The translations under genes and the position numbers were made by a program. This document shows positions 1 to 37,006 of a DNA stretch of 37,006 bases, piece after piece (positions within the stretch are counted from its first letter, which is position 1; each line of letters opens with the position of its first letter). Below the pieces are notes generated by a model, which made no database searches, was not told the DNA's origin, and saw nothing but the letters and a program-made list of their open reading frames with translations. Source of the DNA: a virus; IMG/VR virus record IMGVR_UViG_3300031364_000010, positions 1 through 37,006 of that record; one strand, given 5' to 3'.

Positions 1-127
1 TATCTTGAGGAAAACGGTTATGACGGGCTTTATAATTTAGAGGGAGAATGCGGTTGCACAAAATATCATCTTTTCCCCTGCGAAAGTTGCCCCGATGAAT
101 GCGAGGCCGGATATTTGGTTGACCCAC
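1..127. repeat. terminal direct repeat, left copy
   Basis: The first 127 bases are identical to the last 127 bases of the window (36880-37006). The repeat lies inside an ordinary small gene and leaves its reading frame intact across the join, so it is most simply an assembly overlap of a circular or circularly permuted molecule rather than a biological terminal repeat. The real unit is therefore 36,879 bp. Confidence 0.95.
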
Positions 128-177
128 CAGAAGAATATAAAGATGAGTCTGATTTTTGGATAGGGCCTAAAAAATGA
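1..177 (+). CDS. small Cys-rich phage protein, 3' part (gene starts at 36853)
   Basis: The frame is open from base 1 and stops with TGA at 175-177. Joined to the copy at the right end it gives a 67-residue protein starting MNVKEIVKKYLEENG. It holds a cluster of cysteines (CGC, then CESC and C), which suggests one small metal-binding knuckle. Similar short proteins with the phrase YLEENGYDGL are common in phage genomes and have no assigned function. The stop overlaps the next start (ATGA at 174-177), so the two genes are translationally coupled. Confidence 0.8.
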   Translation, partial: YLEENGYDGLYNLEGECGCTKYHLFPCESCPDECEAGYLVDPPEEYKDESDFWIGPKK

Positions 178-395
178 GGATACAAGATATTAAAATCGGC
201 GAATACTATCGATTAAGAAGTTCACCTACTTATGGATATTTGAAAGCTATTTCGATAATAAAACCAAAAACAGGAATTAATATAAATACATTTATGGTAA
301 TTGAATGTGAACATACTGTTTATAAAAATGATTCGTTTGGTTTTATTAAATATTATAAACCATGTGATTTATTAAAGGAGAAAGTAGATGACTGA
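174..395 (+). CDS. hypothetical protein, 73 aa
   Basis: ATG at 174 overlaps the previous stop by four bases. The product is 73 residues, lysine- and tyrosine-rich, with no recognisable motif; the phrase IGEYYRLRSSPTYGYLKAI suggests a small beta-barrel fold, but this is only an impression. Its end overlaps the next gene (start 388) by eight bases. It belongs to the operon that runs from 33219 through the circular junction. Confidence 0.7.
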   Translation: MRIQDIKIGEYYRLRSSPTYGYLKAISIIKPKTGININTFMVIECEHTVYKNDSFGFIKYYKPCDLLKEKVDD

Positions 396-603
396 AAAGA
401 AATATAATTTTATTACAATAAAAATAGTTCCTGATGAAATCATAGAAGGTAAATCCGTCTATGAAATCACAAATAATAAAACGGGAAATTATTTAGGAAG
501 TCTCACTTATTATAAACCGTACAAAGCTTATGTTTTTAGTTCATGTGAGGGTAAAGTATTTGGGGCAAATTGTCTTAAAGATGTTCTTGATTTCATGGAG
601 TAA
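388..603 (+). CDS. hypothetical protein, 71 aa, paralogue of the 796-1008 product
   Basis: ATG at 388 follows GGAG with good spacing. The 71-residue product ends with a pattern also found in the gene at 796: a G-x-L/I-x-x-Y/W-x-P turn, an aromatic YxF/CF strand, then F/S-x-x-CLxD and a final helix (DVLDF / DISDF). Proteins of this form occur widely in phages with no known function. Two diverged copies 200 bp apart indicate an old local duplication. Confidence 0.75.
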   Translation: MTEKKYNFITIKIVPDEIIEGKSVYEITNNKTGNYLGSLTYYKPYKAYVFSSCEGKVFGANCLKDVLDFME

Positions 604-605
604 TT

Positions 606-785
606 ATGATTAAAAAGATCAAAGCATTTTTTAAACATTTTGAAATTTCTTTGGGATGGTTTAAATATATTCGTTTCCGATTATTTTCAATAACAATTGG
701 AGATGAAGGAAGTTTTGATGGTCGGATTATTATTTTTCGTATTCAAATAGCAAGATTGCTTTTTATAATATTATACAATATGTAA
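606..785 (+). CDS. small basic, hydrophobic protein, 59 aa
   Basis: ATG at 606 lies three bases after the preceding stop; reading continues to TAA at 783-785. The product starts MIKKIKAFFKHFEISLGW, is rich in Lys/Arg, Phe and Ile, and ends with a hydrophobic stretch (IARLLFIILYNM). It may attach to the inner face of the membrane as an amphipathic peptide. No Shine-Dalgarno is obvious, so it probably depends on translational coupling with the gene before it. Confidence 0.6.
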   Translation: MIKKIKAFFKHFEISLGWFKYIRFRLFSITIGDEGSFDGRIIIFRIQIARLLFIILYNM

Positions 786-795
786 AGGAGATGCC

Positions 796-1008
796 GTGAA
801 AACAAAATATAAATATATCAGTTTTGAGAAAATAGAGGATAAACCAAAAACTTCGGTATGGGTTTGTCTCAGTAAATACAACATTCCGCTTGGAAAAATA
901 AAATGGTATCCGGCTTGGCGGCAGTATTGTTTTTTAACTGATGATTTAATCGTTTTGAGTAAGGGATGCCTTGATGATATCTCCGATTTTATTCGGCAGT
1001 TAGGGTAG
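796..1008 (+). CDS. hypothetical protein, 70 aa, paralogue of the 388-603 product
   Basis: GTG start at 796, preceded by AAAGGAG at a spacing of five bases. The product has the phrases LGKIKWYPAWRQYCF and LSKGCLDDISDFI, typical of a widespread family of small phage proteins of unknown function. It shares its C-terminal pattern with the protein at 388-603. A reading frame on the opposite strand here is a shadow. Confidence 0.78.
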   Translation: MKTKYKYISFEKIEDKPKTSVWVCLSKYNIPLGKIKWYPAWRQYCFLTDDLIVLSKGCLDDISDFIRQLG

Positions 1009-1012
1009 CAAT

Positions 1013-1153
1013 ATGAAAACAAAAAATGATATTGGCTTTTATATCTTGCTCGTTTCGCTTATCCTTTTAACGCTTCTTTTATTTATGTTCATAGCTGGCG
1101 GAATATTTTTTATCATCCGCATAACCGAGATAGGAAATAATTTTATAAAATGA
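1013..1153 (+). CDS. single-pass membrane protein, 46 aa
   Basis: ATG at 1013 shortly after the previous stop, TGA at 1151-1153. A short polar start (MKTKNDIG) is followed by a continuous hydrophobic segment of about 25 residues (FYILLVSLILLTLLLFMFIA onwards) and a short polar tail. It looks like a small inner-membrane protein of unknown role, and it is the last gene before the next promoter. Confidence 0.6.
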   Translation: MKTKNDIGFYILLVSLILLTLLLFMFIAGGIFFIIRITEIGNNFIK

Positions 1154-1155
1154 TC

Positions 1156-1187
1156 TTGACAAATGCGGGAAAATATACGAGTATGAT
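1156..1187 (+). promoter_or_regulatory. sigma70-type promoter for the replication operon
   Basis: A perfect -35 box TTGACA lies at 1156-1161. The best -10 is TATGAT at 1182-1187, but the spacing is 20 bp, longer than usual; GAGTAT at 1179-1184 gives 17 bp with a poorer box. The start of transcription should fall near 1190-1196. Position and -35 match the promoters at 29079 and 33219, which also feed structured leaders. Confidence 0.6.
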
Positions 1188-1200
1188 TATGGGCAAAATA

Positions 1201-1286
1201 AACAGGACAAGCGTAAACCCTTTGGGTCGGTCGTTCCGCCTACGTTCTGTTGGCGGTGCCCAGCGACCGACTCAGAGGGTTTTTTT
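1201..1286 (+). promoter_or_regulatory. structured leader RNA, copy 1: pseudoknotted terminator-like hairpin
   Basis: Three nested stems can be drawn. Outer AAACCCT (1215-1221) pairs with AGGGTTT (1276-1282). Middle GTCGGTCG (1226-1233) pairs with CGACCGAC (1264-1271). Apical CCGCC (1236-1240) pairs with GGCGG (1252-1256). A run of seven T (1280-1286) follows, as in an intrinsic terminator. The apical loop segment GTTCTGTT (1244-1251) is complementary to AACAGGAC (1201-1208) near the 5' end of the RNA: eight pairs, one of them G-U. This implies a pseudoknot that could decide between termination and read-through into the replisome organizer. The leaders at 29116 and 33265 have the same plan. 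Confidence 0.7.
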
Positions 1287-1300
1287 ATTGGCGGTGGAAA

Positions 1301-2086
1301 TTGGCTGATTCAAGAAAATATTATTATCTGAAACTAAAAGATAATTACTTTGATTCTGAAGAAATGAAAATACTTGAATCTATGAAAAACGGGATTGAAT
1401 ACCAAAATCTATATTTAAAATTATGTTTGTTAAGCCTTAAAGCAGGCGGCCAATTATTATTTAAAGACATCATCCCTTATAATCTTGAAATGCTGTCAAC
1501 AATATTACGTGTCAATATTGATACTGTAAAAACTGGAATTGAAATATTTAAAAAATTACAGCTTGTTGAAATATTGGACAACGGAATTATATTTATGAGC
1601 GATATACAAACACTCATCGGGCACGGATCAACCGAGGCGGAACGCAAAGCAGAATACAGAAAAAGGATAGAAGAAAACAAAGGTAGGACATTGTCCGGAC
1701 AATGTCTACCAGAACTAGAGATAGATATAGAACTAGAGAAAAAGATAGATATAAAGAAAAATAATGGCGGCAAGCCGCCCTATATTAAAAAACCAATTAT
1801 TGGTTATAAAGAAAGTGTAGCAAAATATTTTACACTTTACGAAAACAAGATGAGCATAAAACCGCCCTGGGGGAAAAAGGAAGGGCAGCTTTTAAAATCA
1901 GATCTTAAACGGTTGTCATCACATCCAACGCAAAAAAATTATGAAATATTATGTGTTGCTCTGGAATCATTTTTTCTTGATGAAAACCATAGTGTCACTG
2001 AATTTGCAGAAAAGGCGGGATATACATACGGAGTATTCCACTCCAAGCTCGATTCGATCTTAAATTATTTGGGGAGAAAAAATTGA
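1301..2086 (+). CDS. phage replisome organizer (N-terminal domain family)
   Basis: TTG start at 1301 after GGTGGAAA; a TTG start at 1250 would place the first codons inside the leader hairpin and is less likely. The 261-residue product begins ADSRKYYYLKLKDNYFDSEE, followed by IPYNLEMLSTIL and later a lysine/glutamate linker. This is the pattern of the phage replisome organizer N-terminal domain, a winged-helix that binds the phage origin and recruits the host helicase loader. The C-terminal part (about residues 170-261) is helical and DnaD/DnaB2-like in feel. It heads the early operon and implies that replication uses the host polymerase. The leader before it suggests attenuation control. Confidence 0.85.
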   Translation: MADSRKYYYLKLKDNYFDSEEMKILESMKNGIEYQNLYLKLCLLSLKAGGQLLFKDIIPYNLEMLSTILRVNIDTVKTGIEIFKKLQLVEILDNGIIFMSDIQTLIGHGSTEAERKAEYRKRIEENKGRTLSGQCLPELEIDIELEKKIDIKKNNGGKPPYIKKPIIGYKESVAKYFTLYENKMSIKPPWGKKEGQLLKSDLKRLSSHPTQKNYEILCVALESFFLDENHSVTEFAEKAGYTYGVFHSKLDSILNYLGRKN

Positions 2087-2469
2087 AGAAAGCATCAGAA
2101 ATTATTTTTTCGCAAACATTGGAGCACTCAATAATAAAAGACATGCAACAAAAGTTATTGTATGCGTATGAACTCGGGAATCAAGCGAATCTGCCGGCCG
2201 AATTATTATTGCTTTATAAACTTGAAGCAGCTGGTGGGTTGTGCCCAGTCTGTAAAAAGCCATGGCAAAAAATTATTGTCAAAGAAAGATTCGGGGAATT
2301 TTATTATTTCAACCCTACCTGCAGGTGTTACCCAGTTTGTAAAAATTGCGGTCACTCCATGCACCGAGCGTTTGTTATGGGATCGCAAATATGTGGTTGC
2401 GGATATAATCACGCAGATAATCAAACCGAGCAAATTGAAAAATATGGGAAAAAATATACAAGGAGATAA
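2083..2469 (+). CDS. zinc-ribbon protein, 128 aa
   Basis: TTG start at 2083 overlaps the stop of the replisome organizer. The N-terminal half is helical. The C-terminal half carries several Cys pairs (CPVC, CRC, CKNC, CGCG) that can form two zinc ribbons. Its place directly after the initiator gene is where many phages keep a helicase-loader or replication accessory gene, but no ATPase motif is present, so a role in replication is only an inference. Confidence 0.7.
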   Translation: MKKASEIIFSQTLEHSIIKDMQQKLLYAYELGNQANLPAELLLLYKLEAAGGLCPVCKKPWQKIIVKERFGEFYYFNPTCRCYPVCKNCGHSMHRAFVMGSQICGCGYNHADNQTEQIEKYGKKYTRR

Positions 2470-2470
2470 C

Positions 2471-2680
2471 ATGAATAAAAAACGCTTAATAATTATGCTT
2501 ATAATTTATTTGGTATTGATGACGGCCGTTGAATGTATTGGTTTATTTCTTGGAGATTTGTTTAAATGGCTATCAACGGCTTTTCTTTGTGGTGCAATTG
2601 TTACCTGGATTTGGTTAATAATAGCCGTGCATATTTGTGGAGACAAAAAAAAGGAGAAGAGCAATGAGTATAACAATTAA
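2471..2680 (+). CDS. membrane protein, 69 aa, two predicted segments
   Basis: ATG at 2471 with AGGAG five bases upstream. The product begins MNKKRLIIMLIIYLVLMTAV and has a second hydrophobic run (LSTAFLCGAIVTWIWLIIAV), then a charged tail (CGDKKKEKSNEYNN). Two short transmembrane helices with both ends cytoplasmic are likely. No known family was recognised. Its end overlaps the start of the next gene. Confidence 0.65.
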   Translation: MNKKRLIIMLIIYLVLMTAVECIGLFLGDLFKWLSTAFLCGAIVTWIWLIIAVHICGDKKKEKSNEYNN

Positions 2681-2990
2681 ATTGCGCCGACCGATAAAAC
2701 GAGATCCGATGATGACAGAGGAAAGAGCGAGAGAATTATATACTAAATTAAAACAATTTTTATATAAATATAATAGCAATCAGGTTTTTAAATCTGGTAG
2801 TAAACTTTTTGGCAAAAGGAATGGAAAAAGTAAAGAAAGAGATATGCAAGAGATCCAGGGAAGCAATAAAACTTCTGTCTATATCGCATGGGAGGGGAAA
2901 GTTGACAATAAAGAGAATGAAATAACATTTGAAGAGTTTCAAAGGTTCTACAAAATAATACTTATATCGAGAGGAGACCATGCAGCATGA
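2664..2990 (+). CDS. hypothetical protein, 108 aa
   Basis: ATG at 2664 lies inside the end of the previous gene and follows AGGAGAAGAG. The N-terminal part is basic (KLRRPIKRDPMM), followed by helices and a second basic stretch (FGKRNGKSKERD). The charge suggests nucleic-acid binding; no family was recognised. Its stop overlaps the next start by four bases. Confidence 0.65.
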   Translation: MSITIKLRRPIKRDPMMTEERARELYTKLKQFLYKYNSNQVFKSGSKLFGKRNGKSKERDMQEIQGSNKTSVYIAWEGKVDNKENEITFEEFQRFYKIILISRGDHAA

Positions 2991-3211
2991 ATCAATACAC
3001 TCACGAACAGGAATGTGTAATCAAACTTAAAAATAAGGGCGTTAATTTTGAAACGATTGCAGGGCTAAAAATAGCTGATTGTAAAAAGGCGCAGCTTGGA
3101 AATAAAAGTTTCGGCATGCTGGATTATTTAAAAAAATGTCACGGATATAGTATGTGGTATAAAAGCCCGGTCCCGCAACCATACGAAAGCTTATCGAGGG
3201 AGGCTGGCTGA
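2987..3211 (+). CDS. hypothetical protein, 74 aa
   Basis: ATG at 2987 overlaps the preceding stop (ATGA). A small polar protein with four cysteines that do not form a clear metal site. No function recognised. Its stop shares bases with the start of the membrane gene at 3211, so these genes are coupled. Confidence 0.65.
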   Translation: MNQYTHEQECVIKLKNKGVNFETIAGLKIADCKKAQLGNKSFGMLDYLKKCHGYSMWYKSPVPQPYESLSREAG

Positions 3212-3462
3212 TGATATTGATTGTAAGTTTATTGCCAACAATATTTGTCTGGTCGATTATTGCAGGATTTATTATTTGCGGCCCGGAGTTTTGGGCAGGG
3301 TTATTTTTAATAGCTATGTTAATTATTCTTCAGCGGATACATGCCATTTGTAAAATCAAGCATCCTGTATTTTATATTTCGTCCGGCGTATTTATGGGAA
3401 TAATTATATTATCGATTTTAAATATACGATACATCGCCTGGTTTTGGGGATGGGCGTTTTAA
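3211..3462 (+). CDS. membrane protein, 83 aa
   Basis: ATG at 3211 follows GGGAGG. Nearly all of the protein is hydrophobic: three predicted transmembrane helices (from MILIVSLLPTIFVWSIIAGF, a middle LFLIAMLIIL segment and a C-terminal FMGIIILSIL segment). It is unlikely to be a holin because it sits in the early region. Function unknown. Confidence 0.65.
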   Translation: MILIVSLLPTIFVWSIIAGFIICGPEFWAGLFLIAMLIILQRIHAICKIKHPVFYISSGVFMGIIILSILNIRYIAWFWGWAF

Positions 3463-3475
3463 GGAGATTTAAATA

Positions 3476-4102
3476 ATGCGTGTTTTAGTTGCTTGTGAGT
3501 TTTCCGGTATTGTACGCGAAGCGTTTAGAGCGCGCGGGCATGACGCATGGTCATGTGATTTGCTGCCAACCGAGATACCGGGCACACATTTTCAGGGCGA
3601 TGTTTTAAAGATTATCGATGATGGATGGGATTTAATGATAGCACATCCGCCATGTACTTATTTAAGTTATGCAGCAATGCACGTCTGGAATAATCCAGAG
3701 AGAGTTTATAAAAGATTGGAAGCATTAAAGTTTTTTGCCGATTTATGGGAAGCATCTATTGAAAAAATATGCATAGAAAATCCTCGCGGGTGCGCTTCGC
3801 CGACAATTGCAAAATATACACAAATAATTCAACCATATTATTTTGGAGATAGACATTTAAAAACAACATGGCTTTGGTTGAAAAACTTACCTCCCCTGCA
3901 ATGGGCTGATGAAAATGAATTATTCCAAAATAAAACCGCAGTTAATAAACCAGAACCAATATCAACTGGAAAAATTACACATGGGAAAAAAAGATATTTT
4001 GAAAGTTCTTGTAATGGATTTAAGGGTAATCAAAACAGGAGACATGAGCGTTCCCGATTTTGGCCAGGAGTAGCAAAAGCAATGGCCGAGCAATGGGGGT
4101 GA
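3476..4102 (+). CDS. DNA (cytosine-5)-methyltransferase-like protein
   Basis: ATG at 3476 after AAGGAG. The 208-residue product starts MRVLVACEFSG (motif I, SAM binding). It has HPPCTYLS around residues 57-64, with the catalytic Pro-Cys of C5 methyltransferases at Cys60, and ENPRG at 101-105, the motif VI glutamate. It is much shorter than bacterial C5 enzymes and lacks a clear target-recognition domain, as is usual for this compact phage family. It probably modifies phage DNA against host restriction; activity is inferred. Confidence 0.8.
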   Translation: MRVLVACEFSGIVREAFRARGHDAWSCDLLPTEIPGTHFQGDVLKIIDDGWDLMIAHPPCTYLSYAAMHVWNNPERVYKRLEALKFFADLWEASIEKICIENPRGCASPTIAKYTQIIQPYYFGDRHLKTTWLWLKNLPPLQWADENELFQNKTAVNKPEPISTGKITHGKKRYFESSCNGFKGNQNRRHERSRFWPGVAKAMAEQWG

Positions 4103-4132
4103 TTAATATGATTATAAAAGGGGTGAGTTAAC

Positions 4133-4465
4133 ATGAAAGAAAACGAATTAAGAAAGCATTTAAAGTGCCATAAGTGTGGAAAGCTGCTTGGCGAAAGTTT
4201 CCGCGAAAACGGAACGTTACCTTTTTTTTGGACGCTTAAGGTGCAGAGGTATGTTATCGATAGCGGCGCTGTGTCGCGGCAGCAAGGATTAACTATGATG
4301 CTCGGCGGTCACGCTGCGCTTGCGCAGGTCATGGGCCCGAATGAGGAAATGGCATCACCGGTTTTTGAGAAGCCGGCCGAGATCACTTTGTGCGAACACT
4401 GTGCTGTTTCGAATAGAGTTGTGATAATAGGGCTCGTTGAAAAAATAAATAGGAGGATAAAATGA
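4133..4465 (+). CDS. zinc-binding phage protein, 110 aa
   Basis: ATG at 4133 after GGGGTGAGTTAAC. Cysteine pairs CHKCGK at the N-terminus and CEHC near residue 87 could together form one zinc site; between them lies a helix-rich stretch with a Gly/Ala-rich part. No function recognised. The end overlaps the next ATG (4462). Confidence 0.65.
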   Translation: MKENELRKHLKCHKCGKLLGESFRENGTLPFFWTLKVQRYVIDSGAVSRQQGLTMMLGGHAALAQVMGPNEEMASPVFEKPAEITLCEHCAVSNRVVIIGLVEKINRRIK

Positions 4466-4626
4466 AGGACAAAATAATTTATTGGTTGACGAGAAGATTG
4501 CCCAAAAAACTTGTATATTGGTGCGGTATCAGGTTATGGGCTAATGCGACACAAGGTAAGTGGGCGCATTACGAGGCTCCGGCGGTTACTATGGACGAAG
4601 CTTTAAAAAGATTTTCAGATGACTGA
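4462..4626 (+). CDS. small conserved phage protein, 54 aa
   Basis: ATG at 4462 follows AGGAGGATAAA and the frame ends at TGA 4624-4626. The product begins MKDKIIYWLTRRLPKKLVYWC and ends with TMDEALKRFSDD. Short proteins with the same opening (a basic amphipathic helix, LVYWC, then a MEALKRW-like end) are frequent in siphophages of many hosts. No function is known. Confidence 0.7.
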   Translation: MKDKIIYWLTRRLPKKLVYWCGIRLWANATQGKWAHYEAPAVTMDEALKRFSDD

Positions 4627-4804
4627 AAAGAAATGTGAAAAATGTGGGAAATGTGGAGTTGGCAAATATAATCATGGTAGCGGACTATATGATTATTATG
4701 ACTGTGGCCATGCTTACCAAAAACCAATAGGGAAAGAAGACGGCAAGTGGATATATTTCAGGTCTCCTTATCATCCCAAAATATACAATGGGGGTGTAGC
4801 ATGA
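4619..4804 (+). CDS. zinc-ribbon protein, 61 aa
   Basis: ATG at 4619 overlaps the previous gene. Cysteines CEKCGKCG at residues 6-13 and a later DCGHA give a possible zinc site. The first residues (MTEKK) match those of the genes at 388 and 4801, where a similar start context recurs. Function unknown. Confidence 0.6.
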   Translation: MTEKKCEKCGKCGVGKYNHGSGLYDYYDCGHAYQKPIGKEDGKWIYFRSPYHPKIYNGGVA

Positions 4805-5025
4805 CTGAAAAGATAAAAGCGGAGATTGAGAAAACGATAGATGAAATAGGGCAATATGTATCAGAATTTAATTATCGGCAAGTTTTATTACCAGCACCAA
4901 GTATAAGAAATATCCTCACCGACCTGGTGGAGGAGGCAACGCAGGAAGATAAAGAAAAGATACATTTTCTGGAAGATCAAGTGCAAGATTTGAATAATCG
5001 TATTTTAGGACTGGAGGGCGAATGA
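4801..5025 (+). CDS. hypothetical helical protein, 74 aa
   Basis: ATG at 4801 (ATGA overlap with the preceding stop), preceded by GGGGGTG. The product contains the phrase ILTDLVEEATQEDKEKI and ends in a coiled-coil-like helix. The protein at 6615 has a matching phrase (VLTELVEEVEKDKRKAI), so the two may be distant paralogues. Function unknown. Confidence 0.65.
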   Translation: MTEKIKAEIEKTIDEIGQYVSEFNYRQVLLPAPSIRNILTDLVEEATQEDKEKIHFLEDQVQDLNNRILGLEGE

Positions 5026-5306
5026 TGAGTGATAATTTTATTACTGGAATGAAGGAATTGGTAGACAAGGCTTTGCTAAATGCAGAAAAACCTGGAAGAG
5101 AACAAAAAAATATACATAAGGTATATCGTTTTGACAACCGGTATGAATGTGGATATTGTCACAAATCATTTCCCTATTATTATAGAAATAAAGGTGGACG
5201 ATATTGGGGGAATAGGGGTAGATATAATTTTGCAGGAGCTGCTGCCAATTTCAACAGACACATCGGAGCATGTAGAAAAAGATATGAGGAGCAATCCCAT
5301 GAGTAA
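5022..5306 (+). CDS. zinc-finger protein, 94 aa
   Basis: ATG at 5022 overlaps the preceding stop. An N-terminal helix is followed by CGYCHKSF, an Arg/Gly/Tyr-rich middle (RNKGGRYWGNRGRYNF) and HIGAC near the C-terminus, giving a possible C2HC zinc finger. The basic middle part suggests nucleic-acid binding. No family name recognised. Confidence 0.65.
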   Translation: MMSDNFITGMKELVDKALLNAEKPGREQKNIHKVYRFDNRYECGYCHKSFPYYYRNKGGRYWGNRGRYNFAGAAANFNRHIGACRKRYEEQSHE

Positions 5307-5475
5307 ATTATTAGAGATAGACAGTTGCTTTGACTGTAAACATTACGGTGCTTATAGTAATTTTTGCTTGCACCCTGAGATAGGAGAACGAAAAATCGAT
5401 AATGTACTAACTACGTGTATAGAAATCCCTGAATGGTGTCCGCTGGAGGATGCGGAGGAGAGGCAACATGATTAA
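5299..5475 (+). CDS. Cys-rich phage protein, 58 aa
   Basis: ATG at 5299 with GAGGAGC upstream, overlapping the gene before. Cysteines in CFDCKHY, FCLHP, TTC and EWCP are spaced as in a family of very short phage metal-binding proteins. A longer frame starting at 5080 is a shadow of the 5022 gene up to this start. Function unknown. Confidence 0.65.
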   Translation: MSKLLEIDSCFDCKHYGAYSNFCLHPEIGERKIDNVLTTCIEIPEWCPLEDAEERQHD

Positions 5476-5950
5476 ATCAGCAGAAATATCAAAATGCGGT
5501 AAATATAGATATTCGTTAACGAGAGTATGGAGTGATAATATAAAAACATTCATTTGGGTAATGCTCAATCCGTCAACCGCTGATGCCGAAACAGATGATC
5601 CTACAATAAGAAAATGTATTGGCTTTTCTAAAAAGTATGGATGCGGCGGAATGTTTGTTGTCAATCTTTTTGCATACAGGGCGACAAATCCAAAACAATT
5701 ATTATCGGTGGACGATCCGGTTGGTCCAGAGAATGATTATTATTTAGAATTATCATTTCCGAAAGTTGATTTTGCAACTGTGATTTACGCATTTGGAAAT
5801 ATTCCAAAAGGTTTAAAGGTTCCTCCATATATTTTTAGTAGCAGCTATCCAAGCGGGTACCAGATAAAATGTTTCGGTAAAACAAAATTAGGATTTCCAA
5901 AACACCCATTATATTTATCATATAATATAAATATTCAAGATTATTTTTGA
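5468..5950 (+). CDS. DUF1643 family protein
   Basis: ATG at 5468 after GGAGGAGAGGC. The 160-residue product has the family's marks: WVMLNPSTADAETDDPTIRKC early on, then GGMFVVNLFAYRATNP. DUF1643 proteins are found in phages and bacteria near DNA-modification genes; their activity is not known to me. Length matches the family. An upstream GTG or ATG is not needed. Confidence 0.85.
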   Translation: MIKSAEISKCGKYRYSLTRVWSDNIKTFIWVMLNPSTADAETDDPTIRKCIGFSKKYGCGGMFVVNLFAYRATNPKQLLSVDDPVGPENDYYLELSFPKVDFATVIYAFGNIPKGLKVPPYIFSSSYPSGYQIKCFGKTKLGFPKHPLYLSYNINIQDYF

Positions 5951-5965
5951 TGAGGAAAACAAACA

Positions 5966-6118
5966 ATGAATAATAAAATAACTATCCAAGATTTAATAGA
6001 TTTAAAAAATGAAAATAATGAGATATTAGATTATCTTAACAAGCAAGATCATCATTATAAATATCATCAATGGAAATATAAAGATGTGCATAATCATTAT
6101 TTATGTAAGGAGAGATAA
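5966..6118 (+). CDS. small His-rich protein, 50 aa
   Basis: ATG at 5966 with GAGGAAAAC upstream, TAA at 6116-6118. The C-terminal half is rich in His and Tyr (DHHYKYHQWKYKDVHNHYL), and a single Cys follows. The acidic/amide N-terminal half could form a helix. The His cluster might bind metal. No family recognised. Confidence 0.55.
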   Translation: MNNKITIQDLIDLKNENNEILDYLNKQDHHYKYHQWKYKDVHNHYLCKER

Positions 6119-6121
6119 ATC

Positions 6122-6400
6122 ATGAATGAATTAAAACCTTGTCCATTTTGTGGAGAAACAGAATTGATCGCTGCCCTAACTACTGGAGTAAGTAAATTAT
6201 GGGGGCATGGAGTTTGTCAAAGCTGTGGTGCCAGTGGTCCTATAGTACTTGTTAATCAAAAAGAATCTTGGCAAGAGGAAGCAAGAAAAAGATGGAACGA
6301 GAGGCCAAATGCACAGTCACACACCTGTTCACTACATAATTATGTGGGTAAAGGTTCATGTCCGGCTTGCGAGCAATTAAAAAAAACGATAGGAGGATAA
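6122..6400 (+). CDS. Lar-like zinc-ribbon protein (restriction alleviation family)
   Basis: ATG at 6122 after AAGGAGAG. The product opens MNELKPCPFCGE, then CQSCGASGP and a WN(E/R)RP phrase, the layout of the Lar / restriction-alleviation zinc ribbon found in many phages and prophages. A C-terminal extension adds another CxxC (CPAC). The N-terminal match is to a family in which few members have been tested, so an anti-restriction role here is only a family-level guess. Confidence 0.75.
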   Translation: MNELKPCPFCGETELIAALTTGVSKLWGHGVCQSCGASGPIVLVNQKESWQEEARKRWNERPNAQSHTCSLHNYVGKGSCPACEQLKKTIGG

Positions 6401-6403
6401 ATC

Positions 6404-6631
6404 ATGAGCGCAGTTGAACGAGCAATAATGGCAATACAAAATCGTATCGTCTGCACGCCGGAGCAGGTGGAGCAACTGAGGGAAATACTTAAAGAGATGA
6501 CAAAGAATGTTTTTAAATCGGGGTGGCATCATAGGCATGCACGCTCGACCATTTATGGCCCGGTTGATTATTCCGATGCTGACCGGCGAAAAATAGAAAA
6601 AGACTGGAGGGATTATGAAGAAGGCAATTAA
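6404..6631 (+). CDS. hypothetical protein, 75 aa
   Basis: ATG at 6404, preceded by AGGAGG. A helical N-terminus (VERAIMAIQNRI, VEQLREILKEM) is followed by a His/Arg-rich phrase (WHHRHARSTIYGP) and an acidic tail. The first helix pair resembles the middle of the ORF at 6615. No function recognised. Confidence 0.6.
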   Translation: MSAVERAIMAIQNRIVCTPEQVEQLREILKEMTKNVFKSGWHHRHARSTIYGPVDYSDADRRKIEKDWRDYEEGN

Positions 6632-6917
6632 TATTGATTTTGCTTTTGGAATTATTGATCATTATTATACTCATCGTACAGTTGACAAAAGGTGGAAAAG
6701 CAACCGTGAGGATGATATTAAACAAGTTCTCACCGAGCTGGTAGAGGAAGTGGAGAAGGATAAAAGAAAGGCAATTAACGCAGCGAAAGCTTATCAAGAA
6801 TTGTGTACTCATTATCGAATAGGGAAAACCCCATCTGAAAAATTATTTAAAAGGCTTGATGCGGCAAATATGTTTTTAAAGCAAATAGAAAAAGAACTGG
6901 AGGAGAGTCATGAATAA
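6615..6917 (+). CDS. hypothetical protein, 100 aa
   Basis: ATG at 6615 after GGAGGGATT, overlapping the preceding gene by 17 bases. Mostly helical and charged, with VLTELVEEVEKDKRKAI, a phrase resembling one in the 4801 product. The C-terminal helix could form a coiled coil. Function unknown. Confidence 0.65.
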   Translation: MKKAINIDFAFGIIDHYYTHRTVDKRWKSNREDDIKQVLTELVEEVEKDKRKAINAAKAYQELCTHYRIGKTPSEKLFKRLDAANMFLKQIEKELEESHE

Positions 6918-7095
6918 TGAAATCGAAGATGCAATCAATAACCAGTGGGAAAAAAAATACAAGGATAGCGACGGGAATGAATGCAGTCTATATCAATTAG
7001 TTAAGCGTGAGCCCGAATGGGCGACTCATATAATATTACACTATGAGCAGAAAATAAAAGAACTGGAGGGGAAAGATGACAAAACAAGAGCTTAA
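6910..7095 (+). CDS. hypothetical protein, 61 aa
   Basis: ATG at 6910 after GGAGAGTC, overlapping the previous gene. A short acidic protein with two Trp residues; its end (HYEQKIKELEGKDDKTRA) is helical. It overlaps the start of the membrane gene at 7076. Function unknown. Confidence 0.6.
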   Translation: MNNEIEDAINNQWEKKYKDSDGNECSLYQLVKREPEWATHIILHYEQKIKELEGKDDKTRA

Positions 7096-7375
7096 CAGGT
7101 GGCGGGCCATAACAGCTGGCGCTACCATACTTTTGGGGATCGGGATAATTATTTCAGCATGTTGTGTTTTCCACAATATGTTTGCCAGCGCCGAGGCTGC
7201 GGCTATGATGATTTTTGTTTTCAGCCTTGTGGTAATTATTGTCGGGGGGCTGTGTTGGTTTCTGCGAGACCTGCAGGTCCGGTCAGTAGAGGATGAGGAT
7301 TTGCGAAAGCTGCTCGAACCAAAGCTTAAGCGGAAATATGTGCGGCAGGGAGAAAGAATCAATGATAACAATTAA
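7076..7375 (+). CDS. membrane protein, 99 aa, two transmembrane segments
   Basis: ATG at 7076 after GGAGGGGAAAG. After a polar start (MTKQELNRWR) come two hydrophobic helices (AITAGATILLGIGIIISACC; MMIFVFSLVVIIVGGLCWFL), then a basic, cytoplasmic-type tail (KLLEPKLKRKYVRQGER). Function unknown. It overlaps the RusA-like gene by a few codons. Confidence 0.65.
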   Translation: MTKQELNRWRAITAGATILLGIGIIISACCVFHNMFASAEAAAMMIFVFSLVVIIVGGLCWFLRDLQVRSVEDEDLRKLLEPKLKRKYVRQGERINDNN

Positions 7376-7715
7376 GTGGACCGGGAAGGCCGTGAGCGTA
7401 AATAAGTGGCACATGGTAAGAGCGGGAAGGATTTTTGCATCTCCAGAATATGAAAAGTTTATTGATTCAATCGCGTTTACGATAAAAGCAACTGCCGGTA
7501 ATACAAAGTATGACAAAATATCCCTAATAATACATGTCAACATAAATAACCGCATGGATCATCATAATTTAATCAAGCCAATTTGTGACGGAATTCAGAG
7601 ATCGGGGATAATCGATGATGATAAAAATATAGGATATGTTAGTTTATTGCCGGCAGAAAGACATAGCCAAGTGAAACTCGATGAGATAATTATAATGATA
7701 CGGGAGGACAAATGA
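7362..7715 (+). CDS. RusA-family Holliday junction resolvase-like protein
   Basis: ATG at 7362 after GGGAGAAAG. The product (117 aa) has the RusA layout: an N-terminal strand (MITIKWTGKAVSVNK), then DHHNLIKPICDGIQ and GIIDDDKNIG, with acidic residues in the positions that bind metal in RusA-type resolvases, and a C-terminal strand. Length matches the family. It would resolve branched DNA before packaging; it lies next to the end of the early operon, just before the terminase promoter. Confidence 0.8.
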   Translation: MITIKWTGKAVSVNKWHMVRAGRIFASPEYEKFIDSIAFTIKATAGNTKYDKISLIIHVNINNRMDHHNLIKPICDGIQRSGIIDDDKNIGYVSLLPAERHSQVKLDEIIIMIREDK

Positions 7716-7816
7716 TGCCAATAAAAAAATCAAACAGACCGCAAGAAATTATAAAATATCACAAGATGCTTGAGAAAGTTATTACGGTATTACCGCCAGA
7801 GAAAGCAAGGAGGTGA
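7712..7816 (+). CDS. very small basic protein, 34 aa
   Basis: ATG at 7712 overlaps the RusA-like stop (ATGA) and follows GGGAGGACAA. The product starts MMPIKKSNRPQEIIKYHKML and ends in a basic tail. It has a good ribosome site and fits the tight coupling of this operon. It is the last gene before the terminator. Function unknown. Confidence 0.5.
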   Translation: MMPIKKSNRPQEIIKYHKMLEKVITVLPPEKARR

Positions 7817-7885
7817 TGCAATCATGAAGTAATAGATATTAAATAAATATTGGTGCTATAAGATGTATATGATATGTTAATGAAA

Positions 7886-7915
7886 GGCGGGTGAAATATC
7901 CCGCCTATTTATTTG
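7886..7915 (+). terminator. intrinsic terminator of the early operon
   Basis: GGCGGG (7886-7891) pairs with CCCGCC (7900-7905) around an eight-base loop and is followed by TATTTATTT, a U-rich though interrupted tract. It lies between the last small early gene and the promoter of the terminase operon. Between 7816 and 7886 I see only an AT-rich stretch with no supported gene. Confidence 0.75.
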
Positions 7916-7917
7916 TA

Positions 7918-7946
7918 TTGACAAAACACACATAAATCAATAAACT
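7918..7946 (+). promoter_or_regulatory. candidate promoter of the packaging/structural operon
   Basis: TTGACA at 7918-7923 is followed 17 bp later by TAAACT (7941-7946), a four-of-six match to the -10. It sits directly after the terminator. The -10 is weak, so activation by a phage or host factor is possible. The leader is very short (about 20 bases), and a small stem TAAAC/GTTTA (7957-7961 with 7968-7972) would hold the GGGAGG ribosome site in its loop. Confidence 0.55.
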
Positions 7947-7974
7947 TCTTATATAGTAAACTGGGAGGTTTATT

Positions 7975-8376
7975 ATCGCACCTAATTCGGACACTAAAAA
8001 AGAACGAACAGCATATAAATACACTCCTGAAAAATTAGATGACATAATTATTAAACTCGATCAATATATTGATGAAACAGAAATCCCCATAGTGGCGGAG
8101 TTTGCATATCAAAATAATATCCCGCGACAACGCTTATATGACCTTAAAGACAATACCTTAAAACGATTAATGAAAAAGCTGATTGATAAGAAAGAGGCGA
8201 GCCTTGAAAGATTGATGTTGTCCGGGAAACAGAATGTAGCAACAGGCTGTATTTTTTCACTTAAGCAACTTGGCTGGAAGGATCGGCAGGAGATAACGGG
8301 AGAAGGAGGCGGGCCGGTAACTGTTACATTCATAACGCAAACAGGATTACCCGGGCCACAGGAGAATAGCGATTGA
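7975..8376 (+). CDS. terS: terminase small subunit (non-AUG start)
   Basis: The frame is open from just after TAA at 7957-7959 and contains no ATG or TTG before residue 40. GGGAGG at 7963-7968 is followed six bases later by ATC GCA CCT, so ATC at 7975 (or ATT at 7972) is the best start; a GTG at 8092 would delete a third of the protein and has no ribosome site. The 133-residue product has a basic N-terminus, a helix-turn-helix-like centre (FAYQNNIPRQRLYDL) and the phrase IFSLKQLGWKDRQE typical of small terminases. It recognises phage DNA and feeds it to the large subunit. Its stop overlaps the terL start. Confidence 0.8.
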   Translation: MAPNSDTKKERTAYKYTPEKLDDIIIKLDQYIDETEIPIVAEFAYQNNIPRQRLYDLKDNTLKRLMKKLIDKKEASLERLMLSGKQNVATGCIFSLKQLGWKDRQEITGEGGGPVTVTFITQTGLPGPQENSD

Positions 8377-9568
8377 AAAGCAAATTAAATTTTGGATACA
8401 TGAACGGCTCAATCAGGCATGGGAAAGTGGAAAAAAATATATTGTTTGGCATTCCGGGCGCGGTGGTGGCGGATCAACACAAGAAGGCTATCTGGTTTTA
8501 CGTTTTGCTTTACAGATGCCTGGAAGTCGTATTCTTTGTATTAGAGGAACTCAAAACAGAATTAGTGAAAGCTCATTGCAAATACTTAAAGACAATATCA
8601 CGCTTATGGATGCGTGGGATTTATTCGAGGCAAGCGAAAACCAGCTCAAAGCTAAGAATGGGACTGAGTTTATTTTTTATGGCGCTAAAACATATCAGAG
8701 CTTTCGTTCATTACAACGCATTACGCTCGTATGGATTGATGAAGCGGAAGAGCTATCGGGTGAAGCATGGGACGTACTTATACCAACAATTAGGCCCTTT
8801 CTGCCCGGAGATCCTGAGCCGCGTTTTCTCATCAAATATAATCCACAAGATGGCAATGAGGCTGTACATAAAATGTTTGTCGAAAAGCATCATCCTGATG
8901 CAGAAGAATTTGAAATCAATTATCCTGAGAATCCATATTTCCCTAAAACGCTACGAAAAGAAATGGAATTATGCAAATCAACCGATCTTGAAAAATACGA
9001 ACATATATGGCTTGGCAAGAAAAAGAAACAAGCAGAAGGTGCTCTCTGGAAGCAAGGCGATATTTTACGCAGCACAATGCCGAATTATTTTGATGCAATT
9101 ACTATTGGGCTTGACCCCTCCGGCTCTGCGAATGGTGACGAATGCGGTATTGTTGCGGACGGGCGCGTGGGCGACACAATACATACAATTGAAGATGTAT
9201 CAATCAGAGGAGAGCCACTTGAATGGGCGCAAGCGGCAATCAACTTATACCGAGTGCTCAAGGCTGACAGGATTGCGATTGAAAGCAATTTTGGCGGCAA
9301 AATGGCTGAAACAATCATACATCAACTTGATCCGATGGTTGAGGTTAAGAATATATTTGCCAGCCGGGGAAAGCTTCTTAGAGCAGAGCCGGTCAAGGCG
9401 CTCTATAATCAGCGGCTTGTATATCATACAAAAATATTCGCTAATCTGGAGTATGAGATGACGACATATAGGGCCGATCCAAAACAAAAAAGCCCGAATA
9501 GATTAGATGCTCATGTATTTGCGGTAACAGATTTATACCAGCCCGTTAGGCGATGGGGTCCGGCATGA
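8372..9568 (+). CDS. terL: terminase large subunit (ATT start)
   Basis: The TerL frame is open from upstream of 8372. AGGAG at 8360-8364 lies seven bases before ATT at 8372, which overlaps the terS stop (ATTGA); the first ATG (8516) falls after the Walker A region. The 398-residue product has WHSGRGGGGSTQ at about 26-37 (Walker A position, but without the usual Lys) and LVWIDEAEEL at about 119-128 (Walker B). The RNase H-like nuclease is marked by GLDPSG (Asp near 248), AIESNFGG (Glu near 303) and NRLDAH (Asp near 379). A 362-codon frame starting at 8373 is a +1 shadow. It pumps DNA and cuts concatemers, probably by headful. Confidence 0.9.
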   Translation: MEKQIKFWIHERLNQAWESGKKYIVWHSGRGGGGSTQEGYLVLRFALQMPGSRILCIRGTQNRISESSLQILKDNITLMDAWDLFEASENQLKAKNGTEFIFYGAKTYQSFRSLQRITLVWIDEAEELSGEAWDVLIPTIRPFLPGDPEPRFLIKYNPQDGNEAVHKMFVEKHHPDAEEFEINYPENPYFPKTLRKEMELCKSTDLEKYEHIWLGKKKKQAEGALWKQGDILRSTMPNYFDAITIGLDPSGSANGDECGIVADGRVGDTIHTIEDVSIRGEPLEWAQAAINLYRVLKADRIAIESNFGGKMAETIIHQLDPMVEVKNIFASRGKLLRAEPVKALYNQRLVYHTKIFANLEYEMTTYRADPKQKSPNRLDAHVFAVTDLYQPVRRWGPA

Positions 9569-11631
9569 GCATATTCAAAACATGGCGAAATATAAAAGCC
9601 CTTGCTCGCATGGTCTTTACGGCTTCAACTTGGCGTTCGTGGTTGATGCCGCGTTCTAATTATAATTACAAGCGCGACGTGGGGGATGGGTTTGGATCGT
9701 CGGTAGTTATGGCTCCGGTCCTCTGGATAGCGCGGACATTCCCGGAGGCTCCGCTTTGTGTTGAGTTTAACAACGAGCTGGAACGTGACCACGATCTTGT
9801 GCAACTCATAAATAAGCCTAACCCATATTACAGTGGGCATATCTTAATGATGGCAACGATAATATCGTTCAACACAGACGGGAACGGTTACTGGATTAAG
9901 ATCAGAAACAGCCAACGCAAGGTTATACAATTATGGTATGCTCCGCACTGGATGATGGAGCCGAAGTGGCCGGAGGACGGAAGCGACTTTATCAGCCATT
10001 ATGAATACATGCCGAATGGTGTAAAAATAAAAATTGAGCGCGAAGATGTTGTCCATTTCCGTTATGGGCTTGATCCGCAGAATACACGAAAAGGGCTATC
10101 TCCCCTGGCATCATTATTGCGTGAGGTTTTTACCGATGATGAAGCGGCAAATTATACCGCTATGTTGCTTAAAAATTGCGGGGTTCCCGGATTGGTGATA
10201 AGTCCTGCAGGTGAAGGGGCAGTATCCCCCGATGATGCCCAGGCCACAAAAGATTGGTTTAAAAAGCATACGACCGGTGATAGGCGAGGAGAACCGCTTG
10301 TTATGCGGAGCAAAACTGAAGTTAAGCAGTTTGCTTTTTCGCCAAAAGATATGGAACTTGGCAACTTGCGTGATATCCCGGAGGAACGTGTATGTGCGAT
10401 CTTAGGAATACCGGCGGCAGTTGTGGGGTTCGGGACTGGTCTACAACAGACAAAGGTCGGAGCAACCATGAAGGAAATGCGCGAGCTGGCCTATGAAGGA
10501 TGCATTATCCCGATGCAGCGGCTTATAGCGTCAGAGATGGATAGTCAGATATTATCAGATTTCGATACGCGCAGGGGAGCGAAAACCAAATACGATCTAT
10601 CAAAAGTCCGCGTGCTACAGGAGGACCAAAATAAATTGGCTGAAAGATTAGGCGCTCTCACAGAAAGCGGACTGATAACCGTAGCCGAGGCAAGGGGAGA
10701 ACTTGGATACGAAATAAAACCTGAACATGAAATATATCTACGCAAATTCAATATGATAGTAGTTCCGGCCGGTGAAGACCAGACGACACCGGCACAGGGT
10801 GATCATGGGCAGAACAACGGCAAGGGTTGGATTGATGAGTTTTTGAAAACTCTTAAAGCCGAGGCATGGCAACAGCGGCTTATAGTCCAATTGTACAAAG
10901 ATCAATCGCATTTGGCTGGGATATTTGAGCCGGAAGTAAAAAAGGCTTTTAATAAGATCGGCGATGTTGCGGCCAGTGTTTGGTTGCGGATCTCCGAGCA
11001 ACGCGGGATAGATTACGCAAAAAGTTTAAAGTCGATCATCGATGATGAAGTATACGCACAGCTCGTGCTCGATGAGCTGATGAGCGAGCTTGATTATACA
11101 GAATTATTAAGCGGGACTTATAAAACGCATTTTTTACGCACAGCCCGGCAAACATACGACACCATAAATACGGTTACTGGCCTGGCGATAAATCTGACCG
11201 ACCCCGCAGAATTGCGGATTGCAGAGGCCGGGGGTAAACACCTGGGGTTGATTGATCTTACGGAGGAGATTAAGACATCATTATTCCAGACATTATCGGA
11301 GGGTCGTGAGGCTGGGGAAGGGCCGATTGCAGTGGCGAGGATGATACGTGATAAAATCCCGGCTGGTCCTTGGAGCAGCGTACAGATAAGATCAAGGATA
11401 ATTGCCCGGACAGAAACGAAGTACGCCCAAAATGTGGCAAGCCTTGAGGCATATAGAGAATCAGACACAATAGAATCGTTGCAGGTGTGGGATGGGCAAT
11501 TGCCCACGTCTGATGACGAATGTATTGAAAGAAATGGTGATATTGTTACTTTTGCAGAGGCGGAAGAAATGAATATCACAGAGCACCCCAATGGGACTCT
11601 TTCATTCGCGCCAGTTATAAGGAGGAGCTAA
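9565..11631 (+). CDS. portal protein fused to MuF-like head morphogenesis domain
   Basis: ATG at 9565 overlaps the terL stop. The 688-residue product has an HK97-type portal at about 1-430: DHDLVQLINKPNP, the NTDGNGYWIK strand, VVHFRYGLDP, and IPPAVVG-like ILGIPAAVVGFG. The rest is helical and ends in the pattern of MuF-type proteins (RIIARTETKYAQN, VWDGQLPTSDDEC, TEHPNG). In most related phages these are two genes; here no stop separates them. The portal is the dodecameric DNA gate; MuF domains sit inside the head. The MuF histidine/cysteine end motif is degenerate. Confidence 0.88.
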   Translation: MSIFKTWRNIKALARMVFTASTWRSWLMPRSNYNYKRDVGDGFGSSVVMAPVLWIARTFPEAPLCVEFNNELERDHDLVQLINKPNPYYSGHILMMATIISFNTDGNGYWIKIRNSQRKVIQLWYAPHWMMEPKWPEDGSDFISHYEYMPNGVKIKIEREDVVHFRYGLDPQNTRKGLSPLASLLREVFTDDEAANYTAMLLKNCGVPGLVISPAGEGAVSPDDAQATKDWFKKHTTGDRRGEPLVMRSKTEVKQFAFSPKDMELGNLRDIPEERVCAILGIPAAVVGFGTGLQQTKVGATMKEMRELAYEGCIIPMQRLIASEMDSQILSDFDTRRGAKTKYDLSKVRVLQEDQNKLAERLGALTESGLITVAEARGELGYEIKPEHEIYLRKFNMIVVPAGEDQTTPAQGDHGQNNGKGWIDEFLKTLKAEAWQQRLIVQLYKDQSHLAGIFEPEVKKAFNKIGDVAASVWLRISEQRGIDYAKSLKSIIDDEVYAQLVLDELMSELDYTELLSGTYKTHFLRTARQTYDTINTVTGLAINLTDPAELRIAEAGGKHLGLIDLTEEIKTSLFQTLSEGREAGEGPIAVARMIRDKIPAGPWSSVQIRSRIIARTETKYAQNVASLEAYRESDTIESLQVWDGQLPTSDDECIERNGDIVTFAEAEEMNITEHPNGTLSFAPVIRRS

Positions 11632-12398
11632 TGGATACGAAAAAATACCAATTCAAAGATTTGCAGTTTAAGGATGGCGAAAATACCGGGATTTTTACCG
11701 GCGTGTTCGCAACTCTTAATGTAATCGATAGTGATGGGGACATGACCATCCCTGGAGCATTCGGCGAGCAGAAAGTTATCATCAGTCAATATAACCACGG
11801 TTCTTGGGATCGGGGCGTAGCGGCGCTCCCGATTGGCGTGGGTAAAATATTCGAGCAGGGAGATAACGCAATTATCGAGGGTGAGTTCGATATGGAAGAT
11901 CCGGCGGCCGTGGCTACATATAAAAAAATGAAATATATTCATAGCAAAGGCCGGGTCCAGGAGTTCAGTTATGCGCTTCCAGAAATTGATTATGAGATGA
12001 GAACGATTGACGGGAGAAATATCCGAGTGCTCAAACGAATTAAAGTCCCGGAAGTCTCCCCAGTGCTTATGGGGGCCGGGGTTAATACGCGGCTATTGGA
12101 TATTAAGTCTGAGGATCTGGACACTGAGAAAAACGAAGAAGGTAAACAAGGTATGCGGCTTATAGAGCATATAGATAAAGTGATTGCCGAGGTGGAAGAT
12201 GTTACCAAAAGGATTTCTGATCTAAGCGGGCTTAGGGAGGAAGAGGGTAGACATCCGTCAGAATCGACAATCAATCGTGCAAATGTACTACGGTCACGGC
12301 TTATTGAGCTGGCAAGCGGGCTTGAGCAGCTACAAATAAAGCACAACGAGATTTACGTAGAACACATGCAATTATTAAAATCAATAGGAGGGAAATAA
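11631..12398 (+). CDS. prohead protease, HK97 family, with helical C-terminal extension
   Basis: ATG at 11631 after AAGGAGGAGCTA; it shares a base with the previous stop. The first 150 residues match the HK97 prohead protease: GIFTGVFATLNVIDSDGDMT, catalytic-type His in YNHGSWD (about 56) and Ser in QEFSYAL (about 113), then PEVSPVL. Residues 160-255 are a charged helix that may act as internal scaffold. The enzyme cleaves the capsid delta domain during maturation. Confidence 0.9.
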   Translation: MDTKKYQFKDLQFKDGENTGIFTGVFATLNVIDSDGDMTIPGAFGEQKVIISQYNHGSWDRGVAALPIGVGKIFEQGDNAIIEGEFDMEDPAAVATYKKMKYIHSKGRVQEFSYALPEIDYEMRTIDGRNIRVLKRIKVPEVSPVLMGAGVNTRLLDIKSEDLDTEKNEEGKQGMRLIEHIDKVIAEVEDVTKRISDLSGLREEEGRHPSESTINRANVLRSRLIELASGLEQLQIKHNEIYVEHMQLLKSIGGK

Positions 12399-12399
12399 A

Positions 12400-13617
12400 A
12401 TGCCCAGCACAAAACTTGTAGAAAAAAGGAAAGAGTTTGAGGCCAAGCAAAACAAGTTATTGAAGATATACGACGAGGCGGGCGACGGTTACGATTTTGA
12501 GAAATGTTCCGAGCTTCAGGGTACCACCGAGGAGCGCCGCGAACAATACAAAAAACTCAATCTTGAACTTGCCGACGTTCGTAAAGAGGTTGACAGCCTG
12601 GTACAACTTGAAAACGAAGAGAAGGCATTGCGGGAGGGGATGAAAGATCGTGAGACCCCGGCCATGTTCTCCGGAAAACAGGAAGGAGAAGCAAAAACCA
12701 TCGGAAAGCTTTTTGTCGAATCGCGGGCTTATAAGGATCGGAAAAGCGGGAGACCAGAGGCGACTGTTGATATCGATATGAAAACCACATTTTCCCGGAG
12801 TGCGGGATACGCTCCCGAATCAATCCGCAGTGGATTGATTGTGCCTTATGCCGCCCGGCCTGTGCAGATCATCGATACAATCCCTGGTGGAACAATCAAT
12901 CAGGCGACGTATAAGTACATGGAGGAAACCACCCAGACAAACAACGCCGCCGAAATTTCGGAAGCCGGTGCATACGGTGAAAGTGCGTTTGCCCTTACCG
13001 AAAGATCGCAGACCGTTGAAAAAATTGGTCACAGCTTGCCTGTTACCGATGAACAGCTTGAGGATGTCGAGGGAATCGAAAGCTACCTGGATGCCAAAAT
13101 GTTGTTTTGTCTTAAGCAGCGGGCCGATTATCAAATTATGAACGGCGACGGAAGTACTCCCAATCTTCAGGGGATGCTTGAAAAGACAGGCATTCAGTCA
13201 ATTGTTCACAGCGGTGATCATTTTGACACCATCGCAAGAGCAATAAAACTTGTGCGGACTGTTGGATTCGCGATGCCGAATGTGATCTATATCAATTCCG
13301 CTGACTGGTGGAGCACAAAGTTAAGGCTGTCCAAGGCGGATGACGGCTATTACAAGCTTGGGCCGCCAACCGAAGCCGGTCCAGTGGTACTGTGGGGAAT
13401 CAAGGTCGTTGAAAACGCCGTTATCCCCGAAGGTACCGTTCTTGTGGCCGATACAAATGGGTTTGCCATGTTGCTTGAAAAACGCGGCATAACCTTTAAA
13501 ATTACGGATTCCCATGCATCAGAATATGTTTCCGGTGTACAGAGAATCCGCGCAGACGTGCGCATGGTGATGGTTATCACCCGGGCGCTCGCGTTTTGCG
13601 AAGTCACTGGTGTTTAA
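12400..13617 (+). CDS. major capsid protein, HK97 fold, with N-terminal delta domain
   Basis: ATG at 12400 after GGAGGGAAATAAA. The 405-residue product begins with about 100 residues of charged coiled coil (the scaffold-like delta domain), followed by HK97 capsid phrases: SGLIVPYAARPVQIIDTIP, the LPVTDEQLEDVEGIESYLD helix (spine region), GDGSTPNLQGML and a C-terminal strand (RADVRMVMVITRALAF). The protease upstream probably removes the first hundred residues. Codon use is GC-richer than in the early genes, as expected for a highly expressed gene. Confidence 0.93.
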   Translation: MPSTKLVEKRKEFEAKQNKLLKIYDEAGDGYDFEKCSELQGTTEERREQYKKLNLELADVRKEVDSLVQLENEEKALREGMKDRETPAMFSGKQEGEAKTIGKLFVESRAYKDRKSGRPEATVDIDMKTTFSRSAGYAPESIRSGLIVPYAARPVQIIDTIPGGTINQATYKYMEETTQTNNAAEISEAGAYGESAFALTERSQTVEKIGHSLPVTDEQLEDVEGIESYLDAKMLFCLKQRADYQIMNGDGSTPNLQGMLEKTGIQSIVHSGDHFDTIARAIKLVRTVGFAMPNVIYINSADWWSTKLRLSKADDGYYKLGPPTEAGPVVLWGIKVVENAVIPEGTVLVADTNGFAMLLEKRGITFKITDSHASEYVSGVQRIRADVRMVMVITRALAFCEVTGV

Positions 13618-13618
13618 T

Positions 13619-13635
13619 ATCGGTCGTTGACCGAT
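13619..13635 (+). other. hairpin after the capsid gene
   Basis: ATCGGTC pairs with GACCGAT around GTT, starting two bases after the capsid stop. There is no U tract, so this is more likely an mRNA-stability or processing hairpin than a terminator. Confidence 0.55.
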
Positions 13636-13663
13636 TAGGCAAATCATAAATGGAGGCAAGAAA

Positions 13664-14293
13664 ATGAACATGCCAGCTTATGTATATGGATTTGATGTCC
13701 ATGACTATCACACGGAAACCGCTGATACGGCTATTACGGAAAACATACCGGGTCAGGATGGGAAAAGATTGGCGCTGTTAGCCATGGAATACCTGGCAGC
13801 AGCTACGGCACATCTCGCATCATTCCAGTATGCAAAAGACGCGTCCGGACACACCGGATCATCCCGTAATACTGCCGATGGAGTGGTATTGTCAGGACAG
13901 AAAGACATTCTCTGCGCGGTAGCACCGCTGAGTCCCGCCGGGGCCGCGGCTGCCGCAAGTGATGTAATCGCATACCAGCTTACCGATGGTACGTGGGAGT
14001 TTAATACCGTGGCGTCCCTATCCACGAAAACTATTACTCTCACAAACAACATCACCGGTGTTGATGCCGGAGGGGGCGGAACAGCCATCGCGGATGGTGG
14101 AAAAGTTTTGATTATGGGTATCGTGGGAGACGGTGCGGTACTTAATATCAGCTTGACAGCGAGTGAGGTTACCAGGGTTGAGGCACCGCACATAGTGCAT
14201 CCGTATGTCGGGGAACCTTTTTTCCTCACGATCAACAATGCAACGAATGCGGGATTCCTGGAAAGCCTGGTTATGGGCTACGTCGACAAGTAA
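13664..14293 (+). CDS. putative virion (head decoration-type) protein, 209 aa
   Basis: ATG at 13664 after TGGAGGCAAGAAA. The product is Ala/Gly/Thr-rich and beta-prone (TWEFNTVASLSTKTITLTNN, a DAGGGGTAIADGG loop, FFLTINNATNAGF), as capsid-decorating or head-fibre proteins often are. It stands between capsid and connector genes and is flanked on both sides by hairpins, consistent with high expression. No family was recognised; the decoration role is inferred. Confidence 0.65.
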   Translation: MNMPAYVYGFDVHDYHTETADTAITENIPGQDGKRLALLAMEYLAAATAHLASFQYAKDASGHTGSSRNTADGVVLSGQKDILCAVAPLSPAGAAAAASDVIAYQLTDGTWEFNTVASLSTKTITLTNNITGVDAGGGGTAIADGGKVLIMGIVGDGAVLNISLTASEVTRVEAPHIVHPYVGEPFFLTINNATNAGFLESLVMGYVDK

Positions 14294-14298
14294 TTAAT

Positions 14299-14316
14299 AG
14301 GGGGCTTCGGCCCCCT
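14299..14316 (+). other. UUCG-tetraloop hairpin
   Basis: AGGGGGC pairs with GCCCCCT around a TTCG tetraloop, one of the most stable RNA hairpins. It is followed by CGTTTAG rather than a U tract, so it may block exonucleases or cause only partial termination between structural genes. Confidence 0.65.
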
Positions 14317-14335
14317 CGTTTAGAAAGGAAATACC

Positions 14336-14926
14336 ATGCGAGCGAAAGAATATTTATATTTAACATCCGGCGGAGTGCTGGTGCGACAAAACAACCCGGA
14401 GGGGGTTACCGAGTATTGCAAGCCAGGGGATGTTATCTCCAGCGCCGACTTAGTGACATATAAATCCTATTTTGAAGCATTTGGTTGGCTGAAATTGGAA
14501 GACTCGAAGGAAGCCAAGATAAATATTTCCAGTGTGCATATCAGACATGATGACGAAACCGGTGCGGCGCGAATGGTATTACCGGACAAATCGTTGGTCC
14601 TGGATATTTTTGTGGAATGCACTGAGGATGCGGCCGGTGATCCCGATATTGATTTCGGGGAGTTCGGCGGAGATACCGATGGCATTATTGACGGACTTGG
14701 CACGTCAGGGATATGCGACACGACCGATTCCAACCTGGATACGGCCCCTGATTATAAGGGCCTGGGAGTATATCTTATCAGCCTGATAAATCAGAATGAT
14801 ACCAGGGTAAAAAAACGGAAATATTATTCAAAAAGTGTAATGTTTGAAAACGTTTGTAACAGCGCAGGGACAGCCGGAGAATGGAACGTACATGTTATGT
14901 ACATAATTCTACCGGATTTTGAATAA
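14336..14926 (+). CDS. hypothetical structural-region protein, 196 aa
   Basis: ATG at 14336 after GAAAGGAAATACC. The product starts MRAKEYLYLTSGG, echoing the start of the next gene (MTIKERLYLTSDR), which suggests a shared N-terminal element. The middle is very acidic (EDAAGDPDIDFGEFGGDTD). Place and composition suggest a virion or assembly protein; no family recognised. Confidence 0.6.
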   Translation: MRAKEYLYLTSGGVLVRQNNPEGVTEYCKPGDVISSADLVTYKSYFEAFGWLKLEDSKEAKINISSVHIRHDDETGAARMVLPDKSLVLDIFVECTEDAAGDPDIDFGEFGGDTDGIIDGLGTSGICDTTDSNLDTAPDYKGLGVYLISLINQNDTRVKKRKYYSKSVMFENVCNSAGTAGEWNVHVMYIILPDFE

Positions 14927-14935
14927 GGAGGAATC

Positions 14936-15181
14936 ATGACCATAAAAGAACGATTGTATTTAACTTCCGACCGGAAACATGTTGTACGAGGGGGAGACCG
15001 GAAAGCGGCCTATCTTCTTGCGGCCAAGGGCCAAGAATTGCCCGATAAAATCGCCGCGCAATATGGGATTGTGAATGGTACAATCAAAAAAAAGAAAGAC
15101 AAATCAGAAGACAAACAGGCTGTAAAGCCTGAAAATAAAATGGCTGAAAAGCCTGATGATAAAGGAGTAAAAAATGGCTGA
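14936..15181 (+). CDS. hypothetical protein, 81 aa, basic repetitive tail
   Basis: ATG at 14936 after AAGGAGGAATC. The first 45 residues are ordered in appearance and share YLTS with the preceding gene. The tail consists of short near-repeats (KPENKMAEK / KPDDKGVK), likely disordered. The end overlaps the next start. Function unknown. Confidence 0.6.
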   Translation: MTIKERLYLTSDRKHVVRGGDRKAAYLLAAKGQELPDKIAAQYGIVNGTIKKKKDKSEDKQAVKPENKMAEKPDDKGVKNG

Positions 15182-15515
15182 AGTAAGTTTAAGCGTTGAA
15201 AAGCTTGCCCCTACCGGGCTTGCTGCAACTTATACCGGATCGTTAAGCACTGATAACACTTATAAGGTGCGTAACAGCGGTAGAATGTTTTTGCACTTTA
15301 AAAAATCTGGCGCCGGTGATTGTGTGGCAACAATCCAGACACCGAAAACTGTTGGTGGTCTTGCCGTATCAGAACAAGCGGTAACAGTTCCGGCCACGAG
15401 CGGGGATATGATGATTGGTCCCTTTCCGCCAGGGATTTACAATGACACCAACCAGGATGTCAACTTTACGCTTGACGAGGTAACAGGGCTGACCGTGGCT
15501 TGCGTGGAGTTGTGA
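15174..15515 (+). CDS. small beta-rich virion protein, 113 aa
   Basis: ATG at 15174 after AAAGGAGTAAAA, overlapping the previous gene. The sequence alternates Thr/Val-rich strands (APTGLAATYTGSLSTDNTYK, TVPATSGDMMIGPFPPGIY) and has the look of a trimeric or pentameric head-decoration protein. Its place just before the connector gene agrees. Function inferred. Confidence 0.6.
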   Translation: MAEVSLSVEKLAPTGLAATYTGSLSTDNTYKVRNSGRMFLHFKKSGAGDCVATIQTPKTVGGLAVSEQAVTVPATSGDMMIGPFPPGIYNDTNQDVNFTLDEVTGLTVACVEL

Positions 15516-15516
15516 T

Positions 15517-16047
15517 ATGAGCTTGTTCACGATTGCACAACTTAGAGCGCATGTCATTACCGACCTCACGGATGATGCATTACAGGATTTATTGGACGAT
15601 GCGGAGGCTGCTATTATCGAGAGACACGGTGAACTCGAAACGCAGACTGATACCTTCGACGGCGAGATAAATGCGACGGCATTGTTCCTGAAAAGGAAAG
15701 CACAATCCATTACTACCGTGACCGAGGAAATTAGAACAGGCGACGATTACGACGAAACCATACTTGATTCAACAGACTATAAATTAAGGTATGATGGAAG
15801 AGTGATCGAGCGGCTGACCAGCGGTGTAAACTCACGCAGAACATGGGGCGATGTCGTGACTGTAATCTATGTTCCCGTTGATGAAGAAGCGCAAAGAAAA
15901 AGAATGGCGGTTGACCTGGTAAAGTTATCACTGCATTATAACGCCCTGCAGTCGGAAAGTGTCGGCGATTATAAGACGGTGTCGGTTGATTATGAAAAAT
16001 CGAGGGAGCAGATACTCTCACGATTAAAAAGGTGGAACTTTGCATGA
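15517..16047 (+). CDS. head-tail connector (adaptor), gp6-like
   Basis: ATG at 15517 directly after the preceding stop. The 176-residue product opens FTIAQLRAHVITDLTDDALQ, then LLDDAEAAIIERHG, and has a central TDTFDGEINA strand, the usual opening of HK97 gp6-type adaptors that form a ring under the portal. The C-terminal helix (VDYEKSREQILSRLKRW) is also typical. The stop overlaps the next ATG. Confidence 0.75.
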   Translation: MSLFTIAQLRAHVITDLTDDALQDLLDDAEAAIIERHGELETQTDTFDGEINATALFLKRKAQSITTVTEEIRTGDDYDETILDSTDYKLRYDGRVIERLTSGVNSRRTWGDVVTVIYVPVDEEAQRKRMAVDLVKLSLHYNALQSESVGDYKTVSVDYEKSREQILSRLKRWNFA

Positions 16048-16385
16048 GTGTGGCGCAGCGCATGACAATGATAACTACAGTCCAGCGTAACAATGCCGAG
16101 ATTGATGAATATAACCATCCCGGTCCGCCAAAATGGGAAACGATAGGGATTGATGTGATGTGTTATGTCTGGGAAAAGACGGCAAGTAAAATGTTGGATA
16201 ATGGTAAGTTGGTTGTCGTCAGTGAACCTACTGCAATTATCCCGATTGGTATAGATATCACTGAAAAAGACAGGCTGTATAATATTACTGATCGGCGCGG
16301 TAATGAATTATTCGGAACGATGTATATTAACGCAGTAATCAGGCGGAAAGACCATCTTGAATTGAGGTTGAGACATGTCAAGTAG
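16044..16385 (+). CDS. head closure (head-tail joining) protein
   Basis: ATG at 16044 (ATGA with the preceding stop). The 113-residue product has the small beta-barrel pattern of SPP1 gp16 / HK97-type stoppers: an N-terminal RMTMITTVQRN strand, a middle loop, then IGIDITEKDRLYNITDRRG and a final basic strand (RRKDHLELRLRHV). Order adaptor-stopper-gp10-like-tail terminator is as expected. Confidence 0.75.
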   Translation: MSVAQRMTMITTVQRNNAEIDEYNHPGPPKWETIGIDVMCYVWEKTASKMLDNGKLVVVSEPTAIIPIGIDITEKDRLYNITDRRGNELFGTMYINAVIRRKDHLELRLRHVK

Positions 16386-16704
16386 AATGAACTGGTACGG
16401 AGACAAATTGAAAGCAAAAATAGAACGTGTCAGTAAAACCGCAATGGATAGTGTTATGGCTGATTGTGTAATGGAAGCAAAGGGACTTGTGCATGTAAAA
16501 ACAAGTACACTGCAAGGCTCGATACAGATGAGGCCGACAAAAAACGTCAATGGCACATTGGTTGGAGTATGGGGTTCGTTTAATGTGAAATATGCTGTGT
16601 ATCAGGAGCTGCCGATTTTTAAGGGATCAAAACCTTATCTGCGACCGTCAGCAAATAAATATTATCCCGAACTTAAAAAAAGGATAAAGGCAGGTGTCAA
16701 TTGA
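16375..16704 (+). CDS. HK97 gp10-like neck/tail component
   Basis: ATG at 16375, overlapping the stopper gene by 11 bases. Product 109 aa with VHVKTSTLQGSIQM, VGVWGSFNVKYAVYQE and KPYLRPSANKYYPELKKRI, the typical phrases of HK97 gp10 family proteins (GxLxxSI, YAxxxExG, PFLRPA). It joins the head-to-tail interface. Confidence 0.85.
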   Translation: MSSRMNWYGDKLKAKIERVSKTAMDSVMADCVMEAKGLVHVKTSTLQGSIQMRPTKNVNGTLVGVWGSFNVKYAVYQELPIFKGSKPYLRPSANKYYPELKKRIKAGVN

Positions 16705-17108
16705 TTGATGTTGTTACTGCGCTACGGGATTTTCTTTTAAGTGATGCTGATGTATATGCACTTGTCGGTGATAGAATCTATGGTGATGAGGTTGGCGAGG
16801 TAGAGAATATGCCCCAAAAATGTATTGTTATAATTGAAACTGGCGGCCAGCCTATAAATAGTTTTCTACCGATCAATAAACCAAAATTGGATTTGTACTG
16901 TTATGGTGAGACATATGTGGAGGCTGCTATTGTTGACAAGGCAGTAGCATATGCATTGAAGTATTTAGATCGAAAAACAATTTATAAAAGTTTGTTGCAT
17001 GGGGCCGAAATCGTGACAGGTGCTTGGTCTCTGCGTGATCCTGATACTGGATGGAGGATGAAAATGCGATCCATTACGGTATCAATAGATGAAAGGGAGG
17101 TATCCTAA
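16701..17108 (+). CDS. tail terminator / tail completion protein (DUF3168-like)
   Basis: TTG start at 16701 overlaps the previous stop (TTGA). The product (135 aa) begins with a helix (VVTALRDFLLSDADVYALVG) followed by DRIYGDEV and beta strands, the pattern of DUF3168-type tail completion proteins that cap the tail tube at the head end. It directly precedes the tail tube gene, as expected. Confidence 0.75.
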   Translation: MIDVVTALRDFLLSDADVYALVGDRIYGDEVGEVENMPQKCIVIIETGGQPINSFLPINKPKLDLYCYGETYVEAAIVDKAVAYALKYLDRKTIYKSLLHGAEIVTGAWSLRDPDTGWRMKMRSITVSIDEREVS

Positions 17109-17708
17109 ATGGAACCATATGAAATTATCATGTCACCGTATGAAGTTTGGCTCGCACCGGTTGGTGAATCTTATCCCGCGATAAATGAAACACCTTCCGG
17201 GAATTGGGTTAAACTCGGAACAAACGGAAACAAAAACTATGGTGAGGACGGTATTACCGTGACTCATACACAAGCGTTAAACCAGAAGAGAGTATATGGT
17301 GCAACCGGAGCGGTTAAAGTAAATCGCAGTTCAGAGGATTTGCAAATTGCTTTAACACTTTTCGACCTCACGCTTGAGGAATATGCCAAAATATTAAATG
17401 GCGTATCGGTAACCGATGAGGCTGCGGGATCTGGGACGGCTGGTTATCGTTCAATCACTTTACGACAGGGTTTTGATGTCAAAACTTATGCGTTGTTATG
17501 CCGTGGTGCGTCTCCCTACGGGGATGACTGGAACATGCAGTATCAGGTACCGCGCGTATATCAGAGTGAGAATCCCGCGCCAGTATTCAGTAAGACTGAC
17601 GGTGCAGGACTTAACCTGGTATTTATGGCGCTTGAAGATGCGGACGCTTCGACCGATGCCGAGAGATTTGGCTTGCTCGTAGCGCAGGATGCAGACCCGA
17701 CAGCATAA
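17109..17708 (+). CDS. major tail (tube) protein
   Basis: ATG at 17109 immediately after the previous stop, with GGGAGG upstream. The 199-residue beta-rich product contains GEDGITVTHTQAL, a tube-protein-like VNRSSEDLQIALTLFDLTLE and a final acidic stretch. Place between tail terminator and chaperone identifies it as tube subunit. Copy number in virions should be high. Confidence 0.8.
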   Translation: MEPYEIIMSPYEVWLAPVGESYPAINETPSGNWVKLGTNGNKNYGEDGITVTHTQALNQKRVYGATGAVKVNRSSEDLQIALTLFDLTLEEYAKILNGVSVTDEAAGSGTAGYRSITLRQGFDVKTYALLCRGASPYGDDWNMQYQVPRVYQSENPAPVFSKTDGAGLNLVFMALEDADASTDAERFGLLVAQDADPTA

Positions 17709-17717
17709 GGAGAAGAC

Positions 17718-18062
17718 ATGAACATACTTGATCTTAAAACGATTCAATCTGACAAGACGATTAAAATTGATGATGTTGAATACGAGATTATCAACTTTCG
17801 TGAACTCGGGCTGAAGGGTTATCAAACGATAATCAACAAGGGTGATAAGTTTTACGCGATGATGAAAGAGCTCGGTGATAAAAAGGATGTCGACGGTGAT
17901 GAGCTTGAAGCTCTACTTGATGAGATAACCAGAAGCGTGATACCAACCGTACCGGATGAAGTTTACAAAAAATTAACCGGTATGCAGAAGATGGAGATTA
18001 TAAAACTTTTTCCGAAGCTTGCGAAGGGATTGGGGGATACTTCGCAAGAAGCAACTGGTTAG
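17718..18062 (+). CDS. tail assembly chaperone (G-like)
   Basis: ATG at 17718 after AAGGAGAAGAC. The 114-residue product is followed, in the -1 frame, by an open reading frame that lacks a good start, the layout of lambda G/GT and HK97 gp13/14. Tail chaperones bind the tape measure before tube assembly. The shift probably happens near the G5 run at 18032-18036. Confidence 0.75.
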   Translation: MNILDLKTIQSDKTIKIDDVEYEIINFRELGLKGYQTIINKGDKFYAMMKELGDKKDVDGDELEALLDEITRSVIPTVPDEVYKKLTGMQKMEIIKLFPKLAKGLGDTSQEATG

Positions 18063-18358
18063 AAATTCTCCCGCGTTTGAATCGTTTTTATGGGCCATGC
18101 AATTGGGCGGAGATGACAGTGGAACTTGCGCTTGCACATATATTATCACTCCGTGGACTGATTGCCGAGGAATCCTTACAACAAATAACCAATGTTGCAG
18201 TCGGGAGCGGAACGTTAAAAAAAGAAGCGAGCAGATCGGTTGTAAATAAATTACGGCGTGATCTCATACAGAGAGAGCCGCGTAAAAAGATGACGAAGGC
18301 GCAGCAAAAGCAAATATTGGAAAGTATGGGGATAAGATTTGAATGTCTGAAAAATTAG
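18035..18358 (+). CDS. tail assembly chaperone, -1 frameshift extension (T-like)
   Basis: The -1 frame is open before the chaperone stop at 18060-18062 and continues to TAG at 18356-18358. The only starts inside it (for example TTG at 18077) have no ribosome site. In the fused reading, residues such as ARSNWLEILPRLNRFYGPCNW connect the two domains. A G5 run (ttg ggg gat, 18030-18038) lets a GGG-decoding tRNA re-pair after slipping back one base, although the P-site re-pairing (TTG to ATT) is poor. The exact slip site is inferred. Confidence 0.65.
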   Translation, partial: GYFARSNWLEILPRLNRFYGPCNWAEMTVELALAHILSLRGLIAEESLQQITNVAVGSGTLKKEASRSVVNKLRRDLIQREPRKKMTKAQQKQILESMGIRFECLKN

Positions 18359-20553
18359 GTAAAGCGGTATTAGAACTTAGGACAGACTCTAAAACGTTTG
18401 ATAAAGGACTTGATGCTGCACACGGAAAAACAAAAACTCTTTTCCAGACAATGGTTAGTTCTCAACTTGCTGTTGCTGCTTTGCGTGCAGCGTGGAATGG
18501 ATTAAAAACAGTAATTAAGGACAGTACGGAAAAATTCATCGTACAGGAACAAGCGGAAAAACAAGTTGAAGCTGTTTTAAGATCGACAAAAGACGCAATT
18601 GGCCTTACAAAAGAAGAACTGCTAAAAATGGCTAAAGGGTTCCAGGACGTAACAACATATGGGGACGAAGCCGTTTTATCTGCGCAGAATATCTTGTTGA
18701 CATTCACAAAGATCGGTAAGGACGTATTCCCAGGGGCAACAGAAATAGTGCTTGATATGTCACAAGCGCTCGGCCAGGATTTAAAATCAAGTGCAATTCA
18801 GGTTGGCAAAGCTCTGCAGGACCCAATTTTAGGAGTAACAGCATTACGCCGTGTTGGTGTTAACTTTAGCGAATCACAGCAGGAAGTTATCAAAAATCTT
18901 GTTGAAACTGGACATGAAGCAGAAGCGCAAGCGATGATCCTTCAGGAATTACAAACCGAGTTTGGCGGGTCCGCCAGTGCTGCGCGTGATACGTTTGGAG
19001 GAGCATTAAAATCATTAAAAAATACACTTGGCGACCTTCAGGAAGTATTTGGCAAAACAATTGCCAAAGCAATGAAGCCTCTGATCGACGAGTTTACAAA
19101 AGTAATTAAGTTTATGTCGGAAAATGAAGAAATATTTGAAAGCCTTGGTGAGGCGGTAGAAGCGGTAATGGATATATTACTTGAACTGCTTCCTGTATTG
19201 TTTGATTTGCTTGATGCTCTTATGCCGATTATAAATGGGGTAGCTGATCTTGCGGTTACTGTAATACAGGCTTTGCGCCCGGCCTTTGATGCGTTAATTA
19301 ATATAATAGAAATACTTGCCCCAATACTGGAAAAAGTTTTTTTAGTTGTCGGAGAGTTGGCGGAAATACTGGGAGGGCTATTTGCCGAGGGACTTAATAT
19401 TGTCGCTGATATTTTAACCGAGTTATCTCCTCTGATAAATCTTGTACTCGATATTATAATTGCGCTTATGCCAATTGTGAAAACACTTGCCCAGATTTTC
19501 GGGGCTGTATTGGGTCCGGCAATTGAGTTAATGATGCTTCCCTTGCGAGGGTTGATTGAGATATTAAAAGCTGTAGGTATTGTATCTGAAGAATCAGCGG
19601 CAAAGGTAAAGTCATCCTATCAGGAAGCAACACACGATATTGAGGGGTTTTATAATATCACAGATGAGATGTCCGGAGCATCATACAGAAAAGAAAAAGA
19701 ACGCAGAGAGAGAAACGCTGAGGAATGGCGACGCAAACGACAACAGCAAAATGAAGAGAATAAAAAGCTGTTACAAGAATTTGCCGATCTTAGAAAATCA
19801 GACATGGAGCTTGAGATAGAGGAGATCGAGGCAAAGGCAGAAGCTTACCGAAAAGCCGGGGCCAATAAAGTTGGAGTACAAGAATGGCAAGAAGAAGAAA
19901 TTGACAGAATAAAGGAAGATTATAAACAAAGAGATGAACAACGTCATCAAGAAAGTTTAGCTGCTTATAGGCAATGGGCAAATATGGTAGCCCAGGCAGT
20001 CGGGAATAGTTTTGCTGCTATGGGCGAAGCAATGGCAAAGGGTGAGGATGCCTGGGGCGCATTTGCAAAAGCTGGGATTATGGCCATAGCCGATGTATTA
20101 ACCGCGATAGGGCAATTGTGTATTGTACAAGCTGTTAAATCTTTTGCCGAGGGTATATGGCCGCCTAATCCGGTTGCGATTGCTGCCGGGTTTGCATGGC
20201 TTGGCGGTGCGGCTGCTGCAAATCTTGCGGCCGGACTTGTTAAGGGATGGGCGAATCAAATGGCAGAAGGTGGAATTGTTACCGGTCCTACTTTTGCACA
20301 AATCGGTGAAGCGGGAACAGAAGCAGTAATCCCGTTAAGTAATAGGCGGAAGGTGCAGGAGTTTTTCGGGGATATTGCCGTTGATGGTGGGAAAAGTGTA
20401 AACATCGACAATATAAGTGTTGTAATAAGTTTTCCTAATGCAAATATTGAAGATCTGGACCAGGGAACGATAGAACGCATTTTTAGACAAAAGTTTATAC
20501 CGGCACTCAAAGACAGCATCCAATCTGGATTGATGATGAGGGAGATAATATGA
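18343..20553 (+). CDS. tail tape measure protein
   Basis: ATG at 18343 inside the end of the chaperone extension. At 736 residues it is the longest gene, as expected for the ruler of a siphophage tail. N-terminal helices (KLGKAVLELRTDSKTFDKGL), a long hydrophobic segment (about 270-410), a charged coiled coil (about 450-540), and a Gly/Ala-rich part that precedes GGIVTGPTFAQIGEAGTEAV, a phrase found in many tape measures. By the usual scaling the tail would be of the order of 100 nm. Confidence 0.92.
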   Translation: MSEKLGKAVLELRTDSKTFDKGLDAAHGKTKTLFQTMVSSQLAVAALRAAWNGLKTVIKDSTEKFIVQEQAEKQVEAVLRSTKDAIGLTKEELLKMAKGFQDVTTYGDEAVLSAQNILLTFTKIGKDVFPGATEIVLDMSQALGQDLKSSAIQVGKALQDPILGVTALRRVGVNFSESQQEVIKNLVETGHEAEAQAMILQELQTEFGGSASAARDTFGGALKSLKNTLGDLQEVFGKTIAKAMKPLIDEFTKVIKFMSENEEIFESLGEAVEAVMDILLELLPVLFDLLDALMPIINGVADLAVTVIQALRPAFDALINIIEILAPILEKVFLVVGELAEILGGLFAEGLNIVADILTELSPLINLVLDIIIALMPIVKTLAQIFGAVLGPAIELMMLPLRGLIEILKAVGIVSEESAAKVKSSYQEATHDIEGFYNITDEMSGASYRKEKERRERNAEEWRRKRQQQNEENKKLLQEFADLRKSDMELEIEEIEAKAEAYRKAGANKVGVQEWQEEEIDRIKEDYKQRDEQRHQESLAAYRQWANMVAQAVGNSFAAMGEAMAKGEDAWGAFAKAGIMAIADVLTAIGQLCIVQAVKSFAEGIWPPNPVAIAAGFAWLGGAAAANLAAGLVKGWANQMAEGGIVTGPTFAQIGEAGTEAVIPLSNRRKVQEFFGDIAVDGGKSVNIDNISVVISFPNANIEDLDQGTIERIFRQKFIPALKDSIQSGLMMREII

Positions 20554-20909
20554 GTTTAATGCGGCTTTCTGATACTGTTGACAATGTTGATTTTGACCCG
20601 ATGGAAGGGTATGTTGATCCAATGGAGCGGGAAGTTACCAATAATAAAACGTTGGACGGCTCCCTGTATACGTATAAATGGTCCCAGAAAGGCCGGTGGG
20701 AAATACCGGTAAACATGGAATCGGATGATAGAGATATAATTTATCCCTGGTGGGAAGACATTACAGAGTTATATTTTTATCCTGATTATGAAAATTATCC
20801 AGCGACTAAATATATTGTAAGGATAATAAATGATGACAATCCATTACCGCGAGTGTTTCCGTCGTGGAATGGTCAATACGAGGGAACACTAATTTTACGG
20901 GAGGTTTGA
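20550..20909 (+). CDS. tail component, 119 aa
   Basis: ATG at 20550 overlaps the tape-measure stop. The product is aromatic and acidic (WSQKGRWEIPVN, YPWWEDITELYFYPDYEN). Its place after the tape measure is that of distal-tail genes, but at 119 residues it is smaller than a usual Dit. Probably a tail-tip component. Confidence 0.65.
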   Translation: MSLMRLSDTVDNVDFDPMEGYVDPMEREVTNNKTLDGSLYTYKWSQKGRWEIPVNMESDDRDIIYPWWEDITELYFYPDYENYPATKYIVRIINDDNPLPRVFPSWNGQYEGTLILREV

Positions 20910-20910
20910 T

Positions 20911-21375
20911 ATGGCATGGGATAAGACAAAGCCAGCATCTACAACGACATTAAAAGACTCTAATCCGGAGATATTGGCCAATTTTGCAGCAATTGAAGAA
21001 TTGATTGCATCGATTGCCGATCCGACAAAATGGCATATAGACAGCAGCGGCCTTGTGCATAAAACTACACAAAACGGTATTACTGCACATGCCGGAGGTG
21101 GACAGGGAAGCGCAGTGGCAATTACCGGAGATGTGGCCGAGATATCAGTTTGTGCATCTGGCGGTGACTCGGTAGTTCTTCCGGCGGCGGAAGAAGGTAT
21201 GGAAATCTGTGTAATAAATCACGGGGCTGAATCCGCTGATATTTTCCCTGCATCAGGCGAAGACATTAACGAAGGTTCCGCTGATGCTGCAGTTGCCTGT
21301 GCAGCCGATGCGACAAGATTATTTTTTTGTTACTCGGACGGACACTGGGAATCATTGATATTGGCGAGGACATGA
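20911..21375 (+). CDS. tail/fibre-associated protein, 154 aa
   Basis: ATG at 20911 after GGGAGGTTTGAT. It opens MAWDKTKPASTTTLKDSNPE, followed by ILANFAAIEELI, an N-terminal segment seen on many phage fibre and tail-spike proteins as a virion-attachment element. The rest is a small beta-rich domain (GQGSAVAITGDVAEISV onward). The stop overlaps the next ATG. Confidence 0.7.
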   Translation: MAWDKTKPASTTTLKDSNPEILANFAAIEELIASIADPTKWHIDSSGLVHKTTQNGITAHAGGGQGSAVAITGDVAEISVCASGGDSVVLPAAEEGMEICVINHGAESADIFPASGEDINEGSADAAVACAADATRLFFCYSDGHWESLILART

Positions 21376-22730
21376 TAACTGTAACCGACGTATTAAAAAA
21401 TAAATTACTCTCTAAGAACGTGTCATTATATAGATGGTTTATCTTTGATGGAAAAGCGCGGGGGACGCATATGATATCTGTTCCGCAGATATCGAAAGAC
21501 GCAAACCTCAGCGCGAGTTCAGCATCAATAAAGGTTTCAAATTGTGATCAAGCTTGGAATATTTTTCTTGATGATAAAACAAATCTTGGAAGGACAGTAC
21601 AGCTCGGATTGAGAGTAGATATTGACGTGACCTGGGAGGTTGATGCTACATGGGATGACCTTGTAAATGAGACATGGGATAATATCGATGCAGTTTGGGC
21701 AGGGCTTGGGGATTATAACTGGAATGAGTTAGACGGGGCATGGGACGATTATGATGCAGTTGACGAATGTTGGGGTGTAGGTAGCGATTATTGGAACGAC
21801 AGTCTGACATTCTTTACGGGAACGGTTGAGGATGTATCATTTGATGGGGCGGAGATGAGTTTGAAATCCCGTGATAAAATGAACGATCTCTTAAATATCA
21901 GACTGGGCAGCGGTCAAGATTCTATCGATTATTATTCGAGTGCTTATAATCCGGCGGACCTTGTCTGGGACATATTAACCACATATGGATATCTTGATAG
22001 TACGGAAAGCAGCGCGAATGTCGATATTGACTATGATTCTTGGTCGGACTGGTGGACGGATTGTGACACATTGGATTACAGTGTCAAGGGAAGATTTGCC
22101 GGACAGACGATCAAAAATGTATTACAAACAATTAAAGAATTGACCGTTTCCTATATTTGGATAAATGGTGAAGGAAAATTCAAGTTCAAGCGACCCATCC
22201 CGCCATATCCCGCCGAAGAGGGGATAGATCATGATAATAGTACGTGTGAAAAGATAGATACAAGTATAGAAAAGTCAAATCTTTGTAATGAACTGTATTG
22301 TTATTATGGATATGACCCAGATACGGACACATGGGAAGATAACTATTATGCAAACGATTTGTCCTCGCAATTACTGTACGGGATTAATAGTGTTACGCTT
22401 GAGGATAAAACGGTATGGCATGTGGATGAATCCAGTGCTAAAAGTTATGCTGACAGACACATTGAAATTAACAAAACACCGCTTGAATTGATTGAAGTAA
22501 CTATAATGGCTATGGGTTATCTTATAGAAATAGGAGACATAAATACTATAACGGAAACATTGAAAAAATATAATGCGACCCCGGGAAGAGTTGAAAGAAT
22601 AATCTATAGTTTACGCGATGGGACAGTAAGAACCGTTATGCAGAATATTGGGGGGGAACAGTTGGCCGCGTTTTATTTAGATGATGTATATTATGGATTA
22701 TTGGATGAATCATATAATCCACTTCTATAA
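21372..22730 (+). CDS. minor tail (tail-tip) protein with Trp/Asp-rich segment
   Basis: ATG at 21372 (ATGA with the preceding stop). The 452-residue product contains a stretch at about 80-150 with Trp every 6-12 residues in acidic surroundings (TWDDL, TWDNI, AVWAGL, NWNEL, AWDDYD, CWG). After it come FFTGTVEDVSFDG and SLKSRDKMNDLL, phrases of siphophage tail-tip proteins. The role is probably structural, at the baseplate; receptor binding is a possibility for the Trp-rich loop. Confidence 0.7.
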   Translation: MITVTDVLKNKLLSKNVSLYRWFIFDGKARGTHMISVPQISKDANLSASSASIKVSNCDQAWNIFLDDKTNLGRTVQLGLRVDIDVTWEVDATWDDLVNETWDNIDAVWAGLGDYNWNELDGAWDDYDAVDECWGVGSDYWNDSLTFFTGTVEDVSFDGAEMSLKSRDKMNDLLNIRLGSGQDSIDYYSSAYNPADLVWDILTTYGYLDSTESSANVDIDYDSWSDWWTDCDTLDYSVKGRFAGQTIKNVLQTIKELTVSYIWINGEGKFKFKRPIPPYPAEEGIDHDNSTCEKIDTSIEKSNLCNELYCYYGYDPDTDTWEDNYYANDLSSQLLYGINSVTLEDKTVWHVDESSAKSYADRHIEINKTPLELIEVTIMAMGYLIEIGDINTITETLKKYNATPGRVERIIYSLRDGTVRTVMQNIGGEQLAAFYLDDVYYGLLDESYNPLL

Positions 22731-22739
22731 GGAGATATA

Positions 22740-23651
22740 ATGAAGACAGAAAAGGTAATACAAAAACATTGGGATATTGAGGGAGTTAAATATAATACAA
22801 AACCATTATCCTGGAATAAACAATATTTGCGTAGTGCGGACTGCCATCTTTGTAAACGGCATGAAACAGAAAAACGGCCGGGCCAAACATTTCTTGGATG
22901 GGCCGTGCTCCCTATCGGTGTATCAATTTCCGGGAAATACCCTGAAGTTTGTCCCGACTGTCTGACAAAAATAAATAATAAACTCACAGTAAAAATCCCG
23001 CGAATAATTCGATGCTTTAAATGTGGAGAGACACAAAAAGAAAAAATATTTGGAGTTGGGCATCCTGGTTGGGTTAGTATGCAATCAGTACAAATACTTG
23101 GTAATAGAACGGCGACTTTTATTTGTCCTGATTGTTATTTGGAAATGGCAAAAACTTTAGGTCCGGATTATTTGCGTGGTACCTGGACTGATATAACCTA
23201 TGCTGCAAACTCACTTTTAACATCAACAAAAATGACACAGAACCAGGCGAACTTTACAGCACTGGCGGAAGGACACGCAGGTGCGCCAGAGATTATAGGA
23301 GATTCGTTAAGTGATCCGTTTGAAATACCAGGTGATGTAAACATATTAGGGACATTAATTGCTAATTTTGGATGGGAGACATATCATGCACAAGGCGGAG
23401 ATATTGACGTTTTAGTAAATGCTTTAGTGTCATGGATGGAGGTTGGTGATATTAAGAAGTGTTTTGGTGGGTGCAATTTTGGTGCTGGAGGTTTCTATGT
23501 ATCAATGTCACAAATAGAAAGAAGACCAGACTCGGTGGGATATCAGATAATCAGAACATATGGGATATTAGACAATGGTAATGTATTTCAAGGAGATATA
23601 TCTAATATTGGTGGCCAGGCCGGTAATTATTCCATTACAGTGTTTAAATAG
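22740..23651 (+). CDS. tail-region protein with two N-terminal zinc ribbons
   Basis: ATG at 22740 after AAGGAGATATA. The first 140 residues contain four CxxC pairs (CHLC, CPDC, CFKC, CPDC) with the spacing of two zinc ribbons. The C-terminal half is Gly-rich and beta-prone (FGWETYHAQGGDIDVLVNAL; CFGGCNFGAGGFYVS), like a fibre tip. Zinc ribbons are unusual in tail-tip genes, where the protein must reach the cell surface. No family recognised. Confidence 0.65.
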   Translation: MKTEKVIQKHWDIEGVKYNTKPLSWNKQYLRSADCHLCKRHETEKRPGQTFLGWAVLPIGVSISGKYPEVCPDCLTKINNKLTVKIPRIIRCFKCGETQKEKIFGVGHPGWVSMQSVQILGNRTATFICPDCYLEMAKTLGPDYLRGTWTDITYAANSLLTSTKMTQNQANFTALAEGHAGAPEIIGDSLSDPFEIPGDVNILGTLIANFGWETYHAQGGDIDVLVNALVSWMEVGDIKKCFGGCNFGAGGFYVSMSQIERRPDSVGYQIIRTYGILDNGNVFQGDISNIGGQAGNYSITVFK

Positions 23652-23660
23652 GTTGTTGAA

Positions 23661-24086
23661 ATGATAGACCTTACGGCACACATAAAAGACCCAAACGCAC
23701 ATCATAGGCCGACGGCTGCCATGGAAGTATTTGACAGCGGATGGTTGCTAAACGAAATGGGAGGTGCTGGGGTAGCTGATTGGGCTACTGTACATTTAGG
23801 GAACGACCCAACAGATTCCACTGATACTTTAACACACAACCTTAATGCTCCTTTAAGCGATTTATTAGTTAAGATTTTTATTTCAACAAATGGGACAGAT
23901 GCTAATAGTTTTGAAGTTCCTTACGTGGGAGACACAAGTAAAAGAGGTTATACAATATACCAGATTGATTCCAATACTCTTAAAATACAAACATCAAGTT
24001 CTAACCCATCTTATGTGGAAGATAATGGAGACATAACGGCTCTTAGTAATTGGTATTATAAAATAAAAGTCTGGAAATTAGGGTAA
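23661..24086 (+). CDS. tail fibre-like protein, 141 aa
   Basis: ATG at 23661 a few bases after the previous stop. The product has DLTAHIKDPNAHHRPTAA at the N-terminus, a fibre-like joining phrase with spaced His residues, then beta strands with Ser/Thr/Asn (TDSTDTLTHNLNAPLSDLLV) and an aromatic end (WYYKIKVWKL). Probably the last of the fibre genes. Between 24092 and 24172 a 26-codon frame (MNNMAQDIINLLKKEK) overlaps the next gene but has no clear ribosome site. Confidence 0.65.
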   Translation: MIDLTAHIKDPNAHHRPTAAMEVFDSGWLLNEMGGAGVADWATVHLGNDPTDSTDTLTHNLNAPLSDLLVKIFISTNGTDANSFEVPYVGDTSKRGYTIYQIDSNTLKIQTSSSNPSYVEDNGDITALSNWYYKIKVWKLG

Positions 24087-24141
24087 AGCCAATGAATAAC
24101 ATGGCACAGGATATTATAAATCTCTTAAAAAAGGAAAAAGC

Positions 24142-24381
24142 ATGGCTGAAAAAAACGGATCGAAGAAATTAACCTTCTGGTTGCTTGGGGCATTGTTTGC
24201 GGCATTACTGGCAATTAGTGGTTATTTGTGGGCTGACACTCTTGGGAGGCTGAAAGAAACAGAAAAGCAAATTAATGATTGGCGCGAGGATCGCGGTATG
24301 ATTTTGTCGGAGATTAAACATCTAAAGGATGGCCAGGATGATATTAAAAACCTATTATTAAAACATATGGACCGGAGGTGA
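24142..24381 (+). CDS. XhlA-like membrane-anchored coiled coil, 79 aa
   Basis: ATG at 24142 after AAGGAAAAAGC. After MAEKNGSKK comes one hydrophobic helix (LTFWLLGALFAALLAISGYL), then a coiled coil (LKETEKQINDWREDR, ILSEIKHLKDGQDDI). This resembles hemolysin XhlA-type proteins of PBSX-like lysis cassettes, but with the transmembrane segment at the N-terminus. The place, before two other membrane genes, fits a role in lysis. Confidence 0.65.
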   Translation: MAEKNGSKKLTFWLLGALFAALLAISGYLWADTLGRLKETEKQINDWREDRGMILSEIKHLKDGQDDIKNLLLKHMDRR

Positions 24382-24383
24382 CC

Positions 24384-24590
24384 ATGAAAACATTAATTGA
24401 GATTTTAAAACGATTTAAAGTATTGTTTATTAAACTGGTAAGCGTTAAAGGCGCAGCATTTATAATCGCCAGCATCGCGCTTCTTAAGGGAATGATTGAT
24501 GGTTGGATATGGCTGATTATAACGGGGATTGTAATTGGGGCACGTGCTTGGGAAAAAATAAAAGGTATTGTCAAGCCACGGGAGGGATAA
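24384..24590 (+). CDS. putative holin, 68 aa
   Basis: ATG at 24384 after CGGAGGTGACC. The product is basic at both ends, with two hydrophobic segments (LVSVKGAAFIIASIALLKGM and WIWLIITGIVIGARA) separated by a short turn (IDG). This hairpin topology and the position are those of small class II holins. No family name recognised. Confidence 0.6.
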   Translation: MKTLIEILKRFKVLFIKLVSVKGAAFIIASIALLKGMIDGWIWLIITGIVIGARAWEKIKGIVKPREG

Positions 24591-24959
24591 GTGAAGGAGG
24601 TTATTAAATATGCGATTATTATTGCTATTAGTTTTGCTGTTGGTTTTGATCTATCCTGGTTTGTACGCGGAGCATTGTCTTACGGACTGGGAATGGAACG
24701 AGTTACAACAAGCATACAAAATCTTAGGGCAGGAATCGCCACGGCTACGGCTGCTCAACGTGCAGCTTCAGGCTACGGTCGAGAAATTGTCGGAACAGCT
24801 CGGCATATCGGAAACAGCATTGACAAGCTCGACGATGCTGTTAGACGGATTGGAAGCGTATTGGAAGCAGTACAGCGCCGCGAAGGAAACGGAAATCTGG
24901 ATTTATCGGGGCGTAATAGTGATAGCGGCCGGCGTTATTATCTATTTGGTGGTGACTAA
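24591..24959 (+). CDS. spanin-like membrane protein, outer frame of an overlapping pair, 122 aa
   Basis: GTG start at 24591 directly after the previous stop, with GGGAGGG four bases upstream. An N-terminal hydrophobic segment (VIKYAIIIAISFAVGF) is followed by a long helix (VTTSIQNLRAGIATATAAQR; IGNSIDKLDDAVRRIGSV) and a polar end: the build of an i-spanin. It is overlapped over nearly its whole length by the gene at 24610 in another frame. Both frames have their own ribosome site. Confidence 0.55.
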   Translation: MKEVIKYAIIIAISFAVGFDLSWFVRGALSYGLGMERVTTSIQNLRAGIATATAAQRAASGYGREIVGTARHIGNSIDKLDDAVRRIGSVLEAVQRREGNGNLDLSGRNSDSGRRYYLFGGD

Positions 24960-24963
24960 TTAG
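24610..24963 (+). CDS. membrane-bound coiled-coil protein nested in the 24591 gene, 117 aa
   Basis: ATG at 24610; GGAGG at 24597-24601 lies eight bases upstream, inside the first codons of the gene at 24591. It has an N-terminal signal-like helix (MRLLLLLVLLLVLIYPGLYA), then LTDWEWNELQQAYKIL, a coiled coil (VEKLSEQLGISETAL) and a C-terminal hydrophobic helix (IWIYRGVIVIAAGVIIYLVV). Proteins of this build (ltdxEw...coiled coil...C-terminal TM) are common in phage lysis regions. There is no lipobox, so it is not a classic o-spanin. Confidence 0.7.
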   Translation: MRLLLLLVLLLVLIYPGLYAEHCLTDWEWNELQQAYKILGQESPRLRLLNVQLQATVEKLSEQLGISETALTSSTMLLDGLEAYWKQYSAAKETEIWIYRGVIVIAAGVIIYLVVTN

Positions 24964-24971
24964 GAGGGATT

Positions 24972-25478
24972 ATGTTTACACAATATTTTAAGAGCTTATC
25001 AAAAAATTATCAGTTTGAATCAGGGAAAATAAAACAGAATGATCCCAGATTGCTTCCCAAAATACGTGTCTATGGATGCTTTTTCCGGTCATTGGCCGGT
25101 ATCGCCGAAACACATTTGCAAAAATATTTGACCGCAAATCAAATCAATTATATTTATGCTGAATGTTCGCAGAATCCGTCCATCATGAATGAAAATTGTT
25201 TCATGGGGGTTAATAGCGCATCGGTAATTAAATATGCGTCGCAGGAATTGGGGCATAATTTAGATGCATTCAGGCGTGGCATTTTTGAAAAAAATGTTTT
25301 TACTTTTTGGGAAACAGGACATGAAAATTATACCGACACAATTATTAAATACAAAACGAAATCAGGAGCCCATTTTTGCCAGGCTGATAAATCAATGCGT
25401 GAAATATGGGATCCATGGGCGGGAAAAGTAAAAAAACTCTATCGACAAAGTGTATCTCTTTTCGAGGTGATAGCATAA
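24972..25478 (+). CDS. putative lysis-region hydrolase, DUF261-like
   Basis: ATG at 24972 after AGGAGGGATT. The 168-residue product has a Cys in VYGCFFRSLAGIAE (about 36), GHENYTD with HFCQADK (His about 132) and DPWAGKVKKLY near the end. Cys followed by His followed by Asp, with the DPW end, is the order of a papain-like amidase/peptidase. The phrases recall DUF261 proteins of Borrelia and related phages, from memory only. It is the best candidate for an endolysin, since no other gene here looks like one. Confidence 0.55.
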   Translation: MFTQYFKSLSKNYQFESGKIKQNDPRLLPKIRVYGCFFRSLAGIAETHLQKYLTANQINYIYAECSQNPSIMNENCFMGVNSASVIKYASQELGHNLDAFRRGIFEKNVFTFWETGHENYTDTIIKYKTKSGAHFCQADKSMREIWDPWAGKVKKLYRQSVSLFEVIA

Positions 25479-25501
25479 AAAAAGCCCCCGTTTCCGGGGG
25501 C
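25477..25501 (-). terminator. intrinsic terminator of the minus-strand operon, between convergent operons
   Basis: On the minus strand GCCCCCGG-type stem (25484-25501, seven pairs around a four-base loop) is followed by seven U (25483-25477), a strong intrinsic terminator. On the plus strand the same stem has no U tract, so it would stop plus-strand transcripts from the lysis genes only weakly. Confidence 0.85.
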
Positions 25502-25504
25502 CTT

Positions 25505-25580
25505 ACTGTTGATGATTTTTAGCAATCATCCGCTGTCCGGGATTGGCGCGGGTGACCCGGCATACCCGTAAAAAAAGGAG
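25505..25580 (-). other. structured 3' untranslated region of the minus operon
   Basis: Minus-strand RNA here has GGTATGC (complementary to GCATACC in the spacer before the 25940 start), CCGGG/CCCGG arms, and a seven-pair hairpin GATGATT/AATCATC. No gene is supported. It may be the 3' partner that closes the last cistron of the operon, in a weaker form of the arrangement at 26949-28625. Confidence 0.45.
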
Positions 25581-25583
25581 GTA

Positions 25584-25940
25584 TTATTTGATCAAAGCCA
25601 TGCGGCCCTTGATCGTTATATACAACTTTTCGCCGGTCCATACTGTCTTTTGTTTTTGTGCTTGCATTACTCCATGACTGCAGGTGTGTATAAAACCAAT
25701 CTCCAACCAATCAAAATTGATCCCAAAATTGAAAGTATAGTCCGCCTGATATGGGGCAAATCCATATCCGGTAATAGAGTTGTTAAAATAGGTTATGACA
25801 TTGGCTTTAACGAATATCATTTCGCAGATTTCAAATCCTACCTGCAGGTCCGCGAAATCTGAGACAGATCCAGCTTGGATCAACGGCACACCAGATTGGA
25901 TGCCCATGGTCAGGGAAAACAACATTATCAATAATTGCAT
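25584..25940 (-). CDS. exported beta-rich protein, 118 aa
   Basis: ATG at 25940 (minus) with GAGGAGG seven bases upstream; an ATG at 25982 would include the upstream hairpins and is unlikely. The product begins with a signal-like segment (MQLLIMLFSLTMGIQSG) and continues with alternating strands (YQADYTFNFGINFDWLEIGF, then IHTCSHGV). The pattern of aromatic girdles and short turns is that of a small outer-membrane or surface protein. A role in superinfection exclusion is possible but not shown. Last cistron before the terminator. Confidence 0.65.
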   Translation of the reverse strand: MQLLIMLFSLTMGIQSGVPLIQAGSVSDFADLQVGFEICEMIFVKANVITYFNNSITGYGFAPYQADYTFNFGINFDWLEIGFIHTCSHGVMQAQKQKTVWTGEKLYITIKGRMALIK

Positions 25941-25944
25941 TTCG

Positions 25945-26006
25945 CACCTCCTCGGCTTAATAGCCGGTATGCGGTCCCGCATAGTAGCAGGGCCGCACGC
26001 TGGATA
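25945..26006 (-). promoter_or_regulatory. two-hairpin spacer before the exported-protein gene
   Basis: On the minus strand a hairpin GCGGCCCTGC/GCGGGACCGC (one mismatch, loop TACTAT) is followed by CGGCT-ATTA-AGCCG and at once by the ribosome site GAGGAGG. The spacer at 26160-26220 repeats this plan. Parts are complementary to neighbours: CCAGC plus flanking pairs with GCTGG in the 26160 spacer, and GCATACC with GGTATGC after the 25584 stop. This looks like a weaker version of the cassette arms further upstream. Confidence 0.5.
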
Positions 26007-26156
26007 TTAACCATTTGCCCGGAGATAGTTTAATTCTGCTCTTAAAACTCTGGCCGTGTGTTTGATTCTCTGTTCCCGTTCCTCTGCGCTGATTTCTTTT
26101 ACCGGGCGGCCATCATAAAAAAGCTCGCCATTAATTACTCTCATTATTAGTTGCAT
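26007..26156 (-). CDS. small charged protein, 49 aa
   Basis: ATG at 26156 (minus) after AGAAAGGATAATCT; TAA at 26009-26007. The product has a short strand (MRVINGELFYDGRPVK) and one long helix rich in Glu/Arg (ISAEEREQRIKHTARVLRAE). The gene is flanked on both sides by the two-hairpin spacers. No family recognised. It is too short for routine gene calling but has ribosome site, start and tight spacing. Confidence 0.6.
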   Translation of the reverse strand: MQLIMRVINGELFYDGRPVKEISAEEREQRIKHTARVLRAELNYLRANG

Positions 26157-26159
26157 AGA

Positions 26160-26235
26160 TTATCCTTTCTGGCTTAACAGCCAGCACGGCGGCCCGTAAG
26201 CCGCCGCACAAGCTTTTAATCCGGGGCACCTCCTT
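26160..26235 (-). promoter_or_regulatory. two-hairpin spacer before the 49-aa gene
   Basis: Minus-strand RNA forms GCGGCGGC/GCCGCCGT (eight pairs, loop TTACGG) followed by CTGGCT-GTTA-AGCCAG, then AAAGGA. This copies the order of the spacer at 25945-26006. Upstream (26216-26251) there is a 7-11-codon frame ending KGGAPD that includes its own GGAGG; I do not call it a gene. Between 26240 and 26299 I see an AT-rich stretch with a T7 tract and nothing else. Confidence 0.45.
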
Positions 26236-26299
26236 TCATACGTAAATGCATACCAATCGAAAAAAACCAAATAAACGCTTGTAGGCCAACGGCCCCTAT

Positions 26300-26413
26300 T
26301 GCGGGGAGCAGGATTTGAACCTGCACCGACTTCATGGATTGGCCGGGATTTCCACTGTAAGCGCTTGCAGTCCCCATCATCTCGCCATGCGTTACCAATT
26401 CCACCATCCCCGC
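26300..26413 (-). ncRNA. tRNA-like RNA with expanded anticodon region (copy 2)
   Basis: Minus strand. A perfect seven-pair acceptor stem GCGGGGA/TCCCCGC (26407-26413 with 26301-26307) has discriminator A at 26300 and no encoded CCA. A Leu-type D arm reads TGGTGGAATTGGTAACGC. The T arm is perfect, GCAGG-TTCAAAT-CCTGC. In place of a normal anticodon arm, TGGC and GCCA enclose about 40 bases that start GAGA and contain the hairpin ACTG/CAGT with a ten-base loop. At 114 nt it is about 30 nt longer than a tRNA-Leu. No usual seven-base anticodon loop can be drawn. It is transcribed within the minus operon. Confidence 0.65.
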
Positions 26414-26439
26414 ATTAATAATCTATAGAAAAGCGGCCA

Positions 26440-26931
26440 TCATCTCCAAGCCTTTGCTCGGTATTTTTTAATGGCGAATATGTCCCAAAAGGCTTTCTGC
26501 CTGATCTTCACCCATGTGTCATAGGCTGGCTTTACGACAATATCATATTCGTCAAAGAGCGGATCCCCAGTAATCTCATATTTATCATAGGCCGCCTGCC
26601 TTATCTTCTCATATTTATCATAGGCTGGTTGTTCAATATTATAATATTTGGCACAACCTTGCTGATTCAATAATCTAACGTCAAGACCTATTCCCCGGAA
26701 CTTTACGTTTTTAATGGCGTCCGCTATTTCTTGGGGAAAGTTTTTCGGCGATGAAAAATCGGTACATTCTTTATGTATGCCTCTATTCTGCAAGTCATAA
26801 AAAATTTCAATCGCCCCATGGCCAGATATATCTGCCATATCAATATATGTTGCTCGCTTATCCCTTAGACACTCTTTGGTTAGATAATATAGCGTGTCTT
26901 TGTATTCTATCCAGCTTACAAAATCACACAT
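26440..26931 (-). CDS. protein with five 11-residue repeats, 163 aa
   Basis: ATG at 26931 (minus) after AAGGAGGTTTTCT. The N-terminal 95 residues form a mixed domain (SWIEYKDTLYYLTKECLRDK, HGAIEIFYDLQ). The C-terminal part has five consecutive 11-residue units with consensus AYDKYEKIRQx (PAYDKYEKIRQ, AAYDKYEITGD, PLFDEYDIVVK, PAYDTWVKIRQ, KAFWDIFAIKK). Such YxxY/K hendecad repeats occur in several phage and prophage proteins of unknown function and probably form an extended helix. Its 3' flank carries a second potential partner for the 27297-27313 arm. Confidence 0.75.
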   Translation of the reverse strand: MCDFVSWIEYKDTLYYLTKECLRDKRATYIDMADISGHGAIEIFYDLQNRGIHKECTDFSSPKNFPQEIADAIKNVKFRGIGLDVRLLNQQGCAKYYNIEQPAYDKYEKIRQAAYDKYEITGDPLFDEYDIVVKPAYDTWVKIRQKAFWDIFAIKKYRAKAWR

Positions 26932-26942
26932 AGAAAACCTCC

Positions 26943-27065
26943 TTATTTTGATAGTCTATAGAGCGGCCCAGAGAGCAAGCAGCCAGCTTCGCAGAGCCGT
27001 CGTCTCCACTGATTGTCTGCCATATACCAGTAACGGGAATATGTTATCTGGTTCCTCCAGGCCAT
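26943..27065 (-). CDS. possible 40-aa ORF inside cassette 5
   Basis: ATG at 27065 (minus) lies seven bases after the previous stop; TAA at 26945-26943 overlaps the ribosome site of the next gene (TAAGGAGG). The product would be basic and Trp-rich (MAWRNQITYSRYWYMAD, then NQWRRRLCEAG). There is no clear Shine-Dalgarno. The same bases also form part of the long 3' hairpin of the cassette, so it may be noncoding structure instead. Confidence 0.3.
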   Translation of the reverse strand: MAWRNQITYSRYWYMADNQWRRRLCEAGCLLSGPLYRLSK

Positions 27066-27313
27066 GCTCTTATTACTCAATTTCGATCATGTCAAAATGC
27101 ACGCAAGCTGTAATTTCCGATTTATCATTTATCAGCAGAATATATCCTTTGGGAAAATGGCATTTTATTTCCCATTCCCATGATAATACATATTCTGTTC
27201 CATCGTTAATATCATTACTTCCAACATGAGAAACAATAATTTGTTTTTCAGATTTTAAAACTTTAACACAAACCATAAGACCTCCTCTGAGCATATCGCT
27301 CTATAGACTATCA
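26949..27313 (-). repeat. complementary-arm cassette 5
   Basis: Minus-strand arm TGATAGTCTATAGAGCG (27313-27297), before the ribosome site of the 27276 gene, pairs perfectly over 17 bases with CGCTCTATAGACTATCA (26965-26949), after it. Next to the 5' arm, GAGC-GATAT-GCTC forms a local hairpin that ends just before AGAGGAGG. The 3' side has GAGC...GGCC/GGCC-GCTC, enclosing about 90 extra bases (a possible 40-codon ORF at 27065-26943). The 5' arm can also pair with 26428-26416 (13 pairs, two G-U). Confidence 0.8.
27073..27276 (-). CDS. hypothetical protein, 67 aa (cassette 5)
   Basis: ATG at 27276 (minus) with AGAGGAGG six bases upstream; an earlier ATG at 27294 would fall inside the local hairpin. 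The product is beta-rich: VCVKVLKSEKQIIVSHVGS, TEYVLSWEWEIKC, KGYILLINDKSEITACV. No family recognised. TAA is followed almost at once by the 3' hairpin, as in the other cassettes. Confidence 0.65.
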   Translation of the reverse strand: MVCVKVLKSEKQIIVSHVGSNDINDGTEYVLSWEWEIKCHFPKGYILLINDKSEITACVHFDMIEIE

Positions 27314-27316
27314 GTT

Positions 27317-27654
27317 GTTTGCAGATTATAGAGCCGCCGGAGAAAACTCCGGCGATTGGCCCTTAATTTTTTATGCGTATATGCATCCGTGTGGTCAGTG
27401 ACCCGTGTTGCCATATTTGCCCGTATCGATTATGAGAATCTGTCGTTAATTCATTGTTTTGCTGAAAATAACCAGTCTGGCCAAAATGTTTTTTTATTGC
27501 TCGCTCAATAGCAATATTTGGATCGGATGTGTTGTGATTACTAATCCACTCCTCTCCATTATTTCTGCATTCCTCAATAATAACTACCATAATATTCCCC
27601 CGCGTTGGTCGTCACCATATTTCCGAACCTATACAGGCTCTACAATCTGCAAAC
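27317..27654 (-). repeat. complementary-arm cassette 4
   Basis: Minus-strand arm GTTTGCAGATTGTAGAGCC (27654-27636) pairs with GGCTCTATAATCTGCAAAC (27335-27317) over 19 bases, one of them G-U. The 5' side adds the hairpin GAGCC-TGTATA-GGTTC, the 3' side GGGC-CAAT-CGCCGGAG-TTTT-CTCCGGCG-GCTC starting right after the stop. It encloses the gene at 27590-27363. Two bases separate its 5' arm from the 3' arm of cassette 3. Confidence 0.85.
27363..27590 (-). CDS. hypothetical protein, 75 aa (cassette 4)
   Basis: ATG at 27590 (minus) after GGGGGAATATT. The product opens with a strand (MVVIIEECRNNGEEWIS), then a helix (NIAIERAIKKHFGQTGYFQ) and a His/Thr-rich end. No family recognised. Stop TAA lies just before the GC-rich 3' hairpin. 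Confidence 0.65.
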   Translation of the reverse strand: MVVIIEECRNNGEEWISNHNTSDPNIAIERAIKKHFGQTGYFQQNNELTTDSHNRYGQIWQHGSLTTRMHIRIKN

Positions 27655-27699
27655 GTGATACTACCTCACGAGCCGCCCCGTTTCCGAGGCGCGGCCCAG

Positions 27700-27858
27700 T
27701 TAACTAATTTTTGTAATTACTTTCCTCAAGCAATTAGTGCAATATCCGTTTTTCACATTAGTATGCTTACACTCCGTGCCGAACCGCTTTTTCCCCTGTT
27801 CGTGCATATATTCATACAGTTCTTGTTGTGTCGGATGCATAATATCTTTTATGTCCAC
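27700..27858 (-). CDS. small zinc-knuckle-like protein, 52 aa (cassette 3, second gene)
   Basis: GTG start at 27858 (minus) after GGGGGTGAAGT, overlapping the end of the preceding gene by ten bases; TAA at 27702-27700. The product has a helix (TQQELYEYMHEQGKKRF) followed by ECKHTNVKNGYCTNC, a possible C-H-C-C metal site, and a basic tail. No family recognised. Confidence 0.6.
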   Translation of the reverse strand: MDIKDIMHPTQQELYEYMHEQGKKRFGTECKHTNVKNGYCTNCLRKVITKIS

Positions 27859-28058
27859 ACTTCACCCCCTTTTTTGTAACTTTCATATTTTTGAAGCGCT
27901 TTTTGATGTTGAGAAAATTTAAATGCTTCACAAGATCCATTATTTTTGAAAATAGTAACCATATATTCCGTTGTCGATAATTCATCTAAATAAACATCAG
28001 CCCATCCTAATACTTTGAACCTAACAGTATATTTTGATGGTTTGTTTTCTTTTATCAT
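27849..28058 (-). CDS. hypothetical protein, 69 aa (cassette 3, first gene)
   Basis: ATG at 28058 (minus) with GGAGG five bases upstream. A frame reading back to 28328 would pass through two hairpins and is a shadow in its first half. The product is beta-rich (SKYTVRFKVLGWADVYLDEL, TTEYMVTIFKNNG) with a helix (QHQKALQKYESYKKG). No family recognised. Confidence 0.65.
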   Translation of the reverse strand: MIKENKPSKYTVRFKVLGWADVYLDELSTTEYMVTIFKNNGSCEAFKFSQHQKALQKYESYKKGGEVWT

Positions 28059-28099
28059 TTTAACCTCCATGAGCATATAAGCTCGTGAGATAGTATCGC

Positions 28100-28368
28100 C
28101 ACAAGGCACTATAGAGCCGCCCCCGTGTGGGGGCTGTGCTCTGTTACGCATTATCTTTGATGTACTGTTCTGCTTCTTTTTCTGTTTCAAACCAATCGCC
28201 TTTTTCTGTGTTTTCTTCACCGTCGGCGAGAACAACATAATAATGAGCAGGAGACGTAAACTCTCCATCATCATTTGTGCTTCTCTCAAAATCTGCAACT
28301 CTGGTTTTACATATATGCATAATAACACCTCCTTAGTGTGTGAGCTTAAAGCTCTACAGTGCCTTGTG
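28100..28368 (-). repeat. complementary-arm cassette 2
   Basis: Minus-strand arm CACAAGGCACTGTAGAGC (28368-28351) pairs with GCTCTATAGTGCCTTGTG (28117-28100) over 18 bases with one G-U. The 5' side has GAGC-TTTAA-GCTC, the 3' side GAGC-ACA-GCCCCC-ACAC-GGGGGC-G-GCTC. It encloses the gene at 28320-28144. Two-base linkers separate it from cassettes 1 and 3. Confidence 0.88.
28144..28320 (-). CDS. hypothetical protein, 58 aa (cassette 2)
   Basis: ATG at 28320 (minus) after AAGGAGGTGTTATT. The product is acidic: MHICKTRVADFERSTNDDGE, a strand AHYYVVLADGEE and a helix KEAEQYIKDNA. The opening and acid end recall small phage host-takeover proteins in composition only. No family recognised. A longer frame across this region is in another phase. 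Confidence 0.65.
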   Translation of the reverse strand: MHICKTRVADFERSTNDDGEFTSPAHYYVVLADGEENTEKGDWFETEKEAEQYIKDNA

Positions 28369-28370
28369 TT

Positions 28371-28625
28371 ATTGACAGCCTATAGAGCGGCCCCGTCTCC
28401 GGGGCTGCGCTCTTATTCGGTTTCGTTTGTTACGCCAAACTGACCTTTTTTTGTTTCAGCATAAATGCCAAAACTTTCTTCATTCGTTTCGAAAATCTGA
28501 ACATTATCCGCATAATCGGGTTCGTCAAGTTTTAATTGCGCTGCATAATTTTTAGCGGCTGATATGTTGTTAAAATATTTAGTCATGTAACACCTCCTGA
28601 GCTTTTCGCTCTACAGGCTGTCAAT
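28371..28625 (-). repeat. complementary-arm cassette 1
   Basis: Minus-strand arm ATTGACAGCCTGTAGAGC (28625-28608) pairs with GCTCTATAGGCTGTCAAT (28388-28371) over 18 bases with one G-U. The 5' side has GAGC-GAAAA-GCTC directly before AGGAGG; the 3' side has GAGC-GCA-GCCCC-GGAGAC-GGGGC-C-GCTC starting at the stop codon. It encloses the gene at 28586-28413 and is the first cassette of the transcript. Confidence 0.88.
28413..28586 (-). CDS. hypothetical protein, 57 aa (cassette 1)
   Basis: ATG at 28586 (minus) after AGGAGGTGTTAC; TAA at 28415-28413. The product starts with a helix (YFNNISAAKNYAAQLKLD) and continues acidic with strands (VQIFETNEESFGIYAET). No family recognised. First cistron of the minus operon. 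Confidence 0.65.
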   Translation of the reverse strand: MTKYFNNISAAKNYAAQLKLDEPDYADNVQIFETNEESFGIYAETKKGQFGVTNETE

Positions 28626-28733
28626 CCCTTCTCTTTCCATTTTCGCTTCCAGGCTACCGAGGGACTTTCTTTCGCCGCTCTGCGCTACTCCGTGCCACCT
28701 TGCCGGCTCCCGTGACTGTTATTGTCACTCTCT
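28590..28733 (-). promoter_or_regulatory. GC-rich structured leader of the minus operon
   Basis: About 145 bases lie between the predicted transcription start (near 28733) and the first gene. They hold GTGAC/GTCAC around a seven-base loop at the very 5' end, then a GC-rich part in which GGGA-GCCG can pair with CGGC and TCCC, clearly richer in GC than the surroundings. A nine-codon frame (MEREGIDSL, stop TAG) reads into the first cassette arm. No known RNA family was recognised. Confidence 0.5.
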
Positions 28734-28739
28734 AATTAT

Positions 28740-28768
28740 AATATAGCACATATCAGTGTAGATGTCAA
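28740..28768 (-). promoter_or_regulatory. strong sigma70-type promoter of the minus operon
   Basis: Minus strand: TTGACA (28768-28763), 17-bp spacer, TATATT (28745-28740), followed by ATAATT. Nearly consensus. It lies just upstream of the GC-rich leader and downstream of the HTH gene, whose transcripts may also read into the operon, because no terminator separates them. Confidence 0.85.
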
Positions 28769-28787
28769 GAGTTTTGTGTAAAAAGTT

Positions 28788-29030
28788 TTATTTTTTTTCG
28801 GTTTTTTTGGTTTTTTCAGCTACACGCTTGTGTAGTGTTTTTTGGCGCAAATTGGCAATATCTGGATTGCCGACACCGGGGCGGTTGCGGAAAAAATTGA
28901 GATCAGACTTGGAGAAGATTTTAAGTCGCTTACCAACTGTCTTTCCAAGCTTATACTTGCGTGCATGCTGACGCACGGTTGAAGGGCTGATGCTGATAAT
29001 CTCTGCAATTTGTTCTACAGTATATTCCAT
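28788..29030 (-). CDS. small HTH regulator (MerR/excisionase-like), leaderless
   Basis: ATG at 29030 (minus) gives 80 residues: YTVEQIAEIISISPSTVRQH, then ARKYKLGKTVGKRLKIFSKS, a helix-turn-helix of the MerR/Xis/HTH_17 type with its wing. The C-terminus is basic. An upstream ATG at 29129 would run across both promoters and is rejected. Its promoter places the transcription start only a few bases before the ATG, so the mRNA should be leaderless; no ribosome site exists. It probably controls the divergent promoters. Confidence 0.75.
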   Translation of the reverse strand: MEYTVEQIAEIISISPSTVRQHARKYKLGKTVGKRLKIFSKSDLNFFRNRPGVGNPDIANLRQKTLHKRVAEKTKKTEKK

Positions 29031-29040
29031 ATATATATAT

Positions 29041-29069
29041 ATTGTAGCAAATAAAAATATAATTGTCAA
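29041..29069 (-). promoter_or_regulatory. promoter of the HTH gene
   Basis: Minus strand TTGACA (29069-29064), 17 bp, TACAAT (29046-29041), then ten bases of alternating AT and ATG. The -35 box faces that of the plus-strand promoter nine bases away, so one bound regulator could control both. Confidence 0.85.
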
Positions 29070-29078
29070 CAAAAAAGC

Positions 29079-29107
29079 TTGACAAATACATAATAGTGTG
29101 CTAAGAT
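29079..29107 (+). promoter_or_regulatory. promoter of the recombination operon
   Basis: Plus strand TTGACA (29079-29084), 17 bp, TAAGAT (29102-29107). Together with the minus-strand -35 it forms an inverted repeat TTGTCAA / TTGACAA centred near 29074, a likely operator. Transcription should start near 29114. Confidence 0.82.
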
Positions 29108-29115
29108 AATAATAT

Positions 29116-29197
29116 GATGTTGCAATCAATCAAAAAATTAAAACCCCACGTCAGCCGGGCAGCCGTCCCGCAACATCATCTCCCGGCGGTGGGGTTT
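29116..29197 (+). promoter_or_regulatory. structured leader RNA, copy 2: pseudoknotted hairpin
   Basis: AAACCCCAC (29141-29149) pairs with GTGGGGTTT (29189-29197), and GCCGGG (29154-29159) with CCCGGC (29182-29187). The apical loop contains GCAACATC (29170-29177), the exact complement of GATGTTGC (29116-29123) at the start of the RNA. An interrupted U tract (TTTATTTTATT) follows and merges with the ribosome site of the next gene. Same plan as 1201-1286 and 33265-33350. Confidence 0.7.
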
Positions 29198-29215
29198 ATT
29201 TTATTGGAGGATTAA

Positions 29216-29749
29216 ATGGAAATCAAATTTAATTTAGACCTGGACGATTTTTATATTGACGAGGACAGCAGCTTAAAAGACGAAATTAAAAACAAAATCG
29301 TAAATATGGCGGTGGAAAAACTTTATCAGAAAATCGAAAATAATTATGAGGATCAAGTTTCTGATATCATAAATAATAAAATAGAAGCACTCGTTGAAAA
29401 TACATTTATTGGGTTTATAGAAAAACATATAATTTTGACCGATAAATATGGAAGCAAAATTGAGGAGGGAACGGTTATAGACCTTATTAAAAAAAGGTTC
29501 GATAAATGGTTGTCTGAAAAAGTAGATAAAAATGGGAATGTATCAACCTATGATGCGGCATATACACGAATAACATATTTAATTGAACAACAATTAAATA
29601 AACATTCGCAAAGATTTGTCAGTGATGCCGTAGAAACCATTTCCTCTAAATTAGAAAAAACACTCTCTGAAGATTTACGAGATGCAATTGGTAAAAAAAT
29701 AGCTGATAAAATTGGGCTGAATAAATTATTGCCAAAGATGATAAGATAA
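29216..29749 (+). CDS. hypothetical helical protein, 177 aa
   Basis: ATG at 29216 after TTGGAGGATTAA. The sequence is helical and charged through most of its length (DEIKNKIVNMAVEKLYQKIE; ISSKLEKTLSEDLRDAIGKK), with a likely coiled coil. It heads the recombination operon in the position where many siphophages keep a protein of unknown function before the annealing protein. No family recognised. Confidence 0.7.
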   Translation: MEIKFNLDLDDFYIDEDSSLKDEIKNKIVNMAVEKLYQKIENNYEDQVSDIINNKIEALVENTFIGFIEKHIILTDKYGSKIEEGTVIDLIKKRFDKWLSEKVDKNGNVSTYDAAYTRITYLIEQQLNKHSQRFVSDAVETISSKLEKTLSEDLRDAIGKKIADKIGLNKLLPKMIR

Positions 29750-29766
29750 ATAATCTGGAGGATTAA

Positions 29767-30024
29767 ATGGATTTTAATGAATTTATTACCGAGCTTGAAA
29801 ACAAATTAAAGGGCGAGGCAAAAGAGCACAGCGAAACCATAAATGATTTTCTTCTTGGCTATTTCGGATCGAGGGCCAGATTAGGAAAACTAATCGGGAT
29901 GGAGAGGGATGAATACATGATAGTTGCCGGCGCTGCAACACGCGACATTTTTGGAAAGAAATTAACTGCCTTAATGCTTAATATCGCACGCCCTTCAATT
30001 ATAAAAGCCTGGGAAGATGCATGA
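29767..30024 (+). CDS. hypothetical protein, 85 aa
   Basis: ATG at 29767 with TGGAGGATTAA upstream, the same context as the gene before it. Mostly helical: FNEFITELENKLKGEAKEHS, then a Gly-Ser-Arg phrase (LLGYFGSRARLGKLIGMERD). No family recognised. Its stop overlaps the next start by four bases. Confidence 0.65.
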   Translation: MDFNEFITELENKLKGEAKEHSETINDFLLGYFGSRARLGKLIGMERDEYMIVAGAATRDIFGKKLTALMLNIARPSIIKAWEDA

Positions 30025-30185
30025 TATCAGAAATAGAATGCCAGAATTGCGGCAAAACATTTGACCCCACAGAATGCGGTAACCAACTTGATGACTATTG
30101 CCCGAACTGTGTTGACAATCATCTATACGGGAAATCGTTTAGAATGGAACGAGATTTATATAGGGAAGAGAGCGCCGGTAGATAG
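30021..30185 (+). CDS. zinc-ribbon protein, 54 aa
   Basis: ATG at 30021 (ATGA overlap with the preceding stop), TAG at 30183-30185. CQNCGKTF and, 15 residues on, YCPNC give one zinc ribbon; the C-terminus is basic. Zinc proteins of this size recur throughout this genome. A frame at 30061 is a shadow. Confidence 0.65.
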   Translation: MISEIECQNCGKTFDPTECGNQLDDYCPNCVDNHLYGKSFRMERDLYREESAGR

Positions 30186-30199
30186 GGGGGCCTATCCCG

Positions 30200-30271
30200 G
30201 TACTCACTTTCCATTATGGGGAGCGGTGCGGTACGTCCAGCCGCTTCCCAAATATTATATTGGAGGTGAGC
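30200..30271 (+). promoter_or_regulatory. possible ribosome-site-sequestering stem before the ERF gene
   Basis: The spacer holds a hairpin AGCGG/CCGCT with outer GGG/CCC (30218-30251 region) and, around it, CTCAC...CCA that can pair with TGG-A-GGTGAG covering the ribosome site GGAGG of the next gene. There is no U tract. The loop contains GTCCAG, a motif also seen in the leader hairpins at 1264 and 33321, perhaps by chance. Confidence 0.35.
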
Positions 30272-31216
30272 ATGGAAAAATCAAAAGCTGTTGTGAAAAA
30301 ACGGCAGACAAAAAAAGCAGTCAAGGCAGTGTCCGTATACGAAAAAGGAAACATAAGGCCGGATGCGACAACAGACTTGCTATTGAAAATGGCAGTAGAC
30401 AAAGACCTGGATATTGCCAAATTGGAAAAACTGGTTGAATTAAAAACAAAAGAGGAAGAACGATTTTTTAAACATGAGTTTGACAATCACTTTGCGGAAA
30501 TGCAAAGAGATTTTGTTCCTGCAGTTAAAAACAAAATTGTCAACGACAGGACAGGGTCCCCACTCTATGCTTATTGTCCGCTGGAAACTATATTGAAAAC
30601 ATACCAGCCGATTATAAACAGACACGGGTTTTCGTACAGGTGGGAAGAGGAATCAATTAAAGAGGGTAAGGAAGTTTGCGTCTGGTGCGTTGTGTCTGGC
30701 TATGGACACAGGGAACGAACACCGGTCGAAATACCGATCTTGCCAGGCAATAGTTTTACAAACTCAAGTCAACAGCGCGGATCAGCATCGACATATGGAA
30801 AACGATATTCGTTTATGGATGCCTTCGGGATTATTGTTGAGGGTGAAGATGATGACGCAAGAGGGCCACAACTCCAGTCAAACACGGAAAAACAAAAACA
30901 AAATAATGTTGAGGTTCCTCAAGCCAACATGAATGATCAAAAAATATCGCCTGAATTGTGTGTAAAATTGATCAACAAATTATCTGATCAAAAATTGAAA
31001 ATTGAGTTCGCCAAAAAGTTGAATGGAATTCGTTCTCAATATAAGGGTGACAAATTAACACAAAAGCTTGAAATACTTATCGCCTATATTAGGGATGAAA
31101 AAAAGCATAATTCCGCATCATTTTTGAACGAACTCTACCAGGCGCTTTCCGATCAAATAGAAGTACCGGAACAAGAATTATTTGAAGATGCTGAAACATT
31201 ACCAGATATTTATTAA
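30272..31216 (+). CDS. ERF-family single-strand annealing protein
   Basis: ATG at 30272 after GGAGGTGAGC. The 314-residue product shows the ERF core: LYAYCPLETILKTYQPIINR, GFSYRW, VVSGYGHRE, then QQRGSASTYGKRYSFMDAFG with GEDDDA, the most conserved part of the family. The N-terminus is Lys/Val-rich; the C-terminus is a linker plus helical tail. ERF proteins anneal ssDNA in phage recombination and genome circularisation. A nuclease of the PD-(D/E)XK type lies two genes downstream, forming the usual pair. Confidence 0.9.
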   Translation: MEKSKAVVKKRQTKKAVKAVSVYEKGNIRPDATTDLLLKMAVDKDLDIAKLEKLVELKTKEEERFFKHEFDNHFAEMQRDFVPAVKNKIVNDRTGSPLYAYCPLETILKTYQPIINRHGFSYRWEEESIKEGKEVCVWCVVSGYGHRERTPVEIPILPGNSFTNSSQQRGSASTYGKRYSFMDAFGIIVEGEDDDARGPQLQSNTEKQKQNNVEVPQANMNDQKISPELCVKLINKLSDQKLKIEFAKKLNGIRSQYKGDKLTQKLEILIAYIRDEKKHNSASFLNELYQALSDQIEVPEQELFEDAETLPDIY

Positions 31217-31290
31217 TCCGGCGTTGCCGGATGTTTACTGTGTCGCCGGGGTTTGAGTGGCTTCAGCTCCGGCAATTTTAAGGAGTATAA
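31217..31290 (+). other. hairpin spacer after the ERF gene
   Basis: TCCGGC-GTT-GCCGGA forms at 31218-31232, just after the stop, and GCCGG...CCGGC can form at 31249-31272. No U tract follows the first; AATTTTAAGG follows the second. They may adjust expression of ERF relative to the downstream genes. Confidence 0.45.
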
Positions 31291-31291
31291 A

Positions 31292-31936
31292 ATGAATGAT
31301 TTAATTATTGCTAAAAACAATGAATTGGTAGACGAGAGCGAAAGCTTGCTTAAGGAAGCAAAGACCATATCGGTATATGATACGGCAAGCATGGATACCG
31401 CAACTATCCTGCTAAAAGGCAACAAGGAACTTTTGAAGAAAATAAATAATACTTTTGACCCGATCATAAAGAAAACAAATGAAGCGCACAAAGAAGCCGT
31501 CGCGCAAAAAAAACAATATGCAGAAATACCCCTTCGAGTTGAAAAATTATTGAAAACAAAAATCGGCTCATATCTTGATGAACAACGAAGAAAGGCCGAA
31601 GCGGAGGCCAGGCGCGAACAAGAGGAAGAGCAGCGCAAGGCAGAAGAGCGCCGATTGGCGGAAGCTGAGGAGCTGGAAAAGCAAGGGCATACGCAAGAAG
31701 CGCAAGCCGTGCTTGATCAAGAAATTATAACACCAAAGATCCAGGCCGCGCCGGTCGAAAAATCAGCCGGATTATCAACACGCGTTATCTGGAAATATCG
31801 GATTACCAATATCAACCTAATCCCGCGGGAATATATGGTGCCAAACGAAACCATGATCGGCGGTAAAGTAAGATCCGATAAAGGCAAAACAAATATCCCC
31901 GGCATAGAGGCATACAGTGAAAACACCGCATATTGA
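31292..31936 (+). CDS. coiled-coil phage protein, ERF-associated, 214 aa
   Basis: ATG at 31292 after AAGGAGTATAAA. Helical N-terminus, a Glu/Arg/Ala-rich coiled coil at about 95-135 (RRKAEAEARREQEEEQRKAE), then a conserved C-terminal phrase (WKYRITNINLIPREYMVPNE; KTNIPGIEAYSE). Proteins with this C-terminal phrase are very common beside phage ERF/RecT and exonuclease genes; function unknown, possibly a recombination mediator. Confidence 0.8.
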   Translation: MNDLIIAKNNELVDESESLLKEAKTISVYDTASMDTATILLKGNKELLKKINNTFDPIIKKTNEAHKEAVAQKKQYAEIPLRVEKLLKTKIGSYLDEQRRKAEAEARREQEEEQRKAEERRLAEAEELEKQGHTQEAQAVLDQEIITPKIQAAPVEKSAGLSTRVIWKYRITNINLIPREYMVPNETMIGGKVRSDKGKTNIPGIEAYSENTAY

Positions 31937-32477
31937 TTTTGAGAGTGGGACACATACTTATATTGTGGATGGTAAAGAAATTCCATCGGTCACAACCATC
32001 CTTAAAGATGTGGGCATAATACATGGGTACTATGCCCCAGGCGCAGCGGAAAAAGGGAAACGCAAACATAAAATATTTGAAGCATATTTGAAGGGCACGC
32101 TCGATTGGTCGGCATTAAGCGAGGAAGAGATTAAATTACTTGAAACATTTCAGGGATGGTATGACAAATATGTTGCAAAAGTAATTGACATAGAAAAACT
32201 TGTTTATAATAAAGATGGTCATTATGCCGGGACTATTGATTTAATTTATGAAAATAAATTCGGGCAGATTGATATCTGCGATTATAAAACGGGGCAACCT
32301 GAAAAATGGCATGACCTGCAGCTCGCTGCATATTATAATACCGGTGAATATAATCAGGCTTTTAAGCTTTATATCAAGCCTAATAAATATGTATATGAGG
32401 TCGTTGAGGAAATAGAATATTGTACTAATATTTTTAATTCGGCAAGAAATATATATGGTTGGAAACATGGAATATGA
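31917..32477 (+). CDS. PD-(D/E)XK exonuclease (Cas4/RecB-like)
   Basis: GTG at 31917 after GAGGCATACA, overlapping the preceding gene by 20 bases. Motifs: IPSVTTILKDVG, GHYAGTIDLIYE (Asp), IDICDYKTGQ (DxK type catalytic Asp-x-Lys) and LQLAAYYN (QxxxY), the order of the RecB/Cas4-like nuclease family. It probably resects DNA ends for the ERF annealing protein. Confidence 0.88.
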   Translation: MKTPHIDFESGTHTYIVDGKEIPSVTTILKDVGIIHGYYAPGAAEKGKRKHKIFEAYLKGTLDWSALSEEEIKLLETFQGWYDKYVAKVIDIEKLVYNKDGHYAGTIDLIYENKFGQIDICDYKTGQPEKWHDLQLAAYYNTGEYNQAFKLYIKPNKYVYEVVEEIEYCTNIFNSARNIYGWKHGI

Positions 32478-32872
32478 AAATTAAAATTAAATATAACGGT
32501 AAGGGAATATTCGCTATTACAGAACGAGAAGATTATCTCTGGGCAGAAAAAAGATTGACGGTTAATAAAATATACGATGCTGATTTAAAAACACGGCGAA
32601 ACCTACGGGAGCATAATCTTTACTGGCTTATGCTTGAGGCTGTGGCCTTCCATCTTGGCGGATCGGCTGCCACTTGGCATGAATGGCTGAAGGCAAGATT
32701 TATGAATCCGGAAATAATTAAATTAAAATCCGGTGAAGTTGTAGAGCTCCCAAAAAGTGAATCTTTCCGGCTTTGCACTGAAATTGAATTCAAAGCATAT
32801 TTTATGAAGGTACAAGAGTTTTTCCTGTCACAGGGCTACAGCCCGGAGGAGATGATAGATACGGCATGTTAA
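32474..32872 (+). CDS. DUF1367-like phage protein, 132 aa
   Basis: ATG at 32474 (ATGA with the preceding stop). The product contains RRNLREHNLYWLMLEAVAFH, WHEWLKARFM, EVVELPKSESF and KAYFMKVQEFF, the phrases of the DUF1367/NinB-type group found in recombination regions of siphophages. The function is not certain; NinB-type proteins are recombination accessories. Confidence 0.65.
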   Translation: MKIKIKYNGKGIFAITEREDYLWAEKRLTVNKIYDADLKTRRNLREHNLYWLMLEAVAFHLGGSAATWHEWLKARFMNPEIIKLKSGEVVELPKSESFRLCTEIEFKAYFMKVQEFFLSQGYSPEEMIDTAC

Positions 32873-33162
32873 GGAAAATAGGCAAGATAGGAAAAATAAA
32901 CCAGTCCGCAAACCGAAAGCTTAAAAAAATATATGACAATATTGGTATAAGATCATGTGAGGCACGATTGCTTGATTGCAAAAACACTTTCGGCTTATCC
33001 TGGCATCATCGACACAAGCGGCATTGGTACCGGGGGCAGATGTGGAGGCTGGAATTATATTGTCAAACAATCTTAGTTTGTGCGAGCTGCCATGATGAGC
33101 TTGAAAAATCTGCCGAACTTACTGAAACAATCTTTTTAAAATTACGAGGTAAAGAATTATGA
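32866..33162 (+). CDS. HNH-like (NinG-type?) protein, 98 aa
   Basis: ATG at 32866 overlaps the preceding stop. A basic N-terminus is followed by CEARLLDC, LSWHHRHKRHWYRG and VCASCHDELEK. The paired cysteines and the HH...CxxCH layout are those of a zinc-held HNH nuclease, though the final His is displaced. The TGA stop leads straight into the terminator. Confidence 0.65.
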   Translation: MLRKIGKIGKINQSANRKLKKIYDNIGIRSCEARLLDCKNTFGLSWHHRHKRHWYRGQMWRLELYCQTILVCASCHDELEKSAELTETIFLKLRGKEL

Positions 33163-33217
33163 CGGCGGCCCTAAACCATAATATGGTTTCCCCTCCCAGG
33201 GAAAGCCGCCGTTTTTT
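33162..33217 (+). terminator. intrinsic terminator of the recombination operon
   Basis: ACGGCGGC (33162-33169) pairs with GCCGCCGT (33205-33212) and six T follow (33212-33217). The inner part holds AAACCAT/ATGGTTT (33173-33179 with 33183-33189) and CCCT/AGGG, giving a branched stem. The A of the previous TGA is the first base of the stem. The next -35 box begins two bases after the T tract. Confidence 0.88.
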
Positions 33218-33218
33218 A

Positions 33219-33248
33219 TTGACACAAGCTGGGGGAATATGATATTAT
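33219..33248 (+). promoter_or_regulatory. promoter of the methyltransferase operon
   Basis: TTGACA (33219-33224), 18-bp spacer, TATTAT (33243-33248). Start of transcription near 33255. Placed directly after the terminator. Confidence 0.8.
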
Positions 33249-33264
33249 GCACATGGACAAAATA

Positions 33265-33350
33265 CAATGGAAAATGATAAAGAGGTTTTGAACCGGCCGC
33301 TTCGCCTACCATTGGGCGATGTCCAGGCGGCTGGTTTAAGACCTTTTTTT
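33265..33350 (+). promoter_or_regulatory. structured leader RNA, copy 3: pseudoknotted terminator-like hairpin
   Basis: AAAGAGGT (33279-33286) pairs with ACCTTTTT (33341-33348, one G-U). AACCGGCCGC (33291-33300) pairs with GCGGCTGGTT (33327-33336, one G-U). TCGCC (33302-33306) pairs with GGCGA (33315-33319). T7 ends at 33350. The apical loop segment CCATTG (33309-33314) is the exact complement of CAATGG (33265-33270). The apex shares TTC(C)GCCTAC...TTGG...TG(C/T)CCAG with the leader at 1201-1286, so the two look homologous. Confidence 0.72.
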
Positions 33351-33362
33351 ATGGGGGAATAG

Positions 33363-34313
33363 ATGGAACTCGTAACAATTCCAAATTGTGAAATAACAAA
33401 AAATAGTCTTATAATAAAAGAATCAATCAATAAAGAGCAATGGGATCAGATTGGAATAGTTTTAAAAACTATGGAAAAAAGTATACAATTTTGGATCGGT
33501 GATTGGTTGCGATTTGGCGAGAAAAAATGGGGCGAGATGTATAAAGAAGCCGAGGAGATTACGGGGTTAGCATATGACACGCTCGCCTCAATAAAAAGCG
33601 TAAGTGGATCAGTAGAAAGTTGTCGACGTCGACAAGATTTGAGCTTTTCTCATCACGAAGAAGTAGCTTCTTTGGAACCAGAACAACAAGAAATAATGCT
33701 CGATAAAGCTGAACAAGAAAATCTATCCGTTCGGGAAATCAGGGAAGAAGTAAAAAAAATAAAGCGTGGTGATGAAAATAGAACACAGCAAGAATTGCCT
33801 AATAAAAAATATCAAATAATTTATGCTGATCCACCATGGAAATATTATAAAGACCAAGAATATTTTGGACAGGATGCGGAACGCCATTATCCGACGATGA
33901 CAGAGGAAGAATTGGCAGATCTTCCAATAAAAGGATTGGCAGATGATAATTGCGTGCTTTATCTGTGGACAACAGCTCCTAAATTAAATAGGGCATTTGA
34001 AATAATAAATGCCTGGGGGTTCGATTATAAAACATGCATGATATGGGATAAAGTAAAACATAATATGGGATTTTACGCATCTATTAGACATGAAATATTA
34101 ATAATAGCCGGGCGAGGGTCAAGCGCGCCCACTGATAAAAGCGCGGCGAATCAAACAGACAGTGTTTATGTTGAGGAAAGAACAGAACACAGTAAAAAGC
34201 CGGAATATTTTTATGGAATGATAGAAAGATTACACCCTGAAAAGAAAAATAAAATTGAATTGTTCGCAAGAAATAAACGGGATGATTGGGACTGTTGGGG
34301 TAACGAAATTTGA
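33363..34313 (+). CDS. MT-A70 family adenine-N6 methyltransferase with N-terminal helical domain
   Basis: ATG at 33363 after GGGGGAATAG. The first 140 residues are a helical, ParB/KorB-like part (WIGDWLRFGEKKWGEMYKEA; SVREIREEVKKIK). The catalytic half has IIYADPPWKYY with DPPW at 156-159, then HYPTMTEEELADLP and LYLWTTAPKLN and ends with ELFARNKRDDWDCWGNE, all typical of phage MT-A70 enzymes. It probably methylates adenine in phage DNA. First gene behind the leader. Confidence 0.9.
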   Translation: MELVTIPNCEITKNSLIIKESINKEQWDQIGIVLKTMEKSIQFWIGDWLRFGEKKWGEMYKEAEEITGLAYDTLASIKSVSGSVESCRRRQDLSFSHHEEVASLEPEQQEIMLDKAEQENLSVREIREEVKKIKRGDENRTQQELPNKKYQIIYADPPWKYYKDQEYFGQDAERHYPTMTEEELADLPIKGLADDNCVLYLWTTAPKLNRAFEIINAWGFDYKTCMIWDKVKHNMGFYASIRHEILIIAGRGSSAPTDKSAANQTDSVYVEERTEHSKKPEYFYGMIERLHPEKKNKIELFARNKRDDWDCWGNEI

Positions 34314-34789
34314 TAACAGATGAATTTGAATTTGAAAAAAAAGTGAGAATATGGTCGAAACAATTTTATGAAAATAAAGGTTTCGAAGTTAAGGAAATAA
34401 CGGGAAGCGCAAATAGAAAATCAGATTTAATATTGATATTTAATAATAATGAATACAGGGTTGAAGAAAAGGCCAGAAGGAAATATTATCCAGACTTATG
34501 TTTTGAATTGGTTCAATGTGTTGTTGATAAAAAATGGGGATGGATTTATGATATTAATTGTGATTGGATAATTTATATATTTTGGAATATTAATAATAGT
34601 TTACCTCAAATAATATATAAAATAATATGGAAAGAATGTAAAAAATATTGTTTAAATAATTTGGAAAAATATAAATTAAAAATAAGTAGAAAAGGTTATG
34701 GATTAACAATATTTGCTACCATTCCATGGACGCATCTTGAGCAAAATAATATAGCAAAAATAATATATAAATCAGAGAGGCAAACATGA
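34310..34789 (+). CDS. putative PD-(D/E)XK nuclease-like protein, 159 aa
   Basis: TTG start at 34310 overlaps the methyltransferase stop (TTGA), with GGGGTAACG upstream. The product has SANRKSDLILIF (Asp) followed by YRVEEKARRKY (Glu-x-Lys), the spacing of a PD-(D/E)XK active site. The rest is Trp/Ile/Tyr-rich. Base composition is distinctly AT-rich compared with its neighbours. Between two methyltransferase genes it could be a restriction enzyme, but no whole-family match was recognised. Confidence 0.5.
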   Translation: MITDEFEFEKKVRIWSKQFYENKGFEVKEITGSANRKSDLILIFNNNEYRVEEKARRKYYPDLCFELVQCVVDKKWGWIYDINCDWIIYIFWNINNSLPQIIYKIIWKECKKYCLNNLEKYKLKISRKGYGLTIFATIPWTHLEQNNIAKIIYKSERQT

Positions 34790-34971
34790 GCAAGCTTTGT
34801 GAAGTCTGTAAAAAAAATCCCTGGACAATTGAATCAATTATTGAAACAGATGATGGAACAAAAACAATCAGGCAATGCTTAAGCTGCTGGGAAAAAGATA
34901 AAATAAAGCAAGCCAAAGAACAGGATAACTTATTCACATCACAAGAGATGGGCGGATTTGATTATGAATAA
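34786..34971 (+). CDS. zinc-ribbon protein, 61 aa
   Basis: ATG at 34786 overlaps the preceding stop. CEVCKKNPW and CLSCWEKDK make one four-Cys zinc ribbon; the C-terminus is acidic. It ends inside the first codons of the next methyltransferase. Function unknown. Confidence 0.65.
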   Translation: MSKLCEVCKKNPWTIESIIETDDGTKTIRQCLSCWEKDKIKQAKEQDNLFTSQEMGGFDYE

Positions 34972-35656
34972 CATTGTACATAATTGTGACTGCATGGATA
35001 TAATGAAAGACAAGCCGGATAACCATTATGATTTGGCTATTGTTGACCCGCCGTATGGAATCGGAGATTTTAATCAAACGGCAAGTAAAAAAATACATAA
35101 AAAAATAACGTGGAATAATAAAATTCCATCAAAACAATATTTTATAGAATTGTTTAGAATATCTAAAAACCAAATAATATGGGGAGCAAATTATTATCCA
35201 GATTTAATTGGTGGTAGAATAATACACGATAAATTAGATGGTGGTATTCAAAGGCAATGTCGTGAATTATCTGACTGCGACATCGCATACCATTCATTCG
35301 GGGTTAATATTAAAATATTTAGATTTGCCTGGAAGGGAAATGTACAGGGTAAAACAATAAATTGGAAAAATATTGGAAAGAATGCAAGAATACACCCATG
35401 TCAAAAACCAGTAGATCTCTATGCATGGCTATTAACCAATTACGCAAAGCCCGGCCAAAAAATATTCGATTCCCATGTAGGTTCTGGTTCAATTCGCATT
35501 GCTTGTCATGATTTGGGCTTTGACTTTGAGGGATGCGAAATTGATAAAGATTATTGGGCCGATCAGGAAAAGCGATATCAGGAATATATTTCGCAGCAAG
35601 AACTTTTTGATAAAAAAGAAATGCAAGAATTAATTTATGATACAAGCGGGAGGTAG
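34964..35656 (+). CDS. DNA amino-methyltransferase (N6-adenine / N4-cytosine), DPPYG type
   Basis: ATG at 34964 after GGGCGGATTTGATT. The 230-residue product has VDPPYGIGDF at residues 27-36 (catalytic DPPY) and, near 167, IFDSHVGSGSIRIA (SAM-binding FxGxGS position). The order, catalytic motif first, is that of the beta class. FEGCEIDKDYW closes the fold. It probably protects phage DNA from restriction or pairs with the nuclease-like gene at 34310. Confidence 0.9.
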   Translation: MNNIVHNCDCMDIMKDKPDNHYDLAIVDPPYGIGDFNQTASKKIHKKITWNNKIPSKQYFIELFRISKNQIIWGANYYPDLIGGRIIHDKLDGGIQRQCRELSDCDIAYHSFGVNIKIFRFAWKGNVQGKTINWKNIGKNARIHPCQKPVDLYAWLLTNYAKPGQKIFDSHVGSGSIRIACHDLGFDFEGCEIDKDYWADQEKRYQEYISQQELFDKKEMQELIYDTSGR

Positions 35657-35659
35657 AGA

Positions 35660-35917
35660 ATGCCTTATATAAAAGTATGGGCCAGCAATGAAGATAAAGA
35701 GCGTTATAAAAAACATGCCGCAGAAAAGAAAACTACACTGTCAAAGTTTATGAATTACGCCGCTGATCGGTACTGTGTAACCAATCCTTTAAGGGCCGAA
35801 AAAGAAGCGCGCAGGGCAACAAATAAAGAAAATCTGCGGAGTTTGGTAAGTGAAATATTAAGGGAAGAATTGGCCAAGACAAGGCCAATCAACACGGAGG
35901 ACGATAAATCATATTAG
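35660..35917 (+). CDS. small ribbon-helix-helix-like protein, 85 aa
   Basis: ATG at 35660 with GGGAGGTAGAGA upstream. A strand (YIKVWASNEDKERY) followed by a helix (TTLSKFMNYAADRY) recalls the MobC/Arc-type ribbon-helix-helix; a basic helix follows. It could be a DNA-binding regulator of the operon. No family name is sure. Confidence 0.6.
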   Translation: MPYIKVWASNEDKERYKKHAAEKKTTLSKFMNYAADRYCVTNPLRAEKEARRATNKENLRSLVSEILREELAKTRPINTEDDKSY

Positions 35918-35928
35918 AGCGAAAAATG

Positions 35929-35953
35929 GCCTGTTGTGTGTACACACAACGGC
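35929..35953 (+). other. hairpin, possible weak terminator
   Basis: GTTGTGTG pairs with CACACAAC, with GCC/GGC outside a one-base bulge. ACTTTATTATTATA follows, only loosely U-rich. It separates the 35660 and 36003 genes. Downstream, GGCTT...ATAAGCC can enclose the ribosome site of the 36003 gene. Confidence 0.45.
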
Positions 35954-36002
35954 ACTTTATTATTATATCAATAAGGCTTTTATGCAAATTGGAGGATAAG
36001 CC

Positions 36003-36389
36003 ATGAAATATTATTATAAGGTGGTCGCATGGGAAGATGATAAACTTGTGAGCGCGGTATGTAATGAAAGGGAATTGGGAGTAAGATGCAATCATTATTT
36101 TGACAAGATTAAATTATTAAAATTAAAATTAATATATAAAATAAATGCGTGGACAATAAGCAAAAATAAAAAATATGGCATCACAATATTTGAATCATTA
36201 AAAAAAGCAAAATCATTTCATTCATTTACCGGAAGATATACGATTTTTAAATGTGAGGCAATTGGTGTAAGAAAACCAAAGATACCAATTGAAGTATTCA
36301 GACTTTATATTGGTCTGAGCAATAATAAATATGGATGGCCAGAAGGAACATTGATGGCGGATAAAATAAAACTGATTAAGGAAGTGTAA
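36003..36389 (+). CDS. hypothetical protein, 128 aa
   Basis: ATG at 36003 after TTGGAGGATAAGCC. A basic protein (MKYYYKVVAWEDDKLVS; LKLKLIYKINAWTISKNKKY) with the layout of a phage protein family with the phrase YxVxxWxxDKLVSA at its start; the middle part reads SHSFTGRY-like (SFHSFTGRYTIFKC). Function unknown. Confidence 0.65.
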   Translation: MKYYYKVVAWEDDKLVSAVCNERELGVRCNHYFDKIKLLKLKLIYKINAWTISKNKKYGITIFESLKKAKSFHSFTGRYTIFKCEAIGVRKPKIPIEVFRLYIGLSNNKYGWPEGTLMADKIKLIKEV

Positions 36390-36425
36390 TTTAAGGCCAA
36401 GAAAGCGAGATTTAAAGGCCATGAC

Positions 36426-36475
36426 GGAGCGGAGAAAACTTATGAGATTCTATAATGATCTCCGCTCCACTTTTT
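36426..36475 (+). terminator. terminator-like hairpin with large loop
   Basis: GGAGCGGAGA (36426-36435) pairs perfectly with TCTCCGCTCC (36459-36468) and ACTTTTT follows. The 23-base loop contains TATAAT by chance or as a -10 element, without a matching -35. The ribosome site of the next gene comes directly after the T tract, so it may be an attenuator rather than an operon end. Confidence 0.6.
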
Positions 36476-36495
36476 AAGGAGGAAGGAATAGAAAA

Positions 36496-36651
36496 GTGAT
36501 AAAATCTATAAATAATAGTAGTATTTGTTGGAAGTGTAAAGGTACAGGATCAGTTCAATTAGCTGATCCTGATAGCAAAATACTTAAATCTGGATTCATT
36601 AAATGTCCGTATTGTAAAGGAACTGGTTATATTTTTAATGGAGAGAAATAA
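36496..36651 (+). CDS. DnaJ-type zinc-ribbon protein, 51 aa
   Basis: GTG start at 36496; AAGGAGGAAGG lies 13 to 5 bases upstream. The product has ICWKCKGTGSVQ and KCPYCKGTGYIF, two CxxCxGxG motifs as in the zinc domain of DnaJ, here as a minimal single module. TAA at 36649-36651. Such mini-proteins occur in many phages; partner unknown. Confidence 0.65.
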   Translation: MIKSINNSSICWKCKGTGSVQLADPDSKILKSGFIKCPYCKGTGYIFNGEK

Positions 36652-36674
36652 ATAATTTTGCAAAATATTATGAG

Positions 36675-36831
36675 GGGTGAGTGGTGGCGGAAAATGTAGA
36701 CGCACACCAGAGAATAAGAAAGGCAATGTATCGCATGCATTGTGAAGTAGGTGGTGGTTAATGCGACGATGTCAAGGAACCGGACGAAATAAAATAACAC
36801 ATGCAGGGTGCAAATCCTTGCCCGCTCACCC
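36675..36831 (+). ncRNA. tRNA-like RNA with expanded anticodon region (copy 1)
   Basis: A ten-pair terminal stem GGGTGAGTGG/CCGCTCACCC (36675-36684 with 36822-36831, one G-U) closes the element. A Leu-type D-arm sequence TGGCGGAAAATGTAGACGC follows. CACCA and TGGTG enclose about 43 bases starting GAGA, with the hairpin CAATG/CATTG inside. A long variable part is followed by a T-arm-like GCAGGG-TGCAAAT-CCTTGC (six pairs, one G-U; a canonical T loop would start TTC). No CCA is encoded. No gene occupies 36652-36852. It shares its plan with the RNA at 26300-26413. Confidence 0.6.
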
Positions 36832-36852
36832 TATATTTTTTAGGAGGAATAC

Positions 36853-37006
36853 ATGAATGTCAAAGAAATAGTAAAAAAATATCTTGAGGAAAACGGTTAT
36901 GACGGGCTTTATAATTTAGAGGGAGAATGCGGTTGCACAAAATATCATCTTTTCCCCTGCGAAAGTTGCCCCGATGAATGCGAGGCCGGATATTTGGTTG
37001 ACCCAC
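36853..37006 (+). CDS. small Cys-rich phage protein, 5' part (continues at base 1)
   Basis: ATG at 36853 after TAGGAGGAATAC. The frame runs to the end of the window and continues without a break at base 1, where codon TAT is the tenth codon; it ends at 177. See the entry at 1-177 for the product. Confidence 0.8.
   Translation, partial: MNVKEIVKKYLEENGYDGLYNLEGECGCTKYHLFPCESCPDECEAGYLVDP
36880..37006. repeat. terminal direct repeat, right copy
   Basis: Identical to bases 1-127. The odd length of 127 equals a common largest assembly k-mer, which supports an assembly overlap of a circular graph over a biological repeat. Confidence 0.95.

Follow-up and report, generated by a model that had tools for sequence, protein, structure and literature searches.

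The polycistronic early mRNA of phage T7 is cut between genes by the host RNase III, and the T7 sites are local hairpins. A long-range helix around the product is the arrangement in bacterial pre-rRNA, where leader-trailer helices are cut by RNase III (e.g. PMC10250234). In B. subtilis, RNase III is reported to cut mRNAs at intramolecular long-range duplexes, 10-36 bp in length and with no more than 505 nt between the cuts (PMC11780869), and in Staphylococcus aureus the 5'-UTR and 3'-UTR of icaR pair, forming an RNase III substrate (PMC3868564). Among phages, the ESAS of the cluster K mycobacteriophages are 17-bp inverted repeats beside the ribosome sites of small genes (PMC3203893). A literature search for a phage operon with the architecture described below found none, only pieces of the idea, with subscription journals largely outside its scope.

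The operon lies on the minus strand of a phage genome, IMG/VR record IMGVR_UViG_3300031364_000010, all 37,006 bases of which were analysed and are referred to as the window. Its two ends share 127 identical bp (1-127 = 36880-37006), and since this overlap is exact the window, despite its classification as linear, probably represents a whole genome that is circular or permuted. It encodes tailed-phage genes (terminase, portal, protease, capsid and tape measure) and recombination-type genes (an Erf-like annealing protein, exonuclease-like proteins and a RusA resolvase). The operon extends from a strong promoter-like site at 28768-28740 (sigma-70-like, TTGACA-17-TATATT, 11 of 12 consensus bases, a consensus match only) to an intrinsic terminator-like hairpin at 25504-25481. 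On its strand no good intrinsic terminator was found between the cistrons (28768 to 25481). The 5' terminus of the leader would form a hairpin, GTGACAATAACAGTCAC, at 28712-28728.

Five consecutive units of this operon are each enclosed by a private complementary pair of arms, 17-19 bp long, in which the only departures from Watson-Crick pairing are G-U. At their maximal extent, the arms lie at 28625-28607/28389-28371 for unit 1 (19 bp, 1 G-U), 28368-28350/28118-28100 for unit 2 (19 bp, 2 G-U), 28097-28080/27674-27657 for unit 3 (18 bp, 2 G-U), 27654-27636/27335-27317 for unit 4 (19 bp, 1 G-U) and 27313-27297/26965-26949 for unit 5 (17 bp, no G-U), the 5' arm being given before the 3' arm. Neighbouring units are separated by only 2, 2, 2 and 3 nt (spacers AA, GC, AC and AAC). 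A sequence-only reading of the window had reported both the five pairs and these gaps, and every one of them was found where it had been placed. The arm pairs are real. That reading had also held that equally long tiled pairs in shuffled sequence would count against it; the longest pair in 100 dinucleotide shuffles of 26900-28700 (loop 150-500 nt) was 14 bp, and pairs of at least 14 bp occurred at a mean of 0.03 per shuffle, compared with the five of 17-19 bp observed. The remainder of the window contains scattered pairs of 14-17 bp, none of them tiled. The 3' arm of unit 1 (28389-28373) has a possible second partner in the 5' arm of unit 5 (27313-27297), over 17 bp with 2 G-U; that pairing would compete with the private pairs and place units 2-4 inside one larger enclosure.

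Each unit follows the order arm, small hairpin, ribosome site, gene, stop codon, GC-rich hairpin, arm; unit 3 encloses two genes and the other four one each. The claim that a single plan serves all five units held for this layout but not in every detail. All features are on the minus strand. The 5' mini-hairpin of unit 1, GAGC-GAAAA-GCTC, lies at 28599-28611, and those of units 2, 3 and 5 at 28342-28354, 28071-28084 and 27289-27301; that of unit 4 (27625-27640) is GAGCC-TGTATA-GGTTC, ie GAGCC/GGTTC with a G-U rather than GAGC/GCTC. Start codons follow a short distance 3' of the mini-hairpin. The genes encode 57 aa in unit 1 (28413-28586, no family), 58 aa in unit 2 (28144-28320), 69 and 52 aa in unit 3 (27849-28058 and 27700-27858, the second with a C-x-H...C-x2-C pattern), 75 aa in unit 4 (27363-27590) and 67 aa in unit 5 (27073-27276). 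From the stop codon to the 3' hairpin the distance is 0-3 nt, and arms and hairpins all lie outside the genes. The 3' hairpin of unit 1 (28385-28412) directly follows the stop codon and, like that of unit 2 (28114-28141), is closed by GAGC...GCTC; those of units 3 (27670-27697) and 4 (27331-27362) are closed by GGGC/GCTC, with a G-U. In unit 5 the 3' element is a structured stretch of about 110 nt (26961-27069, GAGC...GCTC) and not one simple hairpin.

None of the cassette proteins matched Pfam above threshold or PHROG convincingly, and a search with three of them among public phages found no relative. AlphaFold models of the unit 5 and unit 2 proteins, with mean pLDDT of 51 and 68, were too poor for use. 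The same transcript continues into gene 6 (26440-26931, 163 aa), which has no enclosing arms of its own. After it, at 26428-26416, is a diverged echo of the 3' arm of unit 5, CTATAGATTATTA, which could pair with the 5' arm of that unit (13 bp, 2 G-U) and looks like the remnant of an outer enclosure once common to genes 5 and 6. A homologue of gene 6 in another phage (L014, 802-1710) carries a long run of AEYEKIxQPA-type repeats, with a tandem LTPAQLDRAAAAEP repeat gene just upstream. Also within the transcript is a tRNA-Leu-like sequence of 114 nt (26413-26300), the only match in the window to Rfam 15 at the gathering threshold (tRNA, 42 bits), no family being found for the cassettes; ARAGORN reported nothing, and the stretch from D-arm to T-arm is unusually long. 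For the two genes 3' of it (26230-25940), the ribosome site follows closely on a second mini-hairpin, GGCTRTTAAGCC, with a GC-rich hairpin also preceding the genes; the plan is related to that of the cassettes but has no arms.

Set against the systems named above, the locus is most like the pre-rRNA leader-trailer in having complementary arms that enclose each product in a private long-range helix, with the pairing conserved and the flanking ends structured. It differs in that the enclosed items are translated phage cistrons of 52-75 aa with gaps of 2-3 nt, and in that cutting is here something we infer. The RNase III sites of T7 lie between genes, whereas the present helices enclose them. With the B. 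subtilis substrates the locus shares an intramolecular duplex and the size range, the arm duplexes (17-19 bp) and loops (roughly 215-410 nt) falling within 10-36 bp and up to 505 nt (PMC11780869). Those sites are scattered, single and experimentally determined, whereas here there is an ordered array with one duplex per unit and compensated exchange. As in icaR, both ends of one cistron pair, but the icaR pairing occludes the ribosome site and here the ribosome sites are outside the helix. The ESAS are consensus repeats upstream of a gene, whereas the phage arms enclose the gene and differ from unit to unit; they provide no common inverted repeat upstream of the ribosome sites.

In the predicted fold of the 2446-nt transcript all five arm helices form (mean P 0.94-1.0), although a translated message may fold otherwise. 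Each unit is predicted to be 5.3-6.2 SD more stable than its dinucleotide shuffles. The arm sequences would also form hairpins as DNA. It had further been proposed that the GAGC/GCTC blocks create a four-way junction able to branch-migrate. The sequence does allow this, but the conformer with the fully extended arm is favoured by 3-7 kcal/mol over that with both local hairpins, and branch migration is therefore possible on paper but biased. Ribozyme-driven circularisation of the RNA was considered and set aside, Rfam giving no self-cleaving ribozyme family even at lax thresholds.

The search for relatives with a cassette yielded a single one, IMGVR_UViG_3300031277_000009 (G051), a circular contig of 41,711 bases with a 50-base end overlap. 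It was retrieved with the unit 2 protein and not by means of the arms, and further searches with peptides of units 3-5 returned G051 alone. Its copy of the unit 2 gene differs at 4 of 177 nt, with two amino-acid changes (97% identical), and its unit is 6.7 SD more stable than shuffles. The arms around that gene in G051 are TCAGTACTCCAGGAGC/GCTCTTGGAGTACTGA (16 bp, one G-U), compared with CACAAGGCACTGTAGAGC/GCTCTATAGTGCCTTGTG in the window; over the outer 12 positions the two sets agree at only two or three, which is the chance expectation. Going outward from the gene, homology at the DNA level is lost at the inner arm edges (28354-28113). The leader of G051, located 5' of the cassette, is similar to that of the window and its 5' hairpin is identical. 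At the divergence of the gene, the probability that even one arm changed independently at 9 or more of 12 sites is P ~3e-13. With only four gene bases changed, one-by-one compensation cannot explain the exchange of arms; the gene body and arms of unit 2 were re-paired in concert, through recombination or a single step, and the two arms match each other afterwards. The sequence-only reading had named uncompensated arm changes in related genomes as evidence against itself, and the sole relative shows full compensation. As G051 carries a single cassette, tiling is not obligatory.

The two phages are otherwise largely dissimilar, apart from a stretch of 707 bp at 97% identity (window 4129-4835 = G051 35091-35797), which on its sequence is a recent module exchange within the same phage population. 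Direct repeats, GGTCAGGC, rather than inverted ones flank the gene after the G051 (L274) cassette (5690-5660 and 5180-5150, minus strand), and two terminator-like hairpins lie 3' of that gene.

When the five window cassettes and that of G051 were aligned, all cells were paired (96/96), and the variable pairs changed on both sides in 12 of 12 cases with no one-sided changes; since the window units were chosen for complementarity these counts are partly circular, and only G051 is independent. Double-change cells numbered 28, against 7.8 +/- 2.4 after shuffling, and the signal collapsed when the partner was slid by one to three columns. Over the full arm length there are 98 Watson-Crick pairs and 5 that read as G-U on the mRNA strand; A-C and all other mismatches are absent. 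That every one of the five departures is G-U in this sense, and none A-C, is weak evidence for RNA rather than DNA (p ~0.03, three of the five falling at one shared position). Arms 1 and 5 resemble each other in sequence, and where they differ it is by transitions that are matched in the partner arm; set beside the swap in G051, this means that two modes are seen, compensation step by step and exchange of the whole arm set. The claim that covariation points to RNA structure is strengthened insofar as pairing is kept beyond one genome. It is supported by these comparisons that the pairing itself is conserved and not its letters, and pairing of the RNA around each unit is a well supported reading of them.

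Beyond G051 the arrangement was not found. About 50 phages sharing the portal, nearly all of them whole, have no arms that tile or that enclose a gene, and across 6,379 gene-like ORFs of portal-related phages the arm lengths were close to the mismatched control, with the exception of G051. The leader hairpin occurs in the viral collection in G051 only. The junction consensus GCTCTATA..TRTAGAGC..GCTC matched 12 loci in viral contigs and 14 in genome contigs, none with enclosing arm pairs; a looser form matched at least 119 loci in viral contigs, with no enclosing arm pairs among the matches listed. Across about 420 bacterial genomes the operon gave only matches that were short and marginal, and the best lay in the tRNA-like stretch. 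Unrelated to the cassettes is a repeat element examined from Mucilaginibacter, with terminal inverted repeats of 26 bp and internal hairpins; it occurs on two contigs of one genome (L261 4810-5285 and L266 3277-3618) and has a MITE-like look.

The reading we prefer, at a probability of about 0.5, is that these are leader-trailer-like mRNA helices around the cistrons of an early operon, which host RNase III would cut or which would act as insulators, and that the bodies they enclose are interchangeable. The two ends of each unit in one polycistronic early mRNA would pair as a leader-trailer-like helix of 17-19 bp, continued by the GC-rich hairpin next to the 3' arm and enclosing the ribosome site and the gene or genes. 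This helix, formed in the transcript, would be the feature under selection. No RNase III was found in the phage, and it is the host, assumed to supply one, whose enzyme is proposed to cut the helix, or else another double-strand-specific nuclease. Cutting would yield separate mRNAs, each with its 5' mini-hairpin and 3' hairpin; uncut, the helix would still insulate the cistron from its neighbours, and the private arms would prevent mispairing between them. The invariant GAGC/GCTC at the inner arm edge would be the place where bodies are exchanged between arm sets, a step that the phage's own recombination by Erf-type annealing and exonuclease would probably carry out, mismatched products then being lost to selection. 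The earlier suggestion of cassette gain is upheld as to exchange, but what is exchanged appears to be the body between the arms and not the arms with their gene.

The main rival also takes the helix to be selected RNA, but as a tether and not as a cutting site: it would hold the ends of the cistron together, stabilise it and prevent read-through or interference at ribosome sites. It draws on the same structural and covariation evidence, and it suits the stop codons that abut the 3' hairpin, the starts shortly after the 5' mini-hairpin and a phage with no RNase III of its own. By itself, however, it leaves unexplained why the helices have the length of RNase III substrates (10-36 bp, PMC11780869), and the private arms also fit cutting; we regard it as unlikely, though worth serious weight. 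Rather less probable is that the arms are a feature of the DNA, with bodies inserted into the middle of a palindrome, or the first arm serving as template for the second, and no role in RNA. Homology with G051 that ends at the inner arm edges, and two arms that change together, are what body insertion or template switching would produce, and the phage encodes annealing and exonuclease proteins. Yet the 2-3 nt junctions show no target-site duplications, and neither an integrase or resolvase family nor an empty palindrome was found; the arms match nothing longer than 11 nt elsewhere in the window or in G051, and do not travel with the gene. The departures from pairing, G-U in the mRNA sense in every case, and the paired transitions of arms 1 and 5, which resemble ordinary compensatory change, also speak against it.

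Mobile cassettes of the transposon or integron type, carrying their own terminal repeats, would account for small orphan genes in tandem that are exchanged between phages. In an integron, however, the recombination site moves with the cassette, and gene 2 is found in the window and G051 between wholly different arms, which contradicts such a model for unit 2; a tyrosine recombinase integrase (PF00589) is absent from both genomes, and the arms are private, with neither the target duplications nor the repeats common to all copies that mark transposons. This origin is accordingly very improbable. Slightly more improbable still are invertible segments subject to phase variation, which the geometry of inverted repeats around a gene would suggest. 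The serine recombinases (PF00239) are absent from the window and G051, as are the tyrosine enzymes; the repeats differ between units and the outer arms are private, leaving no common site for a recombinase, and in neither genome does any body run in the opposite orientation.

Returning to helices that are cut or insulate, a wider proposal can be put forward tentatively, at somewhat less than even odds: that the operon is modular, an orthogonal helix serving each cistron as its address, with bodies swapped at the GAGC/GCTC edges and each mRNA released or insulated singly. If true, this would be a plug-and-play message architecture not previously described, in which the polycistronic message of a phage consists of successive RNA domains, each closed on itself and holding a single gene. 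Two questions would become testable: how cistrons within an operon are insulated from one another and processed singly, and by what route small accessory genes enter without disturbing their neighbours. Private arms, a constant GAGC/GCTC edge and local hairpins may also suggest a design rule for insulated synthetic operons.
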